Assembly: GCF_004521985.1 (NCBI RefSeq)
Contig: NZ_SBHZ01000009.1
Span: forward strand, 124,001-188,000
DNA: 64,000 nucleotides
Source of the DNA: Ectopseudomonas khazarica
GTDB lineage: Bacteria; Pseudomonadota; Gammaproteobacteria; Pseudomonadales; Pseudomonadaceae
Direction: 5' to 3'
Below the pieces are notes generated by a model. It saw only the letters and a program-made list of their open reading frames with translations, was not told the origin of the DNA and searched no databases. The position numbers and the translations under genes were made by a program. Below are positions 1-64,000 of this stretch, piece after piece. Position 1 is the first letter of the stretch; every line of letters begins with the position of its first letter.

Positions 1-1
1 C

Positions 2-1561
2 GCCAAGCGCCGTACGTTCGCCATCATTTCCCACCCGGACGCCGGTAAGACCACCATCACCGAGAAACTGCTGCTGATGGGCAAGGCCATCGAAGTCGCA
101 GGGACCGTGAAGTCGCGCAAGTCCGACCGCCATGCCACGTCCGACTGGATGGAGATGGAGAAGCAGCGCGGCATCTCCATCACCACCTCGGTGATGCAGT
201 TCCCCTACCGCGAGCACATGATCAACCTGCTCGACACCCCCGGCCACGAAGACTTCTCCGAAGACACCTACCGCACCCTGACCGCGGTGGACTCGGCGCT
301 GATGGTGCTCGACGGCGGCAAGGGCGTCGAGCCGCGGACCATCGCCCTGATGGATGTCTGCCGCCTGCGCGACACGCCCATCGTCAGCTTCATCAACAAA
401 CTCGACCGCGACATCCGCGACCCCATCGAGCTGCTCGACGAGATCGAGGCGGTGCTCAACATCAAGGCCGCGCCGATCACCTGGCCGATCGGCTGTTACA
501 AGGACTTCAAGGGCGTCTACCACCTGACTGGCGACTACATCATCGTCTACACCCCCGGTCACGGCCACGAGCGCACCGAAGCCAAGATCATCCAGAGCCT
601 CGACTCCGACGAGGCGCGCGCGCACCTCGGCGACATGTACGAGCGCTTCGTCGAAGAGCTGGAACTGGTCCAGGGGGCCTGCCACGAGTTCGACCCCGAG
701 GCCTTCCTCGAGGGCGCGATGACCCCGGTATTCTTCGGCACCGCACTGGGCAACTTCGGTGTCGACCATGTGCTCGACGCCGTGGTCGACTGGGCCCCGC
801 GCCCGCTGGCGCGCGTGGCCAACGAGCGCAGCGTGGAGCCGACCGAGGAGAAGTTCTCCGGCTTCGTGTTCAAGATTCAGGCGAACATGGACCCGAAACA
901 CCGCGACCGCATCGCCTTCATGCGCATCTGCTCGGGCAAGTACACCCAGGGCATGAAGATGCGCCACGCCCGCCTGGGCAAGGACGTGCGCGTCGGCGAC
1001 GCGCTGACCTTCTTCTCCAGCGAGCGTGAGCACCTGGAAGAGGCCTACGCCGGCGACATCATCGGCCTGCACAACCACGGCACCATCCAGATCGGCGACA
1101 CCTTCACCGAAGGCGAGAACCTCGGCTTCACCGGTATCCCGCACTTCGCCCCGGAACTGTTCCGCCGCGTACGCCTGAAGGACCCGCTGAAATCCAAGCA
1201 GCTGCGTCAGGGCCTGCAGGAACTGGCTGAGGAAGGCGCGACCCAGGTGTTCTTCCCCGAGCGCAACAACGACATCATCCTCGGTGCGGTCGGTGTGCTG
1301 CAGTTCGACGTGGTCGCCAGCCGTCTGAAAGAGGAATACAAGGTGGAATGCGCGTACGAGGCGATCAACGTCTGGTCCGCCCGCTGGATCGAATGCAGCG
1401 ACGAGAAGAAGCTCAAGGAATTCAAGGACAAGGCCTACGAGAACCTCGCCGTCGACGGCGGCGGCCACCTCACCTACCTGGCCCCGACCCGCGTCAACCT
1501 CAGCCTGATGGAAGAGCGCTGGCCGGAGGTGAAATTCCGCGCCACCCGTGAGCATCACTGA
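2..1561 (+). CDS. prfC: Peptide chain release factor 3 (5' end cut by window edge)
   Basis: RF3 is the translational GTPase that recycles RF1 and RF2 from the ribosome after peptide release. The reading frame is open from base 2, so the true start lies just outside the window. About 519 residues are visible against roughly 527 for the family, so only about ten N-terminal residues are missing. Visible GTPase motifs are the P-loop HPDAGKTT close to the left edge, [14 protein letters not shown] (G3) and NKLDRD (G4). The RF3-typical C-terminal region follows ([22 protein letters not shown]). The gene ends with TGA and is followed by repeat-rich intergenic DNA. EF-G is the nearest alternative, but the length and C-terminus fit RF3. 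Confidence 0.96.
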
Positions 1562-1595
1562 TCGTCGCACTGCATAAGGCCAAAAACGTCGACCT

Positions 1596-1671
1596 GTAGG
1601 GTGGATGACGCTCTTCTCATCCACCGATGCGGTTGCAGGGTGGTGGATGGATGAAGCGTCATCCACCCTAC
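1596..1671. repeat. Long imperfect hairpin with perfect 16-bp arms
   Basis: GTAGGGTGGATGACGC at 1596-1611 is exactly reverse-complemented at 1656-1671, and related GGTGG/GGATG words lie inside. It sits directly behind prfC. It could act as a transcription terminator-like hairpin or be one more dispersed palindromic repeat; there is no T-run after it. Confidence 0.75.
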
Positions 1672-1680
1672 GCAACTGCA

Positions 1681-1750
1681 GAGGCCGGCTTGCCGGCGAT
1701 CAGGTTGTGTACCACCCTTGCCGATGATCGCCGGCAAGCCGGCTCCTACA
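1681..1750. repeat. REP pair (BIME-like) upstream of the transposase
   Basis: Two REP units face each other: GGCTTGCCGGCGATCA from 1687, and the reverse orientation TGATCGCCGGCAAGCC from 1725, ending in GGCTCCTACA. The same core (GTAGGAGCCGGCTTGCCGGCGATC) recurs at 2251, 3370, 9209, 11763 and 16831. This arrangement is typical of Pseudomonas REP doublets mobilised by RAYT proteins. Confidence 0.85.
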
Positions 1751-1772
1751 GCCCGACGTTGAGAAATCTGGA

Positions 1773-2240
1773 ATGGACTCCAGCCGCTTCAACCACCGTG
1801 GCCATGCCCTGCGCCATGGACGCGTCTCGGACCCCGGCCGCGCCTACCTGCTGACCACGGTCACCCATGAGCGACATCCCATCTTTCAGGACTGGCAGCT
1901 GGCCAGGCTGCTGATTGCAGAGATGCGCCGCCTGCATGAGCGGCAACTCGTCCAGTCACTCGCCTGGGTCGTCATGCCCGACCACCTGCACTGGCTCGTC
2001 CAGCTGCAGGAGACATCACTGGCCAAGCTGGTACTGCAGCTCAAGTCCCGTAGCGCCATTGCCATCAACAAGGCGCGTGAAACCAGCGGCCGTGTCTGGC
2101 AGAAGGGCTTTCACGACCACGCCCTGCGCCAGGAAGAAGACCTGGCCGCCACGGCACGCTACATCGTTGCCAACCCGCTACGCGCCGGTCTGGTGAAACG
2201 TGTCGGTGACTATCCCCACTGGGATGCGATCTGGCTGTAG
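1773..2240 (+). CDS. REP-associated tyrosine transposase (RAYT, IS200-like Y1 family)
   Basis: This 155-residue protein of the Y1 single-strand transposase superfamily is thought to recognise and spread REP hairpins. The HUH metal motif is seen as MPDHLHWL, followed by the RAYT signature GRVWQKGFHDHALR. The likely catalytic tyrosine is in ARYIVANPLRAGLV. It stands alone, bracketed by REP doublets at 1681-1750 and 2251-2313, the usual non-mobile single-copy setting of these domesticated transposases. The start is the first ATG after the left REP; no strong ribosome site is visible. The frame is intact, so the gene is probably functional. Confidence 0.9.
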   Translation: MDSSRFNHRGHALRHGRVSDPGRAYLLTTVTHERHPIFQDWQLARLLIAEMRRLHERQLVQSLAWVVMPDHLHWLVQLQETSLAKLVLQLKSRSAIAINKARETSGRVWQKGFHDHALRQEEDLAATARYIVANPLRAGLVKRVGDYPHWDAIWL

Positions 2241-2250
2241 TGCCTCTGCT

Positions 2251-2313
2251 GTAGGAGCCGGCTTGCCGGCGATCATGGCGACGAAAGCGCATCGCCCGCA
2301 AGCGGGCTCCTAC
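2251..2313. repeat. REP pair downstream of the transposase
   Basis: It begins GTAGGAGCCGGCTTGCCGGCGATC and closes with a variant inverted unit (GCCCGCAAGCGGGCTCCTAC). The right end overlaps the stop codon of the minus-strand ATPase gene at 2310-2312, so the repeat forms the very 3' end of that gene. Confidence 0.85.
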
Positions 2314-3344
2314 CAGGAGTGCGGCGTTACCTGCAAGCGATCGTGGTCGCAGGTACAGAGCAATCGTGCCGTGCTCGGCTCTGCCAGCAGGCACTCGGCG
2401 ATCGCCGGTTCCAGTTCGGTACGTATTCGACGCGCCAGGGCGCGGGCGCCGAAACGTACATCGTGCTCACGGCACAACCAGGCGCGGGAGCTCGGCTCCA
2501 GGTGCAGCGAACGGCCCTGGCGCGCAAGGCGCTGGCCAAGCTTGTCCAGTTCGATCTCCAGCAAGGCGTCCAGCCAGCGTTCGTCGACCCGCTCGAACAC
2601 CAGGATGCGGTCGATACGGTTGAGCCATTCCGGCTCGAAACGCTGGTGCAGCACCTGCTCCAGCAGCGCCGCCTCCCCCTTCGGTGCCAGGCCCAGCCAG
2701 CGCCGCCAGCCACGACCGAAGCGCTCACGGTAGCGCTGCGCCTGCTGCGCCCCGACATTGCTGGTCATGAAGATCAGGCTGTTGCGGAAATCCAGGGTGC
2801 GGCTGCCGGCCGTCAGGGTCAGCCGGCCATGTTCGAGAATGCCGAGCAGGCTGCGCAGCACTTCCGGGCTGGCCTTCTCCAGCTCGTCGAACAGCACGAT
2901 ACCGGGTCGCCCGAAACTGCCGGCGATGGCTTCGCCATCGAACAGCGTGGTGCCCTCCTTGCTGCCGACGTAACCCGGTGGCGCGCCGGTCAACGCCGCA
3001 GCGTAATGCTCCTGGGCCAGGGTGTGCATGTCGATGCGGCACATCGCGTCGGCGCGGCCGTGAATGGCCTGGGCCAGCAGGCGCACGATCTCGGTCTTGC
3101 CGACACCGGTCGGGCCCATGAACAGGTTGACCGCCAAAGGCCGCTCGCGCTCACCGATGTCGACCTTGACCACCTTGAGCATGGACTCGACCTGCGCCAG
3201 CACGGCGTCCTGGCCGACGATGCGCGAGCGCAGCAACGCCATGACCACTGCCGGCTCGAAGAGGAAACGCGACTGCAGGCGAGCAACGCCCTGTTCATCC
3301 AGACGTTCGCGGTTGCTGTCGATCAGGTCGTTGGCGAAGGGCAT
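2310..3344 (-). CDS. amiB: AAA+ ATPase of the ClpA/ClpB type, AmiB-like
   Basis: This 344-residue protein holds a single AAA+ module of the Clp family. It shows Walker A GPTGVGKTE, the pore-loop region YVGSKEGTTLF, Walker B IVLFDELEKA and sensor-1 FMTSNVG. A ClpB-D2-small-like C-terminal domain (WLNRIDRILVF, RFGARALARRIRTELEP) follows. There is no N-terminal Clp domain and no first AAA module. In P. aeruginosa the amidase gene amiE is followed by amiB, an ATPase with chaperone similarity and unclear role; here too it lies directly behind amiE on the same strand (55-base gap containing a REP). It may remodel or assemble amidase, but that is inference. The stop codon lies within a REP element. 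Confidence 0.75.
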   Translation of the reverse strand: MPFANDLIDSNRERLDEQGVARLQSRFLFEPAVVMALLRSRIVGQDAVLAQVESMLKVVKVDIGERERPLAVNLFMGPTGVGKTEIVRLLAQAIHGRADAMCRIDMHTLAQEHYAAALTGAPPGYVGSKEGTTLFDGEAIAGSFGRPGIVLFDELEKASPEVLRSLLGILEHGRLTLTAGSRTLDFRNSLIFMTSNVGAQQAQRYRERFGRGWRRWLGLAPKGEAALLEQVLHQRFEPEWLNRIDRILVFERVDERWLDALLEIELDKLGQRLARQGRSLHLEPSSRAWLCREHDVRFGARALARRIRTELEPAIAECLLAEPSTARLLCTCDHDRLQVTPHSW

Positions 3345-3369
3345 CTCGTTTATTCCACAGAGACAAAGG

Positions 3370-3402
3370 CATCGCCGGCAAGCCGGCTCCTGCGGGCGAT
3401 CA
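3370..3402. repeat. Single REP unit between amiE and the ATPase gene
   Basis: The sequence reads ATCGCCGGCAAGCCGGCTCC followed by TGCGGGCGATCA. Its last three bases form the amiE stop codon on the minus strand. A hairpin here could lower expression of the downstream ATPase relative to amiE. Confidence 0.75.
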
Positions 3403-4443
3403 GCCAGCCGTGCGTTCCTTGCCCGGATGCGGCAGCTCTGCCACCGGGCAGTCGGCCACGCCGATGGTCGAGCGGGTCATCTTCTCCACATCCTCCTGGG
3501 CCTTCTGCGCGTCCAACACCCAGGTGCGGTAGAACTCGAACGGGCAGTCGGCCACGCCCTTGTCGCCATCCCCGGAGTTGTAGACGCCGGTGTAGCCACG
3601 GTGCAGCAGCTTGAACAGGTGGTTCTGCGACTGGTCATTGGCCCGTGCATCGCGGATCTGCGACACCGACAGCTGGGCGTACTGGATGCCCATTTCCTCC
3701 TCGCCGCACTCGCCCAGGGTGCGCCCGTCGAAACCGATCAACGCGGAGTGGCCGAAGTAGCTGTACACACCGTCGAAGCCGCTGGCGTTGGCCACCGCCA
3801 CATAGCAGTTGTTGGCCCAGGCCATGGTCTTGGCCATCAGCACCTGCTGCTCCTTGGCCGGGTACATATAGCCCTGGCAGCGCACGATCAGCTCGGCGCC
3901 CTTCATCGCGCAGTCGCGCCAGATTTCCGGGTAGTTGCCGTCATCGCAGATGATCAGGCTGATCTTCATGCCCTTGGGGCCAGTGGAGACATAGGTGCGG
4001 TCACCCGGATACCAGCCCTCGATGGGGCACCAGGGAATGCACTTGCGGTACTTCTGCACGATCTCGCCCTGGTCATCGATCAGGACGAGGGTGTTGTAGG
4101 GCGCCTTGTGCGGATGCTCTTCGTGGCGCTCGCCAGTGAGCGAGAAGATGCCCCAGGTTTTCGCCTCGCGGCAGGCGGCGGAGAAGATCGCGGTCTCCTC
4201 GCCGGGGATGGCGGCGGCGGTGGCCATCATCTCGTCCCTGTCGTACATGATGCCCATGGTGCTGTACTCGGGGAACACCACCAGGTCCATGCCGGGCAGG
4301 CCGAGCTTCATGCCCTTGATCATCTCGGCGATCTTGCGCGCGTTGTCGAGCACCTCGGCCTTGCTGTGCAGACGCGGCATCTTGTAGTTGACGACAGCAA
4401 CGCCGACGGTATCGGGGCTGCTGGAAATGTCGCCGTGGCGCAT
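3400..4443 (-). CDS. amiE: Aliphatic amidase (acylamide amidohydrolase)
   Basis: AmiE hydrolyses short-chain amides such as acetamide and propionamide to the acid and ammonia in the cytoplasm. The 347-residue protein matches P. aeruginosa AmiE (346 residues) nearly throughout, from MRHGDISSS onward. The nitrilase-superfamily triad is present as Glu59 (VVFPEYS), Lys134 ([10 protein letters not shown]) and Cys166 ([11 protein letters not shown]). The start has an AAGGAG ribosome site. It lies downstream of fmdB and shares the strand of the amide importer, which would feed it substrate. A hairpin repeat lies just upstream (4465-4532). The classical amiC/amiR regulators are not beside it; the two-component pair at 11882-15959 probably replaces them. 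Confidence 0.97.
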
Positions 4444-4464
4444 GGAAAACTCTCCTTAGCCGCA

Positions 4465-4532
4465 AGCGACAAGCTGCAAGCCTCAAGCAAGAGCGCGCTC
4501 TGCTTGCCGCTTGTGGCTTGCAGCTTGTCGCT
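4465..4532. repeat. Perfect 18-bp inverted repeat between fmdB and amiE
   Basis: AGCGACAAGCTGCAAGCC (4465-4482) is exactly reverse-complemented at 4515-4532, with a 32-base loop containing further AAGC/GCTT words. A related, less perfect copy lies at 10216-10291 between urtB and urtA. It lies in the presumed operon leader of amiE and would fold strongly in mRNA. Confidence 0.85.
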
Positions 4533-4537
4533 GCTGT

Positions 4538-4885
4538 TTAGTGACTGATCATCCACGGCCGTGCCGATGGGCTGGCCTTGAGGCCGTGCGGGTTGGCCTT
4601 GGTGCGCTGCACCGGCTTGCTCGGGCCGCAGCAGCTGCAACCGGCCGGATGCTTGCGGCTGGCCTTGTACTCGTCGAGATTCATCGGCGCGTTGGCGCTG
4701 CGCTCGTTGCTTTCATGGGCGCGGCGCTGGCTGCCCGGCAGGGTCGACAGGCCCGGCGCGCTGAGGATCACCCGCTCGCTGGCGGTGTCGCAGTACGGGC
4801 AGGCGCAGGCCTGGTCGCGCTCGGCCATTGGCCGCAGCACGGTGAAGTCGCCGCAGTGCGGGCAGTCGTATTCGTAGATGGGCAT
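4538..4885 (-). CDS. fmdB: FmdB-family zinc-ribbon protein
   Basis: The 115-residue protein opens with the FmdB zinc ribbon MPIYEYDCPHCGDF, with a second CxxC pair at CPYCDTASE. A further cysteine cluster (HPAGCSCCGPS) lies in the C-terminal half. In Methylophilus, FmdB is a proposed regulator of formamidase; its biochemical role is not settled. The start at 4885 has a GAGGAA site, and longer upstream frames run into repeat DNA. It follows fmdA on the same strand, with a pyrimidine-rich hairpin repeat in the 59-base gap. Confidence 0.88.
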   Translation of the reverse strand: MPIYEYDCPHCGDFTVLRPMAERDQACACPYCDTASERVILSAPGLSTLPGSQRRAHESNERSANAPMNLDEYKASRKHPAGCSCCGPSKPVQRTKANPHGLKASPSARPWMISH

Positions 4886-4910
4886 GACGGCATTCCTCGA
4901 AAGACCAGGG

Positions 4911-4940
4911 CCCCTCCCCCGCATGCAGGAGAGGGGGAGT
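4911..4940. repeat. CCCCTCCCCC / GAGAGGGGGA hairpin between fmdA and fmdB
   Basis: CCCCTCCCCC and GAGAGGGGGA arms surround GCATGCAG. It belongs to a CCCTCTCCC-type repeat family also seen at 6381-6484 and 54984-55029. Confidence 0.65.
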
Positions 4941-4944
4941 GGCA

Positions 4945-6174
4945 TCACTTGTCGTAGGCGATGGGCATGTCGATGCTGCCGTCGAGGAACCGGGTCGGGC
5001 CGCTGGCGCTGGGGTTGATGTCGAACTCGAAGATATCGGTCGGCAACCACAGCGTGGCGCAGGCGTTGGGGATGTCGACCACCCCGCTGATATGCCCCTG
5101 CACCGGTGCCGAACCCAGCAGCGAGTAACCCTGCGCGCCGCTGTAGCCGAACTTCTTCAGGTAGTTGATGGCGTTCAGGCAGGCCTGCTTGTAGGCCAGG
5201 TTGACGTCGAGGTAGTGCTGCTTGCCGTCGTCGTCCACCGAGATGCCTTCGAAGATCAGGAAGTTGTTGTAGGTGGGCACGATCGGGCTGGGTTTGAAGA
5301 TCGGGTTCTTGATGCCGTACTTGGCCATGCCGCCCTTGATCAGCTCGACCTTCATGTGCACCCAGCCGGCCATCTCGATGGCGCCGCAGAAGGTGATCTC
5401 GCCATCGCCCTGGCTGAAGTGCAGATCACCGACCGACAGGCCGGCGCCGTCGACGTAGACCGGGAAGAAGATCTTCGAACCGCGCGACAGGTCCTTGATG
5501 TCGCAGTTGCCGCCATGCTCGCGTGGCGGCACGGTACGCGCGCCGGTGGCGGCGGCCATGTCGCGGGCATCGCCCTTGAGCTTGCCCATGTGTGCTGTGG
5601 AGGCGAACGGCGGGTTGGCCAGCGGCGGTACGCGGGTCGGGTTGGTGTCGATCAGCGCCTGCTCGCGCTTGTTCCAGTCGGCGAGCATCTTGTGGTCCGG
5701 CAGGCAGCCGATCAGGCCGGGGTGGATCAGGCCGGCGAAGCGCACGCCGGGGATGTGCCGGCTCTTGGTGAACATGCCCTCGAAGTCCCAGATCGACTTC
5801 TGCGCCGCCGGGAAGTGATCGGTGAGGAAGCCGCCGCCATTGCTCTGCGAGAAGAAACCGTTGAAGCCCCAGAGCATGTCCTGCTTGGCGCCGATGTCGA
5901 GCAGTTCGACGATCAGCAGATCGCCCGGCTCGGCCCCTTTCACGCCCACCGGACCGGACAGGTAGTGCACGGTGGAGAGGTCGACGTCGCGCACGTCCGA
6001 GGCATCGTCATCGTTCTTGATCGCGCCGCCGGTCCAGTCGTAGGTCTCGAGGATGAAGTCATCGCCCGGATTGACCCAGCAGGCCATCGGGATGTCCGGG
6101 TGCCAGCGGTTGTGGACTTGCTCGTTCTCGGTGGCGGCCTGGTTGAGGTCGACCTTGATCAGGGTATCGGTCAT
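4945..6174 (-). CDS. fmdA: Formamidase / acetamidase (FmdA family)
   Basis: FmdA hydrolyses formamide to formate and ammonia. The 409-residue length fits the Methylophilus enzyme (about 406). Family segments visible include HNRWHPDIPMACWVNPGDD, LSGPVGVKGAEPGDLLIVE and the region GAIEMAGWVHMKVELIKGG. The start at 6174 is chosen for its upstream GGAG and because the family begins MTDTLIKVDLNQ; the longer frame adds an unrelated tail. Its upstream region carries the same 7-2-7 inverted repeat as urtA, so it probably has its own regulated promoter within the amide locus. Confidence 0.94.
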   Translation of the reverse strand: MTDTLIKVDLNQAATENEQVHNRWHPDIPMACWVNPGDDFILETYDWTGGAIKNDDDASDVRDVDLSTVHYLSGPVGVKGAEPGDLLIVELLDIGAKQDMLWGFNGFFSQSNGGGFLTDHFPAAQKSIWDFEGMFTKSRHIPGVRFAGLIHPGLIGCLPDHKMLADWNKREQALIDTNPTRVPPLANPPFASTAHMGKLKGDARDMAAATGARTVPPREHGGNCDIKDLSRGSKIFFPVYVDGAGLSVGDLHFSQGDGEITFCGAIEMAGWVHMKVELIKGGMAKYGIKNPIFKPSPIVPTYNNFLIFEGISVDDDGKQHYLDVNLAYKQACLNAINYLKKFGYSGAQGYSLLGSAPVQGHISGVVDIPNACATLWLPTDIFEFDINPSASGPTRFLDGSIDMPIAYDK

Positions 6175-6261
6175 GACAAAGCTCCATGGGACCTGTGAGG
6201 AATGCCGGCCGCTGTGTGCCGGGTACGCAGCCAGTCTCAAGCGCGCGGGGAAATCGGCAAA

Positions 6262-6277
6262 TACGTTGGATGACGTA
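6262..6277. promoter_or_regulatory. Candidate response-regulator operator upstream of fmdA
   Basis: TACGTTGGATGACGTA is an inverted repeat of heptamers with a GA spacer (7-2-7), centred about 95 bases upstream of the fmdA start. It differs at only two positions from TACGTCAGATGACGTA in front of urtA (11631-11646 read on the minus strand). NarL-type regulators bind TACnnnn heptamers in this spacing, and a NarL/LuxR-type regulator is encoded in the same locus. Binding itself is inferred. Confidence 0.6.
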
Positions 6278-6380
6278 TGCCCGGAACGCCGACCTTACGG
6301 GGCCTGCAGGCATTTTTCGCGGACGCGAAAAAGCGGCCACTGCATGGAGAACACAGTGACCGTAAAGCGGGAGCCACTAC

Positions 6381-6484
6381 CCTCTCCCCCAACCCCTCTC
6401 CCATGAATGGGAGAGGGGGAGCAGCACGCGGTGCGAAATGGCACACCGCCCAACAGTCCCCTCTCCCGCTTGCGGGAGAGGGTT
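6381..6484. repeat. Double CCCTCTCCC hairpin repeat between urtE and fmdA
   Basis: Two hairpins lie in tandem: CCCCTCTCCCATGAATGGGAGAGGGG near 6394-6419 (given here as its two arms) and CCCCTCTCCCGCTTGCGGGAGAGGG near 6459-6482. They fill much of the 328-base gap between urtE and fmdA and could terminate or attenuate read-through from the importer genes. Confidence 0.75.
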
Positions 6485-6502
6485 AGGGAGAGGGCAAGAA
6501 AG

Positions 6503-7192
6503 TCACACCGACAGATAACGACTGATGCTCGCCTCGTCGACCTGGTCGCGGCTCTCCTCGACCACGAACTTGCCCTTCTCGATGACCAGGAAGCGGTCGG
6601 CGATTTCCATGGTGAACGACAGCACCTGCTCGGAGACGACGATGGTCAGGTCGCGCATGTTGCGGATCTCCTTCAGGCTGCGGGCGATGTCCTTGATGAT
6701 CGACGGCTGGATGCCCTCGGTCGGCTCGTCGAGCAGCAGCACCTTGGGATTGGTCGCCAGCGCCCGGGCGATGGCCAGCTGTTGCTGCTGGCCACCGGAC
6801 AGGTTGCCGCCCTTGCGGTGGCGCATGTCATGCAGCACCGGGAACAGCGCATAGAGGTCATCCGGTACCTTGCCGCCGGCGGAGGCCGGCAGGCCGGTCT
6901 GGATGTTCTCCAGCACGGTCATGTGCGAGAAGATCATCCGCCCCTGTGGCACGTAGGCGATGCCGCTCTCTACCCGCTGGTGGGTTTCCAGCTGCGACAC
7001 GTCCTTGCCATCGACGCGGATCTGCCCGCCCCATTGCGGCAGGATGCCCATCAGGCTCTTGAACAGGGTGGTCTTGCCCATGCCGTTGCGGCCCATCACC
7101 GCGACGATTTCCTTCTTCGCCACATCGAGGTTGAGTTCATGGAGGATCTGGCTCTGGCCATAGCCCGAGGCGAGGTTGCTGATCTGGAACAT
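6503..7192 (-). CDS. urtE: Urea/short-chain amide ABC importer, ATPase UrtE type
   Basis: This is the second ATP-binding subunit (LivF-like) of a urea/amide importer. It shows Walker A GRNGMGKTTL, signature LSGGQQQQLAIARAL, and Walker B VLLLDEPTEGIQPSII followed by the family-typical SEQ in place of the usual H-loop (IVVSEQVL). The start at 7192 has AAGGAG, and MFQISNLASGYG is the usual family beginning; an upstream ATG would add twelve residues. Length is 229 residues. It is the last of five importer genes in one direction. UrtE of true urea systems and the FmdE/F proteins of amide systems are closely related, so substrate is judged from the neighbours. Confidence 0.92.
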   Translation of the reverse strand: MFQISNLASGYGQSQILHELNLDVAKKEIVAVMGRNGMGKTTLFKSLMGILPQWGGQIRVDGKDVSQLETHQRVESGIAYVPQGRMIFSHMTVLENIQTGLPASAGGKVPDDLYALFPVLHDMRHRKGGNLSGGQQQQLAIARALATNPKVLLLDEPTEGIQPSIIKDIARSLKEIRNMRDLTIVVSEQVLSFTMEIADRFLVIEKGKFVVEESRDQVDEASISRYLSV

Positions 7193-7253
7193 AAATGACT
7201 CCTTGCTGGACATGCCCCCGGATTGCATCCGGGCTACAGATACGCGACCGGGA

Positions 7254-8015
7254 TCAATGCCCCAGGTACACCTCGATGACCTTGGGATTGCTCTGCACCG
7301 CCTCCATGCTGCCCTCGGCCAGCACCTTGCCCTGGTGCAGCACGGTGACGCGGTGGGCGATGCTCTTGACGAACTCCATGTCGTGCTCGATGACCAGCAC
7401 CGAGCGCCCCTGGCTGATACGGTTGAGCAACTCGGCCGTCGCCACCCGTTCGCTCACGCTCATGCCGGCCACCGGCTCGTCGAGCATCAGCAGCTGCGGG
7501 TCCTGCATCAGCAGCATGCCGATCTCCAGCCACTGCTTCTGCCCGTGGGAAAGCAGGTCGGCCTGGCGGTGCAGGTGTTCGCCGAGCATGATCTCCTGCG
7601 CCACCTGCTCGACCCGTTCGATCACCTCCCGCGAGCGCTTGAAGAACAGCGCGCCGAACACCTTGCGCCCGGCCGGATAGGACATCTCCAGGTTCTCGAA
7701 CACCGTCAGGTTCTCGTAGATCGACGGGTTCTGGAACTTGCGCCCGACGCCGGCACGCACGATGTCGTACTCGCGCATCCGGGTCAGCTCGCGCCCGTCG
7801 AAGTCGATGCTGCCGGCGGTGGCGCGGGTCTTGCCGCAGATCAGGTCGAGCACCGTGGTCTTGCCGGCCCCGTTGGGGCCGATCACCACATGCACCTCGT
7901 TGCGGTCGACATACAGATTGAGGTCGTTGACCGCCTTGAAGCCGTCGAAGGACACGGTCAGCCCCTCGATGGCCAGTACCGGCTTGGCGGCCTGGAAGCC
8001 TGCTGGGCTGTTCAT
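7254..8015 (-). CDS. urtD: Urea/short-chain amide ABC importer, ATPase UrtD type
   Basis: First ATP-binding subunit (LivG-like), 253 residues. It shows Walker A GPNGAGKTTVLDLICGKTRA, signature region LLSHGQKQWLEIGMLLMQ (LSHG, typical of UrtD) and Walker B QLLMLDEPVAGMS, with IEHDMEFVKSIAHRVTVLHQG after it. The start overlaps the end of urtC by four bases, indicating translational coupling. It pairs with UrtE on the cytoplasmic face of the permease. Confidence 0.94.
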   Translation of the reverse strand: MNSPAGFQAAKPVLAIEGLTVSFDGFKAVNDLNLYVDRNEVHVVIGPNGAGKTTVLDLICGKTRATAGSIDFDGRELTRMREYDIVRAGVGRKFQNPSIYENLTVFENLEMSYPAGRKVFGALFFKRSREVIERVEQVAQEIMLGEHLHRQADLLSHGQKQWLEIGMLLMQDPQLLMLDEPVAGMSVSERVATAELLNRISQGRSVLVIEHDMEFVKSIAHRVTVLHQGKVLAEGSMEAVQSNPKVIEVYLGH

Positions 8016-9187
8016 GGCGTGGTCTCCAGTTCAGGGGCGGGACGTTTGCTTGCAGCGACACTCCTGGCCACAGGTTGCTCGGCGACCCGGGCCTGGGGTT
8101 TGCGCCTGAGGCCTGCCAGCCAGCGCTTGCCGTGGCTGTCCCACAGGCCGGCGAGGCCGTTGGGGAAGTACATGACCACGACGATGAACAACCCGCCCAT
8201 CAGGTACAGCCACAGTTCGGGAAAGCTCTCGGAGAAGTAGGTCTTGCCGAAGTTGACCAGCAGCGCGCCATACACTGCGCCGAGCAGCGACAGGCGCCCG
8301 CCGACCGCGGCGAAGATGACCATCTCGATCGACGGCACGATGCCGACGAAGCTGGGCGACATGAAGCCCACCTGCAAAGTGAACATCGCCCCGCCGATAC
8401 CGGCGAAGGCCGCGCCGACGCAGAACACGAAGATCTTGAAGCTGGCCACGTCGTAACCGGAGAAGCGCACCCGCTCTTCCTTGTCGCGCATCGCCAGCAG
8501 CAGGCGCCCCAGCTTGGAAGCGACGATGAAACGGGCGATGAGGATGCAGCCGATCAGCAGCGCTGCGCTGACGAAGTAGAGGATCAGCCTGGCTTCGTCG
8601 GTGCGGATGTCCCAGCCCTTGAGCGTACGCAGGTCGGTGATGCCGTTGACCCCGCCGGTGAGGCCCTGCTGGCCGATGATCAGCACGGTGAGGATCAGCG
8701 CGATGGCCTGGGTGACGATGGAGAAATACACGTCACCGACACGCCGCTTGAACATCGCCAGGCCGATCACCAGCGCCAGCAGCACCGGCACCGCGACCAC
8801 GGCGACCAGGGTGAAGCCCAGGCTGTGGAACGGCTCCCAGAGCAGCGGCAGTTCGGTGATCTGGTTCCAGTCCATGAAGTCCGGGATGCCCGGTGTGGAC
8901 TGGATCTTGGTGCTCTCCGGGTCGGACGCCTCGAGCTTGAGGAACATCGCCATGCAGTAGCCGCCGAGGCCGAAGAAGATGCCCTGGCCGAGGCTGAGGA
9001 TGCCGCCATAGCCCCAGCACAGCACCAGGCCGACGGCGACGAAGGCGTAGGTCAGGTACTTGCCCACCATGTTCAGGCGGAAGGCATCGAGCGCCAGCGG
9101 GAACACCACCAGGATCAGCGCCGCGAGCAGCGCCAGACCGATGGCCCCCTGCTTGCCGCCGAGCAGTTTGTCGAGTGTCTTGTTCAT
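8012..9187 (-). CDS. urtC: Urea/short-chain amide ABC importer, permease UrtC type
   Basis: A 391-residue inner-membrane permease of the LivM class with about ten hydrophobic segments. Family blocks include LCWGYGGILSLGQGIFFGLGGYCMAMFLKLE, GVNGITDL and FVGIVPSIEMVIFAAVGGRLSLLGAVYGALLVN. The C-terminal 35 residues are hydrophilic and low in similarity (RRKPQARVAEQP onward). It overlaps urtD by four bases and is separated from urtB by a REP doublet. Confidence 0.93.
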   Translation of the reverse strand: MNKTLDKLLGGKQGAIGLALLAALILVVFPLALDAFRLNMVGKYLTYAFVAVGLVLCWGYGGILSLGQGIFFGLGGYCMAMFLKLEASDPESTKIQSTPGIPDFMDWNQITELPLLWEPFHSLGFTLVAVVAVPVLLALVIGLAMFKRRVGDVYFSIVTQAIALILTVLIIGQQGLTGGVNGITDLRTLKGWDIRTDEARLILYFVSAALLIGCILIARFIVASKLGRLLLAMRDKEERVRFSGYDVASFKIFVFCVGAAFAGIGGAMFTLQVGFMSPSFVGIVPSIEMVIFAAVGGRLSLLGAVYGALLVNFGKTYFSESFPELWLYLMGGLFIVVVMYFPNGLAGLWDSHGKRWLAGLRRKPQARVAEQPVARSVAASKRPAPELETTP

Positions 9188-9208
9188 GTCCGCGTCCTCA
9201 AATCACTG

Positions 9209-9267
9209 TAGGAGCCAGCTTGCTGGCGATCCTGCGGTCCCTGATCGCCCGCGAGCGGGCTCCTGCC
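9209..9267. repeat. REP pair between urtB and urtC
   Basis: GTAGGAGCCAGCTTGCTGGCGATC and an inverted unit GATCGCCCGCGAGCGGGCTCCTGCC fill the gap of 93 bases between two importer genes. Such doublets inside an operon can stabilise upstream mRNA or adjust stoichiometry. Confidence 0.8.
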
Positions 9268-9280
9268 AAAGCACCAGGGT

Positions 9281-10198
9281 TCATTTGCGCACCTTGCTCG
9301 AGAACAAGCCCTGCGGGCGCAGCATCAGGATCAGCACCACGGCGGACAGGGTCAGCACCTTGGCCATCGATCCGCTGGTGAAGAACTCCAGCAGCGACTG
9401 CGCCTGGGCAATGCTGAATGCCGAGGCGATGGTGCCGAGCAGGCTGGAAGCGCCGCCGAACACCACCACCAGGAAGGTGTCGACGATGTACAGCGAACCG
9501 GCCGTCGGACCGGTCGAGCCGATGGTGGTGAACGCCGCGCCCGCCACGCCGGCGACGCCACAGCCGAGGGCGAAGGTCATGCGGTCGACGCGCTTGGTGT
9601 TGATGCCCACGGCCCGCGCCATCACCCGGTTCTGCACCGTGGCGCGCACCTGCAGGCCCCAGCGCGAGCGGTACAGCATCACAAACAGCAGCGCGGTGAG
9701 CAGCAGGGTCAGGCCCATGACGAACAGGCCGTTACGCGGGATGTCGATGGTTTCGGTGGGGTTCCACGAGCCCATCAGCCATTCCGGCAGCGTGGCGCCG
9801 ACCTCGCGGGCGCCGAAGATCGAGCGAAAGCCCTGCTGCATCACCAGCGACAGGCCCCAGGTGGCCAGCAGGGTGTCCAGCGGGCGTTGGTAGAGCTTGC
9901 TGATCATCGCCCACTCCACCAGCCAGCCAATGGCCCCGGCGATGAAGAACGAGAGGATGATCGCGAGGAAGAAGTAGTAAGGCCCGAAGGCCGGAGCGTA
10001 TTGCTCGGTGAGTGTCGATACCACGAACGTGGTGTAGGCGCCGATGGTGAGGAACTCGCCATGCGCCATGTTGATCACGCCCATCTGGCCGAAGATGATC
10101 GCCAGCCCCAGCGCCATCAGCAGCAGCACGCAGAACACGGACAAGCCGTTGAAACCCTGCATGGCTGCGATGGCGCCGAATTCAGATAGCCATTCCAT
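9281..10198 (-). CDS. urtB: Urea/short-chain amide ABC importer, permease UrtB type
   Basis: A LivH-class inner-membrane permease of 305 residues when started at 10198 (MEWLSEFGAIAAMQGFNGLS), the usual family start, with a GAGG-containing leader. A further upstream methionine adds eleven residues without support. Motifs include LGLAIIFGQMGVINMAHGEFLTIGAYT and AVGINTKRVDRMTFALGCGVAGVAGAA. It follows urtA, from which it is separated by a hairpin-rich repeat. Confidence 0.93.
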   Translation of the reverse strand: MEWLSEFGAIAAMQGFNGLSVFCVLLLMALGLAIIFGQMGVINMAHGEFLTIGAYTTFVVSTLTEQYAPAFGPYYFFLAIILSFFIAGAIGWLVEWAMISKLYQRPLDTLLATWGLSLVMQQGFRSIFGAREVGATLPEWLMGSWNPTETIDIPRNGLFVMGLTLLLTALLFVMLYRSRWGLQVRATVQNRVMARAVGINTKRVDRMTFALGCGVAGVAGAAFTTIGSTGPTAGSLYIVDTFLVVVFGGASSLLGTIASAFSIAQAQSLLEFFTSGSMAKVLTLSAVVLILMLRPQGLFSSKVRK

Positions 10199-10215
10199 AG
10201 AAGCGCCCTCAAAAG

Positions 10216-10291
10216 AAGTTGCAAGCCTCAAGCTTCAAACGGCAAGCAGAGCACGCTCCACTTGCCGCTTGCGGCTTGCAGCTCGTCGCTG
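10216..10291. repeat. AAGC/GCTTGC-rich inverted repeat between urtA and urtB
   Basis: GCAAGCCTCAAGC at the left and GCTTGCGGCTTGCAGC at the right, followed by TCGTCGCTGCTGTTA, match the 4465-4532 repeat in words and order. Two copies within 6 kb in one operon suggest a dispersed element rather than chance. Confidence 0.7.
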
Positions 10292-10294
10292 CTG

Positions 10295-11527
10295 TTACTG
10301 GTAGCCTTCCGGGAAGGGGTTCGGCTCGATCAGGTCGGACTCGTAGACCACCTTGAACTGGCCGTCCTTCTGCACTTCACCGATGCGCGTCTTGCTCCAC
10401 AGGTGATGGTTGTCGTGCACCTTGACGTAGCCTTCCGGCGCGGTGCCCAGCTCGATGCCCGGGGAGGCGGCGACCACCTTGTCGATGTCGAAGCTGCCGG
10501 CCTTCTCCACCGCGGCCTTCCACAGCCACGGGCCGAGGTAGGCGGCCTGGGTCACGTCGCCGATCACCGCGTCCTTGCCGTACTTGGCCTTGAAGGCTTC
10601 GACGAAGGCGGCGTTGTTCGGGTTGTCCAGGCTCTGGAAGTACTTCATCGAGGCGTAGAAGCCCTCCATGTTCTCGCCGCCGATGCCCAGCAGCTCGTCC
10701 TCGGTGACCGACAGGGTCAGCAGGGTCTGCTTGGCGGAGGTCACGCCGGCGGCCTTCATCTGCTTGTAGAACGCCACGTTGGAACCACCGACCACGGCGG
10801 AGAAGACCACGTCAGGCTTCTTCAGCTTGACCTTGTTGATCAGCGAACCGAACTGGGTGTTGCCCAGCGGGTAGTACTCCTCGCCGACCACCTTGCCGCC
10901 GAGCACGTTCTCGATGTGCTTGCGCGCGATCTTCATCGAGGTGCGAGGCCAGATGTAGTCCGAACCGATCAGGTAGAAGGTCTTGGCGCCCTTCTCCTTT
11001 GCCACCCAGTCGAGGCCGGCGAGGATCTGCTGGGTCGCTTCCTGGCCGGTGTAGATGACGTTCTTCGACTGCTCCAGGCCCTCGTAGAAGGTCGGGTAGT
11101 AGAGCAGGCCGTTTTCCTTCTCGAACACCGGCAGCACGGCCTTGCGCGATGCCGAGGTCCAGCAGCCGAACACGGTCGCGACCTTGTCGCCGACCAGCAG
11201 CTTGCGCGCCTTCTCGGCGAAGGTCGGCCAGTCGGAAGCCCCATCTTCCTGGATGACCTTGATCTGCCGGCCGAGAATCCCGCCGCTGGCGTTGATCTGC
11301 TCGATGGCCAGGCGTTCGGCCTGGATCGAACCGGTTTCAGAAATGGCCATGGTGCCGGTCGCCGAGTGCAGGATGCCGACCGTGACCTCGCTGTCGGTGA
11401 CGGCCAGGCCGGTGCTGTTGACCTCGGCGCTGGCGACATGGCTGAACAGGCTGGCAGCCAGCAGCGAGAGCGCCGCAGCCCCTAGCGCCAGCCGGCGGGG
11501 AAGAAGTCGAATCGGTTGAGAATCCAT
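10295..11527 (-). CDS. urtA: Urea/short-chain amide ABC importer, periplasmic binding protein
   Basis: This is the substrate-binding protein of the importer, 410 residues from the start at 11527, which has an AGGAG site and opens a signal peptide (RLLPRRLALGAAALSLLAASLFSHVASA). The mature part starts with the UrtA-type VTVGILHSATGTMAISETG and continues with the family blocks AEKARKLLVGDKVATVFGCWTSASRKAVLPVFE and YYPLGNTQFG. The longer upstream frame (37 more residues) crosses the operator and is rejected. As the first gene of the cluster it has its own promoter region with the shared operator. Neighbouring amidases suggest short amides as well as urea as ligands; the exact ligand cannot be read from sequence. 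Confidence 0.93.
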   Translation of the reverse strand: MDSQPIRLLPRRLALGAAALSLLAASLFSHVASAEVNSTGLAVTDSEVTVGILHSATGTMAISETGSIQAERLAIEQINASGGILGRQIKVIQEDGASDWPTFAEKARKLLVGDKVATVFGCWTSASRKAVLPVFEKENGLLYYPTFYEGLEQSKNVIYTGQEATQQILAGLDWVAKEKGAKTFYLIGSDYIWPRTSMKIARKHIENVLGGKVVGEEYYPLGNTQFGSLINKVKLKKPDVVFSAVVGGSNVAFYKQMKAAGVTSAKQTLLTLSVTEDELLGIGGENMEGFYASMKYFQSLDNPNNAAFVEAFKAKYGKDAVIGDVTQAAYLGPWLWKAAVEKAGSFDIDKVVAASPGIELGTAPEGYVKVHDNHHLWSKTRIGEVQKDGQFKVVYESDLIEPNPFPEGYQ

Positions 11528-11617
11528 GGTCGTGCTCCTGTGCTGGTTATTCGTGCCGAACCACGCCGGCTTCGCAGCAAGGATGCGTTTGCCCCGGCAC
11601 GCGGGGTATACGCAGCA

Positions 11618-11646
11618 TGACGTAACGGCATACGTCATCTGACGTA
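11618..11646. promoter_or_regulatory. Candidate response-regulator operator upstream of urtA
   Basis: TACGTCATCTGACGTA at 11631-11646 is a perfect 7-2-7 palindrome, with an extra TGACGTA half-site at 11618-11624. It is about 110 bases upstream of urtA, much the same distance as the sister site has to fmdA. It lies between urtA and the divergent sensor kinase and could serve both. Confidence 0.65.
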
Positions 11647-11762
11647 CAGCCTCGCGCGCCAGCCTGGTGCAAGCTGGGCGCAGAAAAACCAGGCAGACAG
11701 AAGCTCGCGCGCGCGGCAGAGGGCTCGCCGAACCGGGGCATGGAAGTTGCTGGGATCTGCCT

Positions 11763-11831
11763 GTAGGAGCCCGCTTGCGGGCGATGCGTCCTTCCTGGTC
11801 ATGCAGATCGCCGGCAAGCCGGCTCCTGCAG
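11763..11831. repeat. REP pair in front of the hybrid kinase gene
   Basis: GTAGGAGCCCGCTTGCGGGCGATG and the inverted GATCGCCGGCAAGCCGGCTCCTGC flank about 20 bases. It lies about 50 bases upstream of the kinase start, so it may be in that gene's mRNA leader. Confidence 0.8.
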
Positions 11832-11881
11832 GAACGCTCGACAGGGACGATCTATCAGACAACGCCAGCAGGACGACGCCC

Positions 11882-14800
11882 GTGCAGCAGACCGGCACCC
11901 AGCGCATCATCAAGATTCGCCGCGACTACAACTCCTGGGTCGCCGACGAGACCATGGAAGACTACGCCCTGCGCTTCACGCCCAGGTCGTTCCGCAAGTG
12001 GTCGGAGCTGCGCATCGCCAACACCGCACTGGGCGCCGTGTCGTTCCTCGCGCTGGAGGCCATCGGTGGCGCCCTGGCCCTGTCCTACGGCTTCACCAAC
12101 ACCCTGTGGGCCGTGCTCGCGGTCGCGCTGGTGATCTTCCTCACCGGCTTGCCGATCAGCTACTACGCGGCCCGCTACGGCCTGGACATGGACCTGCTGA
12201 CCCGTGGTGCCGGCTTCGGCTACATCGGCTCGACCATCACCTCGCTGATCTACGCCAGCTTCACCTTCCTGTTCTTCGCCCTGGAAGCGGCGATCATGGC
12301 GCTGGCCCTGGAGCTGTACTTCAACATTCCCCTGGCGCTGGCCTACGTCATCTGCTCGGTCATCGTCATCCCGCTGGTGGCCTATGGCGTGACGCTGATC
12401 AGCCGCCTGCAAATGTGGAGCCAGCCGGTATGGCTGCTGCTGCTCCTGCTGCCCTACGCCTTCGTCGCCGCCAAGAACCCCGATGCCCTGTCGGACTGGA
12501 CCAGTTTCGCCGGGCGCGAAGGCGAACCCGGCAGCTTCAACCTGCTGCACTTCGGCGCCGCCTGCACCGTGACCCTGGCGCTGGTGACGCAGATCGGCGA
12601 ACAGGTCGACTACCTGCGTTTTCTCCCGGAGAAGACCCGCGCCAATCGTGCACGCTGGTGGACCGCCCTGCTGCTCGCCGGCCCCGGCTGGATCATTCCC
12701 GGTGCACTGAAGATGCTCGCCGGGGCCTTCCTCGCGTTTCTCGCCCTGCAGCATGAAATCCCCATGGAGCGCGCCGCCGAACCCACGCAGATGTACCTGG
12801 TGGCCTTCAACTACGTGTTCGCCTCACCGCAGTGGGCGCTGGCCGCCATGGTCCTGTTCGTCATCGTCAGCCAGATCAAGATCAACCTGACCAATGCCTA
12901 TGCCGGCTCGCTGGCCTGGTCGAACTTCTTCGCACGGATCACCCACAGCCATCCGGGGCGCGTGGTCTGGCTGGTGTTCAACGTGGCCATCGCCCTGATG
13001 CTGATGGAGCTGGGCGTGTTCGAGGCGATCGAGGAAGTGCTCGGCCTCTACGCCAACATCGCCATCGCCTGGATCGGCGCGCTGGTCGCCGACCTGGTGG
13101 TGAACAAGCCGCTCGGCCTGTCGCCGAAGTACATCGAGTTCAAGCGCGCGCACCTCTACGACATCAATCCGGTGGGCGTCGGCGCCATGCTGATCGCCTC
13201 GCTGCTCTCGGTGCTGGCCCACGGCGGCCTGTTCGGCGCCCTGGCGCAGGCCGCCTCGCCAATCGTGGCACTGGGCTCGGCCTTCCTCCTCGCCCCGCTG
13301 CTGGCCTGGCTCACCGCTGGTCGCTACTACATCGCCCGCGAACGTCAGCCACAGTTGCTCTACCCCTACACCGAGTCCGGCCAGGTGCAGTGCTGCCTGT
13401 GCAACAACCGCTTCGAAGAGCCGGACACCGCGCTGTGCCCAGCCTACGGCGCACCGATCTGCTCGCTGTGCTGCTCGCTCGATGCGCGCTGCGATGATCG
13501 TTGCAAACCCCGTGCGCGCCTGGCCGACCAGCTCGACGACTTCGTCAGCTGGGTCTTCCCGCGTGCATCGATCCCGCGCCTGCACAGCCGCCTGGCCCAG
13601 TACCTCGGCCTGCTCGGTCTGCTGGTGCTGATGCTGTTCGGCGCCCTGGCGCTGATCTACAGCCAGGTCTCGCTGAGCCTGCTGACGCAGGAACCGGAGG
13701 TACGCCAGACGCTGTTCCAGGCCTTCCTCAAGGCCTTCCTCACCCTCTCGCTGTTCGCCGCCATGCTCGCCTGGTGGCTGGTGCTGACCCGCGAAAGCCG
13801 CCGCGTGGCGCAGGAGGAGTCGGACCGCCAGACCCTGCTGCTGATGCAGGAGATCGAAGCGCACCGCAAGACCGACGAAGCCCTGCAACAGGCCAAGGAG
13901 GCCGCCGAATCCGCCAACGCGGCGAAGAGCCGCTACGTCACCGGCCTGTCCCATGAGCTGCGCACGCCGCTCAACAGCATCCTCGGCTACACCCAGATCC
14001 TGCAGCGCGACACCGCCATGCCCAGCCAGCACCAGGACGCCCTGGCGACCATCCTGCGCAGCGGCTCGCACCTGCTGTCGCTGATCGACGGCCTGCTCGA
14101 CGTGGCCAAGATCGAGGCCGGCAAACTGCACCTGGAGCTGGCGGAGATTCCCTTCCCCGAATTCATCGATCAGCTCGAACGCATGTTCACCCCGCAAGCC
14201 GCCGAGAAAGGCCTGCGCTTTCGCCTCGAATGCATCGGCCGCATGCCGGCGGTGGTACGCGGCGACGAAAAACGTGTGCGGCAGATCCTCATCAACCTGC
14301 TGGGCAACGCCGTGCGCTTCACCGAGCGCGGCGAGGTGCGCCTGCGCGTCGGCTACATGCGCGAGACCGCCACCTTCGAGATCATCGACACCGGCGTCGG
14401 CATCGCCCCGGAGCAGATCGAGCGCATCTTCCAGCCCTTCGAGCGCGGCGACCTGATGCGCCAGGACAATGGCGTCGGCCTGGGTCTGACCATCACCCGC
14501 ATGCTCACCGCGCTGATGGGTGGCGAGCTGTCGGTGGACAGCGAACCGGGCCAGGGCACCCGCTTCCAGGTGCGCCTGTTTCTCTCCGAGGTGCGCGTGC
14601 CGCAGGCGGTGGTGCACGTGGAGCACGACATCATCGGCTACCAGGGCGAGCGCCGGCTGATCCTGGTGGTGGACGATCACCTCGAACACCGCCGCGTGCT
14701 CGCCGGCATGCTCGAGCCACTGGGCTTCGAGGTGATCCAGGCGGCCAGCGGCCAGGAGGCCATTCGCCAGGTCGCCCTGCAGCATCCGGCGCTGATCCTC

Positions 14801-15277
14801 ATGGACCTGTCCATGCCGCAGCTGGACGGCTGGGAAACCAGCCGCCTGATCCGGCGCAACACCCAGTGCCAGGCGCCGATCATCGTGATCTCCGCGAATG
14901 CCTTCACCGACGATCGCGAACGCAGCGTGGCAGCCGCCTGCAACGACTACCTGGCCAAGCCGGTGTACACCCCGCAACTGCTCGAACGCATTCAGCAGCA
15001 GCTGGGCCTGACCTGGCTGCATCGCACCCAGGAGCGGCCCGCCAGCGTGCAGCGCGTGACCCTGCCCGACAGCGACGACCTGCAGGCACTGCGCGAGCTG
15101 GGGGCGCTGGGCTACATCCGTGGCATCCAGCAGCGCCTGGACGACATCGACCAGCGCAACCCGGCCTGCGCCAGCTTCACCGCCTCGCTGCGCAGCCTGG
15201 TGAAGCACTTCCAGCTCGACGAATTCAACCGCCAACTGAAGGAGGCCGAACATGAATGCGCCGCTCCACCAGCCTGA
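11882..15277 (+). CDS. NCS1-type permease fused to hybrid sensor histidine kinase
   Basis: From N- to C-terminus of about 1131 residues: a polytopic NCS1 (cytosine/allantoin/hydantoin-type) transporter module of about 12 hydrophobic segments (residues 10-490, beginning RRDYNSWVADETMEDYALR). A Cys-rich linker follows (about 500-545, CCLCN, ALCP, ICSLCC, RCDDRC), then two more hydrophobic helices and a coiled coil. The kinase has its H-box SHELRTPLNSIL (His691) and an ATPase core (NLLGNAVRF, DTGVGI, GVGLGLTI), followed by a receiver with Asp975 (LILMDLSMPQLDGW). GTG at 11882 is preferred: AGGA precedes it and the longer frame runs through a REP. The response regulator overlaps its end. It probably senses an amide or urea-like compound through the permease part. 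Confidence 0.85.
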   Translation: MQQTGTQRIIKIRRDYNSWVADETMEDYALRFTPRSFRKWSELRIANTALGAVSFLALEAIGGALALSYGFTNTLWAVLAVALVIFLTGLPISYYAARYGLDMDLLTRGAGFGYIGSTITSLIYASFTFLFFALEAAIMALALELYFNIPLALAYVICSVIVIPLVAYGVTLISRLQMWSQPVWLLLLLLPYAFVAAKNPDALSDWTSFAGREGEPGSFNLLHFGAACTVTLALVTQIGEQVDYLRFLPEKTRANRARWWTALLLAGPGWIIPGALKMLAGAFLAFLALQHEIPMERAAEPTQMYLVAFNYVFASPQWALAAMVLFVIVSQIKINLTNAYAGSLAWSNFFARITHSHPGRVVWLVFNVAIALMLMELGVFEAIEEVLGLYANIAIAWIGALVADLVVNKPLGLSPKYIEFKRAHLYDINPVGVGAMLIASLLSVLAHGGLFGALAQAASPIVALGSAFLLAPLLAWLTAGRYYIARERQPQLLYPYTESGQVQCCLCNNRFEEPDTALCPAYGAPICSLCCSLDARCDDRCKPRARLADQLDDFVSWVFPRASIPRLHSRLAQYLGLLGLLVLMLFGALALIYSQVSLSLLTQEPEVRQTLFQAFLKAFLTLSLFAAMLAWWLVLTRESRRVAQEESDRQTLLLMQEIEAHRKTDEALQQAKEAAESANAAKSRYVTGLSHELRTPLNSILGYTQILQRDTAMPSQHQDALATILRSGSHLLSLIDGLLDVAKIEAGKLHLELAEIPFPEFIDQLERMFTPQAAEKGLRFRLECIGRMPAVVRGDEKRVRQILINLLGNAVRFTERGEVRLRVGYMRETATFEIIDTGVGIAPEQIERIFQPFERGDLMRQDNGVGLGLTITRMLTALMGGELSVDSEPGQGTRFQVRLFLSEVRVPQAVVHVEHDIIGYQGERRLILVVDDHLEHRRVLAGMLEPLGFEVIQAASGQEAIRQVALQHPALILMDLSMPQLDGWETSRLIRRNTQCQAPIIVISANAFTDDRERSVAAACNDYLAKPVYTPQLLERIQQQLGLTWLHRTQERPASVQRVTLPDSDDLQALRELGALGYIRGIQQRLDDIDQRNPACASFTASLRSLVKHFQLDEFNRQLKEAEHECAAPPA

Positions 15278-15959
15278 GTCGCGTCTGCCTGCCAGCCTGT
15301 CGGCCGAACGCGGCATCATCCTCATCGTCGACGACACGCCGGACAACCTGGCGCTGATCTCCGACGCCCTCGACGACGCGGGCTACATGGTGCTGGTGGC
15401 ACTGGATGGCAGCAGTGCGCTGGGGCGCATCCAGCGGCGGCGCCCCGACCTGATCCTGCTCGATGCGATGATGCCGGGGCTGGATGGCTTCGAGACCTGT
15501 CGGCGGATCAAGGCCGATCCTGCCAGCGCCGACATCCCGGTGCTGTTCATGACCGCTCTGACCGACAGCGAACACGTGGTGCAGGGCTTCGAGGCCGGCG
15601 GCATCGACTACGTGACCAAGCCGATCAACCCCGACGAGGTGCTCGCCCGGGTCGCCTCGCACCTGCGCACCGCGCGCATCCTGCAGGCTGCCAGGGCCGC
15701 GTCCAGGCCGGTCGACCTCAGCCTGGACAATGCGCCGGCGCACGCTCACCTGTCGGCACGCTTCCAGCTCACCGAGCGCGAAGTGGAAGTGCTGCGCTGG
15801 GTGGCGTGCGGCAAGACCAACCGCGATATCGGCGACATCCTCGGCCTCAGCCCGCGGACGGTGAACAAGCACCTGGAACACGTCTACGTGAAACTCGGCG
15901 TGGAAACCCGCACCGCCGCTGCCTCCGTGGCCCTGGCGGCGATGAGCGAACGCGCATGA
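15252..15959 (+). CDS. Two-component response regulator, LuxR/NarL type
   Basis: A 235-residue regulator with an N-terminal receiver, phosphoacceptor Asp71 (LILLDAMMPGLDG), conserved T/K positions (FMTALTDSE, VTKPINPDE), and a C-terminal LuxR-type helix-turn-helix (LTEREVEVLRWVACGKTNRDIGDILGLSPRTVNKHLEHVYVKLGV). The start at 15252 has GGAGG and lies inside the kinase gene (26-base overlap), so the pair is co-translated. It is the probable DNA-binding partner for the 7-2-7 sites upstream of urtA and fmdA. Confidence 0.93.
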   Translation: MNAPLHQPESRLPASLSAERGIILIVDDTPDNLALISDALDDAGYMVLVALDGSSALGRIQRRRPDLILLDAMMPGLDGFETCRRIKADPASADIPVLFMTALTDSEHVVQGFEAGGIDYVTKPINPDEVLARVASHLRTARILQAARAASRPVDLSLDNAPAHAHLSARFQLTEREVEVLRWVACGKTNRDIGDILGLSPRTVNKHLEHVYVKLGVETRTAAASVALAAMSERA

Positions 15960-15981
15960 CGCACGCTCGGCTGAGCCTTGA

Positions 15982-16034
15982 GTAGGGCGGGTGCAACCCG
16001 CCACTACAGAACAGCCGGGTTTCACCCGCCCTAC
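15982..16034. repeat. GTAGGGCGGGTG... palindromic repeat, copy 1
   Basis: GTAGGGCGGGTGcaacccgcc pairs with GGTTTCACCCGCCCTAC. A near-identical palindrome lies at 16912-16964, so the two copies bracket the sirtuin gene. Confidence 0.75.
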
Positions 16035-16113
16035 GGAACGAGCGAAAGTCCGTAGGCTGCGGCATCCCGAATTGGCTTAGAGTGATGGCAACGCACCTGT
16101 TTCGGAGCCTGCC

Positions 16114-16821
16114 ATGCCCCACCCCAACCTCGTCATCCTCACCGGTGCCGGGATCTCCGCCGAAAGCGGCATCCGCACCTTCCGCGCCAGCGACGGCCTG
16201 TGGGAAAACCATCGCATCGAAGAGGTGGCGACTCCCGAAGGCTTCGCGCGCGACCCGGCGCTGGTGCAGCGCTTCTACGACCTGCGCCGCGCCCAGTTGC
16301 GCGACCCGGCCATCGCGCCGAACGCCGGGCACCTGGCGCTGGCCGAACTGGAGGCAGCCTGGCAGGGTGATTTTCTGCTGGTCACGCAGAACGTCGACAA
16401 CCTGCACGAACGCGCGGGCTCCCGGCGCCTGCTGCACATGCACGGCGAACTGCAGTCGATGCTGTGCAGCAACAGCCAGCGACGCTTCCCGCTGGAGGGC
16501 GACATGCCGGTCAGCCAGGCCTGCGCCTGCTGCGGCCTGAGGGGCACGCTGCGCCCGGATATCGTCTGGTTCGGCGAGATGCCCTATCAGATGGAGCGCA
16601 TCCAGGATGCGCTGGAACGCTGCGAGCTGTTCGTCAGCATCGGCACCTCCGGTCATGTCTACCCGGCAGCCGGCTTCGTCGAACAGGCGCGGCGGGCAGG
16701 CGCCCACACGCTGGAGATCAACCTGGAGCCCAGCCAGGGCCATTCGCTGTTCGCCGAAAAGCGCTATGGCCTGGCGACCGAGCAGTTGCCCCGCTGGGTC
16801 GCGGAGCAACTGGCCGGCTGA
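16114..16821 (+). CDS. cobB: NAD-dependent protein deacylase, class III sirtuin (CobB-like)
   Basis: Sir2-family enzymes remove lysine acyl groups using NAD, releasing nicotinamide. The 235-residue protein shows the NAD-binding start LVILTGAGISAESGIRTFR, TQNVDNLHERAGS, catalytic His110 (LLHMHGEL), LRPDIVWFGEMP and SIGTSGHVYPAAGF. The Tyr55-x-x-Arg58 pair (FYDLRR) is the mark of class III enzymes, which act on succinyl and malonyl groups. Zinc-site cysteines are CSNS and CACC, as in E. coli CobB. It is a single gene between two matching palindromes; nothing links it to the upstream regulator except proximity. Confidence 0.93.
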   Translation: MPHPNLVILTGAGISAESGIRTFRASDGLWENHRIEEVATPEGFARDPALVQRFYDLRRAQLRDPAIAPNAGHLALAELEAAWQGDFLLVTQNVDNLHERAGSRRLLHMHGELQSMLCSNSQRRFPLEGDMPVSQACACCGLRGTLRPDIVWFGEMPYQMERIQDALERCELFVSIGTSGHVYPAAGFVEQARRAGAHTLEINLEPSQGHSLFAEKRYGLATEQLPRWVAEQLAG

Positions 16822-16830
16822 ACGTCGACA

Positions 16831-16883
16831 TGCAGGAGCCGGCTTGCTGGCGATCAGCCTCGCGCAGGATCACCGGCTCCTAC
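16831..16883. repeat. REP pair behind the sirtuin gene
   Basis: TGCAGGAGCCGGCTTGCTGGCGATC at the left and GATCACCGGCTCCTACA at the right, the latter degenerate. Same family as the REP elements at 2251 and 11763. Confidence 0.7.
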
Positions 16884-16911
16884 AAACGCACGCGCATTAC
16901 CAGACAGCGAC

Positions 16912-16964
16912 GTAGGGCGGGTGCAACCCGCCACGCCGAAACCGGCGGGTTGCACCCGCCCTAC
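16912..16964. repeat. GTAGGGCGGGTG... palindromic repeat, copy 2
   Basis: GTAGGGCGGGTGCAACCCGCC and GGCGGGTTGCACCCGCCCTAC form a long hairpin ending one base before the stop codon of the minus-strand gene at 16966. It may double as that gene's 3' hairpin. Confidence 0.75.
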
Positions 16965-16965
16965 G

Positions 16966-19140
16966 TTACTGCTGCGCTGGTGCGACCACTTCGGCCGGAG
17001 CTTCGGCGGCCGTTGGGCTGAACATGCCGCTGCTCCAGGCATGGTAGCCGCCAGCCAACAGCACCAGCAGCAGGACCACCCAGGGCCAGACCACCGGTTT
17101 GTCGGCATAGGGGTCACGCAGGGCACGGTCGCTGCCCTTGGGCAACTCGGCCATTTGCGTCAGCGCGGTACCGAAGGGAATGCTGATGCGCGCCTTGGCG
17201 TTCACCGCCCAGCCATTGGCATCGAGAATCGGCCCCAGGCTGCGCCGACGCAGCTTGAACCAGGCCAGCAGCATGGCCGGGCCGGAAATGGCCAGCAGCA
17301 CGCCCAGCAGCAGCAACGGCACCTGCCACCAGGCCAGCGACAGGATGCCGGTCACCACTGCGGCCAGGGCCGTACCCAGGGCACCGACCGCCAGGCCGAT
17401 GGCAGCGAAGATCCCGGCGAACTTGGCGATGTCGAACGCCGGCGCCGGCGTTGCAGCACCCGGCGCCCCCGTTTCACCGACCTTGGCAGCGGTCTTGCTG
17501 ACCATGTCGGCGTCACGGCTGGCCGCCAGTTTCTGCACCTGGTCGGAGACCAGCTTGGAGATGCGCCGATAGGGCGACCAGAACGCCTCGCGGATGCTGA
17601 TGGCGCTCTGCACCACCTTGACCACCTTGGCGTCCCAGTCATTGCCGTCGCGGTCATAGAACAGGCCATGGCGCCCGGCCTGCAGGTCGCCCTCGCTACC
17701 GGCGGTGACCGCCACCACGATATTCATCGCCTCCTTGCCTCGCACCGGCTCGCCACGACGGGTACAGGCGCAGTAGAGCAGGAAGCAGTCGCTGGCCGCC
17801 GCCACCTTGGCATGCGCCTCGATGTTGTCGACCTCCACCGCCAGGTCGCAGCTCTTGCCGTCGATGTACAGCGTGCCGGCCTGGAACACGGCCTTGTCCT
17901 GACGGGCATAGAAACTCTGGAACGACACGAAGTTGCGCAGCAGCGTGATCAGGCCATGGCGCAGGCGAATCAGCTTGTCCAGTTCGACCAGCCCGTCGGC
18001 CGCCTCGGCCACGGTCTTGTCTTTCTCGACCAGCGCCAGCAGGCGGGCTTCGGCGTCCTGCTCCACCAGCTCGAGGATGCGCCCGCGCTTGAGCACCTCG
18101 ACAATCGCCACCTTGGGCGTCTCGGCCTGCCAGGCCAGGTAGTTGCCGCAGAGCGCGACCAGGTGCTGCCACTGCTCGCGCGACAGGCGCTCCAGCTCGC
18201 CGTAGACCGGCACCACCACGCGCTGGCGGAACTCGCCGATCGCGCCTTGCCATGCCGGGTTGAGGCCCTTGTCCAGTGGCAACTCGTCACCGTGCTGCAC
18301 CGCCGCCAGGGGTAGGCCGGCGACTTCGCCGGCATCCGCCAGGGACAGCGACGACAGACGCACCAGCTCGGCCTCCTGGGCATTCATCAGCGCCGCGGCA
18401 CGCGGGTCGAACTCGGCCATGGCAACGCGGGTGAAGTAGTCGTCGATCTTGGCGCGCACGGCACTCAGCGCCTCGACCGCCGCGACCGTGCCCTCGCCGA
18501 AGGCGTCCAGTCCCTGCTCCGCCGCACGCGCATGCCAGGCGTGCAGCTGGCGCGCCTGCGCGAAGAACTCGCCGATCTGCTCGGCGCCGATCGCCGCCTC
18601 GCCACTGCGGTCGGTCTGCGCCCCCAGGCTGGCGATGATGTCGGCGATGGCCGCCTTCAGCTCGGCGTCATCGGTCAGCGTCGCCGGCACCAGGCCGTCG
18701 CCGTTGGGTTCGTGCGGCGGGAACAGTTGCGCCAGGTTGGCTGTGTCAGCCGGCACCAGGCTGTCGCCATCGGCGCGCCCCAGCACCGTCAGCAGGCGTT
18801 GTGCCGCCAGGCGCAGGCGCGCCCCCACGGCGTCATCGGTGAGCGAAGCGAGCTGCAGCGGGCCGTTCTCGAACAGCACGGCCGGATCGCGCAGACGCGC
18901 CAGCGTCCAGTCCACCACGTCGAGGATTTCCGGGGCGCGGATACGACCGTCCTTGTTCAGGTCGATGTAGTCCAGCATGCGCCGATCCAGCTCCAGGTTG
19001 TTCACCGGGCAGGCCAGGCTGGCCCAGAGTTTCTGGTCCAGGCCACGCAGTGCGGCGAGATCCGCCGGGGTTTCCAGTTGCACCTGATCGAAGCCGCCGG
19101 CCCGGAAGAAGCGCCAGCGATGCGCGAGAGCTTGAGTCAT
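16966..19140 (-). CDS. Membrane protein with EF-hand-like loops, function unknown
   Basis: I do not recognise a characterised homologue. The 724-residue protein begins without a signal peptide. It has an EF-hand-like loop DLNKDGRIRAPE near residue 60 (D-x-N-x-D-G spacing) and a second DG-containing loop EPNGDGLVP near 145. The middle 400 residues are mainly helical and soluble. At the C-terminus there are two or three hydrophobic helices (about 570-640) and a last one near 690 (WPWVVLLLVLLAGGYHAW). This suggests a large cytoplasmic part anchored at the end. The start ATG has AGGA upstream. It stands alone, convergent with the sirtuin. Confidence 0.85.
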   Translation of the reverse strand: MTQALAHRWRFFRAGGFDQVQLETPADLAALRGLDQKLWASLACPVNNLELDRRMLDYIDLNKDGRIRAPEILDVVDWTLARLRDPAVLFENGPLQLASLTDDAVGARLRLAAQRLLTVLGRADGDSLVPADTANLAQLFPPHEPNGDGLVPATLTDDAELKAAIADIIASLGAQTDRSGEAAIGAEQIGEFFAQARQLHAWHARAAEQGLDAFGEGTVAAVEALSAVRAKIDDYFTRVAMAEFDPRAAALMNAQEAELVRLSSLSLADAGEVAGLPLAAVQHGDELPLDKGLNPAWQGAIGEFRQRVVVPVYGELERLSREQWQHLVALCGNYLAWQAETPKVAIVEVLKRGRILELVEQDAEARLLALVEKDKTVAEAADGLVELDKLIRLRHGLITLLRNFVSFQSFYARQDKAVFQAGTLYIDGKSCDLAVEVDNIEAHAKVAAASDCFLLYCACTRRGEPVRGKEAMNIVVAVTAGSEGDLQAGRHGLFYDRDGNDWDAKVVKVVQSAISIREAFWSPYRRISKLVSDQVQKLAASRDADMVSKTAAKVGETGAPGAATPAPAFDIAKFAGIFAAIGLAVGALGTALAAVVTGILSLAWWQVPLLLLGVLLAISGPAMLLAWFKLRRRSLGPILDANGWAVNAKARISIPFGTALTQMAELPKGSDRALRDPYADKPVVWPWVVLLLVLLAGGYHAWSSGMFSPTAAEAPAEVVAPAQQ

Positions 19141-19287
19141 CTACAAAAGATCCTTTCTTGGTGAGGGCGACTGCGCCAAGCAGTCCGGCATGCTCCCGTC
19201 GCCACGCACGGGCGCACGGTCATGCCCTGGACTCCTACATCCCAGGCGCTGTTCGGCCCAGTGTACCCGAGCTTCAGCGGCGCGCGC

Positions 19288-21015
19288 TCATTGCGCCTCG
19301 ACCGCCAGCGGCTGCGCGTCGGGCTGCTTGATCAGCGCATAGAGCACGCCGGTGAGCAGGCTGCCGGCGACGATGGCCAACAGGTACAAGGCGGCGTGGT
19401 TGATGGCGTTGGGGATCAGCAGCACGAAGAGGCCGCCGTGCGGCGCCATCAGCTTGCAGCCGAAGTACATCGACAGGGCGCCGGTCAGCGCCCCGCCGGC
19501 GATGCTGGCGGGGATCACCCGCAGCGGGTCCCTGGCGGCGAAGGGAATCGCTCCCTCGGAGATGAAGCACAGCCCCAGCACGCCCGCCGCCTTGCCGGCC
19601 TGACGCTCGCTCTGGGCGAACTTGCGCCGCGCCAGCACGGTGGCGATGGCCATGGCGATCGGCGGCACCATGCCACCGGCCATGGTCGCGGCCATCGGCG
19701 CGTAGCTGCTCGACGCCAGCAGGCCGACGGAGAAGGCGTAGGCCGCCTTGTTGATCGGCCCGCCAAGGTCCACGCACATCATCCCGCCGAGCAGCGCACC
19801 GAGCAGAATGGCGTTGGTGCTGCCCATGCTGTCGAGGAAACGCGTCAGCGACTGCAGCACACCCGCCACCGGCGTGCCGACGACATAGATCATCAGCAGG
19901 CCGGTCACCAGGCTGGCCAGCAACGGGATGATCAGGATCGGCTTGAGCGCTTCCAGGCTCTCCGGCAGGCGCACCCAGCGGGCGATGGCCCTGGCGCTGT
20001 AGCCGGCGATGAACCCGGCGACGATGCCGCCGATGAAACCGGCGCCCAGCGAGCCGGCCAGCAGCCCGCCGATCATGCCCGGCGCCAGCCCCGGACGATC
20101 GGCGATGGAATAGGCGATGTAACCGGCCAGCACCGGCACCATCAGCTTGAAGGCGGCGTCGCCGCCGATCTGCATCAGCGCCGCCGCGAACGTGCCCTCC
20201 TCCTTGAAGGCCTCGATACCGAAGACGAACGACAGGGCGATCAGCAGACCACCCGCCACCACCATCGGCAGCATGTAGGAGACACCGGTGAGCAGGTGCT
20301 TGTAGGGCCCGCTCTTCTCGCCCTGGCTGGCCGCGGCCTGGCCTTCTCCGGACGCCGCCTCGCTCAGTGGCCGGGCCTCGTTCAGCGCCCGTTCCAGCGT
20401 CTGTTGCGGCTGCTTCAGCGCCACGCCGGTGCCACAGCGATAGACCTTCTTGCCGGCGAAGCGGCTGGTGTCCACCTCGATATCGGTAGCCAGCAACACC
20501 GCGTCGGCAGCGGCGATGGCGGCCTCGTCGAGCAGGTTGCGCGCACCGACCGAGCCACGGGTCTCCACCTGCAACTCGATACCCGCACGCGTCGCCGCCT
20601 GCTGCAGCGCCTCGGCGGCCATGAAGGTGTGCGCCACCCCGGTCGGGCAGGCGGTGATGGCGACCAGCCGGCGCGTGCCAGCGGTCGATGATTCGGTCGT
20701 AGCCTGATAGGGCTCGGCGCGCTCGGCCGCCTCACGCAGGAAGCGCTGCGGGTCGGCCAGCGCCTCTGCCGGCGAGGCCTGCAACAGGCGTTTGCCAGCG
20801 AAGCGCTGCAACGGCAGATCGCCGGTCCGAACCACCAGCACCCAGTCGGCGGCGGCGATGTCCGCCGCACTGAGCGGCGAGCCAATGGCGCGGGCGTCGT
20901 GCACCTCGACGCGGGTTTGCCAGCCCAGGCGTTCGGCAGCCGCTTGCAACAGACGCGAGCACAGCACGCTGGTGACCTGGCCATTGGGGCAGGCAGTGAC
21001 GATCAGCAGATTCAT
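19288..21015 (-). CDS. fruA: PTS fructose transporter, EIIBC component
   Basis: FruA imports fructose and phosphorylates it to fructose 1-phosphate. The 575-residue protein has a degenerate EIIB' domain (from MNLLIVTACPNGQ), a second EIIB with the phosphocysteine motif ITACPTGVAHTFMAAEAL, and a membrane EIIC of 8-10 hydrophobic segments starting about residue 245 (HLLTGVSYMLPMVVAGGLLIALSF). It is the last gene of fruB-fruK-fruA, 12 bases after fruK, with GAGG before the start. Pseudomonas uses this PTS almost only for fructose. Confidence 0.96.
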   Translation of the reverse strand: MNLLIVTACPNGQVTSVLCSRLLQAAAERLGWQTRVEVHDARAIGSPLSAADIAAADWVLVVRTGDLPLQRFAGKRLLQASPAEALADPQRFLREAAERAEPYQATTESSTAGTRRLVAITACPTGVAHTFMAAEALQQAATRAGIELQVETRGSVGARNLLDEAAIAAADAVLLATDIEVDTSRFAGKKVYRCGTGVALKQPQQTLERALNEARPLSEAASGEGQAAASQGEKSGPYKHLLTGVSYMLPMVVAGGLLIALSFVFGIEAFKEEGTFAAALMQIGGDAAFKLMVPVLAGYIAYSIADRPGLAPGMIGGLLAGSLGAGFIGGIVAGFIAGYSARAIARWVRLPESLEALKPILIIPLLASLVTGLLMIYVVGTPVAGVLQSLTRFLDSMGSTNAILLGALLGGMMCVDLGGPINKAAYAFSVGLLASSSYAPMAATMAGGMVPPIAMAIATVLARRKFAQSERQAGKAAGVLGLCFISEGAIPFAARDPLRVIPASIAGGALTGALSMYFGCKLMAPHGGLFVLLIPNAINHAALYLLAIVAGSLLTGVLYALIKQPDAQPLAVEAQ

Positions 21016-21027
21016 GGTGGGTGCCTC

Positions 21028-21948
21028 TTATTGTTCTGGACGGTGCAGTTGCACGGCCGCTTCGAAGCGGGCCAGTTGCTCGCGATCATGGATACCGAAG
21101 CCGATCTGGGTGACCGCCTGCGCCGCCACCGCCGTGGCCAGGCGCAGCGTGCGCTCGGCGGGCCAGCCTTGCAGCAGGCCATGCAGGCTGGCCGCCAGCA
21201 GCGAGTCGCCAGCACCGACGGTGCTGGCCACCTCGACGCGCGGCGGCACGGCACGCAGGGCGATACCCGGTCCGTGCCATTCGACGCCGTCGGCGCCACG
21301 CGAGAGCAGCACATGCTCGATGCCCTGCCCGCGCAGGCGCGTGATGGCCGCTGGCAGGTCGTTGCCGCAGGCCTCGCGCAGTTCTTCCTCGTTGGGCTTG
21401 ATCAACCACGGCACGACGTCGAGGGCCGCCTGCAGGGCCGCGCCGCTGCTGTCCACCACCAGCGGTATGCCACTGGCCTTGATCCGTCGCAGCAGGCTGG
21501 CGAACCACTGCGTGGTGACGCCACGCGGCAGGCTACCGGCGACCACCACGGCGTCGTGCCCGACAAGCAGCGGCTGCAGCTCCTCCTCCAGGCGCTGCAG
21601 GTGCTCGGCCTCGACCTGCGGTCCGGGGCCATTGAGGTCGGTGATGCGGCCATCGGCCTCGGCCAGCTTGATGTTGCTGCGCGTCTCGCCCGGCACGCGG
21701 ACGAACAGGTCATGAAAGCCGCGCGCCTGCATCAGGCGCTCGAACGGCGCCGCATTGGCACGGCCCAGAAAGCCACTTACGCTCAGGCTGTGGCCCAGGT
21801 CGGCGAGCACCTGGGCGACGTTGAGGCCCTTGCCGGCGGCATGACTGCGCAGCTCGTCACAACGGTTGATCGCGCCGGGCTGCAGGCTCGGCAGGCGCAG
21901 GGTCAGGTCCAGCGCCGGATTCAGGGTCAGGGTCAGGATTCGTGCCAT
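21028..21948 (-). CDS. fruK: 1-phosphofructokinase
   Basis: FruK phosphorylates fructose 1-phosphate to fructose 1,6-bisphosphate. The 306-residue PfkB-family protein starts MARILTLTLNPALDLTLRL, has the substrate-binding AAGKGLNVAQVLADLG, and the PfkB C-terminal signature VASTVGAGDSLLAASLHG with the catalytic Asp in GAGD. The start at 21948 overlaps the fruB stop codon by one base; the longer frame reads back into fruB and is rejected. Confidence 0.95.
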   Translation of the reverse strand: MARILTLTLNPALDLTLRLPSLQPGAINRCDELRSHAAGKGLNVAQVLADLGHSLSVSGFLGRANAAPFERLMQARGFHDLFVRVPGETRSNIKLAEADGRITDLNGPGPQVEAEHLQRLEEELQPLLVGHDAVVVAGSLPRGVTTQWFASLLRRIKASGIPLVVDSSGAALQAALDVVPWLIKPNEEELREACGNDLPAAITRLRGQGIEHVLLSRGADGVEWHGPGIALRAVPPRVEVASTVGAGDSLLAASLHGLLQGWPAERTLRLATAVAAQAVTQIGFGIHDREQLARFEAAVQLHRPEQ

Positions 21949-24809
21949 CAGTGCATCTCCGCGACCAGCGCGCGCACGGCGCTGGCACTGTCCAGCGCCA
22001 GGGCGCGATCGACCAGGGTACGTGCCTGGCGGCTGTCGACCTCGCGCACCCGCGCCTTGACCAGGGCGATGGAGCGCGGCGTCACGCTCAGCTCGTCCAC
22101 CCCCAGGCCGATCAGCAGGGGCACGGCCAGGCGATCGCTGGCCAGCTCGCCACAGACGCCGACCCACTTGCCCTGGGCATGGGCTGCCGTGACAGTCATC
22201 TCGATCAGGCGCAGCACCGCCGGGTGCAGACCATCGGCCTGCGCCGACAGCTGCGGATGACCGCGGTCGATGGCCAGGCAGTACTGGGTCAGGTCATTGG
22301 TGCCGATACTGAAGAAGTCCACCTCGCGCGCCAGCACCGGCGCCAGCAGCGCAGCCGAGGGCACTTCGATCATGATGCCGAGCTGCAGGTCGCGCACCTC
22401 GATCTCTTCGCGCAGGCGCTGCACCAGGTCACGCGCCGCGCGCCACTCCTCCACCGCGCCGACCATGGGGAACATGATCCGCAGCGGACGACCGTCGGCC
22501 GAGGCGAGCAAGGCGCGCAGCTGGGTTTCGAGGATGTCCGGGCGCTGCAGGCTGAGGCGAATGCCGCGTACGCCGAGGAAGGGGTTTTCCTCGGCGGGCA
22601 TCGGCCAGTACGGCAAGGGTTTGTCGCCGCCGACGTCCAGCGTGCGCACCACCAGCGGGCGGCCAGCCAAGGCGTCGAGCACGCGGCGGTACTCGGTTTG
22701 CTGCGCGGCCTGGTCCGGCGCCTGGGCATGTTCCATGAACACCAGCTCGGTGCGCAGCAGGCCCACGGCCTCCGCGCCCAGCTCCACCGCGTCGGCGGTT
22801 TCCCCGCTGGCACCGATGTTGGCCGCCACCTCGACTCGCACGCCGTCACGGGTCTGCGCCGTGTCGAAGCGCCGGGCATGCGCCTGCTCCTGGCGGCGCT
22901 GCGCAGCCTCGCGCTCTTGCAGCGCCTGGTCACGCTCGCGCGCATCCGGCGCCACCCGCAGCACGCCGCTGTCGCCATCGAGCAGCAGCGGCGTGCCCTG
23001 CGCCAACTGCAGCACGCCGTCGCCGGCGCCGACCAGCGCAGGAATGCCCAGAGCACGGGCGATGATCGCGCTGTGCGCCGTCGCCCCACCGCGCGCGGTG
23101 AGAATGCCGGCAACGCGTCGACGATCGAGCCCGGCGACATCGGACGGCACCACCTCGGCCATCACCAGGATGTAGGGTTCGTCCGGCTCGCTGGGCAGCG
23201 CCACGCCACACAGCTGCGCCAGCACCCGATTGCCGATGTCGCGCAGGTCGGCCGCGCGTTCGGCCAGCAGCGCATCATGCAAGGCTTCCTGACGCCTGGC
23301 CGCCGCCTCGACCTCGACCTGCCAGGCGGCTTCGGCACTGGCGCCCTGCCCCAGGCGTGCCTCGACATCCTCACGCAGTGCCGGGTCACCAAGCATGGCC
23401 AGGTGCGCACTGAATATCTCCCGGATGCTGGCCACGCCCGCGCCGTCGACCAGGCGCTGAATCTGCGCCGAGACGACGGCCAGGGCCTGCTCGAGGCGCG
23501 CCCGCTCAGGCTCGATGCCCTGCCCCTGTTCGGCGAAATGAAAGGTCGGAGGCGTGCGCACCAACGCCGGCCCGATGGCGATACCGGGCGAGGCACCAAC
23601 CGCCAGCAGGCGAGCGCCGGCGACAGGCGCGACCGGCGCGACCGGTTGCAGCTGCGCGGCCACCTCCGGCAGCGCCTCGCTCAGCGGTTCGACCGTTTCA
23701 CCGAGGCCGCTTTGCAATGCCGCACGTAGCGCCGGCAACGCCGCTTCGGCAATCGCCGGCTCGGCGCTGAACTCCAGCATCTGCCCGCGACGCGCCCCCA
23801 GCGCCAGCAGCCGGCTGAGGCTCTTGGCCGAGACGCCTGCAGCGCCGTCACCGAGCAGGCGCACACGGATCTCGCCGGCAAAACCCTGCGCCAGCTCGCT
23901 CAAGGCCTTGGCCGGTCGTGCATGCAGGCCGTGGGCATTGAGCAGCGGCACGCTGAGGCTGGGCCAGTCCGGCGCCACCTCGCCACCCAGCGCCTCGATC
24001 ACCTGGCGGCTGTCGCTGGCCTCGCTGAACGCCGCCGCGCGACCGCCGATCAGCACATCGCAGAGCCGCTCCAGCGCCTGCCGATGCGCTTCACCCTGGC
24101 TGGCCAGGCAGAACAGGCCGCGCAGCGCCTCGCCACGAAAGGTCAGCGCCTGCGCCGGGGTGACGAACGCCAGGCCCGGCCGCTCGACACTGGCGTCGCT
24201 GTGCAGCCACCACAGGCCGTCACCCAGCGGCAACGGCTCGCCACGCGCCAGGCCGAGCGCAAAGCCCGTGCGCGCGCAACCGGCCTGGCGCAACAGGCGG
24301 GCACCCTGCCAGAGCAACTCGTCAAAGTCTTCGGCCGCCTGCCCCAACGCCACCAGCTGGCCATCCAGGGCCAGCGCCTGCGGCGCGCCCTGCAACAGTT
24401 CGAGGATCTGCGTGGCTTCACCCGCCTCACGCAAGGCCTGGCTCAGGTCCCCTTCGCCCAGGGCGCGGGTCAGCAGTTGCAACAGATGCAGGTGCTCGTC
24501 GGACTGGGCGGCAATCGCGATGGCCAGGTACACCCGTTGCCCGTCGCCCCAATCCACACCCGCCGGAAACTGAATCAGGCTGACCCCCGTGCGCAGCACC
24601 TGGTCGCGTGTCTGCGGCGTGCCGTGGGGAATGGCGATGCCCTGCCCCAGAAAGGTCGAGCCCTGGCGCTCGCGTGCCTGCAAACCGTCGAGATAAGCCG
24701 CTGTGGCCAGGCCAGCGCTGGCCAATGCGTCGGCAAGCATGGCCAGGGCTTCATCCTTGTTCGCCGCGGCCCGGCCCATCTGGATCTGACTGGCATCGAG
24801 TTCGAGCAT
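21948..24809 (-). CDS. fruB: PTS multiphosphoryl transfer protein (EIIA-HPr-EI fusion)
   Basis: FruB carries phosphate from PEP to FruA. Its 953 residues hold EIIA-Fru (His62 in GIAIPHGTPQ), an intermediate region of about 140 residues, HPr (His296 in NAHGLHARPA) and enzyme I (from LLAVGASPGIAIG; His579 in ARGGATAHSAIIARALG; PEP-binding end ERGHPQ-type region and GTNDLTQYCLA). The start at 24809 has GGAG and is the family start MLELDASQIQ; the longer frame would cross the operator and promoter. It is the first gene of the fructose operon and lies downstream of a Cra-type operator. Confidence 0.96.
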   Translation of the reverse strand: MLELDASQIQMGRAAANKDEALAMLADALASAGLATAAYLDGLQARERQGSTFLGQGIAIPHGTPQTRDQVLRTGVSLIQFPAGVDWGDGQRVYLAIAIAAQSDEHLHLLQLLTRALGEGDLSQALREAGEATQILELLQGAPQALALDGQLVALGQAAEDFDELLWQGARLLRQAGCARTGFALGLARGEPLPLGDGLWWLHSDASVERPGLAFVTPAQALTFRGEALRGLFCLASQGEAHRQALERLCDVLIGGRAAAFSEASDSRQVIEALGGEVAPDWPSLSVPLLNAHGLHARPAKALSELAQGFAGEIRVRLLGDGAAGVSAKSLSRLLALGARRGQMLEFSAEPAIAEAALPALRAALQSGLGETVEPLSEALPEVAAQLQPVAPVAPVAGARLLAVGASPGIAIGPALVRTPPTFHFAEQGQGIEPERARLEQALAVVSAQIQRLVDGAGVASIREIFSAHLAMLGDPALREDVEARLGQGASAEAAWQVEVEAAARRQEALHDALLAERAADLRDIGNRVLAQLCGVALPSEPDEPYILVMAEVVPSDVAGLDRRRVAGILTARGGATAHSAIIARALGIPALVGAGDGVLQLAQGTPLLLDGDSGVLRVAPDARERDQALQEREAAQRRQEQAHARRFDTAQTRDGVRVEVAANIGASGETADAVELGAEAVGLLRTELVFMEHAQAPDQAAQQTEYRRVLDALAGRPLVVRTLDVGGDKPLPYWPMPAEENPFLGVRGIRLSLQRPDILETQLRALLASADGRPLRIMFPMVGAVEEWRAARDLVQRLREEIEVRDLQLGIMIEVPSAALLAPVLAREVDFFSIGTNDLTQYCLAIDRGHPQLSAQADGLHPAVLRLIEMTVTAAHAQGKWVGVCGELASDRLAVPLLIGLGVDELSVTPRSIALVKARVREVDSRQARTLVDRALALDSASAVRALVAEMH

Positions 24810-24861
24810 GGGAGTCTCCGACTTATTGTTCTGGCTAAGACGAGCAGGTGAACTAGACTGC

Positions 24862-24873
24862 TGAAACGATTCA
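24862..24873. promoter_or_regulatory. FruR/Cra operator between fruB and fruR
   Basis: TGAAACGATTCA is a near-perfect palindrome that fits the enterobacterial Cra consensus (TGAAACGNTTCA core). It is centred about 58 bases upstream of the fruB start in the divergent fruB-fruR gap. In Pseudomonas FruR represses the fru operon and is relieved by fructose 1-phosphate. Confidence 0.8.
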
Positions 24874-24988
24874 CCACATTCCGGCACCTTAGCCGATAAC
24901 GGGGCATCCTTGAAGCCCGGTCGTCGCCGGGACGGTGTAGACTCGCCGCGCTCGCACAGCCGAAACCTCATCTCTACAGGGTGCGCCC

Positions 24989-25975
24989 GTGAAACTCAGC
25001 GACATCGCCCGCCTGGCCCAGGTCTCGGTCACCACCGCCAGCTACGTGATCAACGGCCAGGCCGAACGCCGGCGCATCAGCCCCGCGACCGTGGCGCGCG
25101 TGCTGGCGGTGGTGGAGGAACATGGCTATCGACCCGACCAGCAGGCCGCCAGCCTGCGCAGGGGGCAGAGCCGCTGCCTGGGCTTCATCCTGCCTGACCT
25201 GGAGAACCCCAGTTATGCGCGCCTGGCCAAGCTGCTCGAGCAGAAGGCGCGCGCCGCCGGCTATCAGCTGCTGATCGCCAGCTCCGACGACGCTGCGGAC
25301 AGCGAGCGCCAGCTGCTCGAGCTGTTTCGCTCGCGCCGCTGCGATGCCTTGATCGTCGCCAGTTGCCTGCCGCCGGACGACCCGCTGTATCCGTCGATCG
25401 TCGCCTCCGGCCTGCCGGTGATCGCGGTGGACCGCGCGCTGTCACCCCGGCATATCCGCTCGGTGGTCAGCGATGACGAACAGGCCGGACACACCCTGAC
25501 CGCCAGCCTGCTGACGCCCCGGCCCCGACATATCGCCCTGCTCGGCGCTCGTCCCGAACTGGTCATCAGCCAGGCGCGCGAACGGGGCTTTCATGCCGCG
25601 CTGGCCGGGTTCGACGGGCGCGTCAGCGTGTACCACGGCGAGCTGTTCAGCCGGGCCTGCGGCTACCGCCAGATGCAGGCGCTATTGGCCGACGCCGGCC
25701 CGCCCGACGCCCTGCTGAGCACCGCCTACGTCCTGCTCGAAGGCGTGTTCGACGCCCTGCGCGAGCGACACGGCGAGCAGCAGCCGGCGATACGCCTGGC
25801 GACCTTCGGTGACACCCAGTTGCTGGACTTCCTGCCGCTGCGGGTCAATGCGATGAGCCAGCAGCACGAGCGCATCGCCGAGCGCGTGCTGAGCTGGGCC
25901 CTACGAGCCGTGGAACAGGACGACTATCAGCCCGGCATCGAGGCCATCGAACGCAGCTTCAAGGCGCGTATCTGA
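24989..25975 (+). CDS. fruR: LacI-family fructose repressor FruR (Cra)
   Basis: A 328-residue LacI-family regulator with N-terminal helix-turn-helix MKLSDIARLAQVSVTTASYVINGQAERRRIS and hinge YRPDQQAASLR, then a periplasmic-binding-protein-like effector domain (LGFILPDLENPSYARLAKLLE). The start is GTG at 24989 with AGGG upstream. Divergent from fruB across a 179-base gap with the operator; the natural effector in Pseudomonas is fructose 1-phosphate. Confidence 0.95.
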   Translation: MKLSDIARLAQVSVTTASYVINGQAERRRISPATVARVLAVVEEHGYRPDQQAASLRRGQSRCLGFILPDLENPSYARLAKLLEQKARAAGYQLLIASSDDAADSERQLLELFRSRRCDALIVASCLPPDDPLYPSIVASGLPVIAVDRALSPRHIRSVVSDDEQAGHTLTASLLTPRPRHIALLGARPELVISQARERGFHAALAGFDGRVSVYHGELFSRACGYRQMQALLADAGPPDALLSTAYVLLEGVFDALRERHGEQQPAIRLATFGDTQLLDFLPLRVNAMSQQHERIAERVLSWALRAVEQDDYQPGIEAIERSFKARI

Positions 25976-26054
25976 CCCCGCTGGCAATCCCGATGGGGCG
26001 GCGGCTCGCCCGGTACTGGCAACCTGGTCGAAAATGGTCGACCCTGAGTGAACG

Positions 26055-26834
26055 ATGCGCCTGATCGATACCCACACCCACCTCGACTTCCCGGACTTCG
26101 ACGCCGACCGCGCCGAGGTGCTCGCACGCAGCCAGGCCCTGGGCGTACAGCGCATGGTCGTCCTCGGGGTGTACCAGAGCAACTGGCAGCGCCTGTGGCA
26201 GCTGGTCGAGTCGAGCGAAGGTCTGTACGCCGCATTCGGCCTGCACCCGGTGTACCTGGACGAGCACCGCCCGGAGCACCTGGGCGAGTTGCGCGCCTGG
26301 CTGGACAGGCTGATCGGCCACCCCAGACTGTGCGCCGTTGGCGAATTCGGCCTGGACTACTACCTGGACCACCTCGATCGCCAGCGCCAGCAGGCCCTGT
26401 TCGAAGCCCAGCTGCACCTGGCAATCGAGTTCGAGTTACCCGTCCTGTTGCACGTACGCCGTGCGCACGCGGCGACCATCGCCACGCTCAAGCGCCTGCG
26501 TCCGGCGCGTGGCGGCATCATCCACGCCTTTGCCGGCAGCGCCGAGGAAGCACGCGAATACATCAGGCTGGGTTTTCGCCTGGGCCTGGGCGGCGCGGCG
26601 ACCTGGCCGCAGGCCAATCGCCTGCGCAAGGTCGTGGCCGGGCTGCCGCTGGAGGCCATCGTGCTGGAGACCGACGCGCCGGACATGGCGCCCTCCATGC
26701 ACGCCAACCAGCGCAACAGCCCGGAGCACCTTGCGGAAATCTGCAGCGAGCTGGCGGCATTGCGTGGCATGTCGGCCGAGGCGCTGGCGGCGGCCAGCAG
26801 CCGCAATGCGGAGGCGCTGTTCGGCTGGGGCTAG
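26055..26834 (+). CDS. TatD-family metal-dependent hydrolase (YjjV-like)
   Basis: The 259-residue TIM-barrel amidohydrolase shows the metal motif IDTHTHLD at the N-terminus, GLHP, VGEFGLDYY (metal Glu), LPVLLHVRRAH, IIHAFAGS and VLETDAPDM (metal Asp). TatD proteins are 3'-5' exonucleases or DNases in some cases. The gene follows fruR on the same strand after 79 bases and may be read from the same transcript. The ATG at 26055 opens with the family motif, so the start is secure. Confidence 0.92.
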   Translation: MRLIDTHTHLDFPDFDADRAEVLARSQALGVQRMVVLGVYQSNWQRLWQLVESSEGLYAAFGLHPVYLDEHRPEHLGELRAWLDRLIGHPRLCAVGEFGLDYYLDHLDRQRQQALFEAQLHLAIEFELPVLLHVRRAHAATIATLKRLRPARGGIIHAFAGSAEEAREYIRLGFRLGLGGAATWPQANRLRKVVAGLPLEAIVLETDAPDMAPSMHANQRNSPEHLAEICSELAALRGMSAEALAAASSRNAEALFGWG

Positions 26835-26882
26835 GCCGCCAGGCTTGAGCCGCGATCAGGGCGACTCAAGCCCTCGGGCCGA

Positions 26883-28913
26883 TCAGACGCGGAACGCGCC
26901 GATCAACTGCTTGAGGCGGGTGACCAGTTCGCTCAACTCGCGGCTGGCCTGCTCGGTCTGGCTCGCGCCAGCGGCGGTGCGCTCACCGGCATGGTTGATC
27001 TCGACGATGTTCTGGTCGATATCGTGCGCCACGGCGGTCTGCTGCTCGGCGGCCGCCGCGATCTGCTGGTTCTGATCGACGATCATGCCCACCGCGCCGA
27101 GAATGTTCTCCAGTGCCTGCTGCACCTTGGCCGACTCGCTGACCGTGCCATCGGCCATCTGGTGGCTGGCATTCATCGCCTTGACGGCGGCGCCGACACC
27201 GCCCTGGAGCTTGGCGATCATCGCCTCGATCTCCTCGGTGGACTGCTGGGTGCGCTTGGCCAGGTTGCGCACCTCGTCAGCGACCACCGCGAACCCGCGC
27301 CCCTGCTCCCCGGCACGCGCCGCCTCGATGGCCGCGTTGAGCGCCAGCAGGTTGGTCTGCTCGGCGATGCCCTTGATCACGTCCAGCACCTGGCTGATGG
27401 CGGCACTGTCGCTGGCCAGCTGATCGATGACCGCCACCGACTGGTCGATTTCCCCGGCCAGGCGCTGGATAGCCCCGACCTGCGACTCGACCAGTGCCCG
27501 GCCGCTGACCGTTTCCTGGTTGACGCTCTGTGCACTGTTCACCGCAGCGGCGGCGCTACGCGCCACTTCCTGGGCCGTGGCCGACATCTGGTTCATCGCC
27601 GTGGCGACCTGCTCGATCTGCGCGCGCTGACCGGCGACGGCCTGGTTGCTCTCGCCCGACACCAGCTCGACGCGGTCGGCCTGGCCGCCCACTTCGCCGA
27701 CCGTGTGGCCGACGCGCTCGATCAGGTCATGGATACGCATGACGGTCTGGTTGAACACCTGCCCCAGCTCACCCAGTTCGTCGCGACTCTGCGCCTGGAA
27801 GGTGACCGTCATGTCGCCAGCCGCCACCTTGTCCATGACCTGGCCAAGGGTCTTCAGGGTCGAGCGCGTGGACACGTAGAAACCACTGTAGAGGTAGACG
27901 ATCAGCAGGAACACCACGACCAGCGCGACCACCAGCAACACCATCTGCGCGCGGTTCTCGGTCAGGCGCTCGCTCAGCTGGCTATCGAGAAAGGCCAGCA
28001 GGCCATCGTTGAACGCGTAGGTCTTGGCCATCTGCTGGCTGACCTGCTCGTAGAACTGGGCCCAGGGCGTATCGAGACTGTCGGCGATGATCACCTGGTC
28101 CTCGAACAGCACAGCACTGTCCTTCAGGCTCTGGCGGCTGGCCTCGGCCAGACCGCCCAGGCCATTCTGCACGGCGACGCTGCCCGCCAGCGCCTCCTGC
28201 AGGTTCAGGCCATATTCGGCGTGCAGCTTCTCCAGCTGCAGCAACAGATCATCGAACTTGGTGCTGGCTGCCGAGTTGAGAAAGCCCTGCCCCAGCGAGT
28301 AGGCGCCGATGGCACGGCCCTGGCTCAGCACGTCGGTGATCTGCGGAGTGACGTTGGTGATCAGCTCGGTGATCTGGCGAACCTGGCGCTGCGGGTCCTG
28401 GCTGAGACCGGCCTGGCTGGCCACCAGCTTGATGAACACCTGCGAGGAGCCGAGCAGCTTCTCGACGATGACCGCCTTGCTCTGCAGCGACGTCTCGCCT
28501 TCCGCGCTCTTGAGATCCGCCAGCAGCTCGTCGCGCTTGCTGACGAACTCGGCCGCCTGCTCGGCATCCTGGGTGACCGGCTCCAGGCCCTGCAGCCCCG
28601 CGCTCAGTGCCTGCTGCAGTTGGCCGATGCGGCTTTCCAGATCGCCCGCCTGGCCGGACTGGCCGATCATCGAGTTGATCTGCACCAGGTCATTGAGGCT
28701 TTCCAGGTCACGCCGCAGCTGCAGACTCTGGCCCAGCAGCTCGAGGCTCTCCAGTGCATTCTCGGTCCCGACGAACTGTCGGTAGGAGTCACGCACCAGA
28801 TAGAAATTGGTGACCAGCATGGGCAGGAAAAACAGGACACTGATCAGACTGAACTTCATGCCGAAGCTGAGGCGGTTCATCAGCGCGATGGCCGGATACA
28901 ACACGGTCTTCAC
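26883..28913 (-). CDS. Methyl-accepting chemotaxis protein
   Basis: A 676-residue chemoreceptor: TM1 near residues 20-42, a long periplasmic helical domain of about 270 residues, TM2 ([18 protein letters not shown]), a HAMP domain ([22 protein letters not shown]), and a cytoplasmic signalling domain with the hairpin tip [34 protein letters not shown]. The start is GTG at 28913 with GGAG upstream. A chemotaxis transducer occupies the same position beside ampE in P. aeruginosa. The ligand cannot be read from the sequence. Confidence 0.95.
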
Positions 28914-29216
28914 TAGACGTCTCCAGTTACCATTATTGTTATGGGTGTTGCTTGAACGGCCGCTGAGCCTCTCACGGGCTGACGACGGCGTCCTGTGCAG
29001 CCCGACCTGTGGCGCGCGAATCCACGCGGCGAATACAGGCAGATAAATGTGACGCGAATCACTAAACAGGACAGGCTACCGCCCCCTTATACCCCTTATC
29101 GACCCGCCTCTCTGTAACTTAAGGTTAAACCCGCGCGGCACCCCGAACCGCCTCGCAGGAAGCCTTCGAGGTTGCAGCGACCCCGGCCAACGTTCGCCAG
29201 GGTGCTCCGATCACCG
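28914..29216. other. Gene-free gap upstream of the chemoreceptor
   Basis: About 300 bases between the chemoreceptor start and the ampE stop. It includes the chemoreceptor ribosome site and an AT-rich stretch near 29040-29130 (ATACCCCTTAT, GTAACTTAAGGTTAAA). No coding frame with family resemblance and no clear terminator were seen. Confidence 0.5.
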
Positions 29217-30050
29217 CTAGATGAGCAGCACCCACACCGCGTAAGCGGCGTACCAGACCACTGCGGCGCGAATCAGCAGCTGCCACAGCTGATCCAGCGT
29301 ATCCACGCCCTCCTCACCCATGACCGGGGCCGGCATCTCCCCCGCTGCACGCCCGGCCTTGATCACCAGTTGGGCGGCGGCGATGTCCCAGCTGAGCAAC
29401 TCGTGCAACAGGGCACGAGTGACCGCAACGAAGTTGCCCACCAGGGCGAAGCTGGAAGCCAGCACCCGCGCCGGCAACCAGTCGAAGGCGTGTCGCAGCT
29501 GAACCGCCCGCTCGCGCAGCGCGGCCTGCTCGGCGTGCTCGGACGTCAGCGCCAGCAGCCGGTAGGCCAGCGCCGCCAGCGGACCGAGCAGCAGATACCA
29601 GAAAATCACCGCGAAGAAGCTCTGGTAGGCCTGCCACAGCAAGTGCCCCTGGACCTGCTGCAGCAGTTGAGTGCCCTCTTCCGGCTGCAACGCCAGGTCA
29701 CGCTCGGCGACATGGTAGGCGGCCTGCCCGTCACCGCGACGCCAGGCATCACGGAAAGGGCCCAGGGCTGCGAGCAGATCGCCACGGCCCAGGCTGTAGA
29801 TCAGCACCAGCAGGTGCACCGGCAAGGCAAGCCAGCCATAGGCCAGCGGCTTGAGCACGAGCAGGACCAGCCCCAGTGCCGCGACTGGCAGAAGCACCAG
29901 AAGGCCCAGGCACAGCCACGGCGCCTGCTGCAGACTGCCCTGCTGCACGCGGCGCAACTGCGCGAGCCAGGGGCCGTCCTGCTGGATGCGCAGGCGCCAG
30001 GCGGAGAACTTCTCGACCCAAAGCACCAGCAGAATGACCAGAAAACTCAT
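29217..30050 (-). CDS. ampE: Inner-membrane protein AmpE
   Basis: AmpE is an integral membrane protein encoded with AmpD and linked to beta-lactamase regulation, with unclear biochemical role. The 277-residue protein has hydrophobic segments at the N-terminus (SFLVILLVLWVE), two in the middle (LCLGLLVLLPVAALGLVLLVL, LALPVHLLVLIYSLG), one near 145-175 and one at the C-terminus. The conserved GRGDLLAALGPF and FAVIFWYLLLGPLAALAYRL blocks are present. It starts 12 bases after ampD with a strong GAGGAGAGG site, so the two are co-expressed. Confidence 0.92.
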   Translation of the reverse strand: MSFLVILLVLWVEKFSAWRLRIQQDGPWLAQLRRVQQGSLQQAPWLCLGLLVLLPVAALGLVLLVLKPLAYGWLALPVHLLVLIYSLGRGDLLAALGPFRDAWRRGDGQAAYHVAERDLALQPEEGTQLLQQVQGHLLWQAYQSFFAVIFWYLLLGPLAALAYRLLALTSEHAEQAALRERAVQLRHAFDWLPARVLASSFALVGNFVAVTRALLHELLSWDIAAAQLVIKAGRAAGEMPAPVMGEEGVDTLDQLWQLLIRAAVVWYAAYAVWVLLI

Positions 30051-30062
30051 CGCTACCTCTCC

Positions 30063-30611
30063 TCAATCCTTCAATGTGGCGTACAGGCGTGACCAGTCGA
30101 ATGCGGGGCCCGGATCGGTCTTGCGTCCCGGCGCGATGTCGCAGTGCCCGCGAATGCGCTGGGTCGAGATGGCCGGGTAGGCGTCCAGCAACTGGCGCGT
30201 CAGCTCGGTCAGCCTTGCGTACTGACTGTCAGTGTAGGGCTGGTCATCGGTCCCCTCCATCTCCACACCTAGCGAAAAATCATTGCAGTTGTCCCGTCCA
30301 TCGAAGCGGGAAACACCGGCATGCCAGGCGCGATCCAGGCAGGAGACGAATTGCGTCAGCGAGCCATCACGCTCGATGAAGAAATGCGCAGAGACCTGCA
30401 GGTCGGCAATTTCGGAGAAGAAGGGGTGCTCATCCGTCGCCAGGCGGTTCTGGAAGAACGCCTGCACCCTGCCGGTACCGAACTGTCCAGGCGGCAGGCT
30501 GATGTTGTGCACCACGAGCAACGAGATCTCGCCGTCGGGACGGGCGTTGAAGTTGGGTGATGGGCAATGACGAATGCCCTGAAACCAGCCGGTTGAGGGG
30601 TCGAGCTGCAT
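30063..30611 (-). CDS. ampD: 1,6-anhydro-N-acetylmuramoyl-L-alanine amidase
   Basis: AmpD cleaves the peptide from anhydro-muropeptides during wall recycling in the cytoplasm; its loss raises AmpC beta-lactamase. The 182-residue amidase_2 protein has zinc ligands in LLVVHNISLP (His) and RGHCDIAPGRKTDPGPAFDW (His and Asp), with catalytic Glu in LGVEMEG. The start ATG has AGGAG. It is the first gene of ampD-ampE. Confidence 0.96.
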   Translation of the reverse strand: MQLDPSTGWFQGIRHCPSPNFNARPDGEISLLVVHNISLPPGQFGTGRVQAFFQNRLATDEHPFFSEIADLQVSAHFFIERDGSLTQFVSCLDRAWHAGVSRFDGRDNCNDFSLGVEMEGTDDQPYTDSQYARLTELTRQLLDAYPAISTQRIRGHCDIAPGRKTDPGPAFDWSRLYATLKD

Positions 30612-30802
30612 GTGACACTCCTGAGCGAGCCATCACTCTAGAGCAGCCAACCCGGACGGCCAAGCACGAGACGGCAACAGGATGTGCGCGGGACAGGAAA
30701 TGTCGAATGGGTCGTGCGCCCTCAGGCACAGGACGAGGCATGCAGTGCCTCACGCCGGAGGCGCGCGCGTGCCCTGAGGACAGCGCACGCCCAGGCGATC
30801 GA

Positions 30803-33109
30803 TCAGGCGTTCTTAAGCTTGCGCAGGTTGCCGATCACCGACTCCAGCGCGCGATCGAACAGCAGCGCATCGTCGAGCAGGCGAATGGCGTTGCGGCGGA
30901 ACTCCACGGCCAGCGAGTTGCGGCTCTTCTCCAGCACCTTCATGCCGGTGCGGTTGACGAACACATACTTGCCGGTCGGTTTGATGATGGCCGCCAGCTT
31001 GCAACGCAGCTTGTGCTCCTCGTCTTCCTGGAACTCGACCCAGCTGCCCACACGCAGGCTGTCTACCTGCAGCAGCGCCTCGTCGTCGTCCGGCAACATC
31101 ACTTCCGGCTCCTGCGGGCGGGTCTGCCCTGGAGCCAGCAGGATGATTTCCTCGACCACCTCGACCATCGCCGGTGCGTCCTCGACCACCGCTTCCTCGG
31201 CGGGCAACTCCAGCAGCGGCAGTTCGAGGTCACCCTCGCCGCCGTCAGCCTGCACGGCCTCGGCCTGCTCGGGCGTGACCTCGGCCTCGGCAGCGGCGCG
31301 CTTGAAGCGCTGGAAGGCCTGCACATGCAGCACTTCCAGCTGGCTGAAGAACTCGCTGGTGGAGAACGGATCGAAGGCTGCGCTGGCCATGCCTTCGCGC
31401 AAAGCCTTGAGCAGGCCCGGGACCAGCTCCAGCAGCTGCAGACGGGCTTCCGGATCCTCGTGCGGCGCAACGCTCCAGACCAGATCATCCATGGTCTGCA
31501 GGGCAGCCTGCCACTCCGGCGATTCCACGCCATGCTTGAGGCAGGTGAGCATCAGCACCTTGCTCCAGGCTTCCTGCAGCAAACGCACCACCACCTCGGG
31601 CAGCGTCTTGCCCAGCAGGCGCTCGTTCAATGCCTGTTCGACCTGACGGCGGGCGAGCTCGGCCTTGGCGCTGCCTTCCTCGGCATCACGGGTGCGTTGT
31701 TCGAGCAACTCGCTGCGGCGACGCTCATCGCCCGTGAAGGCCATGAAGTCAGCGAGCAGCTCGGAGAAAATCGCCGGATCATCGACGAAGTCGTTCAGCA
31801 GACGCTGCACCACCTGTTCGATCTTCTGATACAGGCTGTCGCGCTGAGCATCGTCCTGCTCGCCCCAGCCCAATGCCGCAGAGGCAATTTCGTTGAGCAG
31901 GCGACGAGCCGGGTGGCTGCCACGACTGAAGAAGGTCTTGTCCAGCACCGCGACCTTGAGCATCGGGATCTGCAGGCGGCCGATCAGCGCCTTGAGCGAA
32001 TCCGGCAGGGTGCGGTCGTCAAGAATGAACTCGAACAGCATCGACACAAGGTTGATCACGTCCTCGTCGACTTCACCGACCACACGCGCCTTGCCACTCT
32101 TGGCACTGGCACGCTCGAGCAGGTGCTCGAGCTGGTTGCGCAGGTCAAAATCGTCGAGGTTGATCTGCGCCGGCGTGCGCTGCTGCATGTGCGAGAGCAG
32201 GCGCATCAGATCGTTGCTGGTGATGGGCAGCGCATCGGCTACCTGGGCGCGGCGCGGCATCGCGCTGCCACGCACCTGGGACAACAGGTCCTGCAGCGCG
32301 CCGAAGACTTCCTGCACGCCCTGGTCGGCCCCCTCGAGCAGCGGCATGCCTTCCTCGGCAGAGGACTGCACGTAAGTGGAGGCGGCCGGGCGCGACTGGC
32401 GGCGCGGTGGCGCGGATTTCAGCTCGGGCAATACGCCGGCACTGACCAGCGCCTGGTTGGCCTCGGCATAGAGATTGTCGCAGCTGCCCAGGACGTACTT
32501 CTCGAACAGCTTGAGGATGATCAGCTTGACCTTGATCTCGACACCCAGGCCGCTGCAGGCATCGAGGAAGTATTCGCTGAGCAGGGTCGGACCGAGCGGG
32601 TTGCTCTTGTCATCCAGCTTCTTGCTGATCACCGCGTTGAGACGTGTGGTGAGATGCCCCAGCGCTGCGGCGTCACGACTCATGACCTTGGCCACCATGG
32701 CGTCCAGTGCCACGGTTTCTTCCAGTTCGTCGTTCTGCACCAGGCTGAGGCTGTCGAAGGACACCGTATCCAGGGCAGGCTGCGGCTTGCCGATCTCGTA
32801 CTGGTTGAGATTGGCGAAAGACTCGAACACCTTCTGCAGGAAACCACGCTCGATGGTCTTGCGCTTGAGACGCAGGTCGCGCATGGCCTCGAAGAAGGCA
32901 TTCTGCTCGGCATTGCTGGTCGCCCGATCCGCCATCTCGAAGAGGGTATCGTCGGCGTTGTCGAACAGACTCTGCAGATTCTGCTTGAGCTGTTGCGCGG
33001 CTTTGTCACGCACCTGAATCAGCGCCACGGGCAGTCTTCCTACCGGCGAAGTTGGCGATTGCTCTGCGGTGGCCTTGTTCAGGTGCACCACATTCGCGTC
33101 GGTCTTCAT
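30803..33109 (-). CDS. DUF1631 protein, copy 1
   Basis: A 768-residue protein of a Pseudomonas family with no settled function. It is mostly helical, soluble and acidic, without signal peptide or membrane helix. Similar blocks occur in the second copy at 55602: DDTLFE near the start, a VIDLV/INLVSMLFEFILDD block, HPARRLLN, and the C-terminal GSWVEFQ...KLRCKLAAIIKPTGKYVFVNRTGMKVLEK barrel-like region. The start at 33109 has GGGAGA; an upstream methionine adds 18 unsupported residues. It lies between ampD and nadC as in P. aeruginosa. Confidence 0.9.
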   Translation of the reverse strand: MKTDANVVHLNKATAEQSPTSPVGRLPVALIQVRDKAAQQLKQNLQSLFDNADDTLFEMADRATSNAEQNAFFEAMRDLRLKRKTIERGFLQKVFESFANLNQYEIGKPQPALDTVSFDSLSLVQNDELEETVALDAMVAKVMSRDAAALGHLTTRLNAVISKKLDDKSNPLGPTLLSEYFLDACSGLGVEIKVKLIILKLFEKYVLGSCDNLYAEANQALVSAGVLPELKSAPPRRQSRPAASTYVQSSAEEGMPLLEGADQGVQEVFGALQDLLSQVRGSAMPRRAQVADALPITSNDLMRLLSHMQQRTPAQINLDDFDLRNQLEHLLERASAKSGKARVVGEVDEDVINLVSMLFEFILDDRTLPDSLKALIGRLQIPMLKVAVLDKTFFSRGSHPARRLLNEIASAALGWGEQDDAQRDSLYQKIEQVVQRLLNDFVDDPAIFSELLADFMAFTGDERRRSELLEQRTRDAEEGSAKAELARRQVEQALNERLLGKTLPEVVVRLLQEAWSKVLMLTCLKHGVESPEWQAALQTMDDLVWSVAPHEDPEARLQLLELVPGLLKALREGMASAAFDPFSTSEFFSQLEVLHVQAFQRFKRAAAEAEVTPEQAEAVQADGGEGDLELPLLELPAEEAVVEDAPAMVEVVEEIILLAPGQTRPQEPEVMLPDDDEALLQVDSLRVGSWVEFQEDEEHKLRCKLAAIIKPTGKYVFVNRTGMKVLEKSRNSLAVEFRRNAIRLLDDALLFDRALESVIGNLRKLKNA

Positions 33110-33219
33110 TCTAGTCTCCCGCAGACTGCCCGAACCCGGGCTTCCTGGTCTGCACAGCGTCAACCGAGCGTCATCCCTAACGTCAAAGGCCTGGCGTCAA
33201 TAATGAAAAATGTAAAGGC

Positions 33220-33246
33220 ATTATAGGGAGGCTGCGAGCCATACCA
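33220..33246 (-). promoter_or_regulatory. Probable sigma-70 promoter of the DUF1631 gene
   Basis: On the minus strand TATAAT at 33225-33220 is preceded after 16 bases by TTGGTA. It lies about 110 bases upstream of the start codon. The rest of the 375-base gap to nadC shows no coding frame. Confidence 0.5.
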
Positions 33247-33427
33247 AGCCAATTTTTCCTACAGACATGATGCAGGTCACAGATAGCCACACGCCACCTC
33301 CAGACGGTAGCCAGTACCCGACGACCGTGGAGCCTACAGACTAACGCTGACAGCCGCGTGACGCCGCACCGGCGGTCGGGCAGAGCTCTGCTCGTCGCCC
33401 GTGGATCGAAGCGATGCCCGCGAGCGC

Positions 33428-33457
33428 TGTAGCCCGATGCCGTCCTGCCTCTATAAT
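33428..33457 (+). promoter_or_regulatory. Probable promoter of nadC
   Basis: A perfect TATAAT at 33452-33457 lies 28 bases upstream of the nadC ATG; the -35 candidate CTGTAG at 33428 is weak. The leader would be about 20 bases. Confidence 0.5.
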
Positions 33458-33484
33458 CGCCCCTCGCCTACTCCGGAGCCGATC

Positions 33485-34333
33485 ATGCCCAACCTGACCC
33501 TCGCCGACCTCAGCAGCGAAATCGAAGCCAATGTCCGCCGCGCCCTGGCCGAAGACATCGGCAGCGGGGACATCACGGCCCAGCTGATTCCGGCGGAGCG
33601 GCTGGCCAGCGCCCGCGTGATCACCCGCGAAGCAGCGACCATCTGCGGCACGGCGTGGGTCGATGCGGTCTTTCGCCAGGTCGATCCGCGGGTCACGGTG
33701 CACTGGCACGTGCAGGACGGCGAGTGCGCCCAAGCCGAGCAGACCCTGTTCAGCCTGGAGGGCCCGGCACGCGCGCTGCTCAGCGGAGAGCGCGCCGCTC
33801 TCAACTTCCTGCAGACCCTGTCGGCAGTGGCGACCCGCTGCAGCCACTACGCCGACCTGGTCGAAGGCACCCGGGTGAAACTGCTGGACACCCGCAAGAC
33901 CCTTCCCGGCCTGCGCCTGGCCCAGAAGTATGCGGTGACCTGCGGCGGCTGCCACAACCACCGCATTGGCCTGTATGACGCCTTCCTGATCAAGGAAAAC
34001 CACATCGCCGCCTGCGGCGGCATCGCCCAGGCGGTGAACGCCGCCCACCAGATCGCCCCGGGCAAGCCGGTGGAGATAGAAGTGGAAAGCCTGGAAGAAC
34101 TGCGCGAAGCCCTCGACGCGGGCGCCGACATCGTCATGCTCGACGAGCTGTCACTGGAGGACATGCGCGAAGCGGTGAAACTCACCGCCGGCCGCGCGAA
34201 ACTCGAAGCCTCGGGCGGCATCACCGACAGCACCCTGCGCGTGATCGCGGAAACCGGTGTGGATTACATCTCGCTGGGGACGCTGACCAAGGATGTGAAG
34301 GCGGTGGATTTGTCGATGCGGTTGGCGCTGTAG
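33485..34333 (+). CDS. nadC: Nicotinate-nucleotide pyrophosphorylase (carboxylating)
   Basis: NadC turns quinolinate and PRPP into nicotinate mononucleotide in NAD synthesis. The 282-residue protein has the family blocks [72 protein letters not shown] (split here only by reading), [17 protein letters not shown] and LEASGGIT. The start at 33485 follows CGGAG; 28 upstream residues of the longer frame overlap the promoter. It marks the left border of the variable glycan region. Confidence 0.97.
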
Positions 34334-34531
34334 ATATCCAGCGCGCCTTACCCCCGCGGCAACGTACAACACCACTCAACATGGCAATGCACTGGACACT
34401 CCGCGCCGAATCATCGACAACAAGCTCTGCGCCTTGCGACCACACTCGCAAGCGTGATTGAGCACACTGCCTCCTCCTTATCCCTTCTGGCATGATGGCT
34501 CCATGAAGCCCTCACGCAGTCGAGCAGCACA

Positions 34532-35842
34532 GTGAACGAAGCACTATTTTCCCTGCAAGAACGAATCAATTCAGGAACTGCGGTTGTCGGCATATATGGC
34601 CTCGGCTATGTCGGTCTGCCCCTGGCGCTGCGCTTCTGCGAAGTCGGCGTGAAAGTTATCGGCTTCGACATAGATGCTCGCAAGGTAGATCTCCTGAATA
34701 GTGGGCACAGCTACATCGAGCGATTGACGCCACAGTGCATCGACAAAGCCCTGACTCAGGGGCTTGAGGCCACGACAGACTTTGCGCGCACAGCCGAGGC
34801 GGATGCTCTGATCATCTGCGTACCAACGCCGCTGAACAGCCATCGCGAGCCAGACCTCAGTTTCGTCATCAACACCGTAGAGTCGATACTCCCCCACTTT
34901 CGCCCTGGCCAACTGCTGAGCCTGGAAAGCACTACCTGGCCAGGTACCACGGACGAAGTGCTGGCCCCACGCCTGGCCAACCACGGCTTCATTCCTGGTG
35001 AAAATTGCGCTCTGGTGTTTTCCCCAGAACGCGAAGACCCCGGCAATACCCGCTACGGCACCCATGACATCCCCAAGGTAATTGGCGGCATGACACCAAG
35101 CTGCCTGGAACTTGGCCAGGCCATCTATCGCCGTGCCATTCGCACCCTGGTTCCGGTGAGCAGCACGCGTACAGCAGAGATGACCAAGCTGCTAGAGAAC
35201 ATCCATCGCTCGGTGAACATTGGCCTGGTCAACGAGATGAAGATCGTCGCCGACAAGATGGGCATCGATATACACGAAGTCATTCGCGCTGCGGCAACCA
35301 AGCCCTTCGGCTTCACGCCTTACCAACCGGGTCCGGGTCTCGGCGGTCACTGCATCCCCATCGACCCTTTCTATCTGACCTGGAAGGCCAAGGAATACGG
35401 CATCAACACTCGCTTCATCGAACTGGCCGGTGAGATCAACCATTACATGCCGCACTGGGTCGTACAGAAAACCGCAGACGCCCTCAACGACCATGGCAAG
35501 GCAGTCAAAGGCAGCCGCATTCTGGTGCTGGGCCTGGCCTACAAGAAGAACATCGACGACAGCCGCGAATCGCCGGCCGTGGAGATAATGGAACTCCTGC
35601 AAGGCAAAGGCGCATTGGTCGACTACGCCGACCCGCATATCCCGTGCTTCCCCAAGAAGAGGGATTATCACTTCGACCTGAAGTCCGTACTACTGAATGC
35701 ACAAACCCTAGCACGCTATGACTGTGTGATCCTAACCACCGACCATGACGGATTCGACTACGAACTCCTGCAAAACCAGGCACGCGTGATCGTGGATACG
35801 CGGGGACGATTACCGCGCTCGCCCCATATCATTTCAGCGTGA
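34532..35842 (+). CDS. UDP-N-acetylglucosamine/hexose 6-dehydrogenase (WbpA-like)
   Basis: A 436-residue nucleotide-sugar dehydrogenase that oxidises the C6 hydroxyl of a UDP-sugar with two NAD. It has the Rossmann start [38 protein letters not shown], the active-site Cys274 in [19 protein letters not shown], and the C-terminal domain with [24 protein letters not shown]. It resembles P. aeruginosa WbpA (UDP-GlcNAc 6-dehydrogenase) along its full length. The start is GTG with only a weak ribosome site. First gene of a six-gene plus-strand operon; the next gene, a UDP-GlcNAc 2-epimerase relative, suggests a UDP-ManNAcA or UDP-GlcNAcA product. Confidence 0.9.
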
Positions 35843-35952
35843 ACCTGGAGATGCTCTGCGGAAAACTGAAAACAGCAGACAGACCACCACTTGCCCTGAC
35901 TCTGATTAATCGTTGCCTCGCCCCACTAACCTCCTGCCCCTCGGAGACACTT

Positions 35953-37062
35953 GTGGCACAAAACAAAGATCAAAAGCACTTCGTATTTATTATCGGCACC
36001 CGAGCGCAGCTTATTAAAGTTGCACCAGTAATCGTCGAATGCGAGCAACAAAATTTGCCGTGCACCTTACTGATGACCGGGCAGCATCTAGAAACCATGC
36101 AGGACTTGCTGGCGGAGTTCGGGATAGAAACAGAACAAACCGCTGCGACCACCGCAAAAGAGCATGCCACCGTGCTTTCCCTGATCACATGGCTGCCACG
36201 CGCCTATATGGGAATTATTAAGCAGCTCAAGTCCATAAAACTCAAACCTAAACATATCAATATTCTGGTACATGGCGACACCCTTTCCACAGTACTTGGG
36301 GCCCTGGCAGGACGTCAGCTAGGCGCGTCAGTCGTACACCTGGAGAGCGGCCTAACATCAAAACATATACTCGATCCCTTTCCAGAGGAAATCTCTCGAC
36401 GCATTGTCTTCCGATTGAGCAACATCGCCATGTGCCCTAATTCAGAAACAGAACAGCACATGAGGCTAAAATATCCAAATTGCCAGGCGATAAATACGAA
36501 CGGAAACACAATATTAGATGCAATAAGATTAACCGGCGTTAGTCGTGTCACTCGTCCCCAAGAGTCAAATCACATTGTCGCTTCCCTGCATCGTTTCCAA
36601 AACATCTATGACACCAAGAGACTATCGAAACTAGTAGAACTACTAGAAGAGATCGCAGACACACATACAATTTATTTTGTCTTACACCCAGCAACACGCA
36701 AGCGCCTGGATAAAACAGGGCTTTCCAAGCGCCTAGAAGAACATAAAGGCATCAAATTACTTCCACGCCTAGGTTACAGCGAGTTTCTCCGTTTGGCGGC
36801 CGAATCGGCATGCGTTCTTACAGATGGCGGATCTAATCAGGAAGAATTAGCTGCGCTTGGCGTTCCGACTATCGTGATGCGACAAGCGACGGAGCGCAGT
36901 GACGGGCTTGGCAAGAATGCGATCATGGAGGGTGAGCTCTCCGCCGGCGTGTTCAATTACATCAAAAGAAAAGAATATCGGGCACTTGACTTAGAAAACG
37001 ACGACACACACTTCAAACACCCCTCCAGTCATATAATTGATTATTTAACAAGAACGCCATAG
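35953..37062 (+). CDS. UDP-N-acetylglucosamine 2-epimerase family protein (divergent)
   Basis: The 369-residue protein has the GT-B fold of WecB/WbpI-type epimerases. The order of motifs is kept but altered: GTRAQLIKVAP, VHGDTLS, VVHLESGL, FPEEISRR, NGNTILDAI, ASLHRFQN (canonical HRREN) and TDGGSNQEELAALGVPTIVMRQATERSDG. The Asp, two Glu and His known to matter in E. coli WecB are present. GTG at 35953 with GGAG eight bases before it is preferred. A GTG at 35839 overlapping the previous stop would add 38 residues unlike the family. Its AT-rich codon use contrasts with the chromosomal genes. Confidence 0.8.
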   Translation: MAQNKDQKHFVFIIGTRAQLIKVAPVIVECEQQNLPCTLLMTGQHLETMQDLLAEFGIETEQTAATTAKEHATVLSLITWLPRAYMGIIKQLKSIKLKPKHINILVHGDTLSTVLGALAGRQLGASVVHLESGLTSKHILDPFPEEISRRIVFRLSNIAMCPNSETEQHMRLKYPNCQAINTNGNTILDAIRLTGVSRVTRPQESNHIVASLHRFQNIYDTKRLSKLVELLEEIADTHTIYFVLHPATRKRLDKTGLSKRLEEHKGIKLLPRLGYSEFLRLAAESACVLTDGGSNQEELAALGVPTIVMRQATERSDGLGKNAIMEGELSAGVFNYIKRKEYRALDLENDDTHFKHPSSHIIDYLTRTP

Positions 37063-37177
37063 ACACCAAAATCCTTGACTGGCCTTCGCCTCTTTAGCCT
37101 CAACACTTTTTAATACACAAAGCACCCCACCAAGAAGACTGAAATAGCCAGGCGCCACAGGGAGGCCGGATTAGCAA

Positions 37178-37978
37178 ATGAAGAAGAGCACCCTGCCAAA
37201 TCAAACACACATGCAGTCACTGAAACATGTCAGAAAGCATGAGCTTGATTCTGCACTTGAATACTTCCCACAACTCTCGAGTGGGCAACCGTGCCGTGTG
37301 CTGGAGCTAGGGGCTGGCACTGGCCAGCAGGCACGACACATAAGTGATCTTGGCTATAAAGTATCAGCCCTTGATTTGCCAAGCAGCAGCTACAAAGACG
37401 CACGCCAATTCCACATCGATGAATACGACGGGGAAAACCTACCTTTTGCGGATGAAACATACGATGTCATTTTCAGCTCAAACGTTCTTGAGCATGTCGT
37501 GAGCATCGACAAACTCTTGAGTGAAACCTATCGAACACTTAAGCCTGGCGGCATGGCTATCCACCTGATCCCGTCCCCTGCATGCCGCCTATGGAGCATT
37601 CTTGCGCACTACATATGGCTAATGCGCAGGGTCACATCACGCCTCATGGCATTGACCCAAAACGCCGCAGAAGCCGGCGATGTACCACGCACCCCTCAAT
37701 CTAGGCGTGAGTGGCTTGGAACACTATTTCCACTCCGACACGGTGAGCGCGGAAATACACTGACCGAAACCTACTATTTTTCCAAAATCTACTGGCTTGG
37801 AAAATTTCGATCGAATAATTTCAACGTTCACACAGTCTCAGGCAACGGGCTTTTCTACACTATGGCAAATGCAACCGGGGCAAAACTTTCGATCAACTGC
37901 AGGAAGGCCTTATCCCGCACGCTCGGATCGTCCTGCCTGATCTATGTCATGACAAAAAACGAGAGCAGCCATGCCTAG
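37178..37978 (+). CDS. Class I SAM-dependent methyltransferase
   Basis: A 266-residue Methyltransf_11-type protein. Visible motifs: motif I VLELGAGTGQQARHISDLG, acidic end of strand 2 (SALDLP), and motif III region LPFADETYDVIFSSNVLEHV with the following LKPGGMAIHLIPSP. The C-terminal 100 residues are unlike other domains I know. It starts after a GGAGG-containing leader. Base composition is AT-rich for the genome. It overlaps the FkbM gene by eight bases. The acceptor is likely a sugar in the surface glycan; it cannot be named. Confidence 0.85.
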   Translation: MKKSTLPNQTHMQSLKHVRKHELDSALEYFPQLSSGQPCRVLELGAGTGQQARHISDLGYKVSALDLPSSSYKDARQFHIDEYDGENLPFADETYDVIFSSNVLEHVVSIDKLLSETYRTLKPGGMAIHLIPSPACRLWSILAHYIWLMRRVTSRLMALTQNAAEAGDVPRTPQSRREWLGTLFPLRHGERGNTLTETYYFSKIYWLGKFRSNNFNVHTVSGNGLFYTMANATGAKLSINCRKALSRTLGSSCLIYVMTKNESSHA

Positions 37979-38846
37979 CAATAAAGTCATTTTCCTAGCA
38001 CTCCGCAAGATCGGATTCTGCTTATCTCCGAATGGCAGTCCAAAGTTACCAAAAACTCTCTTGCGCCGCCTGTTTCGTCATGCCCATGGAAGCGTCCAAG
38101 TGAATGACTTCGATGGAGACTTGTCCATGGATCTTGAACTGTCCGAGCATATGCAGCGCCGCATTTTCTGGATGGGCTACTACAGCGAAGATATTGCCCA
38201 TCTGCTAAATGAAACCCTGCAATCCGGCATGACCGTTCTTGATATCGGAGCCAACATCGGCGAGATCACGCTGCTGGCCAGCAAGAGAGTCGGCATGCAG
38301 GGCCAAGTATTCGCCTTCGAGCCCATTGAAAATATCGCACAACAGCTTGAACGTCATGTAGAGATCAATCAGTTCAAACAAACTTATATCGAGCGTCTAG
38401 CGCTAGGCGATGCAACTGATAGTGCCTGCCCGATCTACGCGTCATGCGGACAAATAACTGATGACAATCACAACGGGCTAGGCAGCCTCTATGGCGGCAA
38501 TAATGGTGAAAGCCCGGTGCAGTACATCAGGATGACAACCCTTGACAACTGGATCACCAATCACCCCTCAATCCAGCGCATTGATCTCATCAAGATCGAT
38601 ATTGAAGGTGCCGAGTTGGCCTGCCTGCATGGCGCAAGGGATACGTTGCTACGCTTCAGGCCGCGCCTCATTGTCGAAATCCAGGACTTCTCCGCAAGCC
38701 GTGCCGGCCATCCATCTACCGATATCCTCGATTTCCTGTCTGAGCTTGGCTACCGCTTCCAGAGCATCGGTAAGAATGGATCACTGACACCGCTAACCAC
38801 AAGCAATCTGACCAGCTTCCAGAACGTGTTCTGCACTCCGACATGA
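37971..38846 (+). CDS. FkbM-family methyltransferase
   Basis: The 291-residue protein holds the FkbM domain: TVLDIGANIGEITLLASKRVG (SAM motif I), VFAFEPIENIAQQLERHVEIN, MTTLDNWI, and IDLIKIDIEGAELACLHGARDTL with LIVEIQ. FkbM enzymes O-methylate sugars or polyketides; in a glycan operon a sugar is the likely acceptor. It overlaps both neighbours by a few bases (37971-37978 and 38843-38846), showing tight coupling. Confidence 0.9.
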   Translation: MPSNKVIFLALRKIGFCLSPNGSPKLPKTLLRRLFRHAHGSVQVNDFDGDLSMDLELSEHMQRRIFWMGYYSEDIAHLLNETLQSGMTVLDIGANIGEITLLASKRVGMQGQVFAFEPIENIAQQLERHVEINQFKQTYIERLALGDATDSACPIYASCGQITDDNHNGLGSLYGGNNGESPVQYIRMTTLDNWITNHPSIQRIDLIKIDIEGAELACLHGARDTLLRFRPRLIVEIQDFSASRAGHPSTDILDFLSELGYRFQSIGKNGSLTPLTTSNLTSFQNVFCTPT

Positions 38847-39979
38847 CTGCATCACAAAAGCGCATGCAACTATGGCTCCTGCTCAGTCGATTTGAGCAGG
38901 GTGGGTTGGAGCGTGTACAAGCCAACCTTGCCCCGGAGCTGAAAAACTCCGGTATTGATGTATCCATTGTTTCTGGCACATTCGCCCCCGGGTCAGAGAC
39001 ATTACTACCTGAAGGCATCCCTACGCTGGAGATTGCCGCAAACGACAAGTGGATGTTCATTCCCGGCCTGTTGCGTCAACTACGCAAGCACAAACCCGAC
39101 GTAGTGATGACTACATCCAATGATGTCGCCTGCCTGCTGTTATTATTTCGCTCGCTGCTGTTTCCAAGCATGAAGGTGATTTGTACGCAGCACTTGTCTG
39201 TGTCTGCCCCATGGAAAAAAGCCAGCGGTCTTCAGCGACTCAAACACCGCCTATTGATCGGAATGATGCGCGCCCTGTGGCCGAAAGCCGATGCTCTCGT
39301 CGCTGTCTGCGACGCGCTGGCCGACGATATGCGCCGCGCACTGGAGCTGCGCGCCCCCATTCACGTCATTCACAACCCAGTAGTGCTGCCTGACTTTGCA
39401 CAACAGATGCAGAAACCTATCCAGTGGCCATGGCCCGATACCTCGGTGCCAACCCTTGTTTTCAGCGGTCGCCTTGCCAAAGTGAAACGGCTCGATCTAC
39501 TACTTGAAGCCTTTTCCTTGGTCACCCGGAACATTGCCGCCCGCCTGCTGATCCTCGGTGACGGGCCAGAGCGAGAACAGATTCTGGCGCTTATTGAAAA
39601 GAATGACTTGCACCATGCATGCCGACTGGTCGGCCACCACCCCAACCCTCTGCCCTGGATTCAGGCCTCCGACATTCTGATACTGCCCTCCGACTATGAA
39701 GGCTTTGGCAATGTTCTGGTGGAGGCCATGGCCTGCGGCGTTCAGGTCATCGCCACAGATTGCCCCCACGGCCCGGCTGAAATCCTTGGCCACGGTCAGT
39801 ACGGCCAGCTTGTTCCCACCGGCCAGGCCGAGGCCCTGAGCCATGCCATTCAGCGGAGCCTGTCCAAAGCATTTCATGTACCTGCTGCCGAACTCATACA
39901 ACGCGCGAATGCTTTCACGCTACAGCGCGCGTCAAGCGCCTACCTGCGCCTGATCCAAGAAACCTCCAATCGGCAATAA
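38843..39979 (+). CDS. Glycosyltransferase family 4 protein, first
   Basis: A 378-residue retaining GT-B glycosyltransferase. It has N-terminal LLSRFEQGGLERVQANLA, a C-terminal donor domain VFSGRLAKVKRLDLLLEAF and LLILGDGPEREQILALIE, and the EX7E motif in PSDYEGFGNVLVEAMACGVQVIATDCPHGPAEIL. Starts with ATG overlapping the FkbM stop. Similar in type to transferases that extend lipid-linked oligosaccharides; donor and acceptor are unknown. Confidence 0.9.
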   Translation: MTASQKRMQLWLLLSRFEQGGLERVQANLAPELKNSGIDVSIVSGTFAPGSETLLPEGIPTLEIAANDKWMFIPGLLRQLRKHKPDVVMTTSNDVACLLLLFRSLLFPSMKVICTQHLSVSAPWKKASGLQRLKHRLLIGMMRALWPKADALVAVCDALADDMRRALELRAPIHVIHNPVVLPDFAQQMQKPIQWPWPDTSVPTLVFSGRLAKVKRLDLLLEAFSLVTRNIAARLLILGDGPEREQILALIEKNDLHHACRLVGHHPNPLPWIQASDILILPSDYEGFGNVLVEAMACGVQVIATDCPHGPAEILGHGQYGQLVPTGQAEALSHAIQRSLSKAFHVPAAELIQRANAFTLQRASSAYLRLIQETSNRQ

Positions 39980-39983
39980 CCGC

Positions 39984-41114
39984 ATGCGCATCGCCTTTCT
40001 CTGCAAACGCCACTACACGGGCAAAGACGTGATCCATGACCGTTACGGTAGACTCTACGAACTACCAGGCCAGTTGAACCGGCTCGGGCACGATGTACAG
40101 GCATGGTGCCTTGACTATCGCGGCTACCGGGATGAGGAGCAGCAACATGACCTGACAACAAACCAGGCAATGTGCTGGAACTCCCGCGCCACACGCGGGA
40201 TGCGAGTAGCGCATCTCCCGACCTACCCACTGCATCTGCTCAAGCAACTAGACACCTTCAGGCCTGACCTACTGATCGGTGCCTCCGACATTCCACACGT
40301 TGCACTGAGCGTCTGGTTAAGCCGGCAGCGTGGCCTGCCCTGTGCGATTGATCTGTATGACAACTTCGAAAGCTTTGGGCAGGCACGTATTCCAGGCTTT
40401 CACCGCCTTCTGAGATACGCCATTCGCAACGCCGACCTGATCGTTACCGTCAGTCAGGCGCTGCGCGAGAAGATCCAGCGCGACCACAAACCACATGCCC
40501 CTGTACAGGTCATGCCCAACGGCATCAATGCCAGCACCTTTGCCCCCGGCTCTCGCAGCGCCGCACGCCAGCTGCTGGGGTTGCCATTGACAGCGCCGCT
40601 TATTGGCACCGCCGGCGGCCTCTCGCGCATGAAAGGGATAGATACCCTCTACGCTGCCTGGCAGCAACTACAGCAGGTACGCCCTGAGCTGCAGCTGGTA
40701 CTTGCCGGGCCACGCGAAAAAAACCTGCCGCTGCCGATCGGGTCGCGCGTTCACTACCTTGGCGAGTTAGCTGAAACGCAGGTAGCTACACTATTTCGCG
40801 CACTGGACGTTGGCGTCATCACCGTACAGGACTCCCCTTTCGGGCGTTACTGCTTCCCGCAAAAAGCCAGCGAAATGCTGGCCTGCCGACTACCGATAGT
40901 GGCTTCAAACGTTGGGGAAATGGCCCATCTACTTGCATCCTCACCCCAGGCATTGTTCACCCCGGACAATCCACACGCACTGGCGATGACCGTACTGAAC
41001 CAACTGGACGCGCCCTGCCTGTCGCCCTCCCCCGCACTGAACTGGAATGATCTGGTGAAGGCACTCGAACCTGCGCTTGAACGATTGGAGCAATCGTACT
41101 CAAGGGAGCACTGA
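39984..41114 (+). CDS. Glycosyltransferase family 4 protein, second
   Basis: A 376-residue GT-B protein with N-terminal MRIAFLCKRHYTGKDVI, a mid region ADLIVTVSQALREKIQ and VQVMPNGINASTFAPG, and a donor domain GTAGGLSRMKGIDTLYAAW and LQLVLAGPREKN. The usual EX7E is weak (SPFGRYCFPQKASEMLACRLPIVAS), as in several GT4 subfamilies. It follows the previous gene after four bases and its 3' end overlaps the convergent flippase gene by 15 bases. Last gene of the plus-strand glycan operon. Confidence 0.88.
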   Translation: MRIAFLCKRHYTGKDVIHDRYGRLYELPGQLNRLGHDVQAWCLDYRGYRDEEQQHDLTTNQAMCWNSRATRGMRVAHLPTYPLHLLKQLDTFRPDLLIGASDIPHVALSVWLSRQRGLPCAIDLYDNFESFGQARIPGFHRLLRYAIRNADLIVTVSQALREKIQRDHKPHAPVQVMPNGINASTFAPGSRSAARQLLGLPLTAPLIGTAGGLSRMKGIDTLYAAWQQLQQVRPELQLVLAGPREKNLPLPIGSRVHYLGELAETQVATLFRALDVGVITVQDSPFGRYCFPQKASEMLACRLPIVASNVGEMAHLLASSPQALFTPDNPHALAMTVLNQLDAPCLSPSPALNWNDLVKALEPALERLEQSYSREH

Positions 41115-42365
41115 TCTACTGTCTTTATGGGAGACGCCTCGTTGAACCCGCAGCACCACCCAACCACCCAATAACGCCATTGCCCATTCGGAACATGCCA
41201 GTGCCAAAGCCATGCCACGCATGCCCCAATAGGTCGTCAACAGGATGGCCGCCACGCTCAATACCACCAGGCCTGCCACCTCAAACCTCACCCTCATCCA
41301 AGGCTTACTCAGTGCCATCAGCGCGTTGCCCGCCGCGATACGGAGCGTCATACCGGGCACGGCAAGACACAACCAACGAATCACCTCCTCCACCCCTTGG
41401 TATTTTTCGCCAAGCAACCAGGCAAATAGCGGAGCACACCACCACAGCGCTACCGCCAGTCCCACACCGTAAATAGCTGTAGCGCCGAAGATCCACCGTA
41501 ACAAGCGCGCGGTACGCTGCGGCTGGTCCTGCCCTTCGCGAAACAAGCGGGGCAATGCCGACAACATCAAGGCAACCACCGGCAACGTGACTGCCCCCAC
41601 CACGCGCGCCCCTGCGGCGTACAAGCCCGCAGCAGGCAAGGGTAGCAGTCTGATAGACAGAGTCTTGTCCAACTCCGCAGGCACAGTTGCCGTAATGTTG
41701 AGTGCAGCATAACTGGCCGCCTCACGCAGCTCCGGCCCGCTGGGTCGGCGCCACAGGCGCAGCTGTGGCCAGCGTCGCGGGAGGCAGCCCAGCACCAGCA
41801 GAAATCCAATCGCGGTCGCCACACAATAGCCATAGCCATAGACCGTCAGTGGGTCTGCCGGTGCCAACCAGGCAACCAGGGCGGCAGCCACCAGGCGCAA
41901 CGCCAGCGGTAGCGTCTGCAGCAACTGAGAACGCGCCGTATGTTCGGCCGCCAGCACCTCCATCACCACCAGCGCCGACAACGGTATCAGCAGCATCTCT
42001 GCCACGCCAAGTGCCAGCAGCACGCCCCACCCCACGCCACTGGCATGCAGCAGCTGGGTGCAAATCAGTACAAAGACAATTAGCAGCGCGCCGCCACATA
42101 GCAAAGTGGTCGGCAAGGCATACGGCAACACCTGCGCACGCCTAGCCGGGTCTTTGGACAGGGCGCCCAATAACACCAAGTGTGTACCAAAGGTAGACAG
42201 CGCTCCCAACATCACTGCCAGTGCAGCAACTCCTGCAAAGGCCCCAAATTGCTCAGGACCAAGCATCCGGGCCACCAGCAGCAAGGTACCGGCCTGCACA
42301 ACCAGGCGCACCCCCAACACAGCACTGGTGCGCAGGGTGCCTAAAGCGATGGGGCCTTTGAACAT
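41100..42365 (-). CDS. Polysaccharide flippase, Wzx type
   Basis: A 421-residue polytopic membrane protein with about 12 hydrophobic segments and the MATE/MVF-like start GTLRTSAVLGVRLVVQAGTLLLVARMLGPEQFGAFAGVAAL, which marks Wzx/RfbX flippases that move undecaprenyl-diphosphate-linked oligosaccharides across the inner membrane. It probably handles the glycan made by the plus-strand operon with which it converges. Its start has no strong ribosome site. It is separated from the minus-strand pilA group by a gene remnant. Confidence 0.85.
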   Translation of the reverse strand: MFKGPIALGTLRTSAVLGVRLVVQAGTLLLVARMLGPEQFGAFAGVAALAVMLGALSTFGTHLVLLGALSKDPARRAQVLPYALPTTLLCGGALLIVFVLICTQLLHASGVGWGVLLALGVAEMLLIPLSALVVMEVLAAEHTARSQLLQTLPLALRLVAAALVAWLAPADPLTVYGYGYCVATAIGFLLVLGCLPRRWPQLRLWRRPSGPELREAASYAALNITATVPAELDKTLSIRLLPLPAAGLYAAGARVVGAVTLPVVALMLSALPRLFREGQDQPQRTARLLRWIFGATAIYGVGLAVALWWCAPLFAWLLGEKYQGVEEVIRWLCLAVPGMTLRIAAGNALMALSKPWMRVRFEVAGLVVLSVAAILLTTYWGMRGMALALACSEWAMALLGGWVVLRVQRGVSHKDSRSVLP

Positions 42366-42419
42366 GGTCAGTTGTCTTTTACTAAGTCGCCACCCATCCT
42401 GGGTGCGCGCCCTGAAATT

Positions 42420-42578
42420 CTATTTCCCTTGCTCGCGCAAGGCTTTGAGCCAGCGATCGATGGTTCTTTGAGTAACGTGTAGGTAATGTTCAGATATCAA
42501 ACTCGCATTGACCGACGGATTCGCCCGGATAAAGTCCAGCACCTCGGTTACACCGACAGTAGCGCGCTCAGTCCATTT
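42420..42578 (-). pseudogene. Remnant of a helix-turn-helix protein C-terminus
   Basis: The minus strand is open for 52 codons and reads KWTERATVGVTEVLDFIRAN, then PSVNASLISEHYLHVTQRTI, then DRWLKALREQGK and stop. This looks like a winged-helix or RecG-linked helix-turn-helix domain end. An in-frame TAG lies directly upstream and no start codon is available. It appears to be the 3' scrap of a gene lost in rearrangement of the glycan region. Confidence 0.4.
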
Positions 42579-42628
42579 CTACCGGCGATAGCACATTACA
42601 CCGCTACGACTGCGGCATGCCGCAATAC

Positions 42629-43480
42629 TCAACCCTTGTCCTTGTACATCAGCGCCGTGATCTGCTCCGAAATCAGCCCCATCAAAAACACCATCACCGC
42701 CCCGCTATAGAGCAAGGCGCTCATATTGGTGAAGCGGCCAAAACTGTAAAGCGTATAGCCATACCAACCCGAGGCCAGCATCAACATAGTCAAGGCCACT
42801 GGCGCAAATATCTTTAATGGCGAATACAAAGTACCGATCTTGAAGATGATCAACAAAAAACGGGTGCCATCACGTAACAGGCGGATATGGCTTTTGCCGA
42901 TACGCTGGGCAGCGTGAATCGGTACATAAGCCACCGAATAACCCGCCCGAAAAAAAGCCATGGTGCTGGTGGTGGGGTAAGAGAAGCCGTTGGGTAACAG
43001 GTAAAGAAACTCGCGAAACTTATCTGCCCGAACAGCCCGAAAGCCGGACGTGAGATCTTCGACACGGTGCCCGGTCATCCAACTGGCGAGCTTGTTGTAA
43101 AAGCCATTGGCCAAGCCACGACCTAAGCTGGCCTGTGACCCTTTCTGACGCGCGCCCACAACCATGTCGTGCCCCTCCTCGATCAATTCCAGCAGGCGGG
43201 AAACATCAGCAGGGTCATGCTGACCATCGGCATCCATAAATACAATGATCTCGCCACTCGCTGCCCGCGCCCCGGCCTTGATCGCCGCGCCATTACCCTT
43301 GCTATAGGGATGATGGACCACCGTGGCGCCAGCAGCTTCGGCAACCGCTGCCGTACCATCAGTGGAGCCATCATTGACCACTATCACCTCCGCATGTGGG
43401 CAGTGCTGGCGAATGCCGACCACCGTTGCACCAATTGCCAAGGCTTCGTTCTTGGCGGGAAGGACAATACTGATCATCAT
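42629..43480 (-). CDS. GT2 glycosyltransferase of the polyprenyl-phosphate sugar synthase type
   Basis: The 283-residue protein has the GT-A start ISIVLPAKNEALAIGATV, VIVVNDGSTDGT, the metal-binding motif FMDADGQHDP and SGFRAVRADKF. Two hydrophobic C-terminal helices follow (APVALTMLMLASGWYGYTLY, SALLYSGAVMVFLMGLISEQITALMY). This layout matches DPM1/GtrB-type enzymes that load a sugar onto undecaprenyl phosphate. The start overlaps the stop of the TfpW-like gene by four bases, so the two are coupled. It probably supplies the lipid-linked sugar for that membrane transferase. Confidence 0.88.
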   Translation of the reverse strand: MMISIVLPAKNEALAIGATVVGIRQHCPHAEVIVVNDGSTDGTAAVAEAAGATVVHHPYSKGNGAAIKAGARAASGEIIVFMDADGQHDPADVSRLLELIEEGHDMVVGARQKGSQASLGRGLANGFYNKLASWMTGHRVEDLTSGFRAVRADKFREFLYLLPNGFSYPTTSTMAFFRAGYSVAYVPIHAAQRIGKSHIRLLRDGTRFLLIIFKIGTLYSPLKIFAPVALTMLMLASGWYGYTLYSFGRFTNMSALLYSGAVMVFLMGLISEQITALMYKDKG

Positions 43481-45414
43481 GGAGCTTCCGTGGCAGTGTT
43501 CTTGGTTTTCATAGCCTCTCTCAAGGCACCTTCCAGATATGCTATATCCTGCTCATAGGACATACGAGAACGCTTCAGTTTGCGTGAGTCTTGCTGTGCA
43601 AGTACTTGAGTGGCCTGCTCCAGCAACTCTAGCGCCTTTTCCGGATATCCGGCACTCCCCATTTCCGCAACCATGGCAAGCGCTGCATCGGCTTCCTGAT
43701 AGCGGCTTATTGCCTGACTGTAATACCTATAGGCCTCTGCAGCATCGCCAATATGCAGATACAGCTGGGCACGTAGGTAGGCCACCAGACGCATAAACAA
43801 CGGAAACTCACCGTACGCGGGGCTGCTTTCCATCGTATCCAGCAAATTTAGGCTATAGTGCGCGTAGTCGAGAGAATTGCTTGCAGCATCTCCACCCGTC
43901 ACACGCTCTACCAGAGTACGTATACCCTTCACCGTCTGCGCATCGAATTCCTGCAATTTTAGGCGCTCACCTGCCTGGATAAAGTCCTGCTCACTGGCTT
44001 GCCCTACCCATACTTTCTGCAACAGCAGACGAGCAGTTAATAGAGAGCTTTGCGGCAAACGTCGGCTCGCTGCCAAGAGATACTCATTGGCCTTTTCATA
44101 GTCGCCATTATTCAAGTAGTGGGCCGCCAGTGCGTTGATAGCTCGTGGCGAGTTGGTAGCCGACTGAACCCAATAAAACTCTAACTTGTCGTTATCACTC
44201 CATAGCGATGCGCGCAACCAAGTCATGGACGCGAGAATACCAAGCACGACAACGGCCAGCGCCGGCAACAGCTTGAAACGAGCACTGTAAATGACGCAGT
44301 AATAGGCCAACGGCAGAAACAGAAACAGCGACGCCAGATGGTTGCGGTGCTCGAAGTACAACTCTAGCCCAACGACAGTGGATTCCATCAAGTGGGAGGC
44401 AAAGAAGAACAGTAAACCCAGACTAATCAATGGTGCCTTTTTACGAATAGCAAAAGTGACTGCCAGCAGAGCCACAAGAAAAGCAATGGCAAAGAAAGTG
44501 CTGACCGGCTCGAACAAGCCCTTGGAAATGACATAGCCATCCTGATAAAGGCCGTTGCCTTCAATTCTCGGCACGAACAAATGCAGTAGATACTCGCAGA
44601 CAATTCGGGCCTCGGTCAGTAAACGCTCAATCTGATTAAAATTTCGATTGGGCCAGGGATTATCCGAAAAATCGATATAGCGGGCCAGGAGCGCGGCCAC
44701 AGCCAGCGAAGGCAGCCAGAGAAACAGGGCACGCCACTGCCACGCGGGCCTCCCCTCTCTCGGCAGGCAAAACTCGATCACCAGAACCAGCAAAGGCAGC
44801 AGCGCACCATTTTCCTTACTGAAAGTAGCCAGAAAAGTTCCAGCCACCAGGCCCAAGCTCATAAAAATATATGCACGTCGCGGGCGCATCGACAACTGCA
44901 ACCGGCCATATAAATACATAACGACCCCAGCCAGGCAGAACAGCGTCGCCAGTTGCGCCATACGCTGCACCACATAAAGAATGGTAGATACCATATATGG
45001 GTGCAGCACCCACAGGGCACAAGCCAGAACAGCGATATATTGAGCCTGTTTTTCACCAACACGCTTAAGGTTGCGTAGGAGCAGCAAGGTGGCCCAGCAC
45101 AGCAGCAGACCGCATAAAACATGAATCAGTAAATTGGTTTGTTTAAACCAGGGAGCTTGACTAGGCCAGGCATTATCGTCCAATAGAAAAGTGACCAATG
45201 CCAAAGGACGCCCAGTAGGCCCAGCAAAGCCGCTGAATACGTAGGCCCTGAAGGTTTCCCAATCAACCACACCACCCAGATCCCCTAAGTGCTGGAGATT
45301 GGGGTAATCATCAAACAAAAAGCCCCCTGACATTCCTGGAGAGTAAACAAAGTAAGCAGCAATCAAAATTAAAAAATAGCAAAGCGATGGAGTCGCAATA
45401 CTAGCAGAGCGCAT
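43477..45414 (-). CDS. TfpW/TMTC-like membrane glycosyltransferase with C-terminal TPR repeats
   Basis: The 645-residue protein has about 11 hydrophobic segments up to residue 415. The first external loop carries GGFLFDDYPNLQHLG, the acidic pair expected for GT-C enzymes, then GPTGRPLALVTFLLD. The remaining 220 residues are helical repeats of TPR type (AINALAAHYLNNGDYEKANEYLLAASRRLP). The architecture resembles eukaryotic TMTC O-mannosyltransferases and TfpW, the pilin transferase encoded next to pilA in some P. aeruginosa. Its position directly behind pilA supports pilin as target. ATG at 45414 with GGAGAGGAAG is preferred, because the earlier ATG at 45444 lies in the pilA terminator. AT-rich. 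Confidence 0.75.
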   Translation of the reverse strand: MRSASIATPSLCYFLILIAAYFVYSPGMSGGFLFDDYPNLQHLGDLGGVVDWETFRAYVFSGFAGPTGRPLALVTFLLDDNAWPSQAPWFKQTNLLIHVLCGLLLCWATLLLLRNLKRVGEKQAQYIAVLACALWVLHPYMVSTILYVVQRMAQLATLFCLAGVVMYLYGRLQLSMRPRRAYIFMSLGLVAGTFLATFSKENGALLPLLVLVIEFCLPREGRPAWQWRALFLWLPSLAVAALLARYIDFSDNPWPNRNFNQIERLLTEARIVCEYLLHLFVPRIEGNGLYQDGYVISKGLFEPVSTFFAIAFLVALLAVTFAIRKKAPLISLGLLFFFASHLMESTVVGLELYFEHRNHLASLFLFLPLAYYCVIYSARFKLLPALAVVVLGILASMTWLRASLWSDNDKLEFYWVQSATNSPRAINALAAHYLNNGDYEKANEYLLAASRRLPQSSLLTARLLLQKVWVGQASEQDFIQAGERLKLQEFDAQTVKGIRTLVERVTGGDAASNSLDYAHYSLNLLDTMESSPAYGEFPLFMRLVAYLRAQLYLHIGDAAEAYRYYSQAISRYQEADAALAMVAEMGSAGYPEKALELLEQATQVLAQQDSRKLKRSRMSYEQDIAYLEGALREAMKTKNTATEAP

Positions 45415-45424
45415 ACTTCCTCTC

Positions 45425-45454
45425 CAAAACAAAACTGCCCGCAAAAGCGGGCAG
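45425..45454 (-). terminator. Rho-independent terminator behind pilA
   Basis: Minus strand: CTGCCCGC-TTTT-GCGGGCAG followed by TTTTGTTTT. It lies 20 bases past the pilA stop and just before the TfpW-like gene, which explains how abundant pilA mRNA can be separated from a rare downstream transcript. Confidence 0.9.
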
Positions 45455-45474
45455 TAAGCACCTACGACTAAAGA

Positions 45475-45918
45475 TTAGCGGCAAGAGCTCGGCAGGTACT
45501 TGGCATCGATACCGTTGGTAGCACCCGCTTTGCACTTCCAAGTAACGGCGCCAGTGCTAGTAGTCGGGCTCAGCGCCAAAGTCTTACTAGCGAGACCGCT
45601 GGCAACACCAGAGCCTTTCATAGTCGCAGTGATCAAACCATTGGCGCCCACCGCAACACTGTTGACGTAGTTACCGGAGATAGAGGTGTCGGCAGCCAGA
45701 CCAGCCAGGGCATTAGTGGTCGGCATAGCCCCTTTGCTGGTCCAGTACTCGGTTACAGCGGTGCGAGCACCACCAGCCAGGCTCAGAGCTTCCGATACTT
45801 GCGAACGCGCGGTGTAGTCCTGGTAGGCAGGCAGGGCGATGGCAGCCAGGATACCAATGATGGCGACCACGATCATCAGTTCAATCAGGGTGAAGCCTTT
45901 TTGCAGTTGAGCTTTCAT
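45475..45918 (-). CDS. pilA: Type IV major pilin PilA
   Basis: The 147-residue prepilin has an eight-residue leader ending in Gly, cleavage before Phe, [27 protein letters not shown] as the N-terminal helix with Glu5 of the mature protein (shown as its parts), and a C-terminal disulfide loop Cys129-Cys146 ending SSCR. The mature form is about 139 residues. PilD (49188) would process it. It is divergent from pilB and preceded by a sigma-54 promoter. The C-terminus is not the Ser-ended type used by TfpO, which fits the presence of a different transferase next door. Confidence 0.97.
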
Positions 45919-45963
45919 ATTTCTCTCCTAGAAGGGTATAGGTACCGAGACCTGATCAACAGT

Positions 45964-45980
45964 AAGCAGGTTGCATGCCA
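45964..45980 (-). promoter_or_regulatory. Sigma-54 (RpoN) promoter of pilA
   Basis: On the minus strand TGGCATgcaacCTGCTT gives GG and GC at the required ten-base spacing, 46-62 bases upstream of the pilA ATG. Pseudomonas pilA is known to need RpoN and PilSR; PilR sites would lie within 45985-46100, not resolved here. Confidence 0.8.
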
Positions 45981-46167
45981 ACATCATCAGGCGGCCGAAC
46001 CCGGTACATTACGACTCGCCGTACACCGCTTCGGCAGTGACAGACCACCATCACAGCGTAGATGGCAGCGCTCGCCTCCGCCTCTACATATCCTTGGCCC
46101 GATCACCTTACTCCTCATCCACTCCGCATCCCTCGCGCACCAACTTTAACTCAAGCGCAACCCCGCC

Positions 46168-46188
46168 CGGCACTATGTGCCGTTTTTT
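46168..46188 (+). terminator. Terminator-like hairpin between pilA and pilB
   Basis: CGGCAC-TAT-GTGCCG followed by TTTTTT, oriented for plus-strand transcripts. No plus-strand protein gene precedes it, so it may end a short or antisense transcript started upstream of pilA, or shield pilB from read-through. Confidence 0.6.
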
Positions 46189-46208
46189 GTCACATCAAAC
46201 TGAGCTGT

Positions 46209-46237
46209 TTGGCAGGCGCTAAGCGACTAGGTTATAA
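46209..46237 (+). promoter_or_regulatory. Probable sigma-70 promoter of pilB
   Basis: TTGGCA, a 17-base spacer and TTATAA, ending 27 bases before the pilB ATG and just behind the terminator-like hairpin. Confidence 0.5.
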
Positions 46238-46263
46238 GTCAGGCATTGTGTTTGGAGCACGTG

Positions 46264-47967
46264 ATGAACGAAAGCATTTCCCTTTCCGGCCTGGCGAGAC
46301 AGCTTGCCCTGGCCGGCCTCATGGACGAGAAAGCAGCCCAGCAGGCTCAGCAGCAGGCCCAGCGCAACAAATTGCCGCTGGTGACCTATCTTGTGCAGAA
46401 CAAGCTGGTTAAAAGTCGCGCCTTGGCTGAATTGGCTGCTGAGCAGTTCGGGGTGGCGTTCTTTGACCTGAACGCTATCGACAAAGAAGGGCAACCGCGT
46501 GACCTTGTTACCGAGAAACTAGTACGCCAACATCGCGTGCTGCCTCTGTGGCGGCGCGGCAACAAGTTGTTCATAGGCATCTCCGACCCCACCAGCCACC
46601 AGGCGGTCACTGACGTACAGTTCAGTACAGGCCTGACCACCGAAGCAATTTTGGTCGAGGACGACAAGCTCGGCGACGCCATCGACAAGTTCTTCGATTC
46701 TGCCAATAGCGGAATGGACGACCTTGCCGACGTAGATCTCGATGGCCTAGATGTCGAGGTCGTCGACGACGACAAACAGTCTGGTGACGCTGGAGCAGAT
46801 GCTGATGACGCCCCCGTTGTGCGCTTCGTCAACAAGATGCTGCTTGATGCCATCAAAGGAGGCTCCTCGGACCTGCACTTCGAGCCTTACGAAAAAGCCT
46901 ATCGAGTGCGCTTTCGTACCGATGGGATGCTCCACGAGGTCGCTCGCCCCCCCATCCAGTTGGCACCACGAATCTCAGCACGCCTCAAGGTAATGGCCGC
47001 ACTGGATATCTCCGAGCGGCGCAAACCGCAGGACGGCCGCATCAAGATGAAGATATCCAAGACCAAGGCCATCGACTTCCGCGTCAACACACTGCCCACT
47101 CTGTGGGGTGAGAAAATCGTGATGCGGATTCTCGACCCCACCAGCGCACAGATGGGTATCGATGCCCTGGGTTATGAGGAAGAGCAGAAGGAGCTATACC
47201 TCAGCGCCCTCAAGCAACCGCAAGGCATGATTCTGGTTACAGGCCCCACCGGTTCGGGCAAGACCGTCTCGCTCTATACCGGGCTGAATATCCTCAACAC
47301 TCCGGACGTGAACATCTCGACCGCGGAAGACCCGGTCGAGATCAACCTCGAGGGTATCAACCAAGTCAACGTCAATCCCAAACAGGGCATGGACTTCACC
47401 CAAGCCTTGCGTGCGTTCCTGCGCCAGGACCCGGACATCATCATGGTGGGCGAGATCCGTGACCTCGACACCGCCTCCATCGCCGTCAAGGCCGCACAGA
47501 CCGGACACATGGTGATGTCCACCCTACACACCAACAGCGCAGCGGAAACCCTGACTCGCCTGCGCAACATGGGCGTGCCCTCGTTCAACATCGCCACCTC
47601 GGTCAACCTGATCATCGCCCAGCGCCTGGCACGCAAGCTGTGCAGCACCTGCAAAAAAGAAGTCGACGTACCACGCGATACCCTGCTGGCCGAAGGTTTC
47701 CCCGAAGACAAGATCGGCACCTTCAAGATCTACGGCCCGGTTGGCTGCGATAATTGCAAGGGCGGCTACAAGGGTCGTGTCGGTATTTATGAAGTGGTTA
47801 AAAACACGGCCAACCTGCAGCGGATTATCATGGAGGAAGGCAACTCCATCGATATCGCCACACAGATGCGTAAAGACGGCTTTAATGATCTACGCACCTC
47901 CGCTTTGCTCAAGGCCATGCAAGGGGTTACCAGCCTTGAGGAAGTCAACCGCGTGACCAAGGATTAA
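46264..47967 (+). CDS. pilB: Type IV pilus extension ATPase PilB
   Basis: PilB powers pilus polymerisation at the inner-membrane base. The 567-residue protein has N-terminal MshEN-type domains (from MNESISLSGLARQLALAGL), then a core with Walker A GPTGSGKTVSLY, the Asp box ISTAEDPVEINLEG, Walker B IIMVGEIRDLDTA, the His box GHMVMSTLHTNSA and a tetracysteine zinc site (LCSTCKK ... GCDNCKGGY). The MshEN segment is a c-di-GMP-binding fold in related ATPases. ATG at 46264 matches P. aeruginosa PilB; an upstream ATG adds six residues. Followed by pilC after two bases. Confidence 0.97.
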   Translation: MNESISLSGLARQLALAGLMDEKAAQQAQQQAQRNKLPLVTYLVQNKLVKSRALAELAAEQFGVAFFDLNAIDKEGQPRDLVTEKLVRQHRVLPLWRRGNKLFIGISDPTSHQAVTDVQFSTGLTTEAILVEDDKLGDAIDKFFDSANSGMDDLADVDLDGLDVEVVDDDKQSGDAGADADDAPVVRFVNKMLLDAIKGGSSDLHFEPYEKAYRVRFRTDGMLHEVARPPIQLAPRISARLKVMAALDISERRKPQDGRIKMKISKTKAIDFRVNTLPTLWGEKIVMRILDPTSAQMGIDALGYEEEQKELYLSALKQPQGMILVTGPTGSGKTVSLYTGLNILNTPDVNISTAEDPVEINLEGINQVNVNPKQGMDFTQALRAFLRQDPDIIMVGEIRDLDTASIAVKAAQTGHMVMSTLHTNSAAETLTRLRNMGVPSFNIATSVNLIIAQRLARKLCSTCKKEVDVPRDTLLAEGFPEDKIGTFKIYGPVGCDNCKGGYKGRVGIYEVVKNTANLQRIIMEEGNSIDIATQMRKDGFNDLRTSALLKAMQGVTSLEEVNRVTKD

Positions 47968-47969
47968 CC

Positions 47970-49187
47970 ATGGCGGAAAAAGCTCTAAAAACCAGCGCGT
48001 TCAAGTGGGAAGGCAAAGATCGACGCGGCGCCGCCGTCAAGGGCGTCATGAATGGCCAGAATCCTGCGTTGGTCAAGGCACAGCTGCGCAAGCAGGGTAT
48101 CAACCCGACCAAGGTGCGCAAGGAATCTTCTCTGTCCTTCGGCAAGGGCAAGAAGGTCAAGCCGATGGATATCGCCCTGTTTACCCGACAGATGGCGACC
48201 ATGATGAAGGCCGGCGTACCACTACTGCAGTCTTTCGACATCATCTCCGAAGGGTTCGACAACCCAAACATGCGCAAGCTGGTGGACGAGGTGAAGCAGG
48301 AGGTGGCTGCAGGCAACAGCTTCGCGGCCTCGCTACGCAAGAAGCCCGAGTACTTCGACGAACTTTACTGCAACTTGGTGGAATCTGGCGAACAGGCCGG
48401 TGCCTTGGAAAACCTGCTGGATCGTATCGCCACCTACAAGGAAAAGACAGAGGCACTCAAAGCCAAGATCAAGAAGGCAATGAACTACCCCATAGCTGTA
48501 GTCGTGGTAGCTGTCATCGTATCTGCGATATTGCTAATCAAAGTTGTCCCTCAGTTTGAAGAGGTCTTCGCAAACTTTGGCGCAGAGCTTCCTGCCTTTA
48601 CCCTTATGGTCATTGGAATATCTCAAGTTCTTCAAAAATGGTGGTTCATATTCCTAATCGGCATCTTCGCTACAGCTTTTGCGTTCAAAGAGGCGATAAA
48701 ACGCTCCCAAAAGCTTCGAGATTCGATAGACCGAGGCGTGCTAAAGCTGCCTATCGTTGGCGACATCCTTTACAAATCTGCTGTAGCACGCTTCGCACGC
48801 ACATTGTCCACTACATTTGCGGCTGGCGTACCGTTAGTAGATGCGCTGGACTCTGTTGCCGGAGCAACCGGCAATATCGTATTCAAGAATGCCACCAATA
48901 AAATCAAGGCGGATGTTTCAACCGGCATGCAATTGAACTTCTCCATGCGCACTACTGGAACGTTCCCCAGCATGGCCATCCAAATGACCGCGATTGGTGA
49001 GGAGTCTGGCTCGCTGGATGAAATGTTGGACAAGGTCGCCAGTTTCTATGAAGCAGAGGTGGACAACATGGTCGACGGCCTCACCAGCTTGATGGAACCC
49101 ATCATCATGTCCGTACTGGGTGTGCTAGTTGGCGGCCTGATCATCGCCATGTACCTGCCAATCTTCCAGTTGGGCTCTGTGGTCTAA
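47970..49187 (+). CDS. pilC: Type IV pilus inner-membrane platform protein PilC
   Basis: PilC is the polytopic platform protein with two GspF domains of the pilus motor. Of 405 residues, hydrophobic helices lie near 175-200, 220-245 and 375-400. The motifs FTRQMATMMKAGVPLLQSFDII and FARTLSTTFAAGVPLVDALDSVAG mark the two repeats. Codon use changes inside the gene: about 48484-48960 is distinctly AT-richer (ATA, TTG, CTA, AAA, GTT) than both flanks, suggesting a recombinant patch. The next gene follows directly. Confidence 0.97.
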   Translation: MAEKALKTSAFKWEGKDRRGAAVKGVMNGQNPALVKAQLRKQGINPTKVRKESSLSFGKGKKVKPMDIALFTRQMATMMKAGVPLLQSFDIISEGFDNPNMRKLVDEVKQEVAAGNSFAASLRKKPEYFDELYCNLVESGEQAGALENLLDRIATYKEKTEALKAKIKKAMNYPIAVVVVAVIVSAILLIKVVPQFEEVFANFGAELPAFTLMVIGISQVLQKWWFIFLIGIFATAFAFKEAIKRSQKLRDSIDRGVLKLPIVGDILYKSAVARFARTLSTTFAAGVPLVDALDSVAGATGNIVFKNATNKIKADVSTGMQLNFSMRTTGTFPSMAIQMTAIGEESGSLDEMLDKVASFYEAEVDNMVDGLTSLMEPIIMSVLGVLVGGLIIAMYLPIFQLGSVV

Positions 49188-50057
49188 ATGCTCATTGTCG
49201 ACTTTCTGGCCAGCCATGCGCTGGCCTTTATTTTGTGTGTTGTCCTACTTGGCTTGCTGGTAGGCAGCTTCCTCAACGTCGTGATCTACCGTCTGCCGAA
49301 GATGCTTCAACGCGACTGGCAAGCCCAGGCCCGCGAGGTGCTGGAGATGCCACCGGTACCTCAAGCAGAGACATTCAACCTGGTGCTGCCCAATTCCTGC
49401 TGCCCGCAATGCGGCCATGAGATAAAGCCCTGGGAGAACGTGCCGGTCATCAGCTACCTGTTCCTGCGTGGCAAATGCTCGAACTGCAAGACGCCCATCA
49501 GCAAGCGCTACCCTCTGGTGGAGCTGGCCTGCGGCGTGCTGTCCGGCTATATCGCCTGGCACTTCGGTTTCACCTGGCAGACCGGCGCCATGCTGGCGCT
49601 GACCTGGGGCCTGCTGGCGATGAGCCTGATCGACGCCGACCACCAGATCCTGCCGGACATTCTGGTACTGCCGCTGCTGTGGCTGGGCCTGATCGTCAAC
49701 TGCTTCGGCCTGTTCACCAGCCTGGAAGACGCACTCTGGGGCGCCATTGCCGGCTACCTGAGCCTGTGGTCGGTGTACTGGCTGTTCAAGCTGGTCACCG
49801 GCAAGGAAGGCATGGGCTACGGCGACTTCAAGCTCCTGGCGATGCTTGGCGCCTGGGGTGGCTGGCAGATTCTGCCGCTGACCATCCTCCTGTCTTCGCT
49901 GGTTGGCGCGGTGCTTGGCGTGATCCTGCTGCGCATGCGCGGCAGCGACTCCAGCACGCCGATGCCCTTCGGCCCCTATCTGGCCATTGCCGGCTGGATC
50001 GCGCTGCTGTGGGGCGATGTGATTACCGGCAGCTACCTGAAGTTCGCCGGCTTCTAG
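49188..50057 (+). CDS. pilD: Prepilin peptidase / N-methyltransferase PilD
   Basis: PilD cleaves and N-methylates type IV prepilins and type II secretion pseudopilins. The 289-residue protein has the N-terminal domain with GSFLNVVIYRLPKML, the two CxxC pairs CPQCGHE and CSNCKTP, and the aspartic protease motifs LIDADHQILPD and GYGDFKL. The start codon follows the pilC stop directly. High-GC codon use returns in this gene. Confidence 0.97.
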   Translation: MLIVDFLASHALAFILCVVLLGLLVGSFLNVVIYRLPKMLQRDWQAQAREVLEMPPVPQAETFNLVLPNSCCPQCGHEIKPWENVPVISYLFLRGKCSNCKTPISKRYPLVELACGVLSGYIAWHFGFTWQTGAMLALTWGLLAMSLIDADHQILPDILVLPLLWLGLIVNCFGLFTSLEDALWGAIAGYLSLWSVYWLFKLVTGKEGMGYGDFKLLAMLGAWGGWQILPLTILLSSLVGAVLGVILLRMRGSDSSTPMPFGPYLAIAGWIALLWGDVITGSYLKFAGF

Positions 50058-50092
50058 GAATCCATACCGCCCCCAAGATCCACACTGCATGA

Positions 50093-50154
50093 CGCTGACT
50101 CCTGCAGGAGTCAGCTCGCCAGCGATACGCACGCTCATCCGCTCGCCAGCAGGT
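50093..50154. repeat. Degenerate REP-like hairpins before coaE
   Basis: GACTCCTGCAGGAGTCAGCTCGCCAGCGAT followed by CCGCTCGCCAGCAGG (given in parts: GACTCCTGCAGGAGTC is a perfect palindrome). The words resemble a decayed REP unit. No gene lies in this 180-base gap. Confidence 0.5.
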
Positions 50155-50236
50155 ATGCATCTACTGACTGTTCGCCTCACCCGGCAATCCCCCTTACAAT
50201 CGCGCCCTTGAGCAATCACGGGACCGCATCGGCGTT

Positions 50237-50845
50237 ATGAAACCCTGGATACTTGGCCTCACCGGCGGCATCGGCAGCGGCAAGAGCGCCGTGGCGCAAG
50301 GCTTCATCGAACGCGGCATACATGTGGTCGATGCCGATCACGCGGCGCGCTGGGTCGTGGAGCCGGGACGACCGGCGCTGGCCAGGATCGTCGAGCATTT
50401 CGGCAACGGTGTGCTGCAGGCGAATGGAGAACTGGACCGCGCTGCGCTGCGCAAGCTGATCTTCACCGACCCGGAGCAACGCCGCTGGCTGGAAAGCCTG
50501 CTGCACCCACTGATCGGCCAGGAAATCGTGCAGGTCCTGGCGCGCGCCGAGTCACCCTACGCCATCCTGGTGTCGCCGCTGCTGGTGGAGTCCGGCCAGC
50601 GCCATATGACGCAGCGTATTCTGGTCGTCGACACGCCCGCTGACCTGCAGGTGCAACGCACCATCGCCCGCGACCAGAGCTCCGAGGAGCAGGTACGCGC
50701 CATCATGCAGGCACAGGCCAGCCGCGAGGAGCGGCTGCGGCATGCCGACGACGTGCTGAACAACGATCGCGACCTGGCCTGGCTCGATGCGGAAGTCGAG
50801 CGTCTGCACACCCTCTATCTGACCCTGCGCGGAGGCCAATCATGA
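50237..50845 (+). CDS. coaE: Dephospho-CoA kinase
   Basis: CoaE carries out the last step of coenzyme A synthesis, phosphorylating the 3'-hydroxyl of dephospho-CoA. The 202-residue P-loop kinase has [30 protein letters not shown] and the family block [10 protein letters not shown]. Following pilD is the conserved order of Pseudomonas. It overlaps yacG by four bases. Confidence 0.97.
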
Positions 50846-51036
50846 CCACCACCGTTCAATGCCCTACCTGCGGCGCGCCCGTCGAATGGAAAGCGGAAAG
50901 CACCTACCGCCCCTTCTGCTGCGAACGCTGCAAACTGATCGACCTGGGCGCCTGGGCTGCGGAAGAACACGCCATCCCCGGCGACAATCTGGAAGACGAG
51001 CTGTTCAGCGGCGACCTGCCGACGCGACCACACTGA
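50842..51036 (+). CDS. yacG: DNA gyrase inhibitor YacG (zinc-binding)
   Basis: A 64-residue protein with four zinc cysteines ([12 protein letters not shown] and [20 protein letters not shown]). In E. coli YacG binds GyrB and inhibits gyrase. Overlap with coaE shows coupling. Confidence 0.95.
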
Positions 51037-51090
51037 GCAGCAACCGCCTGGCCGAGCAGCCCGTCGCTCGAAACGGTTCCCCGCTGCCGC

Positions 51091-51306
51091 TCAAGGACGC
51101 ATGAAAGCGTAGTCACGCTCCTCGTCGAGGTTGTCGGCAAGAAACTGCAGCTCGTGCGCCAGCTCCTGCGCGTCGCGCGACGCCTTGTTCAGCTGCACCA
51201 CCTCCGCCAGCAACGCACGCAGCACCATCAGCCGATCGAAGCCCTGCGCCTCGGCCTCACGCAGGTCGTCGCCAAGGGCGTCTCTGGCCCACTTGTAAAT
51301 GCTCAT
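51091..51306 (-). CDS. Small conserved hypothetical protein
   Basis: A 71-residue acidic, helical protein (MSIYKWARDALGDDLREAEA, then QGFDRLMVLRALLAEVVQLN and on to DEERDYAFMRP). It has no signal peptide or membrane helix. A similar small gene occupies this place in other Pseudomonas. It may be a coiled-coil helper; no function is known to me. It converges with yacG. Confidence 0.7.
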   Translation of the reverse strand: MSIYKWARDALGDDLREAEAQGFDRLMVLRALLAEVVQLNKASRDAQELAHELQFLADNLDEERDYAFMRP

Positions 51307-51410
51307 GCCGCAGCCTCCCGTAGTTTTTCACAGCATGGCGCACGCCCCTGCCCGGGCATTGACTCGCGTCAACGCCTGGCCCGCCATTCAGGCGCTCGAT
51401 GCAGCGCCAT

Positions 51411-52100
51411 TCACTCGCCGCGATCGCCTTCCTTCCAGGGCGCCTGCAGGTAGCGACTGCGATTGAAGGTCTCCAGCCAGTCGGGATAGAACACCACCAG
51501 TGCCGTGACGATCGTGCCGTTGATGAAGGCCTCGGGAAACGCCACCAGCCACAGGTACCCGGCAAAGTCATCGAGCCACGGCGGCATCGGGTACAGGCCA
51601 TCCATCCACAGCAATGCCAGACCACCGAGCAAGGTCATCAGGGTGGCCAGTGCCGCGGGAAAGAAGCCGCAGAAGAAGATGTAGACGAACAGATTGCGGG
51701 GCTGCGCGCGCTCCACCCGTATCGCGCACAGCTCGGTCACCAGCACCGGGATCAGCACCAGCAGCACGCCATTGACGCCAAGCGCGGCCAGATCCAGACG
51801 CCCCATGACCAGCAACCCCATCTGCGCTGCCAGGCCTGCCAGTATCGCCAGGGGCCAGTCCAGCAACAGGGTGACCGCCGTCATGCCGATGAAGTGGTAG
51901 GACAGCCCCGAGTCGAAATCGCGACGCACCAGCCAGAGCAGGACCAACCCCAGCATCGTGCCGAACAGCAGGTGCTGGCGGCGCAGATCGCTGAACAGCT
52001 CCAGCCAGGGCGCGCGCACCAGTGCCCAGAGCAGCGCCAGCGCATAGATCAGCCAACCGCCCAGCAATGTGCTGAACGCCAACAGCTCAGAAGCGATCAT
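51411..52100 (-). CDS. CbiM-like energy-coupling-factor membrane protein
   Basis: The 229-residue protein has six or seven hydrophobic segments and the CbiM-like LSYHFIGMTAVTLLLDWPLAILAGLAAQMGLL and GFFPAALATLMTLLGGL blocks. CbiM-type S components bind cobalt or nickel, but here the N-terminal His motif is reduced (a single SYHFIG) and no ATPase or T component lies beside it. So metal uptake is only a possibility. The start at 52100 opens directly into the family sequence. Confidence 0.7.
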   Translation of the reverse strand: MIASELLAFSTLLGGWLIYALALLWALVRAPWLELFSDLRRQHLLFGTMLGLVLLWLVRRDFDSGLSYHFIGMTAVTLLLDWPLAILAGLAAQMGLLVMGRLDLAALGVNGVLLVLIPVLVTELCAIRVERAQPRNLFVYIFFCGFFPAALATLMTLLGGLALLWMDGLYPMPPWLDDFAGYLWLVAFPEAFINGTIVTALVVFYPDWLETFNRSRYLQAPWKEGDRGE

Positions 52101-52219
52101 GGGGTCTCGACCTTCCTTTCCGTTCGTCGCGCGCAGGGTTTGCCAGGCAGTCTACACCGCCTCAGAACGCCTGTTCAGACACCTGGCGCATCGCCCCGTG
52201 CAACGGCTAAGCTTCGGTG

Positions 52220-52849
52220 ATGGACGATTCCGACTACCTGCGTCTGCTCACGCATCAGGCCGAACAGGCCAACGCCTTCCTCTCCAACGCCAGGAAATGG
52301 GAGCGTGAACGCTGGGTCTGCCAGCGCCTGCTGCAGGCACTGAACGTGCGCCACCACAGCGACGACTTCAACCCGAGCGGCCAGGAACCGCCCGACGTGC
52401 TGTTTCGCGAGGCCAACTTCGAAGTGTTCTTCGTCCTCGACGAGGGTCGGCGCCTCAACGACGAATGGCGAGCCGAGCTGGAGCGCCGTCGCAGCGCCTT
52501 TTCCCTGAGCCAGCTGGTGCGCCGCGAAGCCCGCCCCAAGCGCATTCCCGCCAGCGAAATGCAGGCGCGCCTGGCCCCGACCTTGCGCAAGAAGGCACAC
52601 AACTACCGCGAGCGCGGCATTGACCTGGGCGAGCTGGACCTGGTCGCGTTCGTCAGCCTCAAGCGGGCCGTGCTGGACTGCAACAGCCATTTCCCACCGC
52701 CCACCGAGTACCTGCGCCAGGGCTGGCGCTCGCTGTCGCTGGTCGGTCCGCGCTTCGCCCGCGTGCTGTTCGCCCACCCGGACGCCCCGGATTTCCTGCG
52801 CCACAACCTGGGCCGCAGCGTGCTGTTCGACATCGGTATCGGCCTGTGA
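52220..52849 (+). CDS. DUF1780 protein
   Basis: A 209-residue soluble protein (MDDSDYLRLLTHQAEQANAF) of a small family of Pseudomonas with a restriction-like-fold appearance: PPDVLFREANFEVFFVLDEGRR has the spacing of a D-ExK core (PDV...EVFFVLDEG). No catalytic function is known to me. The ATG at 52220 is preferred over the GTG directly before it. It overlaps the MOSC gene by four bases. Confidence 0.85.
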   Translation: MDDSDYLRLLTHQAEQANAFLSNARKWERERWVCQRLLQALNVRHHSDDFNPSGQEPPDVLFREANFEVFFVLDEGRRLNDEWRAELERRRSAFSLSQLVRREARPKRIPASEMQARLAPTLRKKAHNYRERGIDLGELDLVAFVSLKRAVLDCNSHFPPPTEYLRQGWRSLSLVGPRFARVLFAHPDAPDFLRHNLGRSVLFDIGIGL

Positions 52850-53394
52850 GCCCGCTGCAGGAACTGCTGGCCGATGTGCCGCAAAGCGGACGCGTGCGCT
52901 GGATTGGCGTGCGCCCCAAGCCACGGGAAGCCATGCTCGAAGTCGAAGCCGTCGAGGCCCGCCGTGAAGCCGGCCTGACCGGCGACCACAGCCGCCCCGG
53001 ACCACGCAACGCACGGCAGGTCACCCTGATCCAGTGGGAGCACCTGGCCGTGGTCGCCGCCCTGCTCGGCCGCGACACGCCACTGCCGCCGGACGAGCTA
53101 CGGCGCAATATCGCGGTCGCCGGCATCAACCTGTTCAGCCTCAAGGGCCGCTATTTCCGCATCGGCCAGGCGCTCCTGCAGACCACCGGCTGGTGCCAGC
53201 CCTGCGCGCGCCTCGAGGAGCGCCTTGACCGTGGCACCTTCCAGGCCATGCGCGGCCATGGCGGCATCACCGCACGGGTGATCGAGGGCGGCATCATTCG
53301 CCTCGACGACAGCGTGCGAGTCGAAATCCTCGACAACCTTTCTGACCCGCAGGACAACGACGCTCGCCAAGGCTGGCGGGCGCGCCTAGAATAG
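52846..53394 (+). CDS. MOSC-domain protein
   Basis: A 182-residue MOSC protein: GVRPKPREAMLEVEAVEA start, RQVTLIQWEHL, LRRNIAVAGINLFSLKGRYFRIGQALLQTTGWCQPCARLE with the conserved cysteine in GWCQPC, and GHGGITARVIEGGII. MOSC proteins handle sulfur or molybdenum cofactor chemistry; this short stand-alone type is not assigned. GTG start coupled to DUF1780. Confidence 0.88.
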   Translation: MSPLQELLADVPQSGRVRWIGVRPKPREAMLEVEAVEARREAGLTGDHSRPGPRNARQVTLIQWEHLAVVAALLGRDTPLPPDELRRNIAVAGINLFSLKGRYFRIGQALLQTTGWCQPCARLEERLDRGTFQAMRGHGGITARVIEGGIIRLDDSVRVEILDNLSDPQDNDARQGWRARLE

Positions 53395-53418
53395 CCGCAT
53401 TCACGCAGAGGCCCTTCC

Positions 53419-53592
53419 ATGACCAGCCGCCTGAGCCCCGAAGACCAGCAGAAAGTCGATCAGTACCTGAGTGCGCCGCAGCATCAGGTCGAGCGTCAGC
53501 CCTTTCGCGTCTGGCGCCTGCTCACCATCGTGCTGATCGCCGTCATCGGCCTGGGCCTGCTGAGCCGCTTTCTGAGTCGACTGGTGCTATGA
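53419..53592 (+). CDS. DUF3094 small membrane protein
   Basis: A 57-residue protein: MTSRLSPEDQQKVDQYL, then a basic QPFRVWR and one C-terminal membrane helix (LLTIVLIAVIGLGLLSRFLS). It matches the short DUF3094 family of Pseudomonas. It follows MOSC after 24 bases, and ndh follows after 63. Confidence 0.8.
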   Translation: MTSRLSPEDQQKVDQYLSAPQHQVERQPFRVWRLLTIVLIAVIGLGLLSRFLSRLVL

Positions 53593-53655
53593 GCTGCCTC
53601 GCGCTCGCCCTCTCGCACTCACACCGTCTTTTTCAAAGCCTTGTGAGCACTTTCC

Positions 53656-54957
53656 ATGTCCCATCGCATCGTGATTGTCGGCGGCGGCGCCGGCGGTTTG
53701 GAGCTGGCCACCCGCCTTGGTAGAAAACTGGGCAAGAGCGGCGCAGCCCGGATCATCCTGGTCGACGCCAACCTCACCCATATCTGGAAGCCCCTGCTGC
53801 ACGAAGTGGCGGCCGGCTCGCTGAACTCCTCGGAAGACGAACTGAACTACGTGGCGCAGGCCAAGTGGAATCATTTCGAGTTCCAGCTCGGCCGCATGTC
53901 CGGTCTCGACCGCGCGGACAAGCACATCACCCTAGCCCCGACCCTGGACGATGACGGCCAGGTGCTGATGCCCGAGCGGCGCATCGCCTACGACAGCCTG
54001 GTGATCGCGGTGGGCAGCACCACCAACGACTTCGGCACGCCTGGCGCCGCCGAGCACTGCATCCTGCTGGATACCCGCGAGCAGGCCGAGCGCTTCCACC
54101 GCCGCATGCTCAGCCACTACCTGCGCGCCCACGCCAGCGAGCACGAGGATGGCTCGCAGATCAACATCGCCATCGTCGGCGCCGGGGCCACCGGGGTGGA
54201 ACTGGCGGCCGAGTTGCACCATGCGGCAAAACAGCTGGCAGCCTACGGCCTGAACCGGATTCGCCCCGAAGACATGCGCATCACCCTGATCGAAGCGGGC
54301 CCGCGCGTTCTCCCGGCCCTGCCCGAGCGCATCGCCCGGCCGGTACACAAGACCCTGGAAAAACTCGGCGTTACCGTGCTGACCGGCGCCGCCGTCAGCG
54401 AAGTGACGGCCGAAGGCCTGAAGACCGCCGACGGCAACTTCATCCCCGCCAGCCTGAAGGTATGGGCCGCCGGTATCCGCGCACCGGGCTTTCTCAAGGA
54501 CCTGGATGGCCTGGAGAGCAACCGTATCAACCAGCTGCAGGTACGCCCGACGCTGCAAACCACGCGGGATGACGACGTATTCGCCTTCGGTGACTGCGCC
54601 GCCTGCCCGCAACCCGGCAGCGAAGGGCGCAACGTGCCTCCGCGCGCCCAGGCCGCGCACCAGCAGGCGTCACTGCTGGCCAAGTCGCTGCGCCTGAAGA
54701 TCAGCGGCCAGGCCCTGCCGGAGTATCGCTATCGTGACTACGGCTCGCTGATTTCGCTGTCGAGCTTCTCCGCCGTGGGCAATCTGATGGGCAACCTCAC
54801 CGGCAGCGTGATGCTGGAAGGCTGGCTGGCGCGCGTGTTCTACGTGTCGCTATATCGCATGCACCAGATGGCGCTGTACGGCGTGCCGCGCACGCTGCTG
54901 CTGATGCTCAGCGACCGCATCGGCCGCAGCACCGAGCCGCGCCTGAAGCTGCACTGA
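53656..54957 (+). CDS. ndh: Type II NADH:quinone dehydrogenase
   Basis: NDH-2 passes electrons from NADH to ubiquinone without pumping protons. The 433-residue flavoprotein has the FAD motif RIVIVGGGAGGLELATRLG, an NADH motif INIAIVGAGATGVELAAELHH, the flavin-contact FAFGDCAACP and AQAAHQQA, and an amphipathic C-terminus for membrane binding. Length and order match E. coli Ndh. A GGCCGC/GCGGCC hairpin follows at 54960-54975 as a possible terminator. Confidence 0.95.
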   Translation: MSHRIVIVGGGAGGLELATRLGRKLGKSGAARIILVDANLTHIWKPLLHEVAAGSLNSSEDELNYVAQAKWNHFEFQLGRMSGLDRADKHITLAPTLDDDGQVLMPERRIAYDSLVIAVGSTTNDFGTPGAAEHCILLDTREQAERFHRRMLSHYLRAHASEHEDGSQINIAIVGAGATGVELAAELHHAAKQLAAYGLNRIRPEDMRITLIEAGPRVLPALPERIARPVHKTLEKLGVTVLTGAAVSEVTAEGLKTADGNFIPASLKVWAAGIRAPGFLKDLDGLESNRINQLQVRPTLQTTRDDDVFAFGDCAACPQPGSEGRNVPPRAQAAHQQASLLAKSLRLKISGQALPEYRYRDYGSLISLSSFSAVGNLMGNLTGSVMLEGWLARVFYVSLYRMHQMALYGVPRTLLLMLSDRIGRSTEPRLKLH

Positions 54958-54983
54958 AAGCGGCCGCGGAGCGGCCTTCTGAT

Positions 54984-55029
54984 GACCCTCTCCCGTTCAT
55001 GGGAGAGGGTGCCCGCAGGGCGGGAGAGG
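54984..55029. repeat. CCCTCTCCC hairpin repeat between ndh and the tRNAs
   Basis: ACCCTCTCCCGTTCATGGGAGAGGGT is followed by GCCCGCAGGGCGGGAGAGGG. Same family as the hairpins at 6381-6484 and 4911-4940. Confidence 0.65.
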
Positions 55030-55116
55030 GTAAACCGGCGCCGCCATACCCCGCTTACCCCCTCACCCGCAAGCGTGAGAGAAGTGACCACACCGCAAAA
55101 CCCGAACGCCAGACAC

Positions 55117-55143
55117 GAAAAAGCCCGCGCTAGGCGGGCTTCT
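55117..55143 (-). terminator. Rho-independent terminator of the tRNA operon
   Basis: On the minus strand AAGCCCGC-CTAGC-GCGGGCTTTTTC lies just behind tRNA-Lys. Confidence 0.9.
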
Positions 55144-55151
55144 TCGAATGG

Positions 55152-55227
55152 TGGTGGGTCGTGTAGGATTCGAACCTACGACCAATTGGTTAAAAGCCAA
55201 CTGCTCTACCAACTGAGCTAACGACCC
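55152..55227 (-). tRNA. tRNA-Lys (anticodon UUU)
   Basis: A 76-base cloverleaf: GGGTCGTTAGCTCAG start, loop CTTTTAA with anticodon UUU, TTCGAATCC T arm and encoded 3' ACCA. Confidence 0.96.
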
Positions 55228-55232
55228 AAATA

Positions 55233-55309
55233 TGGTCGGGGTAGGGGGATTCGAACTCCCGACATCTTGCTCCCAAAGCAAGCGCGCTACCGGACTGCGC
55301 TATACCCCG
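55233..55309 (-). tRNA. tRNA-Pro (anticodon UGG)
   Basis: A 77-base cloverleaf: CGGGGTATAGCGCAG start, loop TTTGGGA with anticodon UGG, GTTCGAATCC T arm and encoded 3' CCA. Confidence 0.96.
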
Positions 55310-55318
55310 ATTGGAATT

Positions 55319-55394
55319 TGGCTCCGCGACCTGGACTCGAACCAGGGACCCAATGATTAACAGTCATTTGCTCTACCGACTGAGCTATCGCGGA
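55319..55394 (-). tRNA. tRNA-Asn (anticodon GUU)
   Basis: A 76-base cloverleaf: TCCGCGATAGCTCAG start, loop CTGTTAA with anticodon GUU, GTTCGAGTCC T arm and encoded 3' CCA. First tRNA of the minus-strand operon Asn-Pro-Lys. Confidence 0.96.
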
Positions 55395-55601
55395 ACTACT
55401 GACATTCCAGCCTCAACCGCGTTTCGCTTTCGCGTTGCCGCTGCTGAGGCGCGCCATTTTACGTAGCAAAAATTCCCTGTCAACCCCTGCAAACTGCTTT
55501 TACGACAATGCTTTGCAGCACGGGCATGGACTACTATATGTTTCATCGAACTGCGGCACGACGCAGGACGCGCCAGACGACGACGCCAGTTAGGACAGTC
55601 C

Positions 55602-57926
55602 ATGAGCAGCCAGGACCAGCCCCCCATTCACCCCAAGGTGGTCAGCCTCGCCAGCCGCGGCATACAGCCGCGCTTCAGCGATCTGGTGCAGGCGTGCCGC
55701 AAACTGGTGATGAATCGCCTGGCGGAGCACCTCAACGGCGTCTTCGGCCAGGTCGACGACACCCTGTTCGAGTGCGCCGAGAAGGCCGAGAACAACAAGG
55801 TGCAGACGCTGTTCTTCGACAGCATGCGCGAGATACGCCGGCAACGCCCGCAGATCGAGCGCAGCTACCACCAGCAGATCGCCACCAACTTCTCCGATTT
55901 CCTCGACGGCAAGCTGCAGAGTCAGACCGCCGCGCAACTGGACTCCGAGCACCTGGAGCTGGTGCAGAACGAAGATTACGAAGAGACCCTGCAAGTCACC
56001 AACATGGTCAGCCGGGTCAAGGCCCGCTGCACGCAGCAGCTGTTCGCCCTGGAGCAGCGCCTGGCGCTGCTCAACAACGGGCAGAAGCTCGGCGAGGACA
56101 ACAACCCCTTCGGCCCGCAGGCCATCGCCCAGGCCTTTCGCGAGGCACTGGCGCCCTGCCCGTTCCCGCTGCAGATCAAGACCATCCTCTACATGCTCTT
56201 CGATCGCCATGTGATGCAGAGCCTGGACTCGCTGTACGGCGCCCTCAACCAGCGCCTGATCGACGCCGGCGTGCTGCCCAACCTCAAGTACAGCGCACAG
56301 ATCAACCCGAGCGTCAGCCGCCCGGAGGCACCCAAGGCAGAGGCGCCCGCACCGGCGCAGCCAGCCACCGGCAAACCCGGCGCAGCCCCGGCGAGCGCAG
56401 AGCCCGCGTTGCTCGACCTCGATCTGAGCGCGCCGCCCCCGAGCGATCCGTCGGCGCTGTTCAGCGGCCTGTCCAGCCTGCTGGACGAACATCGCCACAG
56501 TCATCCGGATGCCCCCCTGCTCGGCGGCACGCGCAGCATCGTCAGCTTCTCGCCGCGTGAGGCCAGCCGGACCTACAGCGCCAGCGAGCTGCTCGCCGCA
56601 CTCAACCGCATGCAACAGCAGTCGGCGCACGAACTGGCCCAGCGCCTGCAGAAGCCGCAGGCGGTCGAGGGCCTGAAGGCCGATCTGCAACAGCAGCTGG
56701 AATCCCACAGCAGCCTGCCCGGCGACAGCAAGGTTTCCGAGCAGGAAGCCGATGTGATCGACCTGGTCGGCATGCTGTTCGACTTCATCCTCGACGACGA
56801 GAATCTGCCGGACGCCTGCAAGACCGCGCTGTCGCACCTGCATACGCCCTACCTGAAGATCGCCCTGATGGACAAGGCGCTGTTCACCCAGCATCACCAC
56901 CCCGCGCGGCGCCTGCTCAACACCATGGCCCAGGCCGGCGTGCTGTATGGCAGCGAGGGTGACGAGCGCGGCTTGCTGGCCAAGATGCAGTGGGTGGTCG
57001 AGCGCGTGATTCACGGCTTCAGCGGCGACCTGGCGCTGTTCGACGGCCTGATCGAAGAGTTCAACGAATATGTCGACACCCTGCGCCACAAGGTCGAGCT
57101 GCGTGAGCGCCGCGCGGTGGAGGCCGCCAAGGGCAGGGATCGTCTGCTCGGCGCGCGCGAACAGGCTCTGGACGTGGTGCAGCGCTGCCTGGAGCAACGT
57201 GACCTGCCGGCGATCATCCGCAACTTCCTCGAGCTGACCTGGGCCGATGTGCTGGTCTTCGTCCTGCTGCGCCATGGCGAACAGAGCGAGGAATGGCGAC
57301 GGGCCAGCGAAGTGGCCGAGCAGCTGGCCTGGAGCGGCACCCCGCTGGACGAGGCGGACACGCAGCGCCTGCAGGAACTGCGCGTGCCCATGCTCAGCGA
57401 CCTGCGCAAAGGCCTGGAGTTGCTGGGTGGCTACCACGAGGATGGCATTCGGCGCCTGCTGCAGGACCTGGTCGCCTGCCAGCACGCCGTGCAGGCCAAG
57501 CAGCCGCAACTGGCCGCACAACTGAGCCCCACCCTGCCGGAAAGCCCGCTGGGCGCCATGCTCGGCGAGGATGCCGACCTGGTGCGCCAGGCACCGTCAC
57601 GCAACACGCTCTCGACACGTGCGCAGGCGCTGGCCAAGGAACTGGCGGACGTCGAGTTCGGCACCTGGTTCGAATTCGTCAGCAACGGCCAGAGCCGCGT
57701 GCTCAAGCTCTCCTGGTTCAGCCCGACCACGCACAACTACATGTTCGTCGACAACAGTGGTCAGCGTGTCGCGATCAAACCGCTCACCGTGCTGGCGAAC
57801 GAAATGGAGAAGGGCCTGGCCCGCATCGTCACCCCCGAACGCGCAACACCACTGGTGGATCGCGCACTGACAGCCATCTACCGCGTGCTGCAGCGTTTCA
57901 CTGGCCGCGCAGCCGAACCCCGCTGA
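55602..57926 (+). CDS. DUF1631 protein, copy 2
   Basis: The 774-residue paralogue of the protein at 30803. Shared blocks are VDDTLFECAEKAENNKVQTLFFDSMREIRRQR, HPARRLLN, VIDLVGMLFDFILDDENLP and the C-terminal FGTWFEFVSNGQSRVLKLSWFSPTTHNYMFVDNSGQRV. A Pro/Ala-rich linker lies at about 240-275. No membrane helix or signal peptide is seen. The PilZ gene follows after nine bases, so the pair is co-expressed and may work in c-di-GMP signalling, though this is inference. AGGA precedes the ATG. Confidence 0.92.
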   Translation: MSSQDQPPIHPKVVSLASRGIQPRFSDLVQACRKLVMNRLAEHLNGVFGQVDDTLFECAEKAENNKVQTLFFDSMREIRRQRPQIERSYHQQIATNFSDFLDGKLQSQTAAQLDSEHLELVQNEDYEETLQVTNMVSRVKARCTQQLFALEQRLALLNNGQKLGEDNNPFGPQAIAQAFREALAPCPFPLQIKTILYMLFDRHVMQSLDSLYGALNQRLIDAGVLPNLKYSAQINPSVSRPEAPKAEAPAPAQPATGKPGAAPASAEPALLDLDLSAPPPSDPSALFSGLSSLLDEHRHSHPDAPLLGGTRSIVSFSPREASRTYSASELLAALNRMQQQSAHELAQRLQKPQAVEGLKADLQQQLESHSSLPGDSKVSEQEADVIDLVGMLFDFILDDENLPDACKTALSHLHTPYLKIALMDKALFTQHHHPARRLLNTMAQAGVLYGSEGDERGLLAKMQWVVERVIHGFSGDLALFDGLIEEFNEYVDTLRHKVELRERRAVEAAKGRDRLLGAREQALDVVQRCLEQRDLPAIIRNFLELTWADVLVFVLLRHGEQSEEWRRASEVAEQLAWSGTPLDEADTQRLQELRVPMLSDLRKGLELLGGYHEDGIRRLLQDLVACQHAVQAKQPQLAAQLSPTLPESPLGAMLGEDADLVRQAPSRNTLSTRAQALAKELADVEFGTWFEFVSNGQSRVLKLSWFSPTTHNYMFVDNSGQRVAIKPLTVLANEMEKGLARIVTPERATPLVDRALTAIYRVLQRFTGRAAEPR

Positions 57927-57935
57927 GGAATTTCC

Positions 57936-58268
57936 ATGGAAGAGCGTCGCCAACATAGCCGCCATGGCACCGAGATGCAGCTGGAGGTCTTCGACCTCAA
58001 CAGCGGGCAGCGCCTTGGCCGTATCGTCGACCTGTCCGCGGACGGTTTCATGCTGTTCAGCGACACCCCGCATACGGCCGATGCCGTACTGGAGTGCCGC
58101 TTGGTCTGCACCTCGGAGACCCATGGCCTGCAGGAAGTGCACCTCGGGGCGGACTGCCTGTGGAGCCGGCCGGGTGCCGACGGCCAGCATTGCTGGGCCG
58201 GCTTCCATATCATCGACCTGGCCGAGGACCAGGCCAAGGCGCTGGAAGCGCTACTGGCCAAGCTGTAG
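57936..58268 (+). CDS. PilZ-domain protein
   Basis: A 110-residue single-domain protein with the PilZ c-di-GMP motifs EERRQHSRHG (RxxxR) and DLSADGFML (D/NxSxxG). GAGGAA lies before the start. It would act as a c-di-GMP receptor working on the DUF1631 partner or elsewhere. Followed by a bidirectional terminator. Confidence 0.93.
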   Translation: MEERRQHSRHGTEMQLEVFDLNSGQRLGRIVDLSADGFMLFSDTPHTADAVLECRLVCTSETHGLQEVHLGADCLWSRPGADGQHCWAGFHIIDLAEDQAKALEALLAKL

Positions 58269-58316
58269 CCCCGCCCGCCTGGCGCAGATGGCCACCGCGC
58301 CCTCTGCGCCACAACG

Positions 58317-58344
58317 AAAAACGGAGCCCGCAGGCTCCGTTTTT
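58317..58344. terminator. Bidirectional terminator between the PilZ gene and ettA
   Basis: AAAA-ACGGAGCC-CGCA-GGCTCCGT-TTTT can end transcripts from both convergent genes. Confidence 0.92.
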
Positions 58345-58358
58345 CATCCACCGAACGC

Positions 58359-60026
58359 TTACTGCGCCAGTTTCTTGTAACGCACGCGGTGCGGTTGCGC
58401 GGCAGCGTCGCCCAGGCGCTTCTTGCGATCGGCTTCGAACTCGGTGTAGTTGCCTTCGAAGAAGTTGACCTTGGCATCGTCCTCGTAGGAGAGGATGTGG
58501 GTGGCGATACGGTCGAGGAACCAGCGATCGTGGGAAATCACGATGGCGGCGCCGGGGAAGTCCAGCAGCGCGTCTTCCAGCGCACGCAGGGTTTCCACGT
58601 CGAGGTCGTTGGACGGTTCGTCGAGCAGCAGCACGTTGCCGCCCTGCTTCAGGGTCAGGGCCATGTGCAGACGGCCACGCTCACCACCGGAGAGGTCCTT
58701 GACGAACTTCTGCTGGTCGGCGCCCTTGAAGTTGAAGCGGCCGACGTAACCACGCGACGGCACCTCGTAGTTGCCCACCTTGATCATGTCGAAGCCGTCG
58801 GAGACCTGCTCCCACACGGTCTTGTTGCCTTCGAGCGCCTCGCGGCTCTGCTCGACGCTGGCGATCTGCACGGTTTCACCGATCTCGATGTGGCCGGAGT
58901 CCGGTTGTTCCTTGCCGGTGATCATGCGCAGCAGGGTCGACTTACCGGCACCGTTGCCACCGATCACGCCGACGATAGCGCCTTTCGGGATGCTGAACGA
59001 CAGGTCGTCGATCAGTACGCGGTCGCCGAAGGACTTCGACACATTGACGAAGTCGATGACCTTGTCGCCCAGACGCGGACCGGCCGGGATGTAGATCTCG
59101 TTGGTCTCGCTGCGTTTCTGGAATTCCTGCGACTGCATTTCCTCGAAGCGTTGCAGGCGCGCCTTGGATTTCGACTGACGCGCCTTGGCGCCCTGGCGAA
59201 CCCACTCCAGTTCGGCCTTCATGGCCTTGGCGTGCGACGCCTCGGCCTTGGCTTCCTGGGCCAGACGGTTGGACTTCGATTCCAGCCAGCCGGAATAGTT
59301 GCCCTCGTAGGGGATACCGTGGCCACGGTCGAGCTCGAGAATCCAGCCGGCGACGTTGTCGAGGAAGTAACGGTCGTGGGTGATCGCCACCACGGTGCCG
59401 GGGAAATCGTGCAGGAAGCGCTCCAGCCAGGCCACCGAGTCGGCGTCCAGGTGGTTGGTCGGTTCGTCCAGCAGCAGCATGTCGGGCGCCGACAGCAGCA
59501 GACGGCACAGCGCCACACGGCGCTTCTCGCCACCGGAGAGGTGCTCGATCTTGGCGTCCCAGGCCGGCAGACGCAGGGCGTCGGCGGCGACTTCCAGCTG
59601 GCGCTCCAGGTTATGCCCATCGGCGGCCTGCAGAATGGCTTCCAGCTTGGCCTGTTCGGCGGCCAGCGCATCGAAGTCGGCATCCGGCTCGGCATAGGCG
59701 GCGTACACCTCGTCGAGACGTGCCTGGGCCTGCTTGATCTCGCCTACTGCCTCTTCGACGATGTCGCGCACGCTCTTGGTCGGGTCCAGCTGCGGTTCCT
59801 GCGGCAGGTAACCGACCTTGATGCCGGGCATGGGACGGGCTTCGCCGTCGATCTCGGTGTCGACGCCCGCCATGATGCGCAGCAGCGTCGACTTGCCGGC
59901 GCCGTTGAGGCCGAGCACACCGATCTTGGCGCCCGGGAAGAACGAGAGAGAGATGTCCTTGAGGATTTCACGCTTCGGCGGGACGACCTTGCTGACCCGA
60001 TGCATGCTGTAGACGTACTGAGCCAT
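58359..60026 (-). CDS. ettA: Energy-dependent translational throttle ATPase
   Basis: EttA is an ABC-F ATPase that binds the ribosomal E site and gates the first peptide bond in response to the ATP/ADP ratio. The 555-residue protein has two ABC modules (GLNGAGKSTLLRIM, LSGGEKRRVALCRLLL, LLLDEPTNHLDADS; then GGNGAGKSTLLRMI, LSGGERGRLHMALTL, LLLDEPSNDLDVET) and the linker arm between them (AKARQSKSKARLQRFEEM). There is no membrane domain. ATG at 60026 gives MAQYVYSMHRVSKVVPPKRE, the family start; a frame extending upstream by about 100 residues is not supported. Confidence 0.96.
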   Translation of the reverse strand: MAQYVYSMHRVSKVVPPKREILKDISLSFFPGAKIGVLGLNGAGKSTLLRIMAGVDTEIDGEARPMPGIKVGYLPQEPQLDPTKSVRDIVEEAVGEIKQAQARLDEVYAAYAEPDADFDALAAEQAKLEAILQAADGHNLERQLEVAADALRLPAWDAKIEHLSGGEKRRVALCRLLLSAPDMLLLDEPTNHLDADSVAWLERFLHDFPGTVVAITHDRYFLDNVAGWILELDRGHGIPYEGNYSGWLESKSNRLAQEAKAEASHAKAMKAELEWVRQGAKARQSKSKARLQRFEEMQSQEFQKRSETNEIYIPAGPRLGDKVIDFVNVSKSFGDRVLIDDLSFSIPKGAIVGVIGGNGAGKSTLLRMITGKEQPDSGHIEIGETVQIASVEQSREALEGNKTVWEQVSDGFDMIKVGNYEVPSRGYVGRFNFKGADQQKFVKDLSGGERGRLHMALTLKQGGNVLLLDEPSNDLDVETLRALEDALLDFPGAAIVISHDRWFLDRIATHILSYEDDAKVNFFEGNYTEFEADRKKRLGDAAAQPHRVRYKKLAQ

Positions 60027-60399
60027 GGAGAACCTGACTGGTGAGAATGAGAGCTGAAAAAGTGGCGCACCCGGCACGCGTGGCGAAAACGTCGTGGGGA
60101 CGCTGAACGTGCGATGCGCAACCGTCGCTTGCCGTCTGCGGCCGTTTTTCGCGACCTCCGCAGCCTGACAACGTGCAGAGACCTTAGCCGCCACGGAGAG
60201 GAACGCCAAGTATGGCGCGGACAGTTCGCGCACGCGGCGCAAAGCTACCGCAATGCAGGCGACAGGGCAAACTACGCTCGTCGAGCGGAACTGGCACTTG
60301 GCCACATTTACAGGCATTCTAGCCGGCTGACGTGAGCAGAGGCCCGCTCGCGCTTGTCATAGCAGATACAACCCCGCACTGGCTGCAGGCTCATAGAAC
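60027..60399. other. Divergent promoter region between ettA and the morA-like gene
   Basis: 373 bases. No protein of known family was seen in it. A TAG in the morA frame at 60394-60396 fixes the earliest possible start of that gene. No consensus promoter stands out by eye. Confidence 0.45.
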
Positions 60400-63300
60400 G
60401 TGTCGACTCCCTCATCCCAGCCGAACTCCCCCACGGGCGAGTCGCGTGCGCCAAGGCGTCGCGAAGCGCTGCGGCGTGCGCTGGTGGTCCTGGTGCTGGC
60501 GATTCTGGGCCTGCTGGCCTGGCAACTGGTGCAGGAGCATCGGCAACTGCTCGGCAGCCAGAAGCAGCTCAGCCTCAGCTACGGTGAACAGCTGGCCAAG
60601 CACCTGAGCCTGAGCATGCGCCTGAAGGCCCAGGCCGGGCAGGCCATGCTGCACAGCGCGGAGGATGCCAAGCACAGCGACGCCGAACTGCTCGGCACGC
60701 TGCGCAGCATTTTCCCGACCCTCAGCAGCATGGCCTGGTTCGACGCCAACGGTCAGTTGCTCAGCGACAGCTTCGCCAGTGCGAACGACCGCAGCTTCAT
60801 TCGCAACCAGCTGCAGCGCAGCGCTTCGGCCGCCTACCATTTCGCCTTCAGCGCCCAGGACGGCGGCGCCCTGTACCTGCTGCTGCGGCAGGCCGACGGT
60901 AGCCATCGCGTCCTGCGCATGAGCACCAAGGCGCTGAGGAACTGGCTGCGCGAGCAACACCAGAGCGAACACGACTGGCTGCTCGAGGACCGACAGAGCC
61001 TGCGCGTCATCGCCCGGGCCGACCACCTGCAGCAGGCGGCCGGCAGCATCGCACCGGTCACCGGCGCCGAGCAGGCGCAGAGCCTCGCGCAAATTCCCCT
61101 GCCCGGCAGCGACTGGCAGCTGCGCCCGCTCTTCGATGCCGATCGCGCCAGCAACGAGCTGATGCCAGCGCTGGCCGGCAAGTTCCTGCTGTTCGTCCTG
61201 TGCTCGTTGCTGACGCTCCTCGCCCTCTACGGCCTGCAACGCGAGCAGCGCCGCCTGCAGCGCCTGAACAGTGAATCGCGGCGCTCGCTGCATCGCGCCG
61301 CCAGTGCGCTAGGGGCAGTCGAAGAACGCATTCTCGTGACCCAGTCCGATGGCAAGCTGCGCTACCTCAACCCGCAGGCCGAGGCGTTGTTCGGCCTCAG
61401 CAGCGAGGCCGCCTGGGACCTGCACCTGCTCGACCTGCTGCCCGACCTCGATCCGTTGCTGCTCAACAGCCCGCAGCTGGCCGGCGACCCCGGCCCCGAG
61501 CTGGTCCGGGTGGAGCGCCAGGGCAGCGCCCGCCTGTTCGCCGTGACCCGCAGCGACATCGGCAACGCCGGGCCAAGGGGTGGCTACGTCTGGGTACTGC
61601 GCGACGTGACCGACGAGCAGCAGGCGATGCGCGTGCTGCAGGAGACCCGCAGGCGCTATCAGGACATCTTCGACGGCACCGGGGTCGCCCTCTGCGTGCT
61701 CGACCTCTCCGGCCTGCGCAGCCTGCTGCTGCAGAACAAGCTGCGCGATGCCGCCGGCCTCCAGCGCTGGCTGAAAGCCGATGCCCAGCACCACACGCTA
61801 CTGCTGGATCAGCTGCGCATCACCGAGGCCAATCAGGTGGCGCTCAACCTGCTCGGCGTCAAATCCATCGATCAGGCCTGGCATCAGCTGATCGACAGCG
61901 GCCCGATCAGGCCGGACGACCTGCGCTACCGGCTGGCGGTCGCCGTGCTCGAAGGTCCCAACCTGGTAGAGCTGGAGACCCAGCTGGTCACCGCGCAGGG
62001 CCTGCAGCGCCATGTCTGGCTGGTCCTGCGCCTGCCGGAGATGATCCAGGACTACCAGGCCGTGACGCTGAGTATCAGCGACATCACCAGCCGCAAGCGC
62101 ATCGAGCTGTCGCTGATCGAGCGCGAGCGCTTCTGGTCCGAGGTGGTACGTTCGGTACCCGACCTGCTCTACGTACATGACATGCAGAACCGCCAGGTGC
62201 TGTTCAGCAACCACAGCCTCGGCCTGCAACTCGGCTACAGCAAGGCCGAGCTGCGCAGCATGCGCGAGGATTTCTGGGAGCAGGTGCTGCACCCGGACGA
62301 CAGCGACTACTACTGGCGTATCCGCAACCTGCAGAAAGTGGTCGGCGACGGCCTGCTGCTCGAGTCGGTGCTGCGCTGGCGCCACCGCGACGGCCAGTGG
62401 CGCTGGTTCAGCATCCGCGAGCAGGCCCTGGCGCGCGATGAGCGGGGCCGGGTAAGCCGCCTGATCGGCGTCGCCAAGGACATCACCGAACAGATCGAAC
62501 GCAACCAGTCGCTGCGCGACAGCGAGCAGCGCTATCGCCTGCTGGCAGAAAGCATCAGCGACGTGATCTTCTCCACCGACAGCAGCCTGGCGCTGAACTA
62601 CGTCAGCCCCTCTGTCGAGCCGGTGCTGGGCTACTCCGTCAACTGGGTCATGGCCAACGGTTTCGCCAACATGGCCGCCAACCCGCAGCAACTGGTCGGC
62701 CTCAACCACCTGCTCGAACGCATTCGCGATGCACTCGGCGAACGCGATCGCCTCAACCGCCTGCGCGACGAACTGCCGGACCAGCTGTTCGTGTTCGACT
62801 GCCTGCGCGCCGACGGCCACAAGATCCCGGTGGAGCTGCGCCTGGTGCTGATGTGGGACGAGAACGGTCGCTTCGAGGGCATCCTCGGCGTGGGCCGCGA
62901 CATCAGCCAGCAGCGCCGCGCGGAAAAGGACCTGCGCATGGCGGCGACGGTCTTCGAACACTCCACTGCCGCGATCCTGGTGACCGACCCGGCCGGCTAC
63001 ATCGTTCAGGTCAACAAGGCGTTCAGCCGGGTCAGCGGCTATTCCGCCGGCCAGGTGCTCGACCAGTTGCCCGGCATGCTCACCGCCGATCGCCAGCAGG
63101 CGACGCACATGCAGTACATCCTCGGCCAGCTCAACCAGCGCGGCAGCTGGGAGGGCGAGGTCTGGCTCAAGCGCAAGGGCGGCGAGAACTTCCCGGCCTG
63201 GGTCGGCATCACCGCGGTGCACGACGAGGAAGGCGACCTCGTCAGCTACGTGTGCTTCTTCAGCGACATCAGCGAGCGCAAGGCCAGCGAGCAGCGTATC

Positions 63301-64000
63301 CACCGCCTGGCCTACTACGACGCCCTCACCCACCTGCCCAACCGCACGCTGTTCCAGGACCGGCTGCACAGCGCCCTGCAACATGCCGAACGGCATGACG
63401 AGTGGGTGGTGCTGATGTTCCTCGACCTCGATCGCTTCAAGCCGATCAACGATTCGCTGGGCCACGCGGCCGGCGACCGTATGCTCAAGGACGTGGCCGT
63501 GCGCCTGTCGGCCTGCGTCGACGGCGACGACACCGTCGCGCGCATGGGCGGCGACGAATTCACCCTGCTGCTGCAACCGCGCGCCACCCGTGAAGGTGCA
63601 CTGAACCGCGCCATCCATGTCGCCGAACAGATTCTCGCCAGCCTGGCACGCCCCTTCGTGCTCGAAGGACGCGAGTTCTTCGTCACGGCCAGCATCGGCA
63701 TCGCCCTCGCCCCGCAGGACGGTGACGAGCTGAGCCAGCTGATGAAGAACGCCGACACCGCCATGTACCACGCCAAGGAACGTGGCAAGAACAACTTCCA
63801 GTTCTACCAGGCCGACATGAACGCCAGCGCCCTGGAGCGCCTGGAGCTGGAGAGCGACCTGCGCCATGCCCAGGAACAGGGCCAGTTCGTCCTGCACTAC
63901 CAGCCACAGTTCTCCGGCGACGGCCGCCGCCTGACCGGCGTCGAGGCCCTGCTGCGCTGGAACCACCCGAGCCGTGGCCTGGTACCGCCGGACGATTTCA
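60400..64000 (+). CDS. morA: Multi-PAS GGDEF/EAL membrane protein, MorA-like (3' end cut)
   Basis: 1200 residues are visible and the frame continues past the window. The start is GTG at 60400 after an in-frame stop. TM1 lies near 27-45 and TM2 near 262-282, enclosing a periplasmic domain of about 215 residues. Several PAS domains follow (about 310, 410, 570, 695 and 845). The GGDEF domain has an intact active site MGGDEF near 1049 but DGDD where the inhibitory RxxD should stand. EAL begins with VEALLRW before the edge. MorA in Pseudomonas controls motility and biofilm through c-di-GMP, and an ettA-like gene lies near it in P. aeruginosa. Confidence 0.8.
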   Translation, partial: MSTPSSQPNSPTGESRAPRRREALRRALVVLVLAILGLLAWQLVQEHRQLLGSQKQLSLSYGEQLAKHLSLSMRLKAQAGQAMLHSAEDAKHSDAELLGTLRSIFPTLSSMAWFDANGQLLSDSFASANDRSFIRNQLQRSASAAYHFAFSAQDGGALYLLLRQADGSHRVLRMSTKALRNWLREQHQSEHDWLLEDRQSLRVIARADHLQQAAGSIAPVTGAEQAQSLAQIPLPGSDWQLRPLFDADRASNELMPALAGKFLLFVLCSLLTLLALYGLQREQRRLQRLNSESRRSLHRAASALGAVEERILVTQSDGKLRYLNPQAEALFGLSSEAAWDLHLLDLLPDLDPLLLNSPQLAGDPGPELVRVERQGSARLFAVTRSDIGNAGPRGGYVWVLRDVTDEQQAMRVLQETRRRYQDIFDGTGVALCVLDLSGLRSLLLQNKLRDAAGLQRWLKADAQHHTLLLDQLRITEANQVALNLLGVKSIDQAWHQLIDSGPIRPDDLRYRLAVAVLEGPNLVELETQLVTAQGLQRHVWLVLRLPEMIQDYQAVTLSISDITSRKRIELSLIERERFWSEVVRSVPDLLYVHDMQNRQVLFSNHSLGLQLGYSKAELRSMREDFWEQVLHPDDSDYYWRIRNLQKVVGDGLLLESVLRWRHRDGQWRWFSIREQALARDERGRVSRLIGVAKDITEQIERNQSLRDSEQRYRLLAESISDVIFSTDSSLALNYVSPSVEPVLGYSVNWVMANGFANMAANPQQLVGLNHLLERIRDALGERDRLNRLRDELPDQLFVFDCLRADGHKIPVELRLVLMWDENGRFEGILGVGRDISQQRRAEKDLRMAATVFEHSTAAILVTDPAGYIVQVNKAFSRVSGYSAGQVLDQLPGMLTADRQQATHMQYILGQLNQRGSWEGEVWLKRKGGENFPAWVGITAVHDEEGDLVSYVCFFSDISERKASEQRIHRLAYYDALTHLPNRTLFQDRLHSALQHAERHDEWVVLMFLDLDRFKPINDSLGHAAGDRMLKDVAVRLSACVDGDDTVARMGGDEFTLLLQPRATREGALNRAIHVAEQILASLARPFVLEGREFFVTASIGIALAPQDGDELSQLMKNADTAMYHAKERGKNNFQFYQADMNASALERLELESDLRHAQEQGQFVLHYQPQFSGDGRRLTGVEALLRWNHPSRGLVPPDDF

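Follow-up and report, generated by a model that had tools for sequence, protein, structure and literature searches.

A TfpW-related gene pair behind pilA of Ectopseudomonas khazarica as a probable pilin glycosylation cassette with its own GT2 donor module

What two putative glycosyltransferase genes do directly behind a major pilin gene is the question raised by this locus, which lies in a 64,000-nucleotide stretch of Ectopseudomonas khazarica DNA (the window). The gene pilA (45475..45918, minus strand) encodes a major type IV pilin of 147 aa that matches Pfam Pilin (1.2e-28) and N_methyl (6.6e-10) and is the presumed acceptor. On the same strand follow an intrinsic terminator in the gap (45434..45455; a 9-bp stem then TTTGTTTT), the gene of a TfpW-related GT-C glycosyltransferase (43477..45414) and that of a GT2 predicted to be a polyprenyl-phosphate sugar synthase (42629..43480; 283 aa; PF00535, 4.1e-32). 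The ORF coordinates bear out the order pilA, GT-C, GT2 on one strand that an earlier note on this DNA had described, including the start of the GT2 gene within the end of the GT-C gene (four shared bases, ATGA), an overlap repeated in 10 of 16 loci of the family. The GT-C ORF was called mechanically at 43477-45444 on the minus strand with a TTG start, but the ATG at 45414, preceded by the purine-rich GGAGAGG, is the likelier start and would give a product of 645 aa. Divergently transcribed from the cassette are ORFs for the core pilus assembly genes pilB-pilC-pilD (46246..50057, plus strand), named from position and from sequence by eye; they are context outside the glycosylation unit and are kept beside the cassette in relatives. 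The earlier note had mentioned neither these genes nor the terminator. Also next to the cassette lie a WecC/WecB/methyltransferase/GT4 cluster and a Wzx-like flippase. We read pilA-GT-C-GT2 as a TfpW-related pilin glycosylation cassette with its own GT2 donor module, at a probability of about 0.78. This reading is supported by the gene order and its wide conservation, the predicted folds, the homology to TfpW, the co-divergence of GT-C and pilin, and the lack of a divergent UbiA in the genome.

The predicted model of the GT-C (pLDDT 93, pTM 0.91, from 40 sequences) consists of a membrane domain (residues ~1-415) and a helical region (~418-640) resembling TPR proteins. Structure comparison aligned the membrane domain with Stt3 (Z 18.7, 317 residues, rmsd 4.7), Pmt4 (Z 17.4), ALG12 (Z 16.8) and AftD (Z 14.2), scores to be read against the Z of ~14 that unrelated helical models can give. 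Foldseek ranked TPR and other helical-repeat proteins on top, with the first oligosaccharyltransferase at rank 27, and the clear match to the GT-C fold came from the VIA second look rather than from Foldseek's own order. The DD that the earlier note had placed in the first loop corresponds to D35-D36 behind helix 1 and is invariant in alignments of both 40 and 19 rows, so that the model combines a GT-C membrane fold with an acidic pair in the first loop, as in GT-C glycosyltransferases. In the 40-row set the invariant residues were D35, D36, R69, H98, W135, P139, Q150, R151, K200 and E201 in the N-terminal part and R257, R264, Y275, S345, L350, H356, R357 and S422 in the remainder, while in the 19-row set, which includes TfpW-type rows, they were D35, D36, R69, F76, P139, R151, K200, E201, Y275, P282 and W405.

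Domain searches were dominated by the other end of the protein. The C-terminal repeats noticed earlier are TPRs (TPR_14, 28.6 bits against a cut-off of 23.5), and matches of the window protein and 19 members were mostly to TPR models, with no GT-C family model above the Pfam threshold; for the window GT-C, no NCBIfam GT-C family model reached threshold either. A proposed likeness to both TfpW and TMTC proteins held for TfpW, through the profile comparison given below, and failed for TMTC, with which the GT-C shares only the architecture of GT-C plus TPR: the Pfam model of TMTC was absent from matches up to E 0.1 in the 19 members scanned. The Wzy_C and PglL models, markers of TfpO/PglL oligosaccharyltransferases, were likewise absent among the matches of the window protein and the 19 members. 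One of the 19 members showed a weak match to DUF6056 (E 0.029). PADLOC gave no match to E 0.01. Plasmids, searched in near mode, gave none.

The GT2 was also examined as a predicted model (pLDDT 88), in which the two C-terminal helices reported before were found at residues 222-247 and 252-279. Its best structural matches were ArnC, GtrB and DPMS, and by sequence it matched ArnC (2.9e-13) and DPMS (6.7e-11). The model thus joins a GT2 domain to C-terminal membrane helices in the fold of these enzymes, and the protein is predicted to be a polyprenyl-phosphate sugar synthase of their kind. The best NCBIfam match was AglJ at 121.7 bits, far below the cut-off of 325, and hence the sugar cannot be named from the GT2. 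Its neighbours were tried for the same purpose: among 113 ORFs standing next behind GT2 genes, 31 fell in one cluster that looked GT4-like by eye and 12 in a cluster with WecB-like members; with WecB-like genes confined to a cluster of 12 of the 113, we claim no sugar from them.

For comparison with TfpW, the enzyme of the group IV pilin cassette (excerpt of PMC12369383), we used genome G126, presumed to be P. aeruginosa PA7, and took the GT-C behind its pilA to be TfpW. This presumed TfpW showed 27.7% identity to the window GT-C in a local match, and an hhalign comparison with the GT-C family gave a probability of 99.1 (E 4.2e-19) over 546 columns at 19% identity, the TfpW side being an alignment of two rows, the G126 protein and a relative from G335. 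By profile, then, the GT-C is a distant full-length homologue of presumed TfpW, and its gene shares the placement of TfpW directly behind pilA, after a terminator and beside pilBCD. Such homology would also be expected if the GT-C were itself a TfpW-type arabinosyltransferase that decorates the pilin with D-arabinofuranose while the GT2 serves something else. The donor route behind TfpW includes the DprE steps, and we used a divergent UbiA as a proxy marker of that route, one that is not exclusive to TfpW-type genomes. It was present in both TfpW-type genomes (G126, 1.4e-22; G335, 8.4e-20), whereas in the window genome (G000) three ordinary UbiA-family matches were found and no divergent UbiA. 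Among the 16 other genomes carrying the pair it was present in four (G048, G038, G035 and G084), which favours the arabinose explanation, and absent from 12; a 17th genome in the comparison (G047) has pilA-GT-C without the GT2 and stands outside the 16. Since the marker was lacking in the window genome, we classed the GT-C as TfpW-related and not as TfpW. Together with the GT2, whose gene overlaps the GT-C gene and which co-occurs with the GT-C, these observations make the arabinose explanation very improbable.

The remaining reading is that of a TfpW-related cassette with a GT2 donor module, which implies that the sugar on the pilin is probably other than that of TfpW. An earlier suggestion of a different sugar has indirect support in the contrast between the window genome and the two TfpW-type genomes, and is weakened by the four pair carriers that do have a divergent UbiA. 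The statement that the pairing differs from the accessory genes of TfpW stands: the window cassette carries its own GT2 in a genome without divergent UbiA, while the arabinose genes of TfpW, ubiA among them, are located elsewhere, in RGP80 (excerpt of PMC12369383). In G335, the divergent UbiA is fused to a HAD domain and encoded next to the pilin cassette, together with an FAD-binding protein, an SDR and an LPG_synthase_TM protein. PF04030 (ALO) was tried as a marker of the arabinose route and given up in favour of the divergent UbiA; it matched 11 of 19 genomes, including both the window genome and G126, and in G126 its match lay at 6.31 Mb in surroundings that looked unrelated by eye, away from the divergent UbiA at 6.46 Mb.

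If the cassette acts on the pilin, the pair should be found with pilin genes. In the family sample of 398 genomes, GT-C matches occurred in 20 (including weak ones in G047, G126 and G335) and GT2 orthologues (E < 1e-100) in 18, that is, in 17 genomes besides that of the window, at 61-92% identity. The GT-C was also present in 17 of these 18, and in the 18th (G051) the contig ends 550 bp upstream of the GT2. The order pilA-GT-C-GT2 was found in all 16 family loci with both genes and full upstream DNA (15 and the window). Two of the 20 family neighbourhoods (L067, L071) were cut by contig ends, and three with weaker GT-Cs (L068, L069, L070) showed pilA-GT-C without a GT2. In L064, a pilin-like ORF is inserted between the GT-C and GT2 genes.

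A scan of named genomes started from the GT2 gave at least 558 confirmed relatives, and among the best 80 a GT-C above 150 bits was nearby in 53, pilB, pilC or pilD in 16 more, and neither in 11, counts that cover neighbourhood DNA and include loci among the 11 that are cut by contig ends. Taking the 57 GT2-started loci in which 2.5 kb or more could be seen upstream of the GT-C (16 family and 41 named), a motif search for pilin ORFs on the same strand located one within 2.5 kb upstream in 49, at no more than 410 bp in 46 of those; the eight others were L091, L099, L108, L111, L113, L115, L120 and L151. In the class sample, GT-C relatives (E up to 1e-20) occurred in 109 of 369 genomes, and we extracted neighbourhoods for 60 of the 109, using the best match of each genome in order up to G601 and leaving out G000, G431 (broken frame), G575, G576, G593 and G600. 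A pilin stood no more than 2.5 kb upstream in 33 of the 42 GT-C-started loci with at least 2 kb visible, within 210 bp in 32 of the 33, and was missing upstream in nine, compared with a pilin in this position for 4 of 133 other ORFs of at least 300 aa in the same loci; the two surveys share some genomes (L151/L230) and so are not fully independent. A GT2 was encoded within 2.5 kb downstream on the same strand in 38 of 48 class loci with at least 2 kb downstream, elsewhere nearby in three and not at all in seven, and where both sides were visible, pilin upstream and GT2 downstream occurred together in 23 of 35. Homologues of the pair are therefore not consistently found away from pilins, which would have counted against the earlier proposal of a pilin glycosylation unit; given this linkage and the homology to TfpW, that proposal is supported as a predicted function. 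In view of the loci without a pilin (8/57 and 9/42), part of the family probably acts on other acceptors.

Such loci also bear on another explanation, namely that what the pair modifies is a polysaccharide, either O antigen or exopolysaccharide, or else secreted proteins other than pilin, and that a site adjacent to pil genes is simply a common spot for glycan clusters. The glycan-type genes behind the GT2 in many loci (the 31 GT4-like ORFs and the 12 of the cluster with WecB-like members) and the WecC/WecB cluster with a Wzx-like flippase adjoining the window cassette would fit this explanation. We nevertheless consider it unlikely, because the pilin is a far steadier neighbour than any glycan gene, and the homology to TfpW, the terminator layout and the way in which the GT-C tracks the globular part of the pilin all argue against it.

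With regard to the terminator layout, 42 of 49 loci, the window included, showed a terminator-like hairpin no more than 90 bp behind the stop codon of the pilin gene. When these stretches were shuffled with dinucleotides preserved, the count was 39 of 245, and behind the GT-C stop it was 2 of 49. These 49 loci, in which pilin and GT-C lie within 600 bp, are a different set from the 49 pilin-linked GT2-started loci. A terminator behind the pilin gene is described as common in pilin-accessory cassettes (excerpt of PMC11841053). The terminator of pilA is expected to attenuate the downstream genes and probably holds the enzyme amounts far below those of the pilin.

The relation between GT-C and pilin was assessed by Mantel tests on pairwise distances, using the globular part of the pilin. 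In 14 Pseudomonadaceae loci with PilB, pilin and GT-C distances correlated at r 0.84, and at 0.80 given PilB and 0.81 given GT2 (each p 0.0002, the floor of the test); in 29 loci with PilB, r was 0.63 (0.59 given PilB), and in all 52 loci 0.46 (0.44 given GT2). For pilin and GT2 the uncorrected r was 0.40 (n=14) and 0.17 (n=52) and fell to -0.15 and -0.06 given GT-C, the slow evolution of the GT2 leaving less power to detect such a correlation. The same pattern is seen in a single genome, G337 (L061), in which PilB and GT2 are 93% and 89% identical to those of the window, but identity drops to 29% for the GT-C and to 44 and 48% for the two pilins, as if pilin and GT-C had been swapped together while the GT2 donor synthase was retained. 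Because linkage contributes to the correlation of pilin and GT-C, these results support, but do not prove, enzyme-acceptor specificity.

We propose that the GT2, as its family and fold suggest, would load undecaprenyl phosphate with a single sugar at the cytoplasmic face, using a nucleotide sugar as donor, and that the lipid-phosphate sugar would then be flipped across the membrane. Among the clusters of ORFs of at least 100 aa found in at least 8 of 101 loci, no flippase was recognised by eye, and a Wzx-like cluster occurred in 19. At the periplasmic face, the GT-C may transfer the sugar to Ser/Thr of membrane-anchored PilA before assembly, a role suggested by its fold, the invariant DD and the homology to TfpW, and the TPR domain, which would be periplasmic, probably helps to hold the pilin. 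That the GT-C instead serves pilus assembly and transfers no sugar, similar to the TfpY group, could be argued from its position in a pilin-accessory cassette, given that the pilins of groups III and V, which go with TfpY and TfpZ, carry no modification (excerpt of PMC11841053); a GT-C fold with an invariant DD and other polar residues, usually partnered by a GT2, makes such a role hardly credible. As pilin glycosylation is reported to protect P. aeruginosa from pilus-targeting phages, the enzymes being TfpO and TfpW (excerpt of PMC11841053), the cassette by analogy likely serves to hide pili from pilus-binding phages.

Pairs of this kind are described for other acceptors. Mycobacterial Ppm1 with PMT and streptococcal PgfS with PgfM similarly combine a lipid-monophosphate sugar synthase with a GT-C that moves the sugar to exported proteins; these proteins are different ones, and the window GT2 reaches 61 bits against a cut-off of 500 for the PgfS model. 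Compared with TfpW of P. paraeruginosa, the GT-C has the same C-terminal TPR-like region and the same position directly behind pilA and near pilBCD. In three-component Gtr and pentofuranose systems, a lipid-phosphate sugar synthase likewise supplies an extracytoplasmic GT-C, but their targets are polysaccharides and they include a flippase gene (excerpt of PMC11127046), of which none was recognised by eye among the recurrent ORF clusters around the cassette. TfpO/PglL systems share the encoding of pilin glycosylation behind pilA and differ in that TfpO adds O-antigen units (excerpt of PMC11841053), whereas the window GT-C lacks a Wzy_C or PglL Pfam match.

We did not find a GT-C/GT2 pilin cassette described in the open-licence PMC literature, and its donor module differs from that of TfpW in a layout that is apparently widespread. 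We give even odds to the broader idea that pilin glycosylation has a third class, so far undescribed and perhaps wider spread than TfpO or TfpW, in which a conserved GT2 fixes the sugar and a fast-evolving, TPR-bearing GT-C is exchanged with the pilin, yielding a swappable phage-masking coat across Gammaproteobacteria (as GTDB defines them, former Betaproteobacteria included). If the cassette does glycosylate pilins, glycosylated pili would be more frequent than one would expect from the systems known so far, and every cassette would offer an enzyme with its natural acceptor, on which acceptor recognition could be studied. A cryo-EM study of Acinetobacter placed the glycan at the last pilin residue and compared it to TfpO (excerpt of PMC10980823). 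Calling a glycosylation site from our own pilin alignment was abandoned, the hydroxyl residues not being set apart from ordinary pilin conservation; those of the variable part are found again in close relatives.

Among the fetched neighbourhoods of relatives of the membrane glycosyltransferase (GT-C) and the predicted polyprenyl-phosphate sugar synthase (GT2), four Xanthomonadales loci (L088, L105, L106, and L123) carry the same gene set in a different layout; the GT2 gene is divergent from pilB, and pilA-GT-C lies on the other strand, 2-7 kb away. In ten loci, two or three GT-C genes stand in tandem ahead of GT2, with an upstream pilin in L132, L143, and L145, while none was seen upstream in L076, L085, L091, L108, L111, L115, and L120, some of which are truncated by contig ends.

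Two tandem pilins precede GT-C in L061 (3051-3998), and a pilin-like ORF sits between GT-C and GT2 in L064 (6381-6749). In L068 (4170-6281; genome G047), pilA is followed by a shorter GT-C relative of 548 aa, and no GT2 was seen at the locus. In L151 (6907-9977), the GT-C gene overlaps the 3' end of a gene for an oxaloacetate decarboxylase beta subunit; GT2 lies downstream, but within the retrieved stretch no pilin is seen upstream of GT-C. In genome G335 (L260, 6465-15349), pilA is accompanied by two GT-Cs, one TfpW-like and the other of PMT_2 type, and these adjoin genes for HAD-UbiA, an FAD-binding protein, an SDR and LPG_synthase_TM, so that an arabinose-type donor route adjoins the pilin cassette.

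In the window, TGGCATGCAACCTGCT at 45965-45980 (minus strand), 5' of pilA, resembles a sigma-54 promoter, the type to be expected for pilA. A polysaccharide cluster of low G+C (34532-42365; 0.486 at 36-38 kb) encodes a WecC-like dehydrogenase, a WecB-like epimerase, two GT4s, a methyltransferase and an FkbM methyltransferase, and includes a convergently oriented gene for a Wzx-like flippase.
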